Below, piece after piece: positions 1 through 64,000 of a stretch of 64,000 bases of DNA. Position numbers and translations under genes: made by a program. Origin of the DNA: Tetmemena sp. SeJ-2015 (lineage: Eukaryota; Ciliophora; Spirotrichea; Sporadotrichida; Oxytrichidae); NCBI GenBank assembly GCA_027382625.1, contig JAJKFJ010022447.1:62001-126000 (forward strand), in the 5' to 3' direction. Position 1 is the first letter of the stretch, and the number at the start of each line of letters is the position of its first letter. Under the pieces are notes generated by a model, which saw only the letters and a list, made by a program, of their open reading frames with translations, was not told where the DNA came from and ran no database searches.

Positions 1-102
1 AATGAGCTTCTTTGATTGCAGGAATTTGCAATTTACCAAGCACAGTTGATTTTGGTGTTATGAATAAATTTAATGGCCTAAAGAGTGATATAAATAACTC
101 TT

Positions 103-993
103 TCAAATATAGTCAATAAGCATAGCTTTGGAAACTTTCTTAGCCTCAGCTTTATTCTGAAGGAGCTCCAAAAGCTTTAAAGCGAAGAAGGCCGCTGTCC
201 CTGGACCTTGAGAGGTAACTATAAGCAGGTTAGTTAATTCTCGTTCAGAGATAGGAATCATAGAATGGATTTTCAGATATCACCTCACTTACTTAAGTTT
301 TCATCTATAACTACAGGTTCCTTGACTGCCTTTAGATTCTTGAGCTGATTTTGCATCGATGGATAGCAGGTTGCTAATTGATGCTTCAGGATTCCAAAAG
401 GTACCAAAACTAAAGCAGGTGACGCACATATAGCCGCGATGAATCTCTTCTCGTTTTGTTATTTCTCAAGCATGTCTCTCAAAGTATCGCTTTGAGAAAA
501 GGTTTCCTACAATAATTCATCAATGATTAAGTAGAAATAGGTAAATGATTTGAACTTTCTCTTTATTGACTTACAGCTCCTTTACCTCCTCCTGGCAGAA
601 TGATCATGTCAAACTACTCATTTTTCATTTGTTCTATTGTGCAATCAGCTATCTATAATAAACAAAGTGAGAGTAGGTTCAGATATTCTTACAAGTGAGG
701 TCTTCTGCATCAAGACGCACTTCAAATTATCACTTAAATCTGAGGCAGCTCCTATCTCCTATAATTTGGTCATTCAAAGCATCAAAGATTCAAGATTCTT
801 CAATTACCTGCTCCTTGGGCGAAGTTGAAAAAGTTTCGAAAACTTTTGCTATAGTAAGAGGCACTCCTCCTCGTCTGAGCACATCAATGATAGTTACTGT
901 CTCTATATCTTCAGATCCGTTTGCTACTGCAAGTAAAGCAGACTTTATGATTGGGTGCGCAGGATGATGATGAAAATGATGGCCTAGATTCAT
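103..993 (-). CDS. PARK7: DJ-1/PARK7-like protein (IES- and intron-interrupted)
   Basis: DJ-1/PfpI family: glutamine-amidotransferase-like fold, proposed deglycase/chaperone role. Start ATG at 993 is preceded in frame by TGA three codons upstream; stop TGA at 105-103. After the IES at 803-726 is removed with pointer TTGAAG, the protein reads the N-terminal block SEDIETVTIIDVLRRGG, then LTCKNIADCTIEQ (a second IES with pointer ATA), then FDMIILPGG. A GTAAGTC...TGTAG intron follows the Gly-Gly-Lys-Gly-Ala block. Next come the nucleophile elbow IAAICASP with the conserved Cys and, after a GTAAGTG...TATAG intron, TSQGPGTA. A short His-rich extension (GHHFHHHP) precedes the usual start. About 195 residues, the normal family size. 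Family identity is certain from consecutive motifs; exact splice edges are inferred. Confidence 0.9.
726..803 (-). other. IES in DJ-1 gene, pointer TTGAAG
   Basis: About 78-bp segment containing in-frame TGA. It is flanked on the minus strand by TTGAAG at 803-798 and again at 725-720. Removing one copy plus the segment joins KEQVI to EVRLDAEDLTC in frame, matching DJ-1 spacing. No GT-AG pair gives this junction. Confidence 0.75.
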
Positions 994-1059
994 GATTCTT
1001 CAAAGGATTAGTTAGATCTTTATATTTTCAATTATTTTTTAAAGTTTCTCTTCACGATT

Positions 1060-4000
1060 TCAAACTCTTCTTAGAAATTGAATATGCTCATAAGCACAAA
1101 TATAAATCAGATGTTTCACACTCATGGTTAAACGAATAAATTTTATACTGCTCTGCGACTTAGAAGTTGCTTTATTTTACCTTTTCTCAAAAGCTAATAG
1201 CCTACGCTATCTCTTGCATTAAGCTTTAATGAAAAATAAATCTTAAATTTACAGCTTTCTGTCATTGATCGCCTTTACTTAATTTTCATAGATTTAGTCT
1301 TAGGCTTCAAAAGCTGGATAGTTTTGCTAAGAGTTTCTAAAATCCTGGCTCCTAAAGCTATATCGATTGCTTTATAGATTACTATCATGCAACTATGAAG
1401 ATCTTATCCTATCCCTAATCTTCTGCTGGTTTGATATAGCCTTTAGAGCAGCGTCACTGCCGAATATCTTCTCATCTAGATTTTTGGATCGAGAGTTAAA
1501 ATTTTCCAATGAGGTTAACTGATCTACCTCTTAGAGTTGCTTTGAAGAGTTGAAAGAAGTACTCAGATAGCTCTTACCTTGGCTCTTGAATTGAACCTAC
1601 CTGCTTTAATTATTGTCGCTCAAGTACTGGTTTGAATAGATTCTAGAAGCTAGAGAGTAGTCCTTGTTTTTACCTGATAGATCTACATCTTTTGATAATT
1701 TCGGGGACAGAGGTTTCTTTTGAGAGACTAGAACTATAGCCGACTAGTCAGGTGACACCTTTTCTTAAATTTACTTTTAAAATGAATATTTCTAGAAAGC
1801 GTTGACTGAAGAAGCCTTTTTAACCCATAGAAGTTTGGGAGTTGGCATATAAAGATTCACTGTTCTCGTATCTCCTTGATTACTTCTCAAATGGAACTTT
1901 GTGAATGTTCCTTCCATCTTTCTCCTCTGCTTTTGGATACCTATCCCTTGATTTAATTTCCAAGTTGAAACTGCTGCTGCCTGCTTCTTCTCTTGAATTA
2001 GATACAGGTTTGAATTTCCCTTATTCTACTCTTTCATTTTACAGACTAAAACCTTCATCAAATTCCTTCAGGTTTTATAATTTTTCATTCTACTCTTCGG
2101 CTTTTTAATTTTGAGGATGAGTCTATTTGAAATGACGAGAGCAGACTCTTCTATGGTCAGTAGATTTGTATAAAGTCTTAATGTTAGTAGGCTCTCCACT
2201 CTAAATCATTACTCTTATTCCATCTATAGACTCTTGAAATATTTGTGGCCCTTAATGATTATGAATGATCTTGATTTTAAATCCTAATTCAATTCCACCT
2301 TAGATTCTCTACTCTAAACTTACACCCTTTAACCTTTAATCAGCTGGCCTTTGTTCTGGAAATCTTTAGCTATTAGCTTACTCATAAAGAACTAAGCCAT
2401 TGTCTGCTACTTTAGATGTTGAGAGATGCTTCCTTTAAAATTATTTCCTCCTTCATCAATCTTAGAAGATCCTAGGATTGAGCCAGAATGATCAAACTGA
2501 GCTTGTGGTGATGCCTTGTTTAAGATGCTTGAATTCTTCATTATAGAGGTGGGTGATGAAAGCTATTTTAAAGGCACAGAAACCTTAGAAGACAAATTTG
2601 GTTGCCTCTACTATTCAAGATATTCAGTCTATAGATTTTGAAGGTTATTCAAGAAAGCATCGTCTGAAGTAATTATATCCCTTCCTTGTTATCTGCTGGA
2701 AATCTTATCATATACAGTAGGATTAGGATTCTACGATGAAGTCCCTAAGTCTTGAGAAGTTCTCTCTGTTCTTAAGCTCTTAATCAAAGGCTAGTACTGT
2801 AATCTCTTATCTCGACTCAACTTATTGGTCTTGTTAATTTAAAGATTGGCTAACCTTGAAGTGAGAATGTGCTTCTCAAAAAGACAGCTGCTTTACCTCT
2901 AGCTCTAGTCTTCAGTTAGCGTCTCTTAGATCGGCTGAATCTCCCAAGGCGATGGAGCATTACTAGTTTGACTGAACTTAATATGCTAAGAATCGTGATA
3001 AGGCTCACTCAGTTTTTACTATCTGTAACTCCTAACTAGCCCAGTCAAGTAGAGTTTCTTGTTTTGATTCTTAGTAACCTACCCACTAGAATAAGTTTAG
3101 CGTTTCTTTCTCCTTTACCTGATCAGGTTTTCTAAGAACTATCTTTCAGATGAGAGAGGAAGTTAGCTCAGTAACTTTAAAGAGAGAGTGTCTCTCATAT
3201 CTACAGAAGTGGAGTTTAAGTTCCTACTGTTTTTTATCTACAAAGCTTCTCTGTTATCTTCACTAAATGGGATCGCCTCATTCGATGATATGATATTTCT
3301 ACTGCTCAAGATGGATTCGTTCTAGAGTATTTGATCAAGAAATGAATTGGAGTTTCTACTTGTACGAAAGGTTGCCTGCTTAATTGGCACCACTTAGAAG
3401 TTTTACCTCTAGACAAACGTGGACTAATTTTAGGGCTGCTATGATGCTTCATACTTTTCATACTCATCCAAGATCTTTTGCAGTTCAAGGTTATTGATTT
3501 GTATCGAAGACTCTCTAGATGGGTCAGATTTACTATTCTTCTTCAGTAAATGCAATGACTTTAAGCTCTCGCGTTTATTCTTATCTTGCTCAGAGTATAT
3601 AATTAAAAAGTAGACATGTTCCGGCTGCTGTGACAAACTTTGAATTTAGAAAGTAGGGACTAAGTTTCTCACAGAGGTTTCACTTTAGATTATAGAGCTC
3701 TCTTAAAGTTGCCTTATGGATTGAGGCTCTGAAGTTATATCATAAGCTTGATACTTAGGGCTTCCCATTTAGGGATTACTTAGCATCAGTTCATTATCTT
3801 TTGCTACTTGCTTGAGCTAAAAGTTATAGTTTTCAAAAGTCGGGCTGTTTTTATCACTTGCTATGTTCATCATCCCCACAGTGAAGGTTCCTTAGTCAGT
3901 TTTTAATAATGGTTGCTCCTTTGACTTGGGTTTAATTTTGGATTCACTAGACTTCTTCTCAAGTAAGACCTGTCTCTTACCAACCAGTTGCGTCACTCCT

Positions 4001-4200
4001 AAATATGCTTCCTAGCTTTCTTAATTCTGCTCTCTCTTATTTCTACTACTTGGCTTTTGAAATGACTGCCTCATGGCTGACTATCCATTTATTTATGATC
4101 TAGACATGCTTAGAACTCTGAGTCTGGTGGTATTCCTCGACTATTAAAATCGATTTGGCTGTTCTTGTCGATCCTTACTAAAGTTGTTCTTTTCTTCCAT
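1060..4200 (-). CDS. Ser/Gln-rich low-complexity protein, hypothetical
   Basis: Not recognised. With TAA/TAG as Gln, the frame from ATG 4200 is open without TGA to 2208 (about 2.0 kb). It then continues through three short putative IESs: pointer TAGA (2226-2204), pointer CTAG (1795-1748) and pointer TTAAC (1518-1500). The first TGA after that is at 1062-1060. Each removal restores an otherwise blocked frame, which argues for one gene of roughly 1000 residues. The protein is rich in Ser, Gln, Asn and basic residues, with short helical stretches (for example around ELQKILDEYEKYE) and no membrane segment. The last ~60 codons are AT-rich and may not all be coding. The 5' part (about 3440-4200) is partly duplicated at about 6785-7560 and 10130-10785. 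Confidence 0.7.
1500..1518 (-). other. Short IES, pointer TTAAC
   Basis: A 19-bp segment between TTAAC repeats. Deletion switches into the downstream open frame (RSVNSRSKNLDEK). Inferred from frame restoration in an unrecognised protein. Confidence 0.5.
1748..1795 (-). other. IES, pointer CTAG
   Basis: Segment of about 48 bp between CTAG repeats, containing an in-frame TGA (1750-1748). Deletion yields QRFLVGYSSSL and keeps the frame. Confidence 0.5.
2204..2226 (-). other. Short IES, pointer TAGA
   Basis: A 23-bp segment between two TAGA repeats carries the only TGA in this stretch. Deletion continues the Ser/Gln-rich frame as KSLQSGEPTN. Confidence 0.55.
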
Positions 4201-4369
4201 TTATTATCAATCAAAGTGCAATTATCCTAATAAATTTACTGATGCAAGTCCTATCAAATTAATGTATAAGCTATAACTTACACACAGTAATTAAAATTTA
4301 ATCACTTGTCCATAATCAGCAAAATAAATTAAAGTTATTAAGGAACAATAGCAAACTTAGATATTTCAG

Positions 4370-5140
4370 CTGTCAAGAAGCCAGAGAGGAATCACCTGCC
4401 GACTAGTTCCTGAGAACCATAAAAAATTCTTTAAGATAAAAATCTAGCATTAATTTTTGTTAACCTTTCCCTCTCTTTTGGTACGATTTGGCTAAAAAAA
4501 GAACAAGAAGATTCCTTAGCAAAATGACCCAAGGTTTATTAAATCAATGACACACGATAAGTTTAGCATGACTGCTGGGAAGTTTCAAATGCAATGCGCG
4601 GACAGTGCCTAATAAGAGGTAAAAACCTTTAAATACAAAACGAGTAATAAATAAGGAAGAGAAAGTGCTAATCATGCTTGACAATATTTAGCAATGGTAT
4701 AAAAATGATGGAGAAGAAGACTAAGATCAAGAATAAAAAGCTTGTAAAAGACTAGTAGAATCATCCTCCTCTTGCTAATACCAAGAAATTTAATTCATTC
4801 ATGAAAGTTAATAAGAGCTATGGATAGGAATTTATAATGGAATGTATCTCTGCGAAAGAAGGAGCAGGACTAGGAGAATTAATTTAGCATTTTATGGAGC
4901 AGACTATAAATAATCTCTCTTCACAACCAAGGAGTGACGCAGAAATTTTAAAGAAGTGTATGAGGTACAAAAAATTTCTCAAGAGCACATTTACAAACAT
5001 CTCGCATTTAGAAGAGGTCACCACACAGAGATAGTACTAAAATTATTCTATGGATTAATAGAAAATAAACTGATTGGATTATTTACCTCAACATTAATAT
5101 TGAATATTCTTTCACTTTTATTATTGAAAATTAGATAGAT
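4370..5140 (+). pseudogene. Decayed fragment of the 11029-13120 gene, unit 1
   Basis: Blocks of nucleotide similarity occur in the same order as in the intact gene at 12170-12790. Examples are the stretches encoding KKPEW...PENHQ, GWEVSNAVP, KTKIKNEKLVKD and KMYEVQHIAQE. The copy has internal deletions, frame changes and TGA codons, so it cannot encode the protein. It looks like an old partial duplication since carried inside the 3.35-kb repeat. The same fragment recurs in unit 2. Confidence 0.7.
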
Positions 5141-5329
5141 AGAGAGATATATAATTTATAAATAAAGAATGAACATATTATCAATGGGAGATGCCTAGAT
5201 CTCCAAAGGTCAAAACACCTAAATCCAAACCAACTCTCAGGTATTGAAGAACACACAAATAAACAATTACTATTTTAATTTCAATTTCTATATAAGACCA
5301 GATAGTAATTTATTATTTTTTGCTTCCCC

Positions 5330-5605
5330 AATACCTCCACATGATTCACAACAGAACGCAGCTGGAGTATTCGCTCACTAGGAAATGCATGAGGAACTAA
5401 AGAACGATCACGACGAACTCAGCTATGCTGAATATTAGTCTTAAGAAGCCTTACAGCCTACTCAGCCACCAGTTGTGGCTACGACTGTATCCGCCAATTA
5501 TGAATATGATGGGAAAATTAAGATGAGTCATGAAGAGTACAAGGAGCTATTTGCCACCCTATCCAAAGATGCCATGCATGACGACGACGCAGATGATGAT
5601 CAATG
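5330..5605 (+). CDS. Orphan acidic C-terminal coding segment, unit 1
   Basis: Open frame of about 90 codons ending in TGA at 5603-5605, with Gln written by both CAG and TAG/TAA. The translated tail is Pro/Gln-rich and then acidic (FATLSKDAMHDDDADDDQ). GC content is higher than in the AT-rich flanks, as expected of an MDS. No start codon or upstream exon is visible. It may be the last MDS of a gene whose other pieces lie elsewhere, or a remnant. Not recognised. Confidence 0.45.
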
Positions 5606-6144
5606 AATCAAATAATCATAAATTAATTTTTGAAAACATCGATTTCAGCGACGACAATGATTTGAGATTCAAAAATTGATTAACAATTTTAAATATCAAA
5701 GTCGAAAAGAAGTGGCAATAAAAAATCTAATAATAATATCTGAATTATTTTTGACAAACTAACTTACATTAATTTATGTTAAGAGTATTTCAAAAAACTC
5801 TTTTATTTTCATTTAAATCAACGCGAATAAATTAATACTTGCAATATTATGTTATAGACTTATTATTATAATAATATTTTTTTAATATGACAATGACAGT
5901 CTCGACTCCAACAGCAATTATAATGTCCTTTTTCTTGAGTGAACTCTCTAGATTTTTTTATTATAAACAACTTAAAGATAAGTAATTCTAATGTAAACTT
6001 CTCTCTCAATATTAAACTAAAATTCACTCATCACACCATTATCTAATACTCTAGAGGTTTTATAATTAAAGCCACCCCTTGACAATGGCAGGTAGTCATA
6101 GAGATCATTCAATTAATATAAATATCTTAAGTCATTTTCTTTTA

Positions 6145-6724
6145 AGATCATGTGGATCCTGCTACGCATTTTCAGCAGCAGCAAACGTGGAGTCACTTCT
6201 CCTCCAGCGCAATAAAACCTAATACAAAGGAATCGACCTAAGCGAGCAGCAAATACTTGACTGCACCTACGAAGGATACTATGGCAACTCAGGCTGCAGT
6301 GGAGGGGACATGATTAGCGTCTTTGATTTCTATCGCACGTATAAAGCGATGACTGAATAAGGGGTTTCCCTTACGATGGCAGGGATGGAACTTGTACCTC
6401 TGACGAGGCTGATGGGAAAGTGAAAGTCTATGATTACATCTTCTTCCAGACAAAGGACCCAGATGAAATCCTAGAATATGTTGCGAGATTTATAAGCATT
6501 TAAATAAGTTTGCATTTTGTGTATTTCCAGTGACTGTGGGCATCTCTGCAACCTCAGCCTACTTTAGATTTTACCAGAGCGGGATAATCACAAATGAGGA
6601 TTGTGGAAATTACCTCAACCACGCTGTGTTATTAGTAGGCTATGGAATTGTAATAAAAACTTGTCAGTTATCTGCAGAGAAAACAGCATTTAACTTTCCA
6701 CATGAACCTTCTTTTAGAGATTGA
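6145..6724 (+). pseudogene. Papain-like (C1A) cysteine protease, frameshifted copy
   Basis: Encodes the C1A core: active-site block SCGSCYAFSAAANVES, then SEQQILDCTYEG and GCSGGDM. After the ATTT-pointer IES (6488-6522) it continues VARFPVTVGISATSAY and the active-site His block NHAVLLVGYG. Around 6360 this copy reads GGGGTTTCCC where unit 2 reads GGTGTACCC. The extra 2 bases break the YPYDGRDGTC motif and lead to TGA. The propeptide and start are not visible upstream, and the frame ends at TGA 6722-6724 before a clean Asn-Ser-Trp-Gly motif. Best read as an inactive, partial copy. Confidence 0.75.
6488..6522 (+). other. IES in protease copy 1, pointer ATTT
   Basis: A 35-bp AT-rich segment between ATTT repeats at 6488-6491 and 6523-6526. 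Deletion joins EYVAR to FPVTVGISA exactly as expected for papain-family proteases. Confidence 0.75.
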
Positions 6725-7714
6725 TAGGATATAGACTTCAATAGCTGGTCTCCTCAATAAAAAAATTTTGTAATTCCTTTAGCAGGTTAAGATTAATTCT
6801 TAGGCTGCTGTGAGTCTACATACTCATACAAGCTCTTTAGTGGTTCGAGATTATTAATTCGTATTGAGGCTCTAGGGTATCATTCTTATTCAGTAAATGC
6901 AAGGACTTTAGGCTCTCACGCTTGTTCTTTTCTTGCTCAGAGTATAAAATTATAAAGTAGATATTTTCCGGCTGCTGTGAGAAACTTTGAATTTAGAAAG
7001 TAGGGACTAAGTTTCTCACTGAGGTTTCACTCTAGATTATTGAGCTTTCTTAAAGTTGCCTGATGGATTGAGGCTCTGAAGTTATATCATAAGCTTGATA
7101 CTTAGGACTTCCCATTTGAGGATTACTTAGCATCAGTTCATTATCTTTTGCTACTTGCTTGAGCTAAAAGTTATAGTTTTCAAAAGTCGGGCTGTTTTTA
7201 TCACTTGCTATGTTCATCATCCCCACAGTGAAGGTTCCTTAGTCAGTTTTTAATAATGGTTGCTCCTTTGACTTGGGTTTAATTTTGGATTCACTAGACT
7301 TCTTCTCAAGTAAGACCTGTCTCTTACCAACCAGTTGCGTCACTCCTAAATATGCTTCCTAGCTTTCTTAATTCTGCTCTCTCTTATTTCTACTACTTGG
7401 CTTTTGAAATGACTGCCTCATGGCTGACTATCCATTTATTTATGATCTAGACATGCTTAGAACTCTGAGTCTGGTGGTATTCCTCGACTATTAAAATCGA
7501 TTTGGCTGTTCTTGTCGATCCTTACTAAAGTTGTTCTTTTCTTCCATTTATTATCAATCAAAGTGCAATTATCCTAATAAATTTACTGATGCAAGTCCTA
7601 TCAAATTAATGTATAAGCTATAACTTACACACAGTAATTAAAATTTAATCACTTGTCCATAATCAGCAAAATAAATTAAAGTTATTAAGGAACAATAGCA
7701 AACTTAGATATTTC

Positions 7715-8486
7715 AGCTGTCAAGAAGCCAGAGAGGAATCACCTGCCGACTAGTTCCTGAGAACCATAAAAAATTCTTTAAGATAAAAATCTAGCATTAA
7801 TTTTTGTTAACCTTTCCTCTCTTTTGGTACGATTTGGCTAAAAAAAGAACAAGAAGATTCCTTAGCAAAATGACCCAAGGTTTATTAAATCAATGACACA
7901 CGATAAGTTTAGCATGACTGCTGGGAAGTTTCAAATGCAATGCGCGGACAGTGCCTAATAAGAGGTAAAAACCTTTAAATACAAAACGAGTAATAAATAA
8001 GGAAGAGAAAGTGCTAATCATGCTTGACAATATTTAGCAATGGTATAAAAATGATGGAGAAGAAGACTAAGATCAAGAATAAAAAGCTTGTAAAAGACTA
8101 GTAGAATCATCCTCCTCTTGCTAATACCAAGAAATTTAATTCATTCATGAAAGTTAATAAGAGCTATGGATAGGAATTTATAATGGAATGTATCTCTGCG
8201 AAAGAAGGAGCAGGACTAGGAGAATTAATTTAGCATTTTATGGAGCAGACTATAAATAATCTCTCTTCACAACCAAGGAGTGACGCAGAAATTTTAAAGA
8301 AGTGTATGAGGTACAAAAAATTTCTCAAGAGCACATTTACAAACATCTCGCATTTAGAAGAGGTCACCACACAGAGATAGTACTAAAATTATTCTATGGA
8401 TTAATAGAAAATAAACTGATTGGATTATTTACCTCAACATTAATATTGAATATTCTTTCACTTTTATTATTGAAAATTAGATAGAT
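7715..8486 (+). pseudogene. Decayed fragment of the 11029-13120 gene, unit 2
   Basis: Near-identical to 4370-5140 (offset 3346) and with the same lesions, so the decay predates the tandem duplication. Confidence 0.7.
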
Positions 8487-8675
8487 AGAGAGATATATAA
8501 TTTATAAATAAAGAATGAACATATTATCAATGGGAGATGCCTAGATCTCCAAAGGTCAAAACACCTAAATCCAAACCAACTCTCAGGTATTGAAGAACAC
8601 ACAAATAAACAATTACTATTTTAATTTCAATTTCTATATAAGACCAGATAGTAATTTATTATTTTTTGCTTCCCC

Positions 8676-8951
8676 AATACCTCCACATGATTCACAACAG
8701 AACGCAGCTGGAGTATTCGCTCACTAGGAAATGCATGAGGAACTAAAGAACGATCACGACGAACTCAGCTATGCTGAATATTAGTCTTAAGAAGCCTTAC
8801 AGCCTACTCAGCCACCAGTTGTGGCTACGACTGTATCCGCCAATTATGAATATGATGGGAAAATTAAGATGAGTCATGAAGAGTACAAGGAGCTATTTGC
8901 CACCCTATCCAAAGATGCCATGCATGACGACGACGCAGATGATGATCAATG
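8676..8951 (+). CDS. Orphan acidic C-terminal coding segment, unit 2
   Basis: Copy of 5330-5605 at offset 3346 with no disabling change seen. Same open frame and same acidic end before TGA. Confidence 0.45.
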
Positions 8952-9488
8952 AATCAAATAATCATAAATTAATTTTTGAAAACATCGATTTCAGCGACGA
9001 CAATGATTTGAGATTCAAAAATTGATTAACAATTTTAAATATCAAAGTCGAAAAGAAGTGGCAATAAAAAATCTAATAATAATATCTGAATTATTTTTGA
9101 CAAACTAACTTACATTAATTTATGTTAAGAGTATTTCAAAAAACTCTTTTATTTTCATTTAAATCAACGCGAATAAATTAATACTTGCAATATTATGTTA
9201 TAGACTTATTATTATAATAATATTTTTTTAATATGACAATGACAGTCTCGACTCCAACAGCAATTATAATGTCCTTTTTCTTGAGTGAACTCTCTAGATT
9301 TTTTTATTATAAACAACTTAAAGATAAGTAATTCTAATGTAAACTTCTCTCTCAATATTAAACTAAAATTCACTCATCACACCATTATCTAATACTCTAG
9401 AGGTTTTATAATTAAAGCCACCCCTTGACAATGGCAGGTAGTCATAGAGATCATTCAATTAATATAAATATCTTAAGTCATTTTCTTT

Positions 9489-10068
9489 TAAGATCATGTG
9501 GATCCTGCTACGCATTTTCAGCAGCAGCAAACGTGGAGTCACTTCTCCTCCAGCGCAATAAAACCTAATACAAAGGAATCGACCTAAGCGAGCAGCAAAT
9601 ACTTGACTGCACCTACGAAGGATACTATGGCAACTCAGGCTGCAGTGGAGGGGACATGATTAGCGTCTTTGACTACTATCGCACGTATAAAGCGATGACT
9701 GAATAGGTGTACCCTTACGATGGCAGGGATGGAACTTGTACCTCTGACGAGGCTGATGGGAAAGTGAAAGTCTATGATTACATCTTCTTCCAGACAAAGG
9801 ACCCAGATGAAATCCTAGAATATGTTGCGAGATTTATAAGCATTTAAATAAGTTTGCATTTTGTGTATTTCCAGTGACTGTGGGCATCTCTGCAACCTCA
9901 GCCTACTTTAGATTTTACCAGAGCGGGATAATCACGACTGAGGATTGTGGAAATTACCTCAACCACGCTGTGTTATTAGTAGGCTATGGAATTGTAATAA
10001 AAACTTGTCAGTTATCTGCAGAGAAAACAGCATTTAACTTTCCACATGAACCTTCTTTTAGAGATTGA
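9489..10068 (+). CDS. Papain-like (C1A) cysteine protease, core intact, 5' end missing
   Basis: Same layout as the unit-1 copy, but the frame is unbroken through TEQVYPYDGRDGTC. It runs from the catalytic Cys block (GSCYAFS) through the ATTT-pointer IES at 9832-9866 to the catalytic His (NHAVLLVGYG). One substitution separates the copies near the His (IITTED against IITNED). No signal peptide, propeptide or ATG can be joined upstream. The frame ends at TGA just after FPHEPSFRD, and an out-of-frame NSW motif lies about 25 bp beyond, suggesting another IES. C1A proteases act in lysosomal or secreted digestion. Possibly functional only if further MDSs exist outside the visible order. Confidence 0.7.
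9832..9866 (+). other. IES in protease copy 2, pointer ATTT
   Basis: Same segment and pointer as 6488-6522. Deletion restores EYVARFPVTVG. Confidence 0.75.
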
Positions 10069-11028
10069 TAGGATATAGACTTCAATAGCTGGTCTCCTCA
10101 ATAAAAAAATTTTGTAATTCCTTTAGCAGGTTAAGATTAATTCTTAGGCTGCTGTGAGTCTACATACTCATACAAGCTCTTTAGTGGTTCGAGATTATTA
10201 ATTCGTATTGAGGCTCTAGGGTATCATTCTTATTCAGTAAATGCAAGGACTTTAGGCTCTCACGCTTGTTCTTTTCTTGCTCAGAGTATAAAATTATAAA
10301 GTAGATATTTTCCGGCTGCTGTGAGAAACTTTGAATTTAGAAAGTAGGGACTAAGTTTCTCACTGAGGTTTCACTCTAGATTATTGAGCTTTCTTAAAGT
10401 TGCCTGATGGATTGAGGCTCTGAAGTTATATCATAAGCTTGATACTTAGGACTTCCCATTTGAGGATTACTTAGCATCAGTTCATTATCTTTTGCTACTT
10501 GCTTGAGCTAAAAGTTATAGTTTTCAAAATTCGGACTGTTTGTATCACTTGCTATGTTCATCATCCCTACTGTGAAGGTTCCTTAGTCAGTTTTTAATAA
10601 TGGTTGCTCCTTTGACTTGGGTTTAATTTTGGATTCACTAGACTTCTTCTCAAGTAAGACCTGTCTCTTACCAACCAGTTGCGTCACTCCTAAATATGCT
10701 TCCTAGCTTTCTTAATTCTGCTCTCTCTTATTTCTACTACTTGGCTTTTGAAATGACTGCCTCATGGCTGACTATCCATTTAGTTTTGAATAAGACAGGC
10801 TTATGACCTTCAGTCTGATATTCTATGGCGTCAAATCTATTTTACTGTTATTGTAGAGTAATGTCATAATTAAATTAATGCACAAGCTATAACTTACAGT
10901 CTTTAAAATTAATCACAAGTCAATAATCAGCAATAATTTATTATACCCTTAGACACACTCAAGTTCTGCTAATCATCATCTTGATTTAATTGTGAGTTTT
11001 TATTTATTTCAGCTTTTTAGAATCTGGA

Positions 11029-13120
11029 ATGGAAGCAATCAACATAAAATATGAGGTAACTATAATCTCAATCATCTTATTTTATCTTAGAAAGCTAAAA
11101 CTTCTACCTTGCCAAAGATAAGAAATAAATTTTACACAAGGAGCGCTCTTGTGTAGTAGTTGATTCCCAACCCATCTGAAGGTAAAGTGAGAGCCATCTT
11201 TGGAAGTGGACAAGATAAGATTGCAGCTGTGGGCGTGTAAACTGCTCAGCCTGGTTACAGACATAAACGAATAGTGACAAGTGGAGGGGATGATGAGTAT
11301 TAGAACAGATACCAGTAGAGTGGGGCTATGACAGCTAACCCTCAAGGGAAGAGGAGTGGGACTGTCGGGGGTCTTAAAACTAGCCTTGGTGGAGCTAGTT
11401 CTCATCAGTACTTCTCTTAAAAGCATAGTTCTGCGAATCTCATGGGATAGACTTATAGAGGATAGAGTGCAGCAGCTGAGAACAATAATTAGATAGATCC
11501 GGGTTTGGACTTGCTCAATAGAGTGTAGATGTTTCAAATTGCAGTCAATAAAATCAACCACGGACTCCATCTAAAAAAGAAAGAGCCTATTTTCAAGCTA
11601 GCTGCCAATGCAGGATAGGCTTGATAATAAAATTGTCAATAAAGGATAACTCTATGTTTAGTTAATTTTTATACTCTCCCCTTACATTTATTATGAGATT
11701 GAGAAGGTGTAAATTAAATTGAAATTTTAGAAATAAGTAGTAGAAATAAATAAAAATGTTCCTGCAGAGCATACTCCAATAACGTTTGAAGCAGCTAAAC
11801 GTAAGTCACTCAACAAAGATCTTTTCACATTAAGAAATTCTACTTATAATATTTCTCTTCGTTGGAGAGTTTCTTAAATCACTCATGCTTAGTAAGACGA
11901 AGATGCTTTGATGAAGAGCGGGCAGATGCAGATGACAGGCACCCTGCCAAAGCCTAAGAAGATCGGAAGTATCAAGAACGGCAAAGTCAACTATCCCAAG
12001 GACCAAAACTTCTTCCACTCCTCTGATATCCCTGAAGTTGTAAGCCATCGAATTTACTATTCTCAGCCTCTTAACTTAAATCTTCTTTAAATTGTTCTCT
12101 TGTCTCACTTAAGATTTTCAGGTAAGGGGTAACGTGAAGCACATAAAGGATCTCGTGAACCCAGACATTTTAGCAACCAAGAAGCCAGAGTGGAATCTCA
12201 GCAATGCAACTGTCGGCCACAAGCTGCCAGAGAACCATCAGCAAAACCTCTTTAATGTAACTTTGCAATCATTGTCCTTACTAACTCTCTCTTTAGGTTC
12301 GATTTGGCTTGAAGGACGAGAAGATTCTACCACCTAATGATCCATAAGTGTATTCAGGCACAGACACTCGCGACATCTATCATGATGGCTGGGAAGTTTC
12401 AAATGCGGTGCCTATTATGAGAGAGCACGCCAAGAAAATTCAAGAAGAGTAAGGAAGAAATTGTAGACTAGTATTTTTAAAGCTTATACTTTGAATATAG
12501 CACCAAAGTGATGCAGCAGAAGACCAAAATCAAGAATGAGAAGCTTGTGAAGGACAAGTACATACCTCCTCATGTGCTCACCAAGCACTACAATCAACTA
12601 TTGATGAGTTTATAGGAACTGAGGATAGTAAAATTTCTCATTGAATGAGTCTCTACGAAAGGAGAAACAGGACTTGGAGGAGATGAAGGAGCATTTCATG
12701 AAGCAGACTATGCATGAACTCCCTCGTGCCACCAAAGAGAGAGTGGAAGCTATAGTGTTTAAGAAGATGTACGAGGTGCAGCACATCGCTCAAGAACCTG
12801 AGGACCCACAACTCACCCTCAGGCCTGATATGACAAGGACTTTGAAGAACACCAAACAGAGGCAGTACTAAACTTCCAATTATGCTACATTTTTGCACCT
12901 CACTATAAACTTTTGATTTACCACAGTGGAAAGTGGGAGCAGAACAAACTAGCCATGAGTTAAAACACCAACAACGGAGGCGGCTACAGGCAGATGACGA
13001 TGATGAGGAGGACGATGGTTGGAGCTGGTCCTGCTGCATGAACTCCGACTAGAAAAGCGAGGGATGTGTGGCTGTGCTCAAGGACAAGCAGAAGTGGATC
13101 CTCTCCTCATACACATGATC
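11029..13120 (+). CDS. Hypothetical protein with basic N-terminus and Trp/Cys C-terminal motif
   Basis: Not recognised. Start ATG 11029 opens MEAINIKYE, followed by a GTAAC...TTAG intron and a Gly/Gln/Ser-rich segment to about 11620. Coding resumes near 11740 (NVPAEHTPITF) and passes introns starting near 11812 and 12039 (GTAAG donors) into HSSDIPEVVRGNVKHIKD, KKPEWNLSNATVG, SGTDTRDIYHDGWEVS and KTKIKNEKLVKDKY. A charged helical stretch LRKEKQDLEEMKEHF follows, ending in an acidic run and GWSWSCCMNSDQ before TGA. Several AT-rich interruptions with TGA (about 11625-11735, 12440-12500, 12610-12645, 12870-12915) are introns or IESs. Decayed fragments lie at 4370-5140 and 7715-8486. Confidence 0.65.
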
Positions 13121-13246
13121 AATTGTTTAACCTAATAAAGTTAATGAACTTTTTTATTAAGTTTCGATTATAGTCCTTGATAAATTAATTGATTATAAAT
13201 TAATTAGAAGTAGTTTAGAAATGGGAACAGACTCTATGAAGAATTC

Positions 13247-15305
13247 ATGAAGAAGATGAAAGTTCCGCTCGTCCAGCGCTACAACAAGAAGCAGGAGAAC
13301 CAAGAGATAGTAATCGCCATACCACTCAAGGGTGGTTCAGGGGTAAGTACCACTAAGTTATAATTGAGCTCTTAGCCCCTCTCTCAGTTAATTTTGGGTT
13401 TTAAATTTTCTAATGACTTGTGAATTAGCAACCGATAGAGTTGGATGACAACTTCGTGAAGGTCATTCAGTATGAGTATGCAGTCCGATACCTGGAGCAG
13501 ATAGGAATAGAGCCTAATTCCAAGAACATCGCTAACCTTTTGAAGACTGCTCCACTCAGCTCGTGTGAGTTCTCCCCTGGCTGGAACAACAGTGGCTGGC
13601 TGGCAGATGTGCTCTACATTTACCCTAATAAGCTGAAGAAGCAGTCCTTCGAAAATAACCGAGAGGCCATTCTTCAAATGAAGGAGCAGTAGAATAAAAC
13701 CAATTCTGTCTCCCACACCAATTATAAACTCAATCATAGTATCTATCGTTAGAAGTCTATGCTTGTTTTTGTTGAATGAGATCGATCCACTAGCATCTAT
13801 GCTACTTGCTCCAAATCTCAATAACTAGGACATTCTCAAAGAGAACGCCAGCAAGGAAGCAAATCTGATGGGAGGAGGAAATTAAAACGCACTTTCAAAT
13901 GCCAAAGCCAAGGCTTAGTCGATCTTCGAAATGAATGTGAACCGTTTTCAGCAGTTTCACGACGAGTCAGTTAAGAAGTACAACCAGTGGATGAAAAAGC
14001 GCTAGGACTAAAACGTGGAGACCCTCAAGAGAGATATCGACAGCAAGAAGAAGAACGAGATGAACCTTGACCTCTCTTACTGGAAGACTAAGTTTCTCTA
14101 TCCTTATGCTCTAGACACAGGTCCTCTAAAGTTCAATGAGACAGGGACAGTAGTCGCTTCTGGCGGAGGAGGCAGTGGTAGCTCAGCCAGGTTAGGAGTA
14201 ACATTAGGTGGTGGATCTGCCTAAGTAAGCGCAGAGGATATCGCTCAGCAGCAGAAGATCATGGAAAAGTTAGGCAAGGCTAAAAATTTCAACATCTTAG
14301 AGACAATGCTCTTCAATTCCCACTAAGTCAGTTGCACAATAAATTTTCTTGAAATTATGAGCTTCAATAAAGAAGAGTTCCTGAGTGAACTCCAAACCCC
14401 TATCGCCATAACGATAGAGCAGATTATAATGGACATGTTCAAGTACACCAAAGACTTCCCCATTAAGGTCATTCCTCACATCACTGAGGGCAACGAGATC
14501 AACGACGTGATCCACAACTACAAAAAGACCAAGTCAGCTGCTCAAATACAGGCTCAGCAGACTCTGACTGGCAATCAGTTCAACTCGGCCGCCACTGGTA
14601 CAAACCTCAACAAAATGGGGACTAACAACTATGGGTCCACAGCTGGGGCTAACGGGTTCACTCAATAGCAGTACTTAATGGCAGGAGGAGCTAAGTCTAG
14701 TGCCTTTTCCTTGCTTCAAACTCAGATAACTAAGAAGAATAATCTTGCACTCGAGCAGAACAAACCTAAACATAAGTTCAAATAAAAGATGTTGCATATT
14801 GTAACGAGTAGGTTTAACCTAATGTTTGAGGACATCATGAAAGCTTTGAAGGAAATTTAAAGTGAGAAGATTGCAAGATTGATAGGTCTTGTTTCACATC
14901 TCGTCTACTGGTCAGTCTTCGGTCACATCAATCAGCTGCCACTTGATGCCTATCACAAGAGGCTGCTCTTCATCTCCATCGCTTAGATTCAGAGTGAATC
15001 AAATAATATCCCCTCTCATTCATAGATACTTATTTGCCTTGAATTAGAAAGCAAGTACCAAGGGAGGAGGGTCTTCTCTACTTTCATAATGCCGATGATT
15101 ATCTTAGCTGTGCGCATAGAGATAGAACTCATCTTCAAGAATGGATACCCAGAGTTCTTCTCTAAAGCCAACCATGAAAAGGTAAGAATAGATAAAATGT
15201 GATTAAACTCTCCAACAGATAGCCATGAAATTGATGAACGATGTGATCACTCATCTGTTAGATCCTAACCTCTACTACAGTCGCTTCAGCTTTTTCAAGC
15301 TTTGA
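13247..15305 (+). CDS. Hypothetical protein, about 620 aa
   Basis: Not recognised. The frame starts at ATG 13247 (MKKMKVPLVQRYNKK). It crosses a GTAAG...TTAG intron (about 13345-13429) and continues FVKVIQYEYAVRYLEQ and FSPGWNNSGWLADVLY. An IES with the 8-bp pointer TCTATGCT follows, then about 1.4 kb of uninterrupted frame with many TAA/TAG Gln codons. A Gly/Ser-rich linker lies near 14160 (SGGGGSGSS). The C-terminal part is hydrophobic-helical (LVYWSVFGHINQLP). A last GTAAG...CAG intron (about 15183-15219) leads to the final block ending FSFFKL and TGA 15303-15305. No signal peptide is seen. Probably cytosolic. Confidence 0.75.
13756..13795 (+). other. IES, 8-bp pointer TCTATGCT
   Basis: A 40-bp segment with in-frame TGA between TCTATGCT at 13756-13763 and 13796-13803. 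Deletion joins YRQKSM to LLAPNLNNQ in one frame that then stays open for over 1 kb. Confidence 0.75.
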
Positions 15306-15327
15306 AAATCTTAATACTCTAAATAAA

Positions 15328-15510
15328 TGGATAGTGAAATGTAAAGTTTAAATAAACAAGAAGAATATCACGAGATCGCAAAGAGCTAACTAAACTCTGA
15401 CTCTTAACTTAATCATAGTCAACGTTCAATTTCTGTTTCCAAAAACGAAGTTGCAAATTATTCTGAAAGATTACATCTAGACAATTTATTAAGGAATCAG
15501 CGTCCGCTAT
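15328..15510 (+). CDS. Possible orphan N-terminal coding segment
   Basis: ATG 15328 opens about 60 TGA-free codons of polar composition (MDSEMQSLNKQEEYHE), using TAA for Gln. The frame then runs into the antisense of the next gene. It could be a first MDS whose continuation is elsewhere, or chance. It occupies most of the otherwise gene-free stretch 15306-15638. Confidence 0.25.
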
Positions 15511-15638
15511 AACTCACTTGCTTCACTCGTTTGTTTCATCCTCTCTCAACTATTACTATTTTAATAAAGGCTGCCTCCCATTATTGCTCCTTGATTTGCG
15601 TAGCTTTCTTAAGACGATCTCAGATCTCATGTTGCTGC

Positions 15639-16002
15639 TCATTGGCGAAGGGGAACAATCTGTCCTTCCAAGCTGAGCTAGGAGTCTCTCACGTGAGAAA
15701 GATAGAGTCTGCGGAGACCGGCATCGCTGAAGATGAAGTAGCCAGTCATCATGCCACCAGCCATACCTCCCAGAGAGTAGAGGAGGAATACGGGCACGAG
15801 CTTAGGGGATTGGATGTACCACTGAGATTTAAGAGGGGCCTTAGTGTGGTGCAAGAAGGTGAGCACTCCTTATAAAGTTAAAAAATGTCATGTGTGTGTA
15901 AATACTGACTCCTTGGGCAAGTCCGATCACGCCGAGATAATCTGCGAAGGGAGAGCCAAATCCTCTCTTTGCTTCTGCATCAGTGATGGGTCTGTAAGAC
16001 AT
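15639..16002 (-). CDS. Small two-TM membrane protein
   Basis: ATG 16002 (MSYRPITDAEAKRGFG) to TGA 15641-15639. After removal of the IES with 7-bp pointer AAGGAGT the protein is about 107 residues. Two hydrophobic segments are visible: ADYLGVIGLAQGVLTFL and a stronger one PVFLLYSLGGMAGGMM followed by TGYFIF. Short basic loops and a polar C-terminus follow. The size and GG-rich helix resemble small organellar membrane proteins, but I cannot name the family. It lies 127 bp downstream of the Cys-rich membrane protein on the same strand. Confidence 0.7.
15872..15914 (-). other. IES, 7-bp pointer AAGGAGT
   Basis: Segment between AAGGAGT repeats (15914-15908 and 15871-15865 on the minus strand). 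Deletion joins GLAQ to GVLTFLHH in frame. The retained form would shift the frame. Confidence 0.7.
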
Positions 16003-16128
16003 TTTCTAATAAGTTCCTGTTGCTAATTATTATATTTATAATTGCTTTATCAACTTATAATATCTCACTCACACTATGAAGGTTCACTGCTTACTGAAGC
16101 AGATATTGAATATAAATAAGCTTGACTA

Positions 16129-17543
16129 TCACACATCCTTTGGACTCTCATCAGCTTAGACTGTAGATTTCTTATAAGAGATAGTAGTAGATGACTGTTC
16201 CACACTTGGAGTTTCAACTTCTCTCTTAACTGAGGATTTGAAGAGCTCCTTGAGTTTTGAGTTGAGTTGACCTAACTTTGAATCCGAGGGAAGTTGGTTA
16301 AGAGCGATGATGGAACCCATCAAAAGAGACAGCAGGAATAGACTCAGAGTTATCCATACTATCAAATTTTATAATAAATAATTAATCACCTTCTGGGATC
16401 TGACGCTCACAGTGCCTTCGTCTTCTTCTATGATTTCAGAGCTCTTTTGACTCTTAGACTTCAATTATGAATTCAAGGAGAGGAGCTATTTAATATAAAA
16501 TGAAGACTATTTAAAATGGAAGGAGCTTAGGAATTTGAGATTGAGTACATTAGCAATCCCAGGCCAAGCATCTCTGGTAATTCTTCTCACCAAGATAACC
16601 TCTCACTTGATTGCACTCTTATACACATTCGCTTAAGCATTTAGTAGGGTCACTAACTTCTTTCTCCCCTTTCTTGTCTTAATTTTTGTCTTGCTAAGCG
16701 AAGAGAGAAGTGAAGTACTAGTATATTCCAGAGTAGGCGCCATCAACTTCATTTCCATTCTCTTCTATTTCTAGAAGCACATCCTCGTCCACTGAAAAGC
16801 TGCAGAACATAAATTAACTCTTACTATCAAATATATAATTGCAGGAGCAGGTTTGATTGAAGCAGTCAACTATTTGAGCAAGACTAAGACTTGGTCTAAT
16901 GCAAGGGGACACACAACTCAATTAACAACTGCCACTTTCAAGAATGCTATCCTCCCAACTTTAAGCGAGAGTCTGGTTCATCTGCTGTAATCTCTTGAGC
17001 TTGGGAAGATACTTGTGGAGTGCGTTTTCTTCTTTTTTGTAAGTGAGATAATCCTCTTTTAGTCCGAACAGTTTGTCACGAATCTGATCTAGGTCAGTTG
17101 GAGCAGTAGCTATAGAAACAATATGAATCTATAAAGCTGTTTCATTTTGAGTTGAGTCAGAAATAGTTTCCTCTGAATCCACCATATAATCTATTGATGA
17201 GAGTTCTTGATCGCACTTGCAATCTAACAGGCATCTATATTTTGAAACTTAGTATAATAGATTGATTCTAAGAATTAGAGTTGGAGGATTATCCCTTTGA
17301 GATATAGAGGCATATTAATCTTTTGTCTTAGGATGATAATCACCAAAGTATTTTGATTATAAAAAATGAAAGTGCCAGTGATTAATGTTAGTGGTCTTAC
17401 CTCGAGAAGTCAGTGTGTGAACAAGAGTTCAGACAAGCCAAGTTGCAAGTCTTTACATTGATCTCAGTAGCCTTGCTTGAACTCTGAACCTAAGTGAGGA
17501 GAGCAGCTAACACCATTAAAGATATCTGAGTGGATGGTTTCAT
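16129..17543 (-). CDS. Cys-rich type I membrane protein
   Basis: ATG 17543 begins a signal peptide (MKPSTQISLMVLAALL). The ectodomain has repeated Cys pairs: CNLACLNSC, CLLDCKCD, CQLSCVSPC, CLSECVQEC and CLAWDCQC. A GTAAGA...TATAG intron (about 17403-17240) is spliced to give DFSRCLLDC. A tiny putative IES (16518-16503, pointer CATTTTA) near the end of the ectodomain shifts the frame into EEDEGTVSVRSQK and a single membrane helix WITLSLFLLSLLMGSII. A cytosolic Lys/Ser tail follows and TGA at 16131-16129. Repeated Cys blocks suggest disulfide-linked extracellular repeats. Surface or secretory-pathway location is inferred; family not recognised. Plus-strand open frames here are antisense shadows. 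Confidence 0.75.
16503..16518 (-). other. Very short (16-bp) IES, pointer CATTTTA
   Basis: CATTTTA occurs at 16518-16512 and 16502-16496 on the minus strand. Removing 16 bp shifts into the frame that encodes the membrane helix and tail. Unusually short compared with the others in this window. Confidence 0.55.
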
Positions 17544-17857
17544 GTTTGATTTATTGATTTAGCAATTACACTATTAAAAAGCCAATTAACATTAAAGCAA
17601 GAAGAAGCTTATTTTACTAGGGAGACCTCCTTCTATAAATAATTATTATTGTTATTATAATATCATTTACTATAACTCAAAATGTCTAACTAAAAGCTCA
17701 ACCTAGAAGTCCCTTCCAAATCTATTTGCAGTAAATCTAAGCCCTCTTACCTCAATCTCATTTATTTAAACTTCTCCTATAGGTTGGATGCAGTTATAAG
17801 TATATACTAAATGATAAAATTTTAATCTTAGTGAGAAGAAACTATAAATTGTTAAAA
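17544..17857. other. Divergent promoter region
   Basis: About 310 AT-rich bases between the minus-strand Cys-rich protein and the plus-strand TMEM41-like gene. A TGA-free stretch from an ATG at about 17682 (MSNQKLNLEVPSK) could be an upstream exon or MDS of the TMEM41-like gene. Nothing else is recognised. Confidence 0.4.
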
Positions 17858-19039
17858 ATGAACCGAAAGGGATAATCAAAGGGCGACGCAAAGAACAATA
17901 GTCAGAGTGAGAAATAAGATCCACTCACACAGGAAACATTGACAGCTGACGATAACCAGAAGGTATAAACGATCTATTCTTAGTGAGAACTATTTATAGA
18001 ACAAAGGAGGCATGGAGAAATAAGAGAAACTACTTGCCTTGTTGTTTGTGATCTGCTTTACCCTGATGTTCTTTATTCTCTACTCATTCCCTACTCTCTC
18101 AGAGTAAGTTGTTAAAAGCACGAACACTCTTATAATGAGGAATGAACTTTTTATCTCAGACAATTCTTTAAATCATATTCTTCCTATTGTGAATTGATAG
18201 TTTAACTGAGTATCTATTGTTAGTGAGGACAGAGGTAAGTTGATAAGATTCCCCAAGGGTGCTGATGATCTGAGACTTATCGACTCAGTCATTCAGAAAT
18301 TGACGGAGCAGCATTTCGGACACGTGACTCTCGCCTTCTGCGCTCTTTATATCTTGTAAGCTTTCAGTCCTTAAGTCCTAATATCTCCTCTTATAGCCTT
18401 TAAACTTTCGCCATTCCAGGACCTATATTCTTGAGTGTCCTTGCTGGAGCAATCTTTGGAGGAGTTCTAGGGTTCAAAAGAAAATCAAAAATCCTAATGA
18501 AGAACTTCTTGTATTTATATGTTCATAATGGTTTGTCTATGTGCCACGACTGGAGCAAGTCTTTGCTACACACTCTCATGGCTACTGGGAAGAGGACTTG
18601 TGAAGAAGTATTTCAACAAGAAGTTGCTGCAACTCCAGAGCTAGCTTCAAAAACATCAAGATGACCTCATCTTCTATCTGCTCTTCCTCAGGATCGATAA
18701 ATCTAAACATCATGCATTTTGAGATATTGACTTTGAAATTTTAATGGATCACTCCACTGGTGCCAAACTTCTTCATAAATATCTCTTCTCCAGTACTTGA
18801 TGTGCCTCTTTCCAAATTCTTTTTCGCCACCCTGTTTGGACTGATGCCCATGAACGTAGTGCACATCAAGACAGGCATGATGCTCAACGATATTCAGAAA
18901 GTGGGTGCTGACTTTAAGGTAATCTACTACTTGTGCTTAATATATTGCTCTATAGACAATCATTATGCTATTTGGACTTGGATTCTTAGCACTGCTGCCC
19001 ACCCTATTCAAGAAGAAACTGGAACAGAAGTACAATTGA
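17858..19039 (+). CDS. TMEM41: TMEM41/VTT-family (SNARE-associated Golgi) membrane protein
   Basis: ER multispanning VTT/DedA-domain protein; the family acts as lipid scramblases in lipid mobilisation and autophagy. ATG 17858 opens a charged N-terminus, then a first membrane helix. Splicing GTAAG introns gives SDEDRGKLIRFPKGADD and YIFLQTFAIPGPIFLS, both diagnostic. IESs with pointers GTTC (18472-18520) and GGATC (18691-18745) separate GGVLGF from VCLCATTGASLCYTLS and LFLRI from TPLVPNFFINISSPV. A last GTAAT...TATAG intron precedes LFGLGFLALLPTLFKKK and TGA 19037-19039. Conserved blocks occur in family order at normal length (about 290 aa). TMEM41A versus TMEM41B cannot be decided. Confidence 0.92.
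18472..18520 (+). other. IES in TMEM41-like gene, pointer GTTC
   Basis: 49-bp AT-rich segment between GTTC repeats. Deletion gives GGVLGFIMVCLCATTG. Confidence 0.75.
18691..18745 (+). other. IES in TMEM41-like gene, pointer GGATC
   Basis: 55-bp segment with several TGA between GGATC at 18691-18695 and 18746-18750. Deletion gives LFLRITPLVPNFFIN, the family consensus. Confidence 0.85.
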
Positions 19040-19252
19040 AGATATATTGCATACTAAAAGATCGATTAATGTCTCTTAGAAAGCAGAAGTTGTATTTAGA
19101 ATTCATAATCACCTATTCTATTAAAATTTCATTATATCCATGAGAATAGAAGTTCGTATAGAAATCTTAAAATAAATTGCATTTATAGGAGGGTGCATAA
19201 AACGTCTGCAATTAGCCTTTCAGAAGTCTCATTCATTTACTGCTTCTCTATT

Positions 19253-21260
19253 TCAGTAGGTGTACTGGTTGAGGTAGGAGAGGGTGTACTCGTCAGCTGA
19301 GAGGATGTGGAAGTTGTAGCCGTTGATCTTTACGTCTCCTCCGATGGCGAGGTCAGTGGGAGTGATGAAGTCCATGTTCTTATCCACGTTCTTGTACTTT
19401 CTGCGCTCCAAGAACTTGCCCTCGATGATGCCAGAGTTCTTCTGAGCAGGCTCGAAGATGGAGATGGTGTCATCAGACAAGAAGAAGGAGACGATGAAGC
19501 GACGGTCGACGTCCTCAGGGATGCGAGTGTTGAACTGGGCGGTGAAGCGAAGCACCTTCTTATCGTTGTCAACATACTTGAAGAAGTCTCTCTTGGGCTG
19601 GTTAGGCAAGAGCTTGTATACGTAACCAAGGGAGTCAACTTCGTCTCCGAAGCCGTTGTGGGGAGGAATCTGAAGAGGCTTGGGCTCACGAGGCTTGGGG
19701 TACTCAATTTGGCCGAGGTCGAAGTACTTGTTGTACTTGGTCTGGAAGAAGTCCTTGGTGAACTGATCCACTCCAGTGATTCTGAATTGGCGACCGAAGG
19801 CATCAATAGTTCCCTTGGGCTCGATCTCATCGCAGGTCAAGTAAACCATGTTGATAAACTAATGGAAAGATTATTCAATGCTGTGAAATCATGTGTTTAG
19901 TTGTCTCCGATGAAGTTCTGGCCTGGTTGGTTGACTGCAAAGCTCTGAGGAAGCTTTTGTCTCTTAAGCAAGAGAGCAAAAGAGTCTCTGCCGTCATTAG
20001 CATGATGAACTTCTCTAATTTCGACTGTGTCGTCAGCCAAGTAGTAGTGGATGATGAAGGGCAAGTCATCGCTCTTGACGAAGAATCTCAACACTCTGCG
20101 ATCGTTGTCGAGGAATTGCTTCTGAGAGGTTACTCTTCCACCTCCAAGTGCCTTCTCTAAGAACTCCTTCATCTCAGTGTCTTTCTTAGTGGGGACCTTG
20201 ATTTGAGACTTGGCGAAGGCGTCACCTGGCAAAGTCTGGGGCTCTGGCTGTCCTTGTCCGATGCTCTACACGTATTTATGAATATCAAAGTTGAATAAAG
20301 CAGATTTATAAAATGGTGGAAGTAGAGGGTGAAATAGAGCAGTTATGAAAAGACTTCGTCATACATTTCATAGCCTACTCTACTCTCCTTCCGACCACCT
20401 TAGGGTATCAGGTGCTGTTCATTTTAACTTTTCCATTTCCCTGCTTCATGTACTACTAGTACTTACATCAAAGAACTCTCTGGTGTACTGGTCAGCATCG
20501 TAGATTCTAATGGATCTACCGAGAATACCCACATCCAGGCCAACTCTGAAGTCAGTGGGGAGGAGGGGAGTGTTGGAGCCATCTTGCTTGAGGACCATCT
20601 GGCGCTTGAGGAAGACGCCCTGGGGAGTGCCAGAGTTGACTTCCTTGGGCTCGTTGATCATGAGGGTATGGTCCTCCAAGTAGTACATGACGATGAGCTT
20701 GCGGATGCGGAAGTTTTCAAGTCTGCTCTCTACCACGCTCTCCTTGAAATAGCCGAAGAACCTCAATACCTATATAAACCCTACTAAGAGTGTGAATCTA
20801 TATAATGTGTGTGCTATATGCGTGTATGTGCTCTAGGTTTAATAAATTAATTTATTTCTGCGTGATTGCTATTAGTTTATTAAAGATGAACAACAAATAA
20901 AACAGCCGCCCCTCTCCATCTCAAAATTGTAAACCAATAAGATTTAATATTATGAATCGCATCTTCTATTGGAGTTTAACTTACCTATTTGTCAAGCTTG
21001 ACGAAGGTGGGTTCGAACTGTTCCTTGATGTCGCCTCCGAAGTGGTTCTTGTAGACGCTCTGGGAGAAGCTCTTAGCCTCCTCGGGCTTGCCTCCCTGGG
21101 AGAGGGTCTGAGGTCCACGGGGGAGCGTGTACAAGGGGACAGGTGCGTTCTTGCCATTCTGTAGCTGCTCCAACTTGCGGTGGGAGATCTTCTTGTGATT
21201 GACCAGCGTGGGGTCGTGAGTAGGAACGAATCCTGGCAGTTTGGGGAAGTTAGAAGCCAT
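19253..21260 (-). CDS. EFHC1: EFHC/Rib72-type protein with three DM10 domains
   Basis: Axonemal microtubule-inner protein of the EFHC1/EFHC2/Rib72 family, lining the A-tubule of ciliary doublets. ATG 21260 opens [18 protein letters not shown]. Three DM10 domains follow: one around [13 protein letters not shown] and [14 protein letters not shown] (20770-20480), one around [14 protein letters not shown] and [13 protein letters not shown] (20110-19940), and one around [16 protein letters not shown] and [15 protein letters not shown] (19560-19430). TGA at 19255-19253. Interruptions: about 20983-20772 (GTAAGT...TATAG, also flanked by ACCTAT repeats), one starting GTAAGTACT near 20464, and an IES with pointer CAAC at 19903-19854. 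Nearly all Gln codons are CAG, unlike the low-complexity genes here. No C-terminal EF-hand is seen. Confidence 0.93.
19854..19903 (-). other. IES in EFHC-like gene, pointer CAAC
   Basis: About 50-bp AT-rich segment with TGA between CAAC repeats. Deletion joins NFIGDN to [11 protein letters not shown] between DM10 domains 2 and 3. Confidence 0.65.
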
Positions 21261-21541
21261 TATGATATTGTTACAACTCTAGAGGGTAGGTTAGGTGTGA
21301 GTTTGAGGATAAAAGGTAACTTGCTTTAAAGAACTTGTATATTATAATCGCAAAGAAAGATTGGGACTACGATCGCAATGAAGTAGACAAAATATTAATA
21401 TTTATATAACGATTCATTTATTCTTACTTAAATTCAAATCTTCTCTCTCTCTCAATTTTATTTCACATACATCACAAAATATACACACTAACAGAATAAA
21501 GATGAGATTGAATAAATAATTCATAGTTTTCGATTATCATT

Positions 21542-23893
21542 TCACAATTTAGAGTCTGTGGAGAAAATCAACTGATTGAGGGCGGTTTCAAGTTCTTTCT
21601 GCTTTTTGAGGGCCTCTTTAGCCTACTGTGCGTATTTGTTTTTCTCCTAAAAGATGAATGAATGATAAAAAGTTGCATGTGGCCTTACCATGATCTCTTT
21701 GGCTAGCTAGTCCTCTAAACTTATATTGGTAGTACGATCTATCACTGAGCTTAAAATAAAATTACTAATTAATTCTATCACACTATATATACTTAGAGCT
21801 TGAGTAAGTTTTAAGGCTTTCTTTAGGATAAACACCTAACAATTGTTTTATGAATATAAGGATATTACTCTTCGGTCTTTTGGTTTAATGTGTTTATATG
21901 GAATCTTGTCTATTAAATTAGCTTTTGCTTTTTTGAGAAGCCTCTTGTATTAAGTTCTTAAATTACAACTCTTATTAAAAACAAGGACAAAAATGATCAG
22001 GTTCTTTATGGCGACATAGCTACTATTTATCTCTTCCTCTTCCATGTTCCTACAAATGTTTAATTTTTGGATGCTATGCTTACAGTATACTCTCAATGAG
22101 TTCTCTCTGCTTTTAAACTGAGGATTAAGATAGTTTTATGCTCTGCCTATCAAAAGCTTGTACATTTTCGCTTGTTTAAGCAACTGAAGGCTATGTCTAT
22201 CTAGTCTATGGCCTCATAAAATAAAAGATAGTCAAAATTATGGATAGAATATAGCCTTGATGCACCGGTAAAGAAGTTTTATGATCTATTCAATTCGTCT
22301 AAGTTCTGTATCATCAAATTTAATCAGAGAGATGTAAATTCATTCTGTGAGTTTAAATGGGAGAACTAAGATTTGCTGTCACTCATGTCAGTGTACTTCC
22401 GATTGAGCTTGTGGGATTTAATCTGCATCAGTCTATTACGCTTCCTGCTTCGGGATTACCTCTCATCTATCTATTGCAATTCCTGTTCCTGAAAATCAAA
22501 GTCCAAGTCTTAAAACACAAAAGACAACATCACACATCTAATTTATATCTCTGTTTTGCTTCAAAAGCTAAGAGCTAGTTGCTTCCTCATTTTCGTTAAA
22601 TCTTTTAACCCTCTGCTGTGTTTGAACATTGGAACTCAGCTTACTCTACTTCTCGTAAAGCTACTTTTCTTTTTCTGAGACTGAATTGTAGATTATACTC
22701 CCAAAATAAAATTAGAGAAATATTAACTCCTAGACTTGCTGCTTTGTATTCTAAAGTTGCTCTAAGAGTTTTTTATGCTGCCTTGGTCTTTCTAATCTCC
22801 CTTAGGTTTGTTCCAGGGATGACCCTCAGCTAAATTTTTAAGAAGAGCTGCATTAATATCTTAATACAAAGTATCTATAAGCTTTGTATTTAATTTGCAT
22901 TAAGATAGTGCCTCTGTTTTTAATCTGCAAGCAAAGTATTATCTTTCTGCTCTGTGGAATTGAATTTCCCTTCTTTCTCATGAGCTTATTATAGATTCTC
23001 ATTTACTCCAGTTGCTATGGATGCAGTAGTAGATTCGTACCTCCCTTAGCCTGGCCTCATCAGTTTACTATTCCTCAGTTTATAAGAGTGGAGGTTAGCT
23101 GACTAGTTTCTCTAGAAGGCTCGTTTTGGCTTTGAATGTGAGAGAAATTGGTTCTGTAAGGTCTCTTTTTATTCCAAATTCGTACTGCTGCTGTTGAGTT
23201 GCTTAATGATTTGCTTTAAAGTCTTCGAATCAATTGCAGACTGATTCAAAGGATTGGTAGACAGCTGAGGCACCACGCTCTAACTCTTAGAGATATCTCC
23301 GTTCTCTCCAATTCAAAATAAATTCATTTAAAGTCTTTCAATAGCATATATATTTCAAATTGAGAAGTTTTGGAAGTTAAGGGGATTTTAATTGCCGTTG
23401 AGAAGTTAACCTTAGGCAGTTTCTCAGTCGAGCAACTTCTTTCTCTCCTCGCCACTTTGATAGTACTGTCTGAACTGTTATCCATACTTGCTCTCTAAGA
23501 TTTGCTCTTGAGCTTACTGTACTAGCTTATTCAGATCTACTTGGCTATCTCAACCTCCACCTTGTAAGCTGGTTAGCTCAGAGGCTTAGTTCAACTTCTT
23601 GAGTAGAGTATCAGTGAGAGAGGAAGTTGGCTTCACTTAACTCAAGGATTAAGCAACGAAAGAAGTTTAAGACCCATTCTTTTACAAGTCTACTTCTGAA
23701 AAATATTTATATAAACTTTGAAATATCACTTACTCTACTCTTTAGGGCCCAAAGCAGAGTGAGAAGATTTTCGCATCTGCGCTGCAGTTTCCTTTGACAG
23801 ACGTTCCTACCAGATCATGTTATCACGCTGATAGTCAGGTGGGAAGTAGGATTGGAAATTGAAATTTAGCTTGTAGTGGTTATAGTTCGCCAT
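21542..23893 (-). CDS. Coiled-coil, Gln/Ser-rich protein, hypothetical
   Basis: Not recognised. ATG 23893 opens MANYNHYKLNFNFQSYF. A GTAAGTG...TTCAG intron follows LGPKEQ. A long TGA-free run (about 23330-22590) is rich in Lys, Gln and Ser. A further open block lies at about 22520-22330 (DFDFQEQELQQIDE). The C-terminal part begins at an ATG near 22045 (MEEEEINSSYVA) and passes GTATA...TTAAG and GTAAGG...TTTTAG introns. It ends in a heptad-like coiled coil (KEALKKQKELETALNQ) and TGA 21544-21542. Several TGA-containing breaks between blocks are probably IESs I could not place exactly. The 3' and 5' parts could be two genes, but they share strand and composition. Confidence 0.55.
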
Positions 23894-24004
23894 TGCAGAG
23901 CCTAATTATTCTTAGTTTTTAATTAGAAGGAACTTATTACAAGATTTCATTAAAGGGTTTATGAAATTAATTCTTTAGTAATTAATTTGATATCACAAGT
24001 TTTA

Positions 24005-24557
24005 ATGAGAGTAGTGATCGCACTAATTACTTTGAGCTGCTTTTTGCTCTCTCTGTAGGCTTAGGAAATACAAAGCTAGCCAATTGAAAGGGATGGTGAC
24101 TCATAAAATAGTGATTGGAGAAATAAACTTAGGATACTACACCTCAAAGAAGAGAATGAAGGAGGCAACACAGGTGGACTCAAATTAGAAGAGTAGGATT
24201 CATAAACATCTTAGTCTTAGAGTGGCAACACTACCAACCCCAGCAATCAGCAAAACTTTAATAATAACAAATGTATTTTATTTTAACTTGGGCTTGCTAG
24301 CTATACTACCCACACAATTACTAGAAGTGGCTAAAAGCCCTTACTTTGCAGCAGTCATGCTAGCAATTTTCATATTCCTGGGCATCGAGAAGAACAAAAT
24401 TGAACAGAGAAGGAAAGAGAGGAGAGAAAAGAGGAGGGAAGCAACAACTACACAAATGCTAGGCAATAAGAAATAAACTGCTCCCAAAGACCAAACCTAA
24501 GGTAATACAAATGCTTTTGATTCTCTGCTGACTTAAGACACTAAAAAGAATAAATGA
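24005..24557 (+). CDS. Small type I membrane protein
   Basis: Signal peptide MRVVIALITLSCFLLSLQ, then a Gln/Ser/Asn-rich luminal segment. A 28-bp GTATT...GCTAG intron is followed by a single membrane helix YFAAVMLAIFIFLGIE, then a strongly basic cytosolic stretch (KERREKRREATT) ending at TGA 24555-24557. About 170 residues, not recognised. Its stop overlaps an ATG of the following CDK5RAP3 frame (ATGA), on the same strand. Confidence 0.7.
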
Positions 24558-26495
24558 GTAGCGGGTTAAAGTTTGTGAGTATTTTGAATTATCAATTTTT
24601 TTGTGTTGTGGACAATTCTTTCTCTCAAGTTCTTCATATCAAAGGTTGGATGCAGGACAGAAGACTCTTGAGTCACGATTGGGTGAAGAGTTTGCAAGCA
24701 GCTCAGATTAAGTCAGAGTAACTGAGGCAACAGTTTCCTTCCACCCATGCTGAGGAAGCAGTCAAGAAGATCAAATAAATTTATTTCACTTTCAAAATTA
24801 ATATAAAGCTCTTTAATTTAAGTTTAGCACTTGAGCAAATTCAACGATGAATTCCTTTACAAAGATGCTAAGGAAGTCAAAAAAAACTTATGTTTTAAAT
24901 TAACTTCATAAGTGTTTGAACTTCTAACTTCCACCACTGAAGAGGGAAAGCAGAAAAGCTTCTTTGGAAGATACAATAAAATTATTTAAATTGATAATTA
25001 AATACAAGTCTTCTCTAGTGCTTGAGTGGCAGTTGCTGCTGCGTATTTACGAGGGAGAATTTCTGTTTCTGGCTGAATACGGAAAGATAGTTCAGCAAAG
25101 ACATGGATTCGACATCCCAGCAGCCAGAAAGCAACTGCAGTCTACTCTTAAGTAAATTACTGATGGTCAATTGAACACAGTATATTTAAATTTCTACTAT
25201 ATTTTTTGTCAATCAAAGCGTCAAGACTTGAGGAGGCAGATAACAGAACAGGAAAAGAAATTCATAGAGGAGTGCACAAAGATGAATATCACACCCACCT
25301 CTGATCCCACATAAATGGAGAGAGAAGCTATCACTCTTGTCCAAAATATTGTCCCCAAGTTTAATAAAAACCAAAAAGGTTAATCTTTGATTATTTGAAG
25401 TTTAAGGAGCTCGAGAGTAATTTCCAGTCGAAGACTATGCGTGAGATGATAGAGTTCTACAGAGATTTCAACTCTGATCAGCACTCTCTCAAACTTTTGG
25501 ACTACATAAGCTAGAATGGAGATCAAAATATAGCAATATACAACTATAAGAAGACCCAGGGTAACTTAAACCTAAAAAGCATTCCAGAAGATCTTACTCT
25601 GAAGGAGCATCACAAGTACGATCTCTATTCAAAGTTCGATAAGATATTCTATAAAGAAGAAGACTTAGAACTTTAAATTATTTCAATGATGTGATAATGT
25701 TTTGTTCTATAAGACTAGGAGGTGGAGATAGAGATAGCTTGCGAAGGTAATGAAAATGAAGAACTAGCTGAGAGTGGCAATATTGATCTGGACTGGTCAA
25801 ATATAGACGAATCGGCTTCTGTTCCCTCATCAAATGCAGATTGGGAAATTGTGAGCAAGGAAAATTTAGTCCCGAACTAATCCACTGCCAACTAAACTCA
25901 TTATGAAATTGAATCTATCATTAAATAATTTATAGTATTTATAATGACGAGGAGACTCTTCTTTTCAACCACGAGTTCAGATAGCTCTTAGTAAACGATT
26001 TAGAGGAGCTGGAGTTTTTCCTCAGGCAAAGACTCTCTGAGCTCTCTCAAAAAGATGCTGCCACTTACTCGATGTATTTAAATTTATTCCCTTCTCTATA
26101 TTAGATTGATCATGTATATAGAGGCAACTTAAAGAAAAGAGATCGTGAAGTAGTGTGATCAGGCTGACTATATCAAGGGGCAGGCTTTACCCTTACTTGA
26201 GAAAATTACTTCCCTCTTTAATCATAAGGACCTACTATAGTTGCTCCTACTTCGCCTGAAGCCCAAAATTGCGAGCTAGAGACTCCTATAGAAACTTCTG
26301 CTTCCACAAAAATTAAAGGAGAAGTACTCTGCAACAATTCTTGTCCTTGAGAAGAAAGAGAAAGAGCTGTAAAAGGATGTTGATATAATGAAAAACCAGA
26401 TTCAAGGAGATGAAAAGGTAGTAAAGGAGTTGGTTGCTATTATAGAAAAGGAGTTAAGTGAGAAGCTTAAAGCTAATGTCAGAGTAGTTCTTTGA
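24554..26495 (+). CDS. CDK5RAP3: CDK5RAP3/LZAP homolog (UFM1 ligase cofactor)
   Basis: CDK5RAP3 is the adaptor of the UFL1-DDRGK1 UFM1 ligase complex at the ER and acts in ribosome UFMylation and ER-phagy. Family blocks appear in order: WMQDRRLLSHDWVKSLQ; FFGRYKSSLVLEWQLLLRI (across IES pointer ATACAA); IEECTKMNIT; IVPKFKELESNFQ (pointer AAGTTTAA); the acidic Trp motifs IDLDWSNIDE and SSNADWEIV, which resemble the DWG-type ATG8/UFM1-interacting motifs; FNHEFRQLLVNDLEELEFFL; and a C-terminal coiled coil LEKKEKELQKDVDI. TGA 26493-26495. The first in-frame ATG (24554) overlaps the previous stop; the true start could be further in. At least six IESs were removed to read it. Confidence 0.85.
24778..24814 (+). 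other. IES in CDK5RAP3, pointer AATTTA
   Basis: Segment between AATTTA repeats (24778-24783, 24815-24820). Deletion restores the frame into HLSKFNDEFLYKD. Confidence 0.5.
24971..25001 (+). other. IES in CDK5RAP3, pointer ATACAA
   Basis: 31-bp segment between ATACAA repeats. Deletion gives FFGRYKSSLVLEW, the family block. Confidence 0.8.
25166..25207 (+). other. IES in CDK5RAP3, pointer GTCAAT
   Basis: 42-bp AT-rich segment between GTCAAT repeats. Removal is frame-neutral and joins ITDGQ to SKRQDLRRQ. Confidence 0.5.
25367..25397 (+). other. IES in CDK5RAP3, 8-bp pointer AAGTTTAA
   Basis: 31-bp segment between AAGTTTAA at 25367-25374 and 25398-25405. Deletion gives NIVPKFKELESNFQ. Confidence 0.8.
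25660..25710 (+). other. IES in CDK5RAP3, pointer AAGACT
   Basis: 51-bp segment with TGA between AAGACT repeats. Deletion gives YKEEDQEVEIEIACEG. Confidence 0.75.
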
Positions 26496-26625
26496 TCTAG
26501 TATAGATTATATTACTTTCAATTTGAATGGATACGCAATCATCTAAAATTATAGCTCTCTTAAAATTGATATGAACTAATTCATTATTTCAAACTATATA
26601 AGAACTTATGTTTTACTGAAATTCA

Positions 26626-29517
26626 TCATTATTTCTGGCTCAAAATATCTCTTAACTAACCTTCTAGACGTTTGACCTTTTCAAGAAGCTTTCCATTTAT
26701 ATGAATAGCTTCTTCGAGTTGTTTCTCTATATCTCTTTTCTACTTCTCTTACTGCATTTGATTCTCCCTCAGACTTTGCAATTAATCCTCCAGTCTTTGA
26801 TATAATTTACTATTCCTAATTGTCTCTTCACTTGTTTCTTGAGGGACTTGCTAGGATTGAACTTGATTATATGAGGACTCTCTACTTCTTTTCTCTTTCA
26901 ATGGAGAGGGACCACCAACTCCCAAGCATGCTAAGATGCTATTGCCACTCGCTTATCCTATAAATTAGCCTCCACCTGCAAGAACTTTGGCATTGTTTAC
27001 ATTCAATTGAGAATTTCTGATAATCATAGAGTTTTAGTGTGAATGGAGGAAGTTTGGATTTTGGTTTTATATCAATGAGAAATTACCTCCGCTTCCTATT
27101 GCACTGATTCCATTTAGTTGCAAAGCGTGTAAGGTATTTTGAAGAGACTGACTGGAATCTGAGATCTTCATGTATTAGCTAATTGATTCCAGAGATTCTT
27201 CAATATGCTTGATTAATCTTTGTCCCTCTGACTAGCTTCTATACTGCTTAGTTGGGTATGGCTCTTGCTCTCCTTGCATCTTACTACTGATGCTTAGGTT
27301 GTCACTTATCTAGAACTGAGAAATCTATGTGTTATTGCAGTTATTAAGATGCGATTAATGTGCACTTGGAGTTGGATTGAGTAGTTTGGCTCCTTCAAAT
27401 TTTTCAGATTGTAAAACTAGTTTAGCCTCTAGACTCTTTGGCTCGTTAATAAGTTGCCTTCTTTCAATTACTTTAGAGGGCGAGGGGCTATCTCTAATCT
27501 GCATATTAGAAGACTAGGGGTCATTTTTCATGTTGCTAAACTATTAGACTGAATGAAGAGAAACTCTCATGCTTCTAGGATCTTCAAGCTCTGCAAACGA
27601 GTCTGGTGTATTCTTTTTATACTGACTGAATTTTTCTGTTCTTCCTGTATTTTAGCTTCTCAACGGCTGTTGATAATGAGAATTGTCTTCAAGTTTTGCA
27701 GTTGGATCGGAATTCATGAAAGGCTCTTCAATCTCAGAAACTGTAATATTCTAAGGATAGGTATATATGCTACTCTCTTTTCTATGTGCATTATCTCTAT
27801 GATCATTCTCACCACATAAGGAAGTTCCCTTCAACTAAAGCACCTAGACTATCTCAGAAAGTTTGTTTAAAATCTTCTCCACCTTACTCGGATTGTTTTC
27901 AAGAACGAGTAGATCAATTTTCTCAGTTATTATCCTAAAATCATTTAAGACTCGATGCTTGGTGCTCTTGTACAAATATCCACTCTACTCTATTAACTTT
28001 TCTACATCCAAGAGAATACTTTACAAGGTCAAGTTGATTTTCTATTCAGGAAAGAGCACTTTATATATGCTTTGTAATACAAGATCAATCAGTTTTTTCT
28101 CCTCTGTCTTAAATTTGTGAAACTCCACCATAGCAGTAACCCACTCAACTATTTACTCATTCTCAGCTAGATCTCTCAAAACTTCTTGGTTGTTACTATA
28201 ATAGTCTATTGTGGAGTAGCTTTTATTAGTGAGAATGTTGAGTGGCTGCTCAACTGTGGAGTTTGTCTTGGGGAGAGGCAAAATCAGGTTATCATGGTTA
28301 GTGTTGAACTCTAAGGATTGATTTGGGAAATTACTTTGAAACTGTTGATGCTAGATAGACTAATGATTGCTGATCTACATAAGGGGTCTCTTTTCTGGTG
28401 AACTGAGGCTAGTTCCAAATTAATCCTCCTAGTTAGCTTAAAGTTGAGAGGTTTAAGGCTGCTTAGTTATGTAGGCATTTAAGAATTGCTTTTTCTTAGG
28501 TGCTGGTTTATTTTACCTAGTTTTAAGTGACTCTTCTCTGACATTCTTAAATTTGTGCTAAGGCCTTGCTGTTAATGGCATTTACTGATTCTCTAAGTTT
28601 TCCTGATGTTGTCTGCTCTTTTGAACATTACTCTTAGAGGAGGGAGATCTATCTGAGTGAGTATTTGACAAGAATTGAAATTTGTTTCTGGCTGCATCTC
28701 CTTATGTAGATGCGTGAGCGTTAGCTGCTCTTGGAGTACTCTTTTGCAACTTGAGTGCCTTAGATTGCTTTAAAATTCTAGAGAAATAAATTTAATGGCA
28801 ATATTTGCTTGGAAAAAATTTGACTAATTGGAGACTAGGCTTATGAGCGTTCGATGGACTTTTACTTTAGCTTAGTTATCTATCATTGATCGATGGTCTG
28901 CTCTTGGAATTTCCAGCTCTAATAGTGCTCTAATCCTCGTTAAAAATCCCACATTTGACTTAGTTGCTATTTAAAGTTGGGTCCTTCATGAGCTTGAGTG
29001 CAGTCGGAGGTGTTGAGCCCTTTTATCTAGTGCTGCTTCCCTGATTGGTAGGCGATTTACTTTGAGTCTTACTATTGTTGCTGCCTCTTCTCAGTTTAAA
29101 TTCGGAAGGATCGAATTGATTGCTATAGCCAGGGATCACTTAGGGATACACGAAAGATGAGTGTGAGGAAAAAGCGTTTGATAGAGCACCCCCATTTTAA
29201 TTTTAATCGTTATTGCGGCTATCCTAGGCTTAACTCATTCTAGATTTAGGTGTGAGAGAATTGGGATTAGGATGCTGTTCTTGATTTTTGTTAGTATTCT
29301 GTATTCGCTGTTCATGAATATGAGAATAAGTCGGCTGCTGTGAGTGTCTAGGTGACACATTAGGAATACTGCTGCTGTTATAATGAGCAGGCTAGTCACT
29401 TGCAGATCCTGATATTCGAGATGAGAAAGGAGACTGCTCTAAACTCTGTCTGTAATAGACGTTTCGTGCCAGGTCCTTCATCTTATTTTGAAGAGACTAG
29501 CGTTAACTTTGATCCAT
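26626..29517 (-). CDS. Giant Ser/Gln/Asn-rich protein with C-terminal coiled coil
   Basis: A single frame of 964 codons, ATG 29517 to TGA 26628-26626, with no internal TGA although TAA/TAG occur dozens of times. This is the clearest proof of the code in the window. No intron or IES is needed. Composition is low-complexity Ser/Gln/Asn with a more ordered middle (VEWVTAMVEFHKFKTEEKK, about 28180-28080). The C-terminal coiled coil is LYQRLEDQLQSLREN... through EAIHINGKLLEKVKRLE. No membrane segment. Function unknown. Plus-strand frames in this interval are shadows. The gene faces CDK5RAP3 tail to tail (130 bp) and ACSF2 head to head. Confidence 0.85.
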
Positions 29518-29829
29518 TTTGATGCTTCTATTACTATAATTTTGTAATTAAACCCTCGCTCTGAACACAGTGATATCAATTATCTAACAGTCCTTTCTTT
29601 CTCCTGCTATAATATTCAAACATAAATCATTTCTCCACCTATCCTATGATTTCAATATGAAATATTTTAGTTGTTTCTTGTTGATTCAGATTTTAGAATA
29701 TCAAAGGTGGAGTTAAGAATAAAGGTTTTTGTAATTATTTTCAAGTGTATCTAAATCTAAGCAAGTTATCTTTATAAACACACACACTTTACAAAGTATC
29801 TTACTCTACTTATCAAAATCAACATCATT
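29518..29829. promoter_or_regulatory. Divergent promoter region
   Basis: 312 AT-rich bases between the starts of the minus-strand 964-codon gene and the plus-strand ACSF2-like gene. They presumably hold both promoters. No specific site is recognised. Confidence 0.4.
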
Positions 29830-31859
29830 ATGTTTCTCAAGAACCTGGTTCAAAAAAGATTTTTCTCTCAATAAATCTCTCATCGTATAAGTTATATCCA
29901 TGGAACATCGGAGAGGCCACTCATAAGTGAACACATATCTTAAAGACTGAGGAATATCACAGAAAGGCAGCCCAATAACATCAAGTATAGATTATACATT
30001 TTTAGGAGAATGTTAGATTTTTTACATCGCCATTATCTCTCAACATTAGAATATAAAATGGACCTACGAGTAATTCAATCAGGAGGTAGACACTGTAGCA
30101 AAAGGTTTAGTTGCTCTTGGACTCAAGAAAGGAGATAGAATAGGAATCTATGCTCAAAACAGAGCTGAGTGGATTAACTTTACATAAAATTATAATTATT
30201 TTGTTTTGAGTGGACTGTGACTTAATTCGCAGCAGCAAGGGCAGACCTGATCTTAGTAAATGTGAATCCAGCTTTTCAGCAATCAGAGCTCTCTTACGCT
30301 CTCAAAAAGGTGGGAATCAAAACTTTGGTTATGACTGAGAAATTCAAGAGCAGCAACTACCTCCAAATCATCAAAGATATCATCCCTGAAATAGAAACTG
30401 CATCTAATGCTTATTAAATTGTCTATCTTAGAATTTTTATAGAATTATTTTTCTAATCCACTCAATCTGGGAAATCTGAAAGAGTATCCCGAGCTAAAAA
30501 ACATAGTGATGATCAGCGATAGGAGTATCCAAGGTATGGTGAATTTCAAAGACCTCGCCTCACTTTATGATTCCAATGACGAGTATGAGATGCAGAAAAG
30601 AGAAAATGAGATAGACTTTGAATCCCCGACTAACATTTAATTTACTTCTGGTACCACCGGTTATCCAAAAGGAGCCACTCTCAGTCATTTCAATATTCTG
30701 AACAACTCTAACATCATGTGTGACTTCCTAAAGTATACACCTCAAGATAAGATTATGATATCCGTGCCTAAATTAAAATTTAAACTTTTTATAACCTCTG
30801 TATCACTGCTTCGGGATGGTGATGGGAAATCTATGTGCTCTAAATTCCGGATGTACGATGGTCTATCCTAGCGAAGGCTTCGACCCAAAGGCCACGATGG
30901 AGGCAGTTACTAAGTACGGCGGCACTTCCCTCTATGGAGTTCCAACTATGTTTATAGCTTTGCTAGACGAGTATTAAAAGAATAAGGACAAGTATGACAT
31001 CTCCACTCTCAGAACTGGTTTTATTTCTGGCTCAGGTGTGCCCGAAGTCTTGGTAAACAGGATCACGAATGAGTTCAACTTGAAAGATCTATCTCATGGA
31101 TACGGACAGACTGAAGCATCACCTATCATTACTGCAACTTCAGCAGATGATCCCCTCCTCAAAAAGTCGAGGACTGTTGGCAGAGTTAAGTTCTGTAATT
31201 AATGAATTAAGTAAGAGTTAGTTTTTGAGTTATACCACATGTTGAGTGTAAAATCGTGGACCCTGAGACTGGCATAGTGATGCCTTGGGGCTAGCCAGGA
31301 GAAATTTGTGGAAGAGGTTATAACGTAATGACTGGCTACTTTAACGACGACTAAAAGACTTCCGAGGCTATCGATAAACAAGGATGGATCCATACAGGAG
31401 ACATAGGCTCTTTTGATGATGATGGCTTCTTGCGAATTATAGGGAGGTCTAAGGATATGATTATCCGTGGAGGTGAGAATATCTACCCAAAGGAGATTGA
31501 AGAATACTTCATGAAGCACCCAAGCGTCACAGATGTTCAGGTCATCGGAGTTCACGATGAGTGTATAATTTTAAATTTCACTATGGATGCAAGAGTTTAT
31601 GGGAGAAGAGGTGTGTGCTTGGATAAAGCTTAAAGAAGAAGCTATTGGAAAAACGAAGCATGAAGATTTCTTAAGCTACTGTTAAGGAAAGATAGCACAC
31701 TTTAAAATTCCCAGGTATCTTAGGTTTGTGACAGAATTCCCTCTCACTGTGACTGGAAAAGTCAAGAAAAATGAAATGAGACACATATCAAATGAGCTTC
31801 TTAAGCAACCTCACCACGACATAGTTGAGATAAGGAAAGCGAAGGCCAAGAAAGAGTGA
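29830..31859 (+). CDS. ACSF2: ACSF2-type acyl-CoA synthetase (AMP-forming), six IESs
   Basis: ANL-superfamily enzyme: fatty acid + ATP + CoA to acyl-CoA + AMP + PPi, medium-chain, mitochondrial in animals. The N-terminus ([15 protein letters not shown]) is basic and amphipathic, consistent with mitochondrial import. Motifs in order: [31 protein letters not shown], the ATP-binding loop [66 protein letters not shown], and the C-terminal catalytic-Lys region [14 protein letters not shown]. Six IESs were removed, each at a direct repeat and each restoring family consensus. TGA 31857-31859. Full length. No intron is needed. Confidence 0.95.
29978..30023 (+). other. IES 1 in ACSF2, pointer ACATC
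   Basis: 46-bp segment between ACATC at 29978-29982 and 30024-30028. Deletion gives PNNIAIISQHQNIKWTYE. Confidence 0.85.
30166..30206 (+). other. IES 2 in ACSF2, 8-bp pointer TGAGTGGA
   Basis: 41-bp segment between TGAGTGGA at 30166-30173 and 30207-30214. Deletion gives NRAEWTVTQFAAARAD. There is no GT donor, so it is not an intron. Confidence 0.92.
30403..30451 (+). other. IES 3 in ACSF2, pointer TCTAAT
   Basis: 49-bp segment between TCTAAT repeats. Deletion gives [17 protein letters not shown]. Confidence 0.85.
30767..30794 (+). other. IES 4 in ACSF2, pointer CCT
   Basis: 28-bp segment between CCT repeats. Deletion gives the conserved VPLYHCFGM. Confidence 0.85.
31183..31226 (+). other. 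IES 5 in ACSF2, pointer GAGTTA
   Basis: 44-bp segment between GAGTTA repeats. Deletion gives [14 protein letters not shown]. An alternative GT-AG splice here would leave two extra residues. Confidence 0.85.
31559..31592 (+). other. IES 6 in ACSF2, pointer GAGT
   Basis: 34-bp segment between GAGT repeats. Deletion gives [16 protein letters not shown], the family consensus. Confidence 0.85.
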
Positions 31860-32019
31860 GAAACACTTTCCTTAATTTCAAATACTCCTAATACTTTACT
31901 TTCTTAGATATTTCCAAAAGCAACTATAGGAAATTTTCAAGATCTTTTAAGTGTGTATAATAAGATTTTGACTTTTTAAGGAGGGGTGTCACAAGCATCT
32001 TGAAAAATCTATTTTTTCA

Positions 32020-32358
32020 TCAGGATTCTTACTAAATATCATCAAGATCTGAATGTCTAAACACCTCGTCTTCTGGAACCTCTAGCCCAAATAATTTCTT
32101 AACATCTTCTCTATACTCCTCATATGTCTCATAAATATCTACTTTTAAATTTGATAAAAGTGTATTTGCAAAATCATAGTCGTAGCGAGTCCACTCGCCT
32201 CTGATGTATATTTTCCTCTTAGCTATAAATTTCCCTTCTTTGTAGCTGTCTCTGGGCACATAGAAGACCCAATTCTTACCCACTGGCGTAGTCTGAGCGT
32301 TCATCACATACATATCTCTAATTGGAGTCGAAACTTATAAGACACTTTAAGATGACAT
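32020..32358 (-). CDS. Small soluble protein, hypothetical (112 aa)
   Basis: Uninterrupted frame from ATG 32358 (MSSQSVLQVSTPIRDMY) to TGA 32022-32020. Basic middle (KEGKFIAKRKIYIRGEW) and acidic C-terminus (EVPEDEVFRHSDLDD). No membrane helix or known motif. The 5' end overlaps the open frame running past the upstream NAT domain, so either that gene ends earlier or the two share about 50 bp. Not recognised. Confidence 0.6.
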
Positions 32359-34990
32359 ATTGTTTAGACTTTAACTTAGGTGGTTAGGTGATCTATATAT
32401 TGAGCTTTCATCTATTTGACTGTTAGAGTTCTAATCGGATAGTGGAACCCAAAAAATTAAAAATGCAAAATTTGCCCATATCCGCACAGCTTCCTCTAAT
32501 CATCCTTGAAGTAATATTCAAAGAAGGTGCCTCCGTTCTTAAGCCAGACTGTGTCGAAAGAAGTTAGCTTGTACTCAACTTCAGACTGAGTGTGAGAGAG
32601 TATGGGTATGGGATATCTGATGGAGTCTGCACTAAAGCCTGAGTCCACTAGGTACTCCTAGTCCTCAATTATTACTCTGATTAAAGCATGTGAGAAGAAG
32701 TTAGACTCAGAGAATCCATTTAAATGTAAGAAGAATTTGTTGGGAATCATTTTTATGAATCCTTCAGGTTTATTTTTGAGCACTTGAGCTAAGAAAAGCT
32801 AAGCGTTAAATCCGATTTGCTTGAGCATGAAGAACAAAAGCAACTGCTATTCGTAGCACAACCCTCCTTTCTTCTCTATAAGCATTCTCTGAACTTACAA
32901 AAAAAAATACAAATAGGTAGAAATTGCAAATTATAGTAAATTATTTGAGTGCACCTTATCACTCTCATTCAAAGAATAGAGGTTAGGAACTTGGTCAAGC
33001 CAGTTTATAAGCATCAAGCCTTTTGCTTGGAAGTTCTTATTACAGATAAGTTTAACTTCCTTCTCTATGAAGCTTAAAACAATGGACGGATCAAAAGCTA
33101 TGGCAACAGCAACTGATATATTTCATAAAAACATAACTACATATCATTGAATTATCTAGGCAGGTCTAGAGCCTCCAGATAAAGTGAGAGATATTGCTTG
33201 TTTCTCTCCTCGAGTTAAATTCTTTTTTAAAAGGCCAAAGGATCCATTGACAGACAATCCTTGAGGTAGTACTTTAGTTTTTCCTCATCAATTGATGTGA
33301 CTATTTTAGAGAGAGACAAGTGCTACTGCTTCTCTTCAGCAGCCACCTTATCACTCTCAACTAAAAGAGTTTATTTGCTTGGTTATCGCTTTGACCTAGG
33401 ACCTTAACTTCCTCAGATATATCTAGATTACACAGCAAGCTGGTCATAGATGGGGTATCTACCATCAGGCTTTAAAGGAAATTAAAAAAAAGGAACTAAT
33501 AAGGCTCAAAAGTGGAGCAGACTCTGTTTGATTCCTTTACCATCCGAGCAATTGGGTTTTCTTGGTTAAATATTTCTGACTAAAACAAATTCTGAATATA
33601 TGACCTTATTTTATTGCTGACTGCTCCTCGAAAGAAAGAGCCATATAAAAATCGTGGCAGAGCTCATAGCTTACAGTCACTATCTTAGTTCCTAGCATCT
33701 CATACAGGAAACTTGCTTAAAAATAAATTTCATTTTTAAATCGCGGCCTCTGGGTCTGAGAAAAAGTTAAACTCACTGCACCAGTTAAAAATTGATTTAA
33801 ACGGCCTTTGAAATTTATAAACTCTTCAGAAATGGAAGTCAAAATAATTTTGTATTAAATTTATAATTCTCTGAACTAGGTCTTCAATTTCTAGACTGAC
33901 TGGCACTCTCTTTTTGAAATGGAAGTGGAAGTTTTGGTAAGGGAATGTGCATATATGCCTGTTTTAGACTAGATGCAGAGTTTCTAGGGACGGCTTAAGC
34001 ACCAGGAAGGTAGGCAGGTCTAGCCTAAAAATAAAATTTGTGAAATTATTTACTACAGAATTGAGTAAAATATAAATTTTGCACCAGTTAGGGGCATTTC
34101 CCTAGCCCTTGTAAGTTCCACCCATGACTATCAGCTACTTAATTGAATCTGTAAGTTCTGGGCTTTCCTTCAAGAGCCTGCTGAAATTTATAATGTGTGT
34201 TTTGTATAAAGCACTGTTTAATTTGTGACAGCTCCTATGACTACAAATGTGATTTGATTTGGATACTTAGTAATACTCTCCCTCAGGAAAGTATCAGCAC
34301 TCTCTTCATTATAAATAGAAAAGATGCTATTATTTTTCTTCATGGAGATTTTTAGTGCCTATTGGGCCGTGCTCAAGTTCGTATGCATCAGCAAAGCCCC
34401 CAAACCCATCAGCTCCGAAGTTATAGTAATATTAAGATCTACTCATGTTGCATAAATGTGAAGTAGAAATCTGTGTAGACAAAGTCATCTCTCTGGCCAC
34501 CCTTGTAGACTTTGATATTTCGCTCCTAGCACACCTCTAGAATAATCTGAGCGTTCTTCGTGACTTGGTCTACAGAATAGATAATTGAAAATATAAATAT
34601 TATTTATTTTAACTTTATAAAAAGGTAAATGGTTGCAGGCAGCAGTTGTTATTCCCAAAATTTATGAACCTTTTGCCTATGCTAAGTAGATAGCCAATAT
34701 TAAGGAGTGTGCGTCATCAGCTCCTGGGTCGCAGTCTAAAATCACTTTCTTTCATTAAGAATAGAAAAAGAAGCATTTATATTTTCTCAGGAATTCCTAT
34801 CAGCTCTGAGTACTTCTTTCCCTTACTCTTAAAATAATTTTGAAATGAATATCTTCAATAAGGAAGAGTCAAAAAGTTGGGTTTGAGGCTCCTATCGGTT
34901 TGCAAAGAAGTCCAGCTTGTCATTTCTGAAATTAAAGATTATTTCTGAGATGATCTCTACAATAAAAAATAAATACTTACGCTTGCTCAT
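32304..34990 (-). CDS. Scrambled nucleoside hydrolase-arylamine N-acetyltransferase fusion
   Basis: Pieces in macronuclear order: 1 (34990-34080), A (33787-33432), B (33112-32952), C (33359-33157), D (34023-33866), E (32895 onward). Piece 1 holds the nucleoside hydrolase Ca/substrate motif VILDCDPGADDAHS, then GITTAA, FGADGFGGFA and LIVMGGTYKGQGNAPNWC. Piece A continues SEFNFFSDPEAASFLYEML and DGRYPIYDQLAV; B continues AIAFDPSIV. C is a linker leading into NAT (SLYLEALDLP). D has PSLETLHLVQNRHICTFPY. E has the NAT catalytic Cys (KKGGLCYEQQ), His (FSHALIRV) and Asp (YLVDSGFS). Smaller IESs inside piece 1 use pointers GAAAGAA, ACTTC, ATGAAGA and AAATT; inside A, AGTCAG and AGCCT. ATG 34990 is followed by a GTAAGT intron. 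The stop is uncertain: first TGA is 32306-32304, overlapping the next gene. Confidence 0.88.
32884..32895 (-). other. Scrambling pointer D/E, AGTTCAGAGAAT
   Basis: The 12-bp repeat occurs at the end of D (33877-33866) and the start of E (32895-32884). Joining gives DLVQRMLIEKKGGLCYE, placing the NAT catalytic Cys correctly. Confidence 0.9.
33157..33169 (-). other. Scrambling pointer C/D, CTAGACCTGCCTA
   Basis: The 13-bp repeat occurs at the end of C (33169-33157) and the start of D (34023-34011). Joining gives YLEALDLPTFLVLKPSLETL, the canonical NAT N-terminus. Confidence 0.9.
33344..33359 (-). other. Scrambling pointer B/C, 16 bp
   Basis: TGAGAGTGATAAGGTG occurs at 33359-33344 (start of C) and at 32967-32952 (end of B). 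C lies upstream of B on the chromosome but downstream in the protein. Confidence 0.9.
33432..33438 (-). other. Scrambling pointer A/B, TTGCTGT
   Basis: The 7-bp repeat occurs at the end of A (33438-33432) and start of B (33112-33106). Joining gives YDQLAVAIAFDPSIV, skipping over piece C. Confidence 0.85.
33777..33787 (-). other. Scrambling pointer 1/A, TAACTGGTGCA
   Basis: This 11-bp sequence occurs on the minus strand at 33787-33777 and 34090-34080. Joining there gives NAPNWCSEFNFFSDPEAA, the nucleoside hydrolase consensus, and skips 34079-33788, which contains piece D. Confidence 0.9.
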
Positions 34991-35306
34991 TTAAGCTTTA
35001 CTCTGATGGCTACTATCGTTCCATTTTCAGAATCGCTACTAATTTGGTTATGTTTGCTTGTTAGTCTCTCAAAGATTAAATATATCTTTTACTGAAAGTT
35101 TAAATAGGGAAATCTAATGGCAGAATTAAGTCTTAAGGAAAGTGGTGCTTTTATAATTTACATAACAACTCTACTATATTTATTGAAATATAAGTAAAAG
35201 ACAAAGAGAAGTAAGGAATTTTAATTATAGAGACTCTCACCGTCTCCTACACTTTTAGCTACTATAACTTAGGCAAACTTTAGGCTAACCAAACTTGCGT
35301 TGTTTC

Positions 35307-38300
35307 TCACTCATCGCTTGAGAAGAGATGGTCCAGCAAACTCTTTATCTCTGCCAAAGAGAAAGCTTTGGTATCCAGATGGCTTTGAAGCTCCATCAAT
35401 TCCTCCCACTGCTTATCCTCCAGTGGGAAGGTCTTAAAGATTAACATCTTGATTATAAACAGATAAAGGCAATTGATATTCAAGCATTCAATTTTCAAGA
35501 GTCTAATATCTGTTTGTCAACTTGGTATTGAGAGTAGTTCTTATGCACTTAATAGGTCTTTAGCGTTTCAATCACCTCCTTTTCAATGAGTTCGTAGCTG
35601 AATTCTTCCTAGCTAAAGCAGTTTGCGGATTGTAGTGAATGAGGTTGTTTGGACAGCAGTATCACAGATTTGAGCAGCTTCTAGTCTATTAAATCCTGAT
35701 GCTGCTCTCTGATCACGGTGAGAAAGCCTAGGACGTGCACCTCCATATTTGGGAAGTATTATTATTGCACCTTGCATAAATAACGGTGCAACAGGCGATC
35801 GAATACTAATCATGCACGCATTTTATAGATGGTCTAATAAACTTTAAGAACTTTACCTTGTAGGAGTGTTCATCGCTGTGGTACTAGATAAATACTTGGC
35901 GGAGGGTATCGATAGGCACAGTGGAGTTGTTATCGATGGTGAAGCTTGCTCCTCCCTTGCTTTTATTTGACTTGCTCTATTCTATCATTAGTTTTTTCAA
36001 AATTTCTGTCAATTTAGATATTATTGCTAAAACTCTGCAAATAAAGAGGACCTTTAAGAAACATTTATATTATTTTCTCTATCTTTAAATAGCTTCTTGG
36101 TGTAGTTTTTATTTCCCAAATAAGTTAAAATGGCCTCCACGAAGCACTCAATGGCATAGATATGGAATATCTTCAGAAGATTTGACCTTAGAACTCTGTT
36201 AGAGCCAATCATCTCTTGAGGCGTCATCTGCTGAGTAATAAAGGGGTCATTAAGCAGAATTGCTTTGTCCTTCTTGTAAGGTATGGAGTCGAGCAAGAGT
36301 GAGATGAAGTTGCGTGCCTATGCACTGATGCCTTCCTTCCACTGAGGCCTCCAGTAATTTGGTTTGTTGGTTATCTCATTAATGATGTCTTCGTCTGAGT
36401 AGCCAGTAAAAGGGTACTAGCCTTGGTAGAGCACATACAGGATTACTCCTAGGTTCCACACTTCCCCCACCTGAGCTAACTAGGGATCAGACTAGTTCTC
36501 AATCTGCTCTGGTGAAAGGTACTCAGCGAAGAGGTACTAACGCTTGTGTGCTGGGTCGCATTGAAAGTTAAAAAGGTTACCGAAATTGATCACCTTAATT
36601 AATTATTAGTGCCTCTGCTGATTCAGAGTCAGGTTTTAGTTAGCCAGTGAATTGAAGTTAGTAACTCCACTTCCTGGCTTTGCAATCACACAAAGAAAAT
36701 TTGCTCACTCTTTCCTTAAGAATAAAGAGTATATTGATTTTAGAATGAGGATATTGCAAGGCTTGATATCAGAGTGAATCATGTTATAGGTGTTTAGCTG
36801 CGAGATGTATTAGATGATCTGCTTTGCAACACTCGACATCTGGTGCTCGTTGAAACTATTCTAAAAGAGAAATTCTTCGTAAATGGTGCGCCCCTCTACA
36901 AAACTAAAGCAAAAATTTTTACTACACTTTAAAAATATTTACTCTTAGACCAGGTAGAAATTCAGCTTATCTTGGAATATGTGCTAGATCCTGCATGCTC
37001 CCTCGATCAAATCCTAGAGAAATAATTTTGAGTATTTTCATTTTTAGGGAGAGAGTAAATTTAAAATAGTTAGCAAAAAAATATAACATAGATTCTTAAG
37101 AAGAATAAAGACAAATCTATTTTGCCAAATGTATTATACTAAATTATGATGAAACTTACCACAGATTTGAATTTGAGATAGTTTGAATGGGCTTTCTTGT
37201 GCTGGTTCCTGAATTTAAGCTTCCTCACACACTTCAGCAGATAGAATGTGCCAGTTGTCTTGCCTCTTATTTTAATTGACCCAGAGAGTGATCAACAATA
37301 AAATTGCAAGCTGCTGCATACTTATAAAGAGTGAGCCCAAACTTATATGCTCAATAAATTCGAAATTCTCATTAAGATATCTATTCCTATCAGCTATATT
37401 ATTGTCAGTTATTATACTCTAGGATCTGCCCACAGCAGACGCCTCTATTCCGCCGATTATTCCGAATCCCAAGCCAGGCATCGATGGCTCGTACACATCA
37501 GAGCCATTTATCTTACTCTCGTCTCCAACCACAAACATCTTTCTAATCGCCATTAGAAACTACTCTGAGTCTTTGTGCCCCTTGGGTCCTGGATTTGCTT
37601 GGCCGATACCGTCGTCAGAAAATTTGAGCATGTTGAGCCCATTGGCAGTTGCAGGGCCATGGCGACCTGGATTGAATCCTAAAGCATTTCGGTCGGGATT
37701 AAATGTCTTAATTGCTTGCTACATCAAAGTCATCTCGTGTTGAGGCTCTGGGTGGCCTTGCTTCACTTCAATCTTAGTTTGATCATGGCTGTTTATTTAT
37801 CGCATGTGGAAACCCATAGAGTCGAATGGATTTACGGCGTCGTTGTTGATGTGATTTGCATGGTGTAAGTGTAAGTTGGGATTAAGTGGTGGTGAAGAGG
37901 CTCCACTGGCAGGAATCCCATGATTCTAATTATAGTGATAGCTGTGGACGTGAATCTGAGGAGTATTGTGGACGCCCTTCATCCCAGTACCTGGGCTAAG
38001 TTTTGAAAGTTCAAGTTAATCTTGGCCAATCATTTGCTTATGGACTTTTCTCTAGTCGGGTGTGTTGAATGGAGCCAGCTTAATAGCTTGATTGAGGGAA
38101 CTGCTTCAAAATTAAGAGCAATGAAGAGAGAACGGATTTTATTAAGCTGTTTTATTCGGCATTTTCAGGGGGTCCACCTCCGATTCCCGAAATTTGTCCT
38201 ATGCCTCCTCCCTTTTAATTTACAAACAGCACATAGTCTTTATTAGCTTGGGCCTGAGCTTTTTAAATTTGCTCTAGCTACTTTTAGAGGTTGACTTGTT

Positions 38301-38701
38301 CTTGCACGTTGCTGTAGTTTATAAGTACTTGTGAGTCCTTCTTTTAATTTCTGGAGGCCCCCTCAGGAGCTGAGGTGCTGCTTTGCTTGTTGGGAGCACT
38401 ACTACCTCCTTGACCCTTCTGAGGTTGTTATTAAGACTTCATGCGTTTGTGCTTCGACGCAGAAAACTGCAAATCTACTCCAAGCTCAAAACATGTGATG
38501 GCGAAGCTTATCAACAATTAAAAAACGTTAACTGTATGTGATTTCTCTCGCCCAATTTATTTTTTGCTTACCGTTAGAGGAGGAGAATTTGACTGGTTGA
38601 TCTAAGATAGGTTTTTCAAAGTCTATCTGAGCTTGGTCTGTTATATTGCCTTCGCTCTTTTTGCAAATGAGCGAGCAGCAACCACTCTGCGAGGATCCCA
38701 T
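35307..38701 (-). CDS. N-acylated protein kinase-like protein with degenerate catalytic motifs
   Basis: ATG 38701 opens MGSSQSGCC, a typical N-myristoylation plus palmitoylation site, so membrane anchoring is likely. A long Gln/Asn/Pro-rich region follows, then a kinase fold: FIEHISLGS, VAIK-like YLLKCVRK with its Lys, MIHSDIKPCNILI in place of HRD-KPxN, IKVINFGNLF in place of DFG, YLSPEQI in place of APE, and GEVWNLGVILYVLYQGQYPF. A C-terminal segment of roughly 250 residues has an EF-hand-like context (QEEFSYELIEKEVIETLK), recalling CDPKs. TGA 35309-35307. Several introns and IESs interrupt it, including a TCA-pointer junction in the glycine-loop region. DFG to NFG suggests weak or absent catalysis. 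Confidence 0.75.
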
Positions 38702-39267
38702 TTTGATTAAGTAGGCAGGGGTGATAAAAGCAGTGATTTCTTTCTTTAAGTATGATTTATTGAATATATCTAATTAAATAATTAATCAGACTCTTCAATT
38801 GTGCTTTCACTTACTGTGGTGATGATGACTTGGCGATATAATTTTCTTTCGGTGAAACTACAACTCAGTCTGCAATCAATTTAAACAACGATAAATTTAT
38901 ATAAACCACTTCCATTTTAATCACTGAATCACATTAATCGAAATTCTCGAAATATTGACAAATTAAACACGCAACCTAAACTTAAGATGACTCATGCAAA
39001 AGTGAAAAAAGAATTTTAAGAGAACCAAAAAATAATGCAAGTAATAATTTGCAATAGTACTTTCTTCCTTTTTAAAATATGAGCTTTTTAACTTATCATA
39101 CCCCTCTATTCTAATGAGAGCATGAATATACTTTTGAATGTGAGGAGGAGTTAATTAGAGTGTGATTCTATAGTGCGTGGTAGAGAGGAAATTAAGTGTG
39201 CAGCAGGGATTAATTGCGACTGCTAGTCCTCACTTAATCATTATTAAATAATAAAAGATATAGCAAA
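38702..39267. other. Divergent intergenic region
   Basis: About 565 bp of AT-rich DNA between the kinase-like gene (-) and nucleoside diphosphate kinase (+). The 40 bp before the NDK ATG are very A-rich. No gene or RNA is recognised. Confidence 0.4.
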
Positions 39268-39735
39268 ATGGTTGACGCACCCAGAGAAAGAACCTTCATT
39301 ATGGTCAAGCCCGACGGAGTCCAGAGAGGCCTCGTTGGAGACATCATCTCCAGATTCGAGAAGAAGGGCTTCAAGCTCGTCGGTCTCAAGATGGACGCCC
39401 CAGGCAAAGAGAAGTTCGAGCAGCACTACTCCGACCTCAGCTCCAAGCCTTTCTTCGCAGGACTTGTAAACTACGCCGCATCCGGCCCCGTCGTCGCCAT
39501 GGTTTGGGAAGGCCACAACGTCGTCAAGACCGGCAGAAAGATGCTCGGCGCCACCAGACCCGATGACTCTGAGCCCGGCACCATCAGAGGAGACTTCGCC
39601 GTCGATGTTGGCAGAAACGTGATCCACGGATCCGACTCCGTCGACTCCGCCAACAAGGAGATTGATCTCTGGTTCGGCCACGCTAACCTCACCCAATGGC
39701 AATCCCACTCCAACTCATGGGTTTATGAGGTATGA
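39268..39735 (+). CDS. NDK: Nucleoside diphosphate kinase
   Basis: Transfers the gamma-phosphate between NTPs and NDPs through a phospho-His. The uninterrupted 155-residue frame is of normal family length: [68 protein letters not shown]. The active-site block NVIHGSDSV carries the catalytic His. TGA 39733-39735. GC content and codon choice are strongly biased (Gln only as CAG/CAA), suggesting high expression. It has no IES and no intron. Confidence 0.98.
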
Positions 39736-40142
39736 TGACTCCACTGCTCCCAAGCAGAATGCACCACCAATCACACTAAGAGTATTATAAACGCATATTT
39801 ATTTTCAACTAAAATTCACATCCAAACATTCTTCAGTCTACTTTCTAGTAGTTAAGGAGTTTATATATAATCATGATTTTCGCATCTTTGCTTGTAAATG
39901 CATGTGTGCGAATATCTTTTGCTTAGTGGAGCATTCGGGAGTGATTATATTTTAGCAGTTAAATTTTATCCCCGTCATTAGATCAATCAATCAAGAAACT
40001 GATCAAGATTAATTCTAAGGCACACGATTAATCGAAATCAGAGAATAAGAGATGAAAGGAAGGATGGAAAGATTAGATTATTCCGTTTTCTGCTTAGAAT
40101 ATTAAGATTCTTAGCATTTCAATAGATTCCACTTTTCTGCTT
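39736..40142. other. Convergent intergenic region
   Basis: About 400 bp between the NDK stop and the stop of the opposing 4-TM gene. AT-rich; nothing recognised. Confidence 0.4.
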
Positions 40143-40886
40143 TCATTAGGCCCCAATCCTGACTCCCTGACCTTAAAAGGCTCTGTAGTTTCTCTAGTTA
40201 TTATGAGCAGGAGGTGCGTTGACATTATCGTCATTTGGCCTTGAGACTAGATAGGTTTATCTCTCTGGTATATTTGTAGATCTTTGATTAGCTGCCCTAG
40301 GATTCTCAGCGTCATATTGTGACATAGACCCGCCATTCTTTCACTTACAAATTATCTTAATCTAAATAATATGTTTGTAAGTGATTGCCTCCGAAGGGCA
40401 CATAGCCTTGTTGCATTCTTCCGTATTGCAAAAATATGTTTATTCATACCTAATTTAATCATTTCTACCTTATTCTACGCAATGCTAATCATCAAAGTCT
40501 TTCTTAAATTATCTGTAGGCCATAATAGAGACCACCATTGCGATTATCTCATAGGCTATGAGTAGATAGTAGAGCACAAGCATAAAAGTATTATCGTAGA
40601 ATAGTATCTGCGCGGTTTGGATACTCGATAGATTTAGAGTTAAGTCTAGTCCGACTGAGATCAGTACGAAGAAGATCTGGCAGAAATGCATTGTCGCCCA
40701 AGTGATGTACAGTATCCAAAGGGGGAAGAGCTGCATGATCGCTGCAAAAGCACCGCTTATCATCAGCTTTGCAAAAATGGCAAAGTACTAGCCATACATC
40801 AGATACCTCAGGCGACGGCGGTGGACTAGATTCTTAGGGCTTGGATGAATCAAGGGCTAGGCTGGGTCGGGAAAACAAAAATCCAT
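40143..40886 (-). CDS. Four-TM membrane protein, hypothetical
   Basis: ATG 40886 opens MDFCFPDPAQPLIHPSPKN and a basic segment HRRRLRY. Hydrophobic segments follow: YFAIFAKLMISGAFAAIM, LFPLWILYITWATMHF, IFFVLISVGLDLTL and, after a short loop, FMLVLYYLLIAYEIIAMVV. A junction near 40510-40360 (an AGATAATTT repeat occurs on both sides, exact edge unresolved) leads to a polar tail with Asn/Arg-rich sequence ending in TGA 40145-40143. Family not recognised. Confidence 0.65.
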
Positions 40887-41059
40887 ATTTTTACTCAGTC
40901 GTTTATTTATTAAAATTATAAGCAAATTGTTTTCAAACATTCTTACTTAGTTAGCAACTGTAATGAATTTAATCTCTTATTCAAATAAGCATTAAGATCA
41001 AAGAAAAATAGGCTTATTCTTTGATTATCAATATTAAGATCAGGTAGAGACATTAATGA

Positions 41060-42910
41060 TCAGGCCTCTGGAGCAACCAACTTAGCCTTGAGCTCTTCGA
41101 GCATGGTGAAGACCTTTTGGTTCTCTTCCTTGACCTGAGTGATGGTCTTTTGGAGCTGCTGCTTGTAGTCTTCTTCAGCAGAGGAGATGCTCTTGATGAT
41201 CTCAGATTCGACGCTAGAAGTGTGGTTGTTAACCTTGGCAATCATCTGCTCCAACTTGTAGTCGATGGCGTCACCCTTCTCCTTTAGCTCAGCAGCCACA
41301 TCGGAGGCGATGAGTAGATACTTAGTCTCGTCAGTAAAGGCCTACTTCATGTCATCAGGGATAAGGTAGGTGTTTTCAGCTATGATGTCTGCCTTCTCCT
41401 GGTAAGAAGCTTGAGCAGAGACAGAGTTAATCTTGGCGAAGGACTCTGAAATGATGGCGATCAACAGATTGAGCATGATGATCATGTTGAAGACTGTACA
41501 GAGGATGAACAAAACCCACATGTAGGGGACTGCAACTTCTCCGAACTTGCCAGTATCGAAATCTCCCAAGATCATTCTGTAGCAGAAGGTGAAGAGGCCG
41601 ACATAGGATTTGATGAACTGAAGGTCGTTGCCTTCCTCATCCTTAGTGTCTGGGTTGGAGGTAGAGATGCTTCTCATGGCATCTCCGAAGGCGACGACTG
41701 TCAAGAGGACAATCAAGAGGAAGTGGCGCATGTCAATCATGACCTCAATGATGATTCTGATAAGGTAGCCAGTGGATTAGAAGATACGGAAGAAGAAGAG
41801 GAACTTGATCCACAGCATCAGACTCATGGTTGCTTGGAAAGATGCCTCTAAGCTCTGGTTGCTCATGCGCTTGATAATTGAGGTGGTTCCATCTGCGTTA
41901 GTGATAGTCTCCTCTCTCAGGTCGAACTCTCCGTTCATCTCAAGGATGACGAACACGAAGAGTAGGATAGGAGGCAAGAAATCGAGGTAGTTCCAGAAGG
42001 AGGTGAAATAGCTGAAGCCAGATTTGAAAAGCTGTCTCATCTCCATGTAGATGAAGTAGGCGGCAAAGATGAGAAGTGGTACCATGATCACGTAGTTCAT
42101 GACCATCCACACATCGCTGGTTTGACGAAGCACATAGACTTCGTTCATATAGATCATGTAGAAGGCAAGGTAAGCCACGAAAGGATAGAACAGCTTTGTA
42201 AGGGTATACTGCTTAACAAGGGGCCATTTGTACTCAATCAGTTTCTTAATAGGCTTGAGAGTGAACAACTCCATCTGCTGAGTGTTTGCTAAAGCAGCCA
42301 TGAACTCATGAGAAGCCTCATCTGTGAAAGTGTGAATCTTTGGAATATCAACGAACTCAAGTAGCAAAAAGATGTTGAAAAATTAAAACAGAGCTATGTT
42401 TAGCAGTTCAGATTCAATTGGAGCAGGTTGAAGGATTCCATCAATATCTTCTTGATTATACCAGTAAGAGGAAACGCTAACTCCTGGGTTTTCCTTGACC
42501 TTGATCATACCTTTCTTGATCTTGGTGACCTGGTCTGTTTGTAGTAGGCGAGAGTTGATATAATCTCCAATAGAGGGGAGTTCTCTCTCAATGAGCATGG
42601 GTAGAGTGTGATGAATTGCTCTCATACATTTTCTTATAGAGAAATGTGAGAATTTTATGGATGCTCTTGAGTGGTGGTCATAGTCATAGCCAGCTAGGTA
42701 TCCAAGCATCATATCAAGTCCCTTGTAGTCTTGCTTATCCTTGAGGATATCCATGGGAGACTTGCCTTCGAAGTTTACCAAGAAGGGCACTTCGTACTTT
42801 ATCTCAGTTCTGTCCTCTGCGTTAGGCTGGCAGATTTCCATAATGGCCTCGATCAACTCAGAGTTGTCGGCCAACTCGTGCAAGAAGGTATTACCACCGG
42901 GAAGGATGTT
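41060..42910 (-). CDS. Ankyrin-like + TRP-like cation channel module (copy A)
   Basis: The frame is open without TGA from 42910 to TGA 41062-41060. It begins inside an ankyrin-like block NILPGGNTFLHELADN with no ATG, and a TGA lies just upstream. It then encodes a six-helix channel: TKLFYPFVAYLAFYMIYM, VIMVPLLIFAAYFIYM, FLPPILLFVFVILEM, DMRHFLLIVLLTVVAFGD, pore loop FCYRMILGDFDTG, and the last helix LFILCTVFNMIIMLNLLIA. A cytosolic coiled coil (KEENQKVFTMLEELKAKL) ends it. The 5' edge carries the pointer AACATCCTTCC, also present at the end of the WD40 module (44763-44753). Joined there, the protein reads RLIYNILPGGNTFLHELA. Likely the true 3' half of the WD40-channel gene. Confidence 0.82.
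42900..42910 (-). other. Pointer AACATCCTTCC (copy A side)
   Basis: The 11-bp repeat at 42910-42900 matches 44763-44753. The interval between (about 1.84 kb) contains channel copy B. Confidence 0.75.
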
Positions 42911-43076
42911 TCAAAATATAAATTAAGAAGAATGGAATAATTAGCTCTATTTAACTTCCCATTATCAATGATTGATAGTTCTGATATGAAAATTGATTCA
43001 AATAATCTCAGTCATTAAGAATAGATAGGTAATGCTCTAAGTCAGATTAAGATAAGACTACTCTCGAAGAGATTGA

Positions 43077-44700
43077 TCACTGAGCAGGCAGCTTCTCTGA
43101 AATCTCTTTGATGACCTCCATCATCTTTTGGTTTTCGTCCTTCACACTCTGGAGCACCTTGTCCAAGTCTGATTTGGATAGCTCTCTGAACTCCTTTATC
43201 TTTTCGTTAAGAGCATTTTGGATTGTGATAGCATGGTTGGTGATTCTGGAGGAGATCATGTCTAGCTTGTAGTCAAGGTCGTCTCCCTTCTCCTTCATCT
43301 CCTGCTCCACGTCTGTTGCGATGAGTAGGTAGATGTTAGGCTCGCAGAACCGCTTTCTCCTTCTCTCGGGGATGAGATAGTCGTTCTCAGCAATCATACC
43401 AGCCTTCTCCTGATAAGAGGCTTGCACTGAAACTTCGTTGATGCGGGCGAAGGACTCTGAGATGATGGCGACCAAGAGGTTAAGCATGATAATCATATTG
43501 AAGACTGTGCAAAGCACGAATAGGATCCACACATAGGGTACTGCGACTAGACCGAAGTTATAGGTGTCGAAATCTCCCAATACCATTCTGTAGGTGTAGG
43601 TGATGGAGTCGATGTAGGAGCCCACGAATTGGGAGGAGTTGCCACTCTCGTCAGGGACTTCCTCATTGGAGGTGGAGATGCTGCGCATAGCGTCTCCGAA
43701 GGCAACCATGGTGAGGAACATAATAAGGAGGAAGTGACGCATGTCTACGCACACCTCAATAATAATCCTGATCAAATAACCAGTACTCTTGAAGATACGC
43801 AGGAAGTAGAGGAACTTGAGCCACAGGATTAGACTCATGGTGGCTTGTAGGGAGGCCTCAAGAGTAGGAGCACCTCTGTTGTCAAACACTCCAATTGCAG
43901 CTAGAGGGATGAAGACAATAAGCAAGAAGGGTGGGATCAAGTCCAAGTAGTTCCAAACTGAAGTGAGGTAGCTAAGTCCTTCGTGTCTAAGCTTTAAAAT
44001 GAAGTTAAGTTGGCAATTTTATCGCTGCTGAACCTCGTTGTTGACGAAATAGAGTGAGAAGGCAAGTAGAGGAACCATGAATCCGTAGTTGATCCACATC
44101 CAGTCATCGTTAAGCTCTCTCTTATAGAAGATGTAGTTCATGTACACTAGGTAGGAAGAGAGGAATCCAACGAAAGGAATGAATAGTTTCTTGATAGTGA
44201 ATTCTCTAGTTAAGGGCCACTTGTACTCTATAATTCTTCTGACTGCTTTACAGTCGAATACCTACATGTCTTGGGTTTAAGCAAGTGCTTCGAAGAATTC
44301 AACTGCTAGGGGTTCGTAGGTATGAATACTGGGGATGTCCACAAATTCTAGTCTGATTAAAAAGAGAAATACACACTCACACACATACGCATACTGTAAT
44401 GATTTCAGACTCTATGGGTGCTGGCATGAACATCTTGTCTTAGTCCTTGGGAGTGAGCCAGAATGGAGCGACAGATATACCTGTGGAGTTTGTCTATCTG
44501 ATGCAACCCTTCTTAATCTTCTAAGTAGCCTCAGTCTGGCAGAGTCTTGAGTCAAGGTAAGACACCAATTGAGGAAGCTCGCGCTCTACCAACAAAGGAA
44601 GCACTGCTTACATTCAACTCTTATTATGAATTAAGAATTGGGTTTTGGAGATTTAAGAAAAATTTAATTATGATTGCTCTTGAGTGGTGGTCTTAAAAAT
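43077..44700 (-). CDS. TRP-like cation channel module (copy B), nested
   Basis: Paralog of copy A sharing the order REFTIKKLFIPFVGFLSSYL, DLIPPFLLIVFIPLAA, DMRHFLLIMFLTMVAFGD, pore loop TYRMVLGDFDTYN, FNMIIMLNLLVAIISE and a longer C-terminal coiled coil ending SEKLPAQ and TGA 43079-43077. It starts in the block DHHSRA, which shares an 18-bp identical stretch with copy A, and lacks the ankyrin segment upstream of it. IESs are likely at about 44660-44560 (pointer AGCA) and 44400-44345 (pointer ATCA). It lies wholly between the two ends joined by the 11-bp pointer. It could use the same upstream WD40/ankyrin pieces alternatively, have its own pieces elsewhere, or be a decaying duplicate. Confidence 0.7.
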
Positions 44701-44752
44701 ATTAAATCTTGTCCTCCTATCTCGCCCTCATAAAATAAAAGATTTGGGAGGA

Positions 44753-47700
44753 GGAAGGATGTTGTAGATGAGTCTTTGAACTTGCTCAGAATCAATTTAA
44801 GATGCTTCAATCTCACCGGCTTCAAGCTGCTCGATAAGGTTCCAGTGGAGGAAGGTGAAACTGAGATCAGCTACATGTCTTAACTTGGTGTAGTGAACGT
44901 TGTAGTCTACGGTGTTGAGCACTTGGTAGAGTGCATGAGGGTCTCTCTTCTTGTCGAGGAGATAGGCAGACTTGAACTGCTGGTACTTTCTCTACATAAA
45001 AAAGTATTTAAAGCTAATCTCTTGAGTCTCTCGAAAGTGTCGAAGGTGTGTTTCTCTGGGTTTTCATAGTCATAGGGGTCGCAAGGAGGAGGGTCAATGT
45101 AGTAGTGGTTGTTGTTGCAGAGGTCCTTGTCGAAGAGTGGGATGCGGTTGAACTCGATCTCCTTGAAGTTGTTCTTCAGGTCGACCAGTCTCTCGATACC
45201 CTCGTGGTTGATGATCTTGACGGTGTCGTTGTTAACCCACAAGAACTGGTGAGACACGTGCACGAAGTCGTCCTCCTTATTGGGGCTGGACATAAGCCAC
45301 TCGGGAATGATGTGTCTGATCTCCTGGGTGAATGAGTCACGGATCAAGAAAGTCCTGTTCTTTCTATCGACATCCAAGTACATGGAGAAATCGTGGGAGA
45401 AGATGTAGGGGAACTGGCACTGAGAGATCAGATCAGTAGGGAAGTTGCTGAATCTGTGCACCTACTACCAAGTCACATGGTTGCCCTGGCCTTGCACCTT
45501 CTTGTAGAGGAAATAACGTTGGTTGACTAAATGCTCATACATGTATTCAGTGTCTTGGGAGAAGAAGATATTCTGCACTTATCGTTGTTCATAGAATGGA
45601 TGCACGAAAGATAAGTGCTCCTTTACTTCGCGCTCATTGATGATCTCAATAAGTTTCCAGTGGTAGAAGTTCTTCTCGGCTTTCTTGACGTAGGAGACCT
45701 GACTCTTGATATTGCTCTTGGTCATGAGGGGGTCGAAGAAGGTGTTCTCATCATACTCTGCGATAGACTACTTGCTCTTGATGAGGATCTTGTTCTACCA
45801 CTCTCGTAGGTAGGTGAAATTTTCATCGTGGCACATGTAGACCTCGTAGTTGGAGTAGTCTTGTCCAGTTTTGTTGGCTGAGAGGTTCCACTCCATGCGA
45901 ATCTTACCGGTCATGACTCCCCAGGTGCGGAGGTGGTTGTTCTTGTCGAGGGTCACAAACTTATCGTCAATGACTCTGGCAGCTAAGTAGTTGGGTCTGT
46001 TCTCCATACCGATGAATGATATGGTGTTTCTGTGGAGAACAGGCACGACCTCGATGGCATCGTAGGAGGAGAGGAAGACCAGTCTCTAGTTGGAGTGAGA
46101 GAAGTCAATAAGGCCTTGGCAACCGACCTGCATAGAACTGAGCAAGTAAGATAGGTCCTGATCCTTCTCAATAACGTTCTCAATATCGTAGAGGCGGAAA
46201 CCGGAAGATCTTGTCTTGATCATGGTTGGGTTAGACTTGTGGCACAAAGTGTAGAGGTAGTTGTTGTCGGAGAAGTAAAGACCCACACAGTTAAATTCAA
46301 AATGATCATTATCTTTGTTGATCTAATTTATTGAGTTTTGTTCTTCGTAGGTCTTGGTCTCGTTGGTCTTGATGTCAATCTTATAGAAGTTGCTGTTGTC
46401 CACCAAGAACATGTATCAATTAATTCAAATGACTTCATCTTCATCATAATAGTCGATTATAATTTTGCTATCTCTCGTCCTTGAACCTGACTCCGGAATG
46501 GATCATGCCGCCCATGTCGGGCACATTCATAAGCTCATAGAGTTTGTTGACGACGGGCTTTTCTTCGCCCATTACCAGCTCGAACAAGTAGATATTGTCA
46601 GTGATCTGGCAAAGGAACTCAGTCTTATCGCTGGGAGAGAACATGAACACGAAGTTTGTCTCACTGTTGAGGAAGGGGTAGTCCTCGTCTGTGAAGGTGT
46701 AGAGCTGCCTCTTGTGGAGGATGTTCAAAAAGAAGTTGTAGCCTGACTCCTTGTCTGGGTTCTCCTCCCTAGTCAGCACGAAAGACCATTGGTTCTCATC
46801 TCTGTCGGTGTCTAAAGTTACTAACTCTCCTTTACAAGCGTGCTCTAGCTCTTGGTCCACAGAGTACTCCTCAGACTCTGGGTCCTCGTTTCCTCTAGTG
46901 TTAATGAACTTAATCCTTCCATCATAATATAAGAACTATTGATCTCAACTTAATATCAGTAAGCAACACTACGACTTCGAATTGCTCATTCTCATCGAGT
47001 AGTCTGTAGATCTGCTCAACCTAGGCGTCAAACTCGTAGTGGCGAATCCACTTCTGCTTAAGCACACTGAAGAAGGAGACCACATGACCGTGGGCGACGA
47101 GCATGAAGGTCTTGATGAACACGAAGCTGTTGAAGAGCTTGCAGTGGTTCTTTATCTTCTAGTAGAAGATGTTGGGGAAGATCAAACCCTTTCTCTGCTC
47201 ACCTTCGTCTAAGCACATTCTGGTGGTCAGTTCCGTCTTAATAGAGCGGATATCAGCCTTTCCTATCTGTAAGAAGAGCTCATCGAAGGTAGTCTCGATT
47301 GCGTAGATTGTATCAGGAGGGTTATCAACTGACGAGATTCTAGCACAGTTGTAAATAGAGATAAGAGAACTCGAAATTATGATACTAGGGCTTAGAGTTT
47401 AATAGATATCGAGCTTGCTGGATTCACGGAGAGCAAGAGCACCTAGATCTCCCCACTTGTTAACTGAGTAGGAAAACTTGGTGACTGGGTCGAATCTGTC
47501 GTTTCTGGGAACCACTTCTCTGTACTGAGTGAATTCGTAGTCGAAGTCCTCTCCAACTGCCTTAAAACAAACCACACTAGGTAATCAATCAGCATGCATT
47601 CTTTAAGCTCCTTGTTGTTGATGACAAGCATGTTGAAGTCAATCTGGTTGTCGAGAGTCTCCATAGCTACGATAAGGTTAGTAACATCACTGTCGTTTGT

Positions 47701-48615
47701 GAAGCTGATGAGCTAGTGGATCTTCATGTCCTCGGGGGAGATGGTGGCCACCTCGCTCTCGGGATCCACGGTGATTCTGTTCTCAGAGCCGTCCTCGTAG
47801 TCATCAATCAAGTTAATGAGCTTGATATTCTTGGGAGAGGCAATGAGGACTACGCTATCGTGATACTGCATGAACTTGTACTCAGGGTCTTGGATGAAGT
47901 CCTCAATGAGGACGGTGGCGTTCTTCTTTGAGAGGTTAACGAGGTGGAAGCAGTCGTGGTTCTCGTCTGGGTTCTCAGTCTTGAACATGAAGTACTCGTT
48001 GTTGATGCTCCACTTGGTAATCTCACCTACCACCAATTAAGTAATTTGAAAAGTGAGATAGAGAATGTAAGAGTAACTCCTTATAGGTGTTTGAATCTGA
48101 TCGCAGTTGGGGAACATGATCAGCATTATTGGAATTAAAATCCAGTGATTAAAATGGGGCACAGAGGATATGTGACTTACTTCTGAGAGGCTTCTCGTAG
48201 ACCTTCTTGTTGTCGGTCTTGCTCCACACTTGGAGGAGGAACTTGGCACCTCCGTGGTACTTCTGGATCTCTGAGGAGATGGAGACAAGGATTGGGCAGT
48301 ACTCCATGTTCTCTGCGTTCAGGCATGTGGACTTGATGATGTACAGCTCTACTTAAATATTAATCTATTCATACTTTAATATTCGCTTTTGTTTTTACAA
48401 AGATATGATAAGCACGGCTGATCAGGTATTCTGAGTGGGTTCTTACGTCTCAAGTTAATACAATTATAATATGGTTAACTTTGTAGGTGATTTCTTCTAG
48501 GAAGCTGTAGGAGGTACGCTTGTCGGTGAGGAAGGGTTGAGTGTAGGGTTTGGCATTGGCCGATGCAGGTGCTATACAAGTTAATTCCCAGGATATATAT
48601 CTTACGTCTACTCAT
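44753..48615 (-). CDS. WD40/beta-propeller N-terminal module of channel protein
   Basis: ATG 48615 (MSR) with a GTAAG...TATAG intron, then PYTQPFLTDKRTSYSF, YIIKSTCLNAENMEYC, ITKWSINNEYFMFKTE and HDSVVLIASPKNIKLINL. Many beta-strand repeats of a degenerate WD40 type follow (for example VTLDKNNHLRTWGVMTGKI at about 45960-45900) down to RHVADLSFTFLHWNLIEQL and RLIYNILP at the 3' edge. Strong CAG/CAA preference for Gln, like NDK. Several TGA-rich breaks are introns or IESs. The edge carries the pointer AACATCCTTCC, matching the start of channel copy A at 42910. WD40-plus-channel proteins of this layout are, as far as I recall, a ciliate-type architecture. Confidence 0.75.
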
Positions 48616-49031
48616 TGCTAAATACAATATACACACACTTATATACTATATATGATATGCTGAGATATGTGTGCAAAGTAATAGTAAAGTAATAAATATT
48701 ATAAACTGGCGTGCCCCTCACTCACAAATTAAAGAGCGAATAGTTAATATCCTTGCTACTTCAGACACAGCACATTTAATCAGAACTCAACTACTCTACA
48801 TCAGATTCTTCCTACAAGCAAAAATATATAAACATGATCCTCATAATGAATTTCAATTTTCAATGAAATAGATTAAGAAAATAAAGTCTGATTGCTTTTT
48901 AGAGACAAGCAACTATTAATTGAATATGCGAATGTTGTTATTGTTATTATAGACTCAAAGGGTGGTTGAATTATTTTAAGCGAGAGAGTGAGGAGGATTT
49001 ATTAACAGCGAGATTAAACTAATAAACCAAA
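48616..49031. other. Divergent intergenic region
   Basis: About 415 AT-rich bases between the WD40-channel start (-) and the Gln/Asn-rich gene start (+). No feature recognised. Confidence 0.4.
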
Positions 49032-52000
49032 ATGAATCGTTTTCAATATATCGATTCGCAAAATAACGCAGGAGGTGCAGCCGACCACTCCTTCTCCTCC
49101 CACTACTCCATCAATTCAGAAAAAAGAATATACTTGAATTTATATTCTCTCTGTGATTATAATATATTCAGATGAGAGTGTATCTCCTAGGAGAACTCCT
49201 CCCTTGGGTGATAAAAAATCTAAGAAGATTGAGGACACGGAAAGTGAAAATGGAGAAGTATAGCCACTAACTATAAGCAAAGAGGAAAAGTAGATCGCCA
49301 CATAGTAGCACACAAATAAAAATGGAGCTTCGCCAAGTCAGTAAGCTGAAAACCAAAGTCAAGTGGAGAAAACAGATCAAAGGAAAAATGATGAACCCAA
49401 TAAATAAGGCTAAACTTAAGGAGCAAAGAGAAGTAATCAGGAAGATGCAGACTCTCCGAGGGGAGAGAGTGATTTCAAATCAGAGGTATTTAATCACGAG
49501 AGAGACGGAGATTAAGACTCAGATTCAAGTCAATTCATAAATAATCAAAATCCCACATCTAACTTGAATCCTCCTAATAATTTGGGCGTAGCCAGTGGAG
49601 GAGCTTTCAGTTCTCCTATGGTGAGATAAGCTACGATGATCAAGGGCACTCCTTAAGGACATTCTTTTACACCTGGAGGTGGGGAGACTCTGGGTCTAAA
49701 AAAGCAAGTGACAATTTAACAGGAGGGTGGTGGTCTTAACAGAACTAATACGAGGCTCAGGATGGACAGAGTACATGGTAATTAAAGTGGCACCACTCCC
49801 AATTAGTCACCAGCTTACCCCCATTCTCATAACTAGAAGTAAACTCCAATCTAAGCAGCCGCAAATCCATAACATAGTTTATTTATTAAACATGCATAGA
49901 AAGAAGCGATATCTCTTTTCCCAATAACAGCCACCAATAAACCAGAGGAGATGGCAAAAGAGGAGCCTAATCCTTTTTAGACTCCTTTTCAATCCCAGAT
50001 TCATAACATTCTAGATGTGAACACCGATTTGTTCGACTCTCATCCACTTGAATCTTCTCCAGATTACTTTTAAGAAAGTTAGAAAGGGAATAGTAAATTG
50101 GAAGATCCTTGTTTGGCAAAGAAGCAAAGAAGGCAGAGGAAAAGAAAGGAGAGAGGTTAATTGAGCAAGAGAACTCAAAATATTAACATCAATACTCTGC
50201 CAAATGAAAACTTGCAAACTCTAAATCAGTCAATTGTGTATCCATTGAGTTTTTAACTATAGAGGAAGAAGACTAAGATCCCAACGTCATTTAATTTAAA
50301 TGTTCTCTCTATATTGAATAATCTTAATATTTAAGAAGAGCCCTTTCTAGAATAACTGCAAACTGATCTACTCAATATTTTTTGCAAAGTTTAAAATTTC
50401 TAAATGATCGTCTTGAGGGGAATGAATCTGAGCGCAACATAGACAACTTAGTAGACACTTACAATTCTCCTCCTCAAATGAGGCCTGCAGTAAACTAGTT
50501 ATAATTCAATGCTGCTCCTCAATCTTCCTTTATCAGTAAAGAGGAATAGTTGAGGGTAACACCCCAAGACAACCTCTAACTTCAAAATCAATAAAGACTA
50601 TTGAATGAGCAGCCTCAAATCACTCTTTAGCAACCACCACTCCGCTAAAAGACAATGAGCTAGAGATTTAGAAATGCCAACTAGGATCAAGATAGAATCG
50701 ATGATTTGGAGGATGGAGGTCCCATCCGATAGATCTCTCATCCATCTTAGTTGCAACTACCTCAAACCAATAACTCTCAGCGCAACATCGATAAACGCCA
50801 GTCTACCATATCAGTAATCGAACTCACAAGCATCAATGGAGATCTGCAGAAGTTAATCTTTGATGAGCAGAGTTAGCGATCCAAGCCTTCAGCTTCTGGA
50901 AGAGGAGCTCAAGATAACATGAGCACAGCTTCTGGAAAAATAGTGCAGAACTAGCCTATCCTAAGGATAAAGAAAACTCTCAAGCCCATCAATTTCAAAA
51001 ACATGGAGGATGATAACCTCTCTGCCAGCTATAAAAGTAGTATGCATGAGAATGCAGCTGGCACTTAGTAAACTCCATTTTCTCACCAGACTTCTGGAAT
51101 ATAGAGGACGATTACTCGAAACCTGAGAGAGATACAGGTTAAGAGAAAGTAAGAGATCAGTGAAACACGATAGTCAGTCTCCAGCTTCATAAATGAGAAC
51201 AAGATTTTGGAGCAGCTCAAGAAGGAGACACAAGAGTTTTAGAATCAGCGACCACTAGTCAACATTTAGATTGAGGAGAACAAGTCAAACACTCAAGGTA
51301 CCAAGTAGAATTAATTTTTGAGTAGATAATATTTTTGAATTCCTTGGAAAACTCATTGGATATCCATCATCAACGAAAAGAAAGCTTAGTTATGATAGGT
51401 GGGTCAGTGGAGGGAAGTGCGCATGAGGGGCATCACGCAGATGTAGATCTGGGATCCGTTATTAAAGAGTAAGAGAGTCATACCTCACCCTTAAATAACA
51501 ACAAAGGTCACAAGAAGAAAGTGACGGTCATTTCAAAGTTCATCACTATTTACTCCATTCAATTTACGATTCTATTTTTAAAAGAAGAACATAAAGAACT
51601 TGAAGCAACGTTTGCAAGATATGCACTCAAAGTAGAGTAAGTAAACGAAGCAGGGCTCTTCTAAGAATCACTCCACAATTGAGGGAACAAAGGAGAATTA
51701 GAATCAATCAATAGTCAGTGGAGCCACACTCCCTTAGGCCCTTCCTAGAAGCAACAGCCTAGACTAAAAGGATGAAAGGGAATCTAAGAAAGCTATTCTC
51801 TAGTAGCAAATAAGCAGCCTCATCAAGATCAAGAAATCAGTCAAGGGAAAGAAAAAGAACTAAGCAACATGATATCCACTTTTCTTATTGCCTATATTTA
51901 ATTAAGGTGTGAGGAATCAATTATTGGCAAGGGAGCAGTAGCTTAATGAAAGTGCAGGAGGTGGACGAGTGGGCAACGAACACAACCTCAGCTAAAATAT

Positions 52001-52999
52001 CTTGGCTTTCTCTGAGCCTCATACGACTAAGAATGCTAGGAATAACTTCAACAAGACTTTCTACTTTCCCTCCTCCAAAAATAACCACCAAACAGCAGCC
52101 TAGAGCTAAATGAGTAGCACTATGACTAATTTCAAATCAAATTATAAATTCTATACTTTAAACTCAATTTCCGCTAGATGAATTTAGTTCAGCAGAACAA
52201 TCTGTTCGATGCAAATAATTCTCACTCCTAGCAAATGGATCATCCTTTTAACGCTAGACACAAGCCTCCCATAGCCTAGAAGATGGGAAAGCGGCAAACT
52301 AGAATCCAGGCTGCTCAGTAATCAGAGAGCTACAAAAATTTGGAGTAAGTTTACTCTCAATCTCAGCTTTCTTACTTCTCCTAAAACGAAAACAAAGAGA
52401 GACAGCAGCTATAATTTCAGCAATAGCAATAATACTATCAGCAAATGTAGAATCACCAGCTTAGAAACAATCCACTAGGATACAGTAGTAACATGAATTA
52501 GAGCTATATGAGTGGGAAACAAGGATTACCAGCATTTGGAAGCTTATAATCTTCATTGCCCAGGATTAGGCCATAGTCTACTCATCATTCCAGATCTAAC
52601 TCCCTCTCCTCTCGCAGGCCTCTGACTCAAATGAGTTCTGTAACCAGTTTCAATCCAGCCAAAGTAAACTCTAACTCAAACATGAATCTAAGCTCTAGCA
52701 ACTTTTACCCAACTTAACTCCCGCCAACTTCCAACAAGACTCTTATGTATTTTTAATTAACTCGAAAGAAGCTTCAAAACATGAATCAGTAATAGTAGCA
52801 GCAGCAGATAGTTGGAGGAGGAGCTTAGTAGTATTACCCAAATCTATTGCAGTAGAGCCATAACAACTATTCTTTCGCAAACAATGACTTCAACAGCAGT
52901 TAAGGATTTGCCAAGGCAGGATACAAGCCTGAAGTGGGGGGAGGAGGAAGCGTAGAGAGATATTCACAATCTAAAGTTATGCCTTTTGAACTTCTCTGA
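49032..52999 (+). CDS. Very long Gln/Asn/Ser-rich protein, hypothetical
   Basis: ATG 49032 (MNRFQYIDSQNN). An IES with pointer ATTCAGA (49114-49165) opens a frame that runs TGA-free for over 1.2 kb, then continues after a short break near 50375-50395 (pointer AAT). Further breaks lie at about 51300-51370, 51540-51595, 51865-51905 and 52145-52200. The last frame ends at TGA 52997-52999. About 1200 residues, with long Gln tracts written largely as TAG/TAA, a basic patch KKQRRQRKRKERGQ and short helical segments. No membrane helix. Prion-like composition. Function unknown. Confidence 0.7.
49114..49165 (+). other. IES, 7-bp pointer ATTCAGA
   Basis: 52-bp segment with TGA between ATTCAGA at 49114-49120 and 49166-49172. 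Deletion gives HYSINSDESVSPRRTPP and a long open frame. Confidence 0.75.
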
Positions 53000-53163
53000 T
53001 AAATAGAACAAATATATTCTAGGTTTAGTAAAGGATCAGTTTTAACGAAATATATTCTGATATTTAAGATCAATGTTAATTTTGATCAAATGATTCTTGA
53101 AATAATGAACAAATTATTTACTTTAAAGAAATAAAAGATCTATAGAGATATTAGTTTCATAAA

Positions 53164-54079
53164 TCACTGATAGTTATTTATCTGAGGAGGGTTTAGAATT
53201 TGTAAGCCAGTAAGCTTAGCACTTATATCTGGGGTCTTATTTTATTAGCGAGGAGGCATGTGTCCTGTGATCTTTTCAGAGATGTAAGAGTTGGCTCCAC
53301 TTGCTAAGCCCCCAATCGCTTGACCTCCATTAGAATTATACATGAGCATATTTGAACTGCTCCTCTGAGTTGACTTTTAAGGTGCAAGTTTAGTAAGATA
53401 AGCCACTTCTAAAGCTTTGATTCTTTCCTTGCTGAACTATTTAGTTTGAGTTATGTTTAGTGAAGCCTTAGAATCCTTCTGTGTGGTTGATGCAATGTCA
53501 TTAGTACGAGAAATTGTAGTTCCCTTGCCTCTCGAGCGATCTTCAAAAGGCTGGTGAAAGAGCCCTCCTAGATTCTGAGTCTAGTAGCTGATTTAGTGGT
53601 GGTTCGAATGAGGAGTAGTGTTAGTTTCCATCATAGCCATCATGCTGTGGACTTCTCGCTCGTTTGCCATGTAGTCTCTTAAAGAAGAGAAAAAAAAATA
53701 TTTTGGGATCTTTCATTTACCAAGTTACTGATGTTATTGTATTGAGTGAGATCACGTGGGGACTTCTTTAGCTTTCTCAATCCATTCCTCATTATAAAAG
53801 TTATATCCTCTTCTCTTCCATCAACCGAGCCTTCTCCATTATAGAAAGCTGTTGAGTTATTGTTTGTCAAGTCTACTGCCTCTTCATCGGAATCTGGGTC
53901 TTATCTAAACTACATTAAAACTTAAGAAAATAAAGGAAAAACTTCTTCTTATAAATTCTTGGAGACTATTTCTTGGTGAGACTCGAATCTATGCTATTAT
54001 AGGTTGAATATGAATACATGATCGTCGATGGGTATAACTTAGAAATACTTTCTGATTGAGTCCTTGTTGTGTGATTCAT
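53164..54079 (-). CDS. Hypothetical Ser/Asn-rich protein, about 280 aa
   Basis: ATG 54079 (MNHTTRTQSESISKLYP). A 38-bp GTTTTT...TTTAG intron joins RIYKKK to QDPDSDEEAVDLTNNN. A break near 53720-53675 then leads to YMANEREVHSMMAMMET and a long frame ending at TGA 53166-53164. Polar and basic, with no membrane helix or known domain. Its start lies only about 39 bp from the divergent ubiquitin-like gene. Confidence 0.65.
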
Positions 54080-54118
54080 AATATATTACGCTTTAAATTA
54101 AATTAACTCTATATTTAA

Positions 54119-54512
<394 letters not shown>

Positions 54513-54615
54513 AAAACATAATGCTTTTTTTACTATCTCTAATTTAATATATATCACTTTGTTCAAGAACTGTATCTTCATTAGGTTTTCCTTACCCTCG
54601 ATCAACTATTCATAT

Positions 54616-56058
54616 TCAACCTATAATTTCAAGAATCCTTCTTTGCTACTCTTTGAAGATGTCAATTTTGTCAGGTGAGGCTCCCTTGCTAAGGATGTTC
54701 TTACCGAATCTATATCCCATAGACTACCCATCAAGCCTCCCGTTTGCCAGATTATACGTCGTAGGCGTCTCATCCATCAAGTCCTCTATGCTAGATTCAC
54801 TTTTATCACTGTAGTAAACTTTAACTCCATTCTTCTTTGTCTTCTCTTTAAGATTTGCAGTGGATTGAATTCTATTGGATAAGCTTCCATCTCTCTGATT
54901 TTAAGAAATTTCCGATGCCATCTTCTAAAGTTGGTTTCGACTTGGACTAAGATCAGCCAAAGAAGAACTTCTGCTTGGATCCTTCTTCCTCAAATTATAA
55001 ACTGCTTCTCTCGTATGCTCACTCTACCCGTGGCATCTATGAGGCTTTCTTGCTATCATTTCAGAGGTATTAGACTTCAATGATCTTTTGGTCAAATGAC
55101 CAGGGCTTACAGATGAGTTACCTGTCTTCGATTTTTTAGTTAAAGAATTCCTGCTCCTTTCATTTCTTTAAGGCCTGGATAAATTCTGAGCTTGTTCTTC
55201 ATTCTCTGTTTCTCTTACTGCGTCTAAGTTCGTTTGCTAAAAGTTTCCTCTCCTCTCATTACCCCGAGCAGTCTAAGACATGAAATCAGCGTTATTATCC
55301 GCAACTTCAAGTTGATCATTTGCACCTCTCTGACCTCTAGCTGATTTTGAGTGGTCTTGCCTTAGTCTCTCTATTTCTGCTCTTTCCCTCTCTAGTTCTA
55401 GTCTCTGCTACTTCAACTCTTCATTTAGGCGAGATATCTCTAATCGCTCTCGCTCTAGTCTATCTAACTCGCTATTATAGCCTAAGTCTTTACTCATATG
55501 AATCCCTTAATCTCTTCTATCTATTACATGCTTTGGAGATATCCTAGGTGAAATTTAAACCTCCTTTCTTTCTCGATTGAAAAATGGAAGGGGCCTTATT
55601 TCAGTTGGCTCACCTAACTTTTTTACTCTTGTTGGAGTCAGTGGATAGCTCATCACTTTCCTCTGCTCATCTTCGGATTCGCTGCTCTATTTATCTCCCT
55701 CGTCTAGCAATCCAATCTCAGTGGTCATGTTATTCTTGTTGTACTGTGTGTTGTTATAGTTTTTCTGCATTTTTGAACTTTGATAGTGGTGAGACTTCTT
55801 GTTGTCTTTGGAGAAAGGGGCTGGGTCTGACTTCCTTCTCTGTCTTTGTATGTCTTCCCTCTCCTATCTACGCAAAGTCAAGGGCGAACTCTCTTTCTCT
55901 TCTTGCTCTATCATTTGCATAAGTCTTTACTCTAGATTGATTGGCTGAACTTGTCTCAGATTAGAGAGGAGAGCCTTCATAGCTTCAAGCCTTATGTTTC
56001 TATCGTCACTGACTGTCAATGCTGTTCTATTGAGTGCCTCCTTTTCACCGTCATACAT
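54616..56058 (-). CDS. Coiled-coil cytoplasmic protein or tail of the upstream membrane protein
   Basis: Uninterrupted 481-codon frame, ATG 56058 (MYDGEKEALNRTALTV) to TGA 54618-54616. A highly charged coiled coil (RLEISRLNEELKQQRLELE) lies in the middle, with Ser/Arg-rich flanks and a C-terminal FKEQQRRILEIIG. No membrane helix. On the same strand the upstream membrane-protein frame ends at an AGTT repeat (56099-56096). The repeat recurs at 56064-56061, and deletion there fuses AMSIHS in frame to LMYDGEKEA. It is therefore probably the cytosolic tail of that protein; a separate gene remains possible. Confidence 0.7.
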
Positions 56059-56064
56059 TAAACT

Positions 56065-59000
56065 TAAAATAAGAAAATTAATTTAACTTGATATTAACTA
56101 TGGATTGACATGGCTGAGGCATTTGCAAGTTCGTTATATTGCTCATTTACGTAATTGAGTCTGGGCTTTCGAGGGAGGTCTTTGTCGTGGAACATTCTTT
56201 GAACCCATTTTGGTCTTTCTTTGCAGCAGGGAGTGAACTCCAACAGCATCATTACTAAAATGAGCAGTGAGATTATAATGGCTTCTATATCCATTAAGGA
56301 AGTGAATTTAGCATTTCCATCAAGACTAAGCAACAAGTTAAAGCTAGAATTACCAATTGACACGATACTCGTTAAAATTGAAATGTAGTGAAGTGAAAGA
56401 TTTTATTTATTTATGAGAAATATAATTATTGCTCATCATTATTTCTAGAAAAGAATTAAAATTGAATTAAGAATTTTAAGATGCTAAAGTAAAATTTTAT
56501 ATTACGGATTATAAAAAGGTAATAATTTAAGTCAAAATATTTTTTATATTATTTGATGTTCTTATTTGTTACTTTATTTGAATTGAAAGATAAAGCCTCC
56601 TGATTCTTTAATGTTCTGTGATTGCATTTAGTGAGCAGCTCTACTTGTCATTGAAATTAGGAGTAAAGGAATTTGAAAAGCCTAGAACTGAGAAAGGCTG
56701 AGGAATAGACATTTGATGTCACTAGGCATTTAAAGTGCTGCTTTATGATCTCTAAAGGCTAATGTTTTGCTAAATATGCTCAGGAATAGGATCAAGAAGT
56801 AGATATTAATAAAGCAGTTCAATACAATAGCACCAATCGAGATTATTTGATTCTCAGTAAAGCCATAGTAATTGAACACTACTACTTCTAATAAGAAATG
56901 AATCAGCTCTAAGATGCTCAATCCACCAATGCAAGAAGGGACAAATTTGGTTTAATTCTCCTTGCAGGAAATCATAATTATGAAAACCAAACCCACCCAG
57001 GCAAGACCAGCTATCAAGAAAGGCATAGGGTAGTTCGCATCGATGAAGAAAACGCAATTTCCATTTATAAGAGCTGCGGATCCAACACAGCTTGTACACT
57101 GTTTTTAGTTTGGACCAGTACAAGTCTTACACCGCTTTGAATAGCAGTCCTTACATGAGTAGTCTTTAAGATTCTGATAGGTGCTTTCAGGACAACTATC
57201 GTAGCAATACAAATCATACAAAAGGGGAAGGGATGTTATTCAAAGATAGAAAACTTATCATAATACTAAAGATGTTATAAATGCAGGAATACAGAGGCAT
57301 CACCTGTCAAGGGGCTATAGCAAGAGGAGCAGCCGGTTATGTTAGTATTGATACAAGATCTGCAAGGTAGCTAGCAGGAAAAGTTTAGTACGAGGGAAGA
57401 ATTTTAGTAGTCAAGAGCGTAAAAGTCTGAGGTAAAGGAGTAAACCAAGAATGATGAGGTAGTTATGATTTCTGGAGGATTGGTTATCGGAGTATAATAA
57501 ATTTCATTTGCTCTAATACTTTAAACAACTATTATAACTGAGAATTGAATAAGGCTAGGTTCACTTGAATATGGAAAAGCTTTATAAATCGTCAAAGTTC
57601 GGTTAGTAAAAAGAAGGATTGAATTTAAAAATATCCCTGGTTAGTAGTGTTCAAGAAGCAGTTGATGTTGCTAGAAGTGCCTTGGACTGAGGCACATTTG
57701 ATAGTTGAATTATTACTTGGGAGGGTGAGCTCAGCAGGGAAACTAATCTGTAGGATCATATTTTGCTCGTAGTTAGTTGGATTAAAGGTAAAAGTATACT
57801 TGGTTGTAGCACTAACTTAATAGTTGTCCAAAGATATTGAGAATTGAGAGGCGTTAATTGCGTATGGAGAATCGTTGACTACAATAACGCCTGAGGTTAG
57901 AGTTTGGATCAGGCTGCCAGTGGAAGAATATTGACTCACAATCACAGAGGAGGAAGGTCGAGTTGAGACTGGGTTCTTCACATCAGTTATTAGGAATGAG
58001 AATGAAGTTGAGAGGCTAGTCTAGAGCATTCATAAAAATAAACATTCTCCTTGACTTACTACTTATTGTAGCTGTCAAAAGCTAACTGCTGCTGTATGTA
58101 CAGGATAAAATTATTTTTATAAGGATATAGACTTAGAGGTAAAGTAAGAGCCCTGTGCATAGCACTTTGAGTGCTGCTAAATACAGGTCCATCAGATGGA
58201 GTATTTATCACAAAGTAATCTAAATAAAATAAATCTTAAAACATCTCCTACTGCTACAGTATTTTGAACTGCTATTGTAAATGTATAGTTAGTGGAGACT
58301 CCATTCACCTAAGACTATCTTATGATAATGACTTAAATAAATAATAAGATTAATCTATATTTTTGCTTGCTTGATAGTGCTGGCAGTTATCATTTGAAGT
58401 TTGGCTGTATCATTGCTAACAAAAGTAGGGTAGATTAAACTCCCATCTGAGAATGTGAGATTGAAGGCACTAGTCTTAGTCAGGGATCGTGGATTCCTCA
58501 AGCCTGGGATGTTTATAGCCAGAGATGGAGGATCATCAGACACCGCTTGTACAAACAGACCCTTCACTGTAATATTCGAGCCAGAGATCGAGCAATCCAG
58601 ACGGGTTGAGTTAGAAAAACCAGTCAACACTTTCTTACCACAGTTGCGAGTGACCAGAGTAGAATCATAGACAGATATTTCTGTTGGGAGAGTAATTGTC
58701 AGCCAAAACTATATAAAATTATTCTGAAATTAAAGTTACTATGAATGGTTTAAGTTGTGGTGAGAAGATATCCAGGAGGGTTAATATAGAAAGTGTAAGA
58801 AACGTCTTCTGTATTTGTCACATAGTTATCGGAAGTTACAGAGGCAGATGTAATGAGTGTATAAGTGTGAGATATTTGAGGTGCCGAGCCGCTGTCTACT
58901 GAGTATCCATCAATAGAAGTGTCTACTTAAATAGCGGGACTAGGCTTTGAAGTTGGAGGGTTTCTGATGTAGAGATTTCCAATTTAGAGATAAATAGTTG

Positions 59001-60928
59001 ATCCAGCAGCCACTGAACTAGCGAAAAGACCACTAACTGTGATTTGATTGGTGGATTAATCTGATTTACATGTGTATGTTGCTTTCAAAGAGAAGCCCAA
59101 AGACTCAGTAATTGTGCAGGTTCTAGTGTTTACTTAAAGTATTATAAAATTTAACTTCATATCCAAGAGAAGTGCTGTCAAAAATTATTGCTACCCCTCC
59201 AGTAGTTCCAATTGAATTAGTGATCGTGAAAGTTGCAGTGTAAGTTTTAGCATATTAGAGCACTCCAGTTATGTTAACTGGTTTGACTGTTATTTTAGAA
59301 AGACTGGCTACTGTAGCAGTTGCAGTTAATCCTGTGGCCAGAGAATCAATACCAAAGTCTGACTCATCAAAGGTAAGAATGAGAAAATTTAAGGAATAGA
59401 ATAAATATGAGTAATTTATGAGAAAGATGACGTAGGTTTTGTGGAGCCTGGGTTTAGGATATTCGAAAGGGAGAAGGAAACACTATCAGCCTGGTTTATA
59501 TAGCTGCTTACCACACTTTTTATATTGATGTCTAACCGCTGACTGTAATTGTAGGAGAAGAGGAAAGCGCAGGAACGAGGGAGACGTAGCTAAGGGTTCC
59601 TGAAACTGAAACTTCAGAGGGCAATACTATTCTGATCCATCCTCCAGCAGGAATAGGATTAAAAATATTTGAATTTGATTATTGGTCACAATGATGAACA
59701 TGTAAGTCCTGCCTTGTTGACCACTGAGTTTTGAATTATTCTAACCACTGAGTCCGAAGATAGACTGCCAACTGAACTAAGTGTGAGAGTAAGTCCAGAG
59801 CAAGACTCTATCAAGTTACTACTTGAGTCGGCTGTTGATATTCCAAAAGTAGTATAAGGCTTTAATGTGGGTGGGTTCCTGACGTTTCAAGAAAATAGTA
59901 ATTAAATTTAAACTTTAGTTGCTTACTGTAATTTTGATAGTCTTACTTGCTGCAAGTCCGTTAGTGGCAGTGAATAATCCAGCCACAGTTATCGTATCAG
60001 TGGTACCTGATACTGGAGAACTTACAATTGCAGTGCAAGTTGCGCTGCCTGATAAGTCTCCTCCCAAAGTGCAGCTAGTCGAGATCGAGTCTACCATAGA
60101 CCCAGGACTAGAGGCTCCTAAAGCTCTCTGCTCCCATTTAGGAAGAATAAAATAGAAGCTTAAGTGATAATTTGAAGAGTGATGATAACTATTCCAGATG
60201 AGGGAACAACAGTTGCTATTGTTAAGGAGAAGGTCATGGAGGTATAGATAAATAAAATAATTTCGTTATAAACTTCAGATTTTCGCATTTAAGTTTACCC
60301 ACTTAGTCACTGGTACTAGAGACACTGCCAGCACTAGCCGATAACGTTTTTCCTGTATAGCTCACACTTCCCGATGAAGTTGAGTCAACTGTTGTGGTAC
60401 CTGAGAGAGTTGCAACTTAGAAAGTTGTAAGAGTAACAGCTGAGCTTGGATTCGTTATCCCGCTGAACTAAGAAAAGGGTTTTGATGGGCTTGAGAATTA
60501 ATTTTACTGATATAACATAGAGTGGGAAGGTGGCTGAGTTGACAGTCCCTGTTGTGAAAGAAACTTTAATGACCGTTGAGGAAGTCACTGCACAAGTGGG
60601 CGTTTTTAGAAAGCCTGTAACCCCTGAGCATGTTATAGATCCTATTGCAGGCAAAGTCACTCCACTAGGAAAAGTGAATTGGATGGTATTTGAGTTAGTA
60701 ATAGCTGTGCTCAGAGTAAGCGTGAAAGTGAGAACTATCATAGAATAAACTTTAAACTATTTAAAGTGTAAGTAGTTGAAGTGCTGATTATCTTAGAGCC
60801 CAGGTTTATGTTAGCAGTAATCGATCCACCTATAATTTCACTTTCTTAAATTTGAAATTACCTTAACAGTTCTCCAACTGAATCAGCACTAATATGGTTA
60901 GGAAAATAATTTTAGCAAGGGCTTTCAT
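56065..60928 (-). CDS. Large secreted-domain membrane protein with beta-sandwich-like repeats
   Basis: ATG 60928 gives a signal peptide (MKALAKIIFLTILVLIQ). A long ectodomain follows of repeated Thr/Ser/Val-rich units of about 90-110 residues, each with a Cys pair and motifs like FTFPSGVTLPAIGSITCSG (60670), LGGDLSGSATCTAIVSS (60060) and LDCSISGSNITVKGLFVQ (58600). A Cys-rich segment (CTGPNQKQCTSCVGSAA, about 57120) precedes several membrane helices: YPMPFLIAGLAWVGLVFII, then IISIGAIVLNCFINIYF and EAIIISLLILVMMLLEF. About a dozen short TGA-rich breaks at regular intervals are IESs/introns, plus a long AT-rich one at about 56380-56560. Such repeat-ectodomain membrane proteins are common in ciliates. 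Function unknown. Confidence 0.65.
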
Positions 60929-61246
60929 TTTCTAATTATTGAACTTTCAACAAGTTATTTCCTAAATTTAACTATCTATATCCACAGTTTGATGCTACTA
61001 AAATTTCTAATAGAATAGATCTCAGGACTTGAAAATTAACAACGAAGTGTTGATACTGAATACAGCTGGGCAGAAGGATTCCAAGAAACCTTATATCATA
61101 ACCTCTAACTACTACTAGCCAGAGTAGATCCTGATGATTTCTATGATCGACTGCGAGTGTAAAATTTTCCAACTTAGTTAAAATAAAAAAGACCTCCTAA
61201 TCGTAGAGGAGTAAATTTAATTATTCACAGAAATTAATCTTTAAGT
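60929..61246. other. Divergent intergenic region
   Basis: About 318 AT-rich bases between two divergent starts. Nothing recognised. Confidence 0.4.
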
Positions 61247-63930
61247 ATGATGAGTAGACATCTTATTTCACAAAGTTTGTGTGCACAGCAATTTCAATAT
61301 CCCGTTTTAAGATAAACAAGGAGCTCATCGCTTGTCTGGCAGGGGATTCTAATATAGAGATAATATATGTGGACTAGAGAAGTTCGAGATTCGGAAAGTG
61401 TATTTTCAAACAATCAATAAAAAACAACCATGGGCCGATAACAAACATATTCAACTCACCTGAGAGCGGATTAGTTGTGACTACTTTCAATGGCTACATT
61501 AAGAATTATGAGTCCATAGAGTTTAAAGAGGTGTGGGAGTATCCTGACTACAATATTGGCCTAGTTCAAAGTAACACAATCACCACACTTGCTTACTCAT
61601 AGGCTCTTGGCTACATATGTGTGGGAGGTGTAGAAGGAAAGTTATTCATGTTTGATCTCTAGGCTCAAGTTAAAGTTGCTACTTCTCACAAGCATCAATC
61701 CAAAAATAATTTTCATTTATAAAATTGCCAATCTGAACTAATCTACTTGTACTTTTACGATAGGCAGTACTAGTTGGTATCTATCTCTCGAGATCGACAG
61801 ATAAATCTGTGGGACTCGAACAAATTGGAGTGCGTGCAAATTATAAAGGACATCAACTTTCCTAGCAAAGAATATACAGCTGCCTGTTTTGCTGCTGGTA
61901 TGGACAAGATCTTTGTGGTTAATAGAATCGCCAAAGTCTTCAAGATGAAGGTGGATGAGAAAGTAGAGTTGAAGAATTTATAGACGCTTGAGCTCATGCA
62001 ATAAAATAAGACTTTCATTGAGGATAACCTGGAAGCTCTTGATAAAGAAGAGCTTTTGTAAAGTCTCAAGGCTAGCAAGGAATTTTAGTAAAAGAAAGAG
62101 AGTGAAACCATGATAGGGGTGGTAAGAAAAGGGACTAGAATCAAGTTTCAAGAGAAGAGACAATTCGTATACAAGAAAAGGAAAGCTGGCGCTGATGGGA
62201 GTGTCCTTGTCTCTGAAAAGTCTTAGTTGGTTGGAGTATTTATTCTATCCCAGAGAAATAAAGTTGTTACAGTGGATTCTGATTACATGGTCAAAATTTG
62301 GGATCTTATTAGTGGAGAGATAGATACCACTGTTCTTATCAAGAAGGAAAAGAATTATCTACTCAAGACTTTCGATAAAGCAAAGAATAACGACTAAGAA
62401 GAAAATTCAAAGCTTGAGCTGGCTACTCTAAATTCATAAGATGAAAGTCAACTTGCTGTAAGCGATGAGGATGGGTTGATTACAGTTCACAATCTTAACT
62501 CTGGTTCTATTCTTTTCACCTTAAATAAGAAAGAAGATGCCTTGTAACTTAGCTAAATTTAATTCATAGGGAATAAGTCTAATATCTACCTCTGTGGCAC
62601 GGCTACTTCTGGAGATGTCTAATATTTCACGAAGCCTATGCCTTCTAATTACTATAACACCACTTAGAAAAGTAGTGCAGTCTCAGATTATATAATTAAA
62701 AAAAAAATAATTATTAAGATAGTTATGTTAGTTAGGCTCTTGTAAAGAAAAACATGCACAAAGGGGATATATATGCAGTGGCTTAAAATGAAAGCTGTAT
62801 CGCACTCGGAGGTATCGATAATAAAATTTCATTCTGGTCCTCTTAAACTGGCTCATTCAAGTCCTATATAAAATTGCCAACTAGAAAACAAGAGGAGGAA
62901 ACTTCTGTTTAGAGGGATATTTCTTCCTCGAAAGAGCTAGATATCTTTATAGCAGGTCTTTAATTCTTGAGAAGACATAAAAACATGCTCTTGGTTCTTT
63001 AAAACACAGGAGACTTGCACATTTGCCATCCTGCCAGTTCAAGAGTAATACAAGAGTTTGCTCTTAAAACTGTTATGAATGGCTTTTTGAGTGTAAATTC
63101 AAACTTAAATTTCTAAGATAGTTGATAATCAAAATCCAATCAGAGTGAAAATTTGCTTTTGTGTGTGGGAGACACTGGTATAGCAGAGACTTTCGAAATT
63201 CTAGATAAGAAAAGTTTTGAAGATTAAGATAGCAGCAATAGCCAATTTTTTAGCAGAAGATAGACAAAGGACTTTCCTAAAACTCACAAGGCAAGGAATA
63301 AATTAAGTATTGAGACTAAGGAAAAAAGCATTTTCAGCCGATTTTAGACTCAAATGCTGGACACTAATTACACAAAATACTAGAGAAAGACCAGAGACTA
63401 GGACGGAATCCTGATAAAAGGAGTAGCTGAAGTGATTGACGACGATGATTCAGAGAATAGGCTTTAGAGCAATCTATTGTCTTAAACGTTCACCTCAACT
63501 AAGAGAGGCAAAGTTGACTTTAGGAGTATTCTGAAAAACATACATGAATAGTCCTTCAATGAAAATGAGAGAGTTAATTCAGATCTCAACCATTAACTGT
63601 AGTTCACCTCCCGTTTTAAGAAAATCTAAAGATGGAGAGCACACTTCATCTCTTAAAAAGACTAAGTTCAAGTTCCATAACTATTTTTATTTATTTTAAG
63701 TCATAAAAGCTGTCGCCTTTAGAGGGATTTGTCTGACTGCGACAAACAACGGTATTGTGAAACTCTTTTCGAAGGAAGGAACTCCCTTAGGCTCTTTGAA
63801 TAATTAGTCTTAGATTTGGGAATCCTCGTTAATTAAGCATTTAGCTAACTTGGAAGATTTTGAGGAAGAGGATAGCTAGATTTCATCTATGGAATCCTCA
63901 GTATCGATTCAAATAAAGTAGAAATAGTGA
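61247..63930 (+). CDS. WD40-repeat protein
   Basis: Multiple WD40 signatures along one long frame: LVVTTFNGYIKNYES, LGYICVGGVEGKLFMFDL, LVSISRDRQINLWDSNKL, VVTVDSDYMVKIWDLISG, LAVSDEDGLITVHNLNSG, IALGGIDNKISFWSSQTG and a last blade GICLTATNNGIVKLFSKEG. An acidic tail (DFEEEDSQISSMES) ends at TGA 63928-63930. Start at ATG 61247 gives MMSRHLISQS, with a frame change near 61300 from an IES. Further breaks with TGA lie near 62690-62725, 63105-63140 and 63635-63705. About 850 residues with a charged non-WD linker; resembles large WD40 scaffold proteins. Specific family not identified. Confidence 0.8.
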
Positions 63931-64000
63931 TCACTAATTTAATAGTTATTTTTTCCATTTCCCTTTTTTAAGAAAATTTGTCGTCCCTCTTTTTATTTGA

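What the first reader, a model, noticed from the sequence alone, without database searches (positions are those of the whole stretch)
32304..34990. Scrambled germline gene: protein order 1-A-B-C-D-E lies on the chromosome as 1-D-A-C-B-E
Seen directly: five long repeats (11, 7, 16, 13 and 12 bp) pair the ends of segments that are not neighbours. Joining at each repeat gives continuous family consensus for nucleoside hydrolase and then NAT. NAT piece D sits inside the nucleoside hydrolase coding run, and C precedes B. Established: spirotrich germline genes can be scrambled with pointers, and scrambled junctions tend to have longer pointers than simple IESs. The 7-16 bp here against mostly 3-8 bp elsewhere in the window fits this.
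Basis: partly seen in the sequence, partly recalled or inferred. Interest (0 to 1): 0.95.

Follow-up and report, generated by a model that had tools for sequence, protein, structure and literature searches.

The report
Ciliate germline gene in shuffled order
In this single-celled ciliate's reproductive nucleus, one enzyme gene lies in 18 pieces, two of them out of order, with matching short repeats showing how the pieces would be rejoined; this is a new, well-supported example of a kind already known from this group.

Summary
Confirmed. Joined at repeats it gives one 724-residue frame with a single terminal TGA (code 6): a nucleoside hydrolase (NH) fused to an arylamine N-acetyltransferase (NAT). 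Seven predicted proteins of relatives carry the same fusion in the same order, and aligned to the window they fall in the scrambled order. The gene spans 35024-32020, wider than reported. Scrambled pointers (7-16 bp) exceed simple ones (2-7 bp; p=0.0009).

Two additions. Three proteins of one relative (probably Oxytricha) share 465 of 465 residues before the D|E point and diverge 5-10 residues after it: the scrambled junction matches the boundary between a shared part and alternative NAT halves. The spacer where B "should" lie is the most GC-rich of 17 and matches B best of 18 segments, as the published duplication-and-decay model predicts; this is suggestive only.

Scrambled spirotrich genes are well known: a new member of a known kind. 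No somatic copy from this species was found.

The parts
34080..35024 (-). Block '1' = MDS1-8: cores 35024-34987, 34919-34852, 34826-34783, 34745-34628, 34575-34460, 34416-34337, 34302-34220, 34184-34080; simple IESs between them with pointers AAATGA, AAGA, GAAA, ATT, ACTTC, ATGAAGA, AAATT. Encodes the N-terminus and first half of NH.
   Evidence: identity to P0001: MDS4-8 29/40, 31/38, 15/27, 15/28, 18/35; MDS1-3 weaker (4/13, 7/23, 5/13)
33866..34023 (-). Block 'D' = MDS15 (core 34010-33866 plus 5' pointer): NAT N-terminal part, displaced into the interval between MDS8 and MDS9
   Evidence: 31/48 identical to P0001
33432..33787 (-). Block 'A' = MDS9-12: cores 33776-33743, 33714-33617, 33575-33502, 33466-33432; simple pointers GC, AGTCAG, AGCCT
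33157..33359 (-). Block 'C' = MDS14: last part of NH, linker and first residues of NAT in one frame
   Evidence: 29/57 identical to P0001
32952..33112 (-). Block 'B' = MDS13: C-terminal NH segment, lying after C instead of before it
   Evidence: 20/40 identical to P0001; 3 of 4 homologues
32020..32895 (-). Block 'E' = MDS16-18: cores 32883-32475, 32447-32373, 32331-32020 (ends with TGA); NAT catalytic part and C-terminus; pointers TGGG and TAAGTT, plus a probable in-frame IES bounded by GGATTC (32757-32762 / 32712-32717)
34080..34090 (-). Scrambled pointer 8->9, 11 bp (other copy 33777-33787)
33432..33438 (-). Scrambled pointer 12->13, 7 bp (other copy 33106-33112)
32952..32967 (-). Scrambled pointer 13->14, 16 bp (other copy 33344-33359)
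33157..33169 (-). Scrambled pointer 14->15, 13 bp (other copy 34011-34023)
33866..33877 (-). Scrambled pointer 15->16, 12 bp (other copy 32884-32895); lies 5-10 residues before the point where proteins P0001-P0003 diverge
33360..33431 (-). Spacer between MDS12 and MDS14, flanked by the same two pointers as MDS13; possible decayed duplicate of MDS13 (GC 0.347 against 0.181 +/- 0.060 for the other 16 spacers)
   Evidence: suggestive only

Best explanation
This is a scrambled germline (micronuclear) gene of a hypotrich-like spirotrich ciliate. During development of the somatic nucleus the AT-rich spacers are removed and the 18 coding segments are joined at microhomology pointers, one copy of each pointer being kept. 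Twelve joins link neighbours on the chromosome; five (8->9, 12->13, 13->14, 14->15, 15->16) skip over or reverse the chromosomal order because segments 13 and 15 lie outside their slots. The product encodes a nucleoside hydrolase fused to an arylamine N-acetyltransferase. Shown here: the segment order, the repeats, the uninterrupted frame, and the fused order in relatives' proteins. Inferred from established knowledge of Oxytricha: that the joining occurs in this cell, guided by maternal RNA templates and small RNAs with transposase-made cuts.
For: Joined frame of 725 codons with one terminal TGA, 13 and 37 TGA in the other frames; 9, 14 and 28 TGA in the three frames if the segments are left in chromosomal order. 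Full-length Pfam matches: NH profile positions 1-295 of 297, 171.4 bits; NAT 1-236 of 240, 86.7 bits (made with an earlier 655-aa model). Of 39 proteins found (7,996 candidates scored), 7 have both domains, 35-46% identity and 83-100% coverage. Independent tblastn order. Pointer lengths: scrambled 11, 7, 16, 13, 12; simple 6, 4, 4, 3, 5, 7, 5, 2, 6, 5, 4, 6 and the probable GGATTC 6; one-sided Mann-Whitney p=0.00086, the direction reported for Oxytricha, Tetmemena and E. woodruffi (PMC9797194, section 8 read). Segment GC 0.406, spacer GC 0.230. C4A4 telomere repeats in the assembly, 67 exact matches to a 20-base pattern, 9 of them starting at base 1 of a contig. Motifs typical of the active sites are present: the NH DxDPGxDDA stretch starts at residue 54; the stretches with the NAT Cys, His and Asp start at 466, 522 and 537 (catalytic roles recalled).
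Against: No somatic contig, read or transcript of this species: the genome search, which scores only the best candidates, finds no other locus with both domains and not the joined 13/14 sequence (up to 2 mismatches). Simple pointers and the 7-bp pointer are individually within chance. I chose the simple junctions by eye, as exact repeats that keep frame and homology, so a repeat at each of them is partly by construction. MDS1-3 and MDS17-18 are weakly conserved. The joined product has 16 extra residues at the 13/14 join that the homologues lack, so that join could be misplaced or hold a further eliminated piece.
Confidence: 0.95

Rival explanations
1. A rearranged pseudogene: an ordinary gene broken and shuffled by neutral rearrangement, never rejoined.
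For: No expression or somatic copy was found. No other locus with both domains was found in the assembly.
Against: No premature TGA or frameshift over 724 codons once joined. Long exact repeats at the displaced breaks, each giving an in-frame join. Active-site motifs intact. Relatives keep an intact fusion.
Confidence: 0.02
2. Assembly error: two loci or alleles stitched in the wrong order.
For: The assembly holds high-GC, bacterial-looking contigs, so it is not clean; read support could not be checked.
Against: The displaced segments have AT-rich flanks and exact pointers matching their true neighbours. No second copy of the gene was found in the assembly to be stitched in.
Confidence: 0.02
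3. The order is real but the gene is assembled in more than one way: the NH + NAT-N part is shared and D is joined to alternative E halves, as the protein data suggest for a relative (alternative MDS processing).
For: P0001-P0003 are identical at 465/465 columns before the D|E point and share 66/276, 55/303 and 111/298 after it. Alternative MDS processing is documented in O. trifallax: 69 loci, 153 chromosomes (PMC4684698: abstract, passages and section 13 read).
Against: In this assembly the MDS16 protein matches only this locus at E<=10; the other NAT-like loci are distant (28-33% identity to P0001).
Confidence: 0.1

Closest known systems
Scrambled genes of Oxytricha trifallax, Tetmemena sp. 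and Euplotes woodruffi (Feng et al. 2022, PMC9797194; abstract and sections 5, 8, 9 read)
   Same: Out-of-order MDSs, microhomology pointers longer at scrambled junctions; in the stretch 12-16 the even segments are colinear and the odd ones displaced.
   Different: Another species: best homologue about 44-49% identical; 146 Mb assembly against 496, 237 and 172 Mb. Only translocation here, no inversion.
Scrambling in Strombidium cf. sulcatum and Halteria grandinella (Lyu et al. 2024, PMC10901763; abstract and sections 15, 17, 18, 19 read)
   Same: Gene scrambling in further core spirotrichs; pointers mostly AT-rich and under 10 bp.
   Different: Those are partial short-read germline assemblies, 135 and 225 Mb with 44,899 and 117,978 contigs; this one has 5,213 contigs. 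Whether this species is one already studied is not known.
Alternative MDS processing in O. trifallax (Chen et al. 2015, PMC4684698; abstract, passages and section 13 read)
   Same: The P0001-P0003 proteins look like such a case, with the switch at this gene's D|E junction.
   Different: Only one E half was found in the window's own genome. The paper's main text does not mention hydrolase or acetyltransferase.
Duplication-and-decay model of scrambling (Gao et al. 2015, as described in PMC9797194 section 8)
   Same: The 72-nt spacer in slot 12/14 and MDS13 are flanked by the same two pointers, the configuration that the model tests.
   Different: Similarity is weak, unlike the ~97.5% identical cores of E. 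woodruffi pairs.

Membership tests
Scrambled spirotrich germline gene | Segment order on the chromosome differs from the order in the product | tested here: met
   (order 1-8,15,9-12,14,13,16-18)
Scrambled spirotrich germline gene | Exact direct repeats (pointers) at the ends of segments to be joined | tested here: met
   17 of 17 modelled junctions have a repeat of 2-16 bp (partly by construction); 4 of 5 scrambled ones beyond chance
Scrambled spirotrich germline gene | AT-rich eliminated spacers | tested here: met
   spacer GC 0.230, segment GC 0.406
Scrambled spirotrich germline gene | Continuous somatic copy in the unscrambled order | tested here: inconclusive
   fused order present in predicted proteins of relatives; none from this species found in the assembly
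Scrambled spirotrich germline gene | Spirotrich background: TAA/TAG read as Gln, C4A4 telomeres | tested here: met
   21 in-frame TAA/TAG and TGA as stop in this gene; telomere repeats in the assembly, none in the window; 18S not found
Scrambled spirotrich germline gene | RNA-template- and small-RNA-guided joining in development | not testable with these tools
   needs developing cells
Alternative MDS processing (shared 5' segments) | More than one 3' part joined to the same 5' part | tested here: inconclusive
   suggested for the relative behind P0001-P0003 from proteins only; one E half in this genome
Duplication-and-decay origin of scrambling | Spacer between segments n-1 and n+1 is a decayed copy of segment n | tested here: inconclusive
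   MDS13 is the best of 18 segments (8 of 300 plain shuffles reach it) and the spacer has the highest GC of 17. Against: 51 of 1000 dinucleotide shuffles and 15 of 1842 window pieces reach the local score, 225 of 1000 shuffles and 308 of 1842 pieces the global one, 46 of 1000 at protein level; 19 of 200 in the first screen
Nucleoside hydrolase (PF01156) / arylamine N-acetyltransferase (PF00797) | Full-length profile match above the curated cut-off | tested here: met
   171.4 bits (cut-off 34.2) and 86.7 bits (cut-off 22.8) (655-aa model)

The most novel reading that the evidence does not exclude
The D|E junction is an ancestral recombination hinge of the hypotrichs. The last shared segment (D) became mobile in the germline, and the same junction is used in Oxytricha to attach several different NAT catalytic halves to one nucleoside hydrolase. 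Scrambling and combinatorial assembly would then be two outcomes of one old DNA-joining site, with a decayed copy of B still marking the vacated slot.
Probability: 0.3. Interest if true: 0.65.

Novelty: new member of a known kind. Interest (0 to 1): 0.45.

Why it matters
It shows that a scrambled gene can be read from raw germline sequence alone and then confirmed by homologous proteins of other species. It gives one locus where three questions meet: how segments get displaced, whether the vacated slot keeps a decayed copy, and whether scrambled junctions are the sites where alternative gene halves are attached. The D|E coincidence can be tested directly on the published Oxytricha germline map.

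Tried and rejected
A first hand-built model used two wrong joins, a 5-nt 'mini-IES' after GAVTN and a 190-nt IES with a GAT pointer in E. The homologues replaced them with AAATT, TGGG and TAAGTT; two searches were still made with the protein of that earlier model. An apparent frameshift in block A vanished once the 7-bp pointer to B was used. The start at 34990 with a possible intron was replaced by the ATG at 35024, whose protein begins ME as in the homologues; this remains uncertain. One search had the start off by one base, and its translation and alignment are void; its segment ends stand. Repeats of 11-12 bp elsewhere in the region were rejected as pointers because they do not join homology.

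First spacer screen: 7 spacers or flanks against 6 blocks, 42 comparisons, rows with at most 20 of 200 shuffles shown. One row compared the E IES with an E block that contained it and is trivial. The upstream flank against C reached 0 of 200 and was not pursued; with 42 comparisons I do not claim it. Decayed copies of D: the D-A spacer reaches 3 of 200, 26 of 1000 local and 342 of 1000 global; the other three spacers tested are no better than shuffles (422, 942 and 634 of 1000 local). Not claimed. In one search one protein frame of the vacated spacer scored 7 of 1000, but only through the pointer that was included in it.

The organism could not be named: no exact match to a universal 18S word. 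Another gene in the window is 79% identical over 42% of its length to a EukProt protein without a name. Passages of PMC7586852 helped only with the background of scrambling in other hypotrichs.

Full report
The window is bases 62001-126000 of a 166-kb contig in a 146-Mb, 5,213-contig assembly. Its long frames carry in-frame TAA and TAG, read as glutamine, with TGA as stop. The assembly carries C4A4 telomere repeats, 67 exact matches to a 20-base pattern, 9 of them at base 1 of a contig, which fits a spirotrich ciliate; the window itself has none. At least two contigs are high-GC and bacterial-looking, 0.66-0.71 in the fetched loci.

Observation. Four are far longer than random windows of this region usually share; the 7-bp one is not. 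The order itself is shown without using repeats. Searched by tblastn against the whole assembly, P0001 hits the minus strand in the order NH first part, NAT N-terminal part (D), NH middle (A), NH end plus NAT start (C), NH late part (B), NAT remainder (E). On the window alone, with four homologues, D precedes A in 4 of 4 and C precedes B in 3 of 4; the fourth has no separate B hit. That is 1-D-A-C-B-E.

Gene model. Using homologues to place the joins, I obtain 18 segments and 17 junctions, a 2,175-nt frame from ATG at 35024 to TGA at 32020, and one stop codon, at the end. The other two frames hold 13 and 37 TGA. Left in chromosomal order the segments give 9, 14 or 28 TGA. An earlier 655-residue version already matched NH over profile positions 1-295 of 297 and NAT over 1-236 of 240. 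The first three segments rest on weak similarity. One further in-frame IES bounded by GGATTC is likely inside MDS16: the homologues shown lack 15 residues there, the length between the two repeats. Sixteen extra residues at the 13/14 join have no counterpart in the homologues and stay unexplained.

Order in relatives. Of 39 proteins found (7,996 candidates scored), 7 carry both domains. P0005 and P0006 are named Stylonychia lemnae. P0001-P0004 and P0007 come from EukProt under numbers that I recall as Oxytricha trifallax entries; no tool named them, and that they come from somatic chromosomes is inferred. A search of the paper library for nucleoside hydrolase, arylamine N-acetyltransferase and ciliate together gave 0 papers, so I saw no prior description of the fusion; that is one search of one library.

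Pointers. Scrambled junctions use 11, 7, 16, 13 and 12 bp, simple ones 2-7 bp (13 values including the GGATTC case; one-sided Mann-Whitney p=0.00086). Longer scrambled pointers are the rule in Oxytricha, Tetmemena and E. woodruffi (PMC9797194, section 8). Segments are 40.6% GC and spacers 23.0%.

The D|E point. P0001, P0002 and P0003 are identical at 465 of 465 aligned columns before the residue where window MDS16 begins, and share only 66/276, 55/303 and 111/298 after it; the first differences come 5 (two pairs) and 10 (one pair) residues past it. P0004 matches P0001 at 455/465 before and 91/240 after. The two S. lemnae proteins show no such break: 281/420 before, 137/228 after. One NH + NAT-N part joined to several NAT halves is what alternative MDS processing yields in O. 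trifallax (PMC4684698: abstract, passages and section 13 read). The match in position with the 12-bp scrambled junction could be luck: five scrambled junctions in 724 residues fall within about five residues of a given point some 7-8% of the time (my arithmetic, no call). In this genome only one E half was found.

The vacated slot. The spacer between MDS12 and MDS14 is bounded by the same two pointers as MDS13, the configuration in which the published model expects a decayed copy. It scores highest against MDS13 among all 18 segments (8 of 300 plain shuffles reach it), and it is the most GC-rich of 17 spacers (0.347 against a mean of 0.181, sd 0.060, for the other 16). Against this, 19 of 200 shuffles in a first screen, then 51 of 1000 dinucleotide shuffles and 15 of 1842 window pieces score as well locally, a global alignment is unremarkable (225 of 1000 shuffles, 308 of 1842 pieces), and the protein-level match is reached by 46 of 1000 shuffles. 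I call it suggestive.

Mechanism. By established knowledge of Oxytricha (recalled, and partly in PMC9797194), RNA templates from the old somatic nucleus and small RNAs guide retention and joining, transposase-type enzymes cut, and one pointer copy remains. Nothing here tests that.

Verdict. The finding is right in substance, with the limits extended. The kind is well known: 7.3% of loci in E. woodruffi and 13.6% in Tetmemena are scrambled (PMC9797194 abstract), and 12.9%, 15.9% and 29.2% of chromosomes in Halteria, Strombidium cf. sulcatum and Oxytricha (PMC10901763, section 19). I therefore rate it a new member of a known kind, with added interest from the D|E coincidence and the possible decayed copy.

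Noticed in passing
window 3535-10817: A tandem duplication: 3535-7473 and 6882-10817 are 98.9% identical over 3,940 bp. A frame in the first copy (5758-6423) matches papain-like cysteine proteases; the second copy was not tested.
   Followed up: partly
window 41060-46415, minus strand: Two neighbouring channel-like genes, 73% identical over about 600 bp. The first (41063-42910) matches Ion_trans and PKD_channel; the second has an uninterrupted 1,112-residue frame, 79% identical to a EukProt protein with the same domains over 42% of its length.
   Followed up: partly
P0001-P0004 (proteins of a relative, probably Oxytricha): Identical or nearly identical first 465 aligned columns followed by different NAT halves, probably alternative MDS processing; the switch coincides with the window's D|E junction.
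   Followed up: partly
L010 (C3313) and L011 (C593): Two further NAT-like loci, similar to each other, that look unscrambled by eye.
   Followed up: no
L003/L005 (C1948) and L007 (C2418): Nucleoside-hydrolase-like loci with interrupted frames; L003 seems to carry a repeated piece of its C-terminal part near 2200 and 3000, perhaps a segment duplication.
   Followed up: no
L001 (C2304) and L002 (C1832): GC 0.71 and 0.66 with bacterial-looking genes: probable contaminant contigs in the assembly.
   Followed up: no
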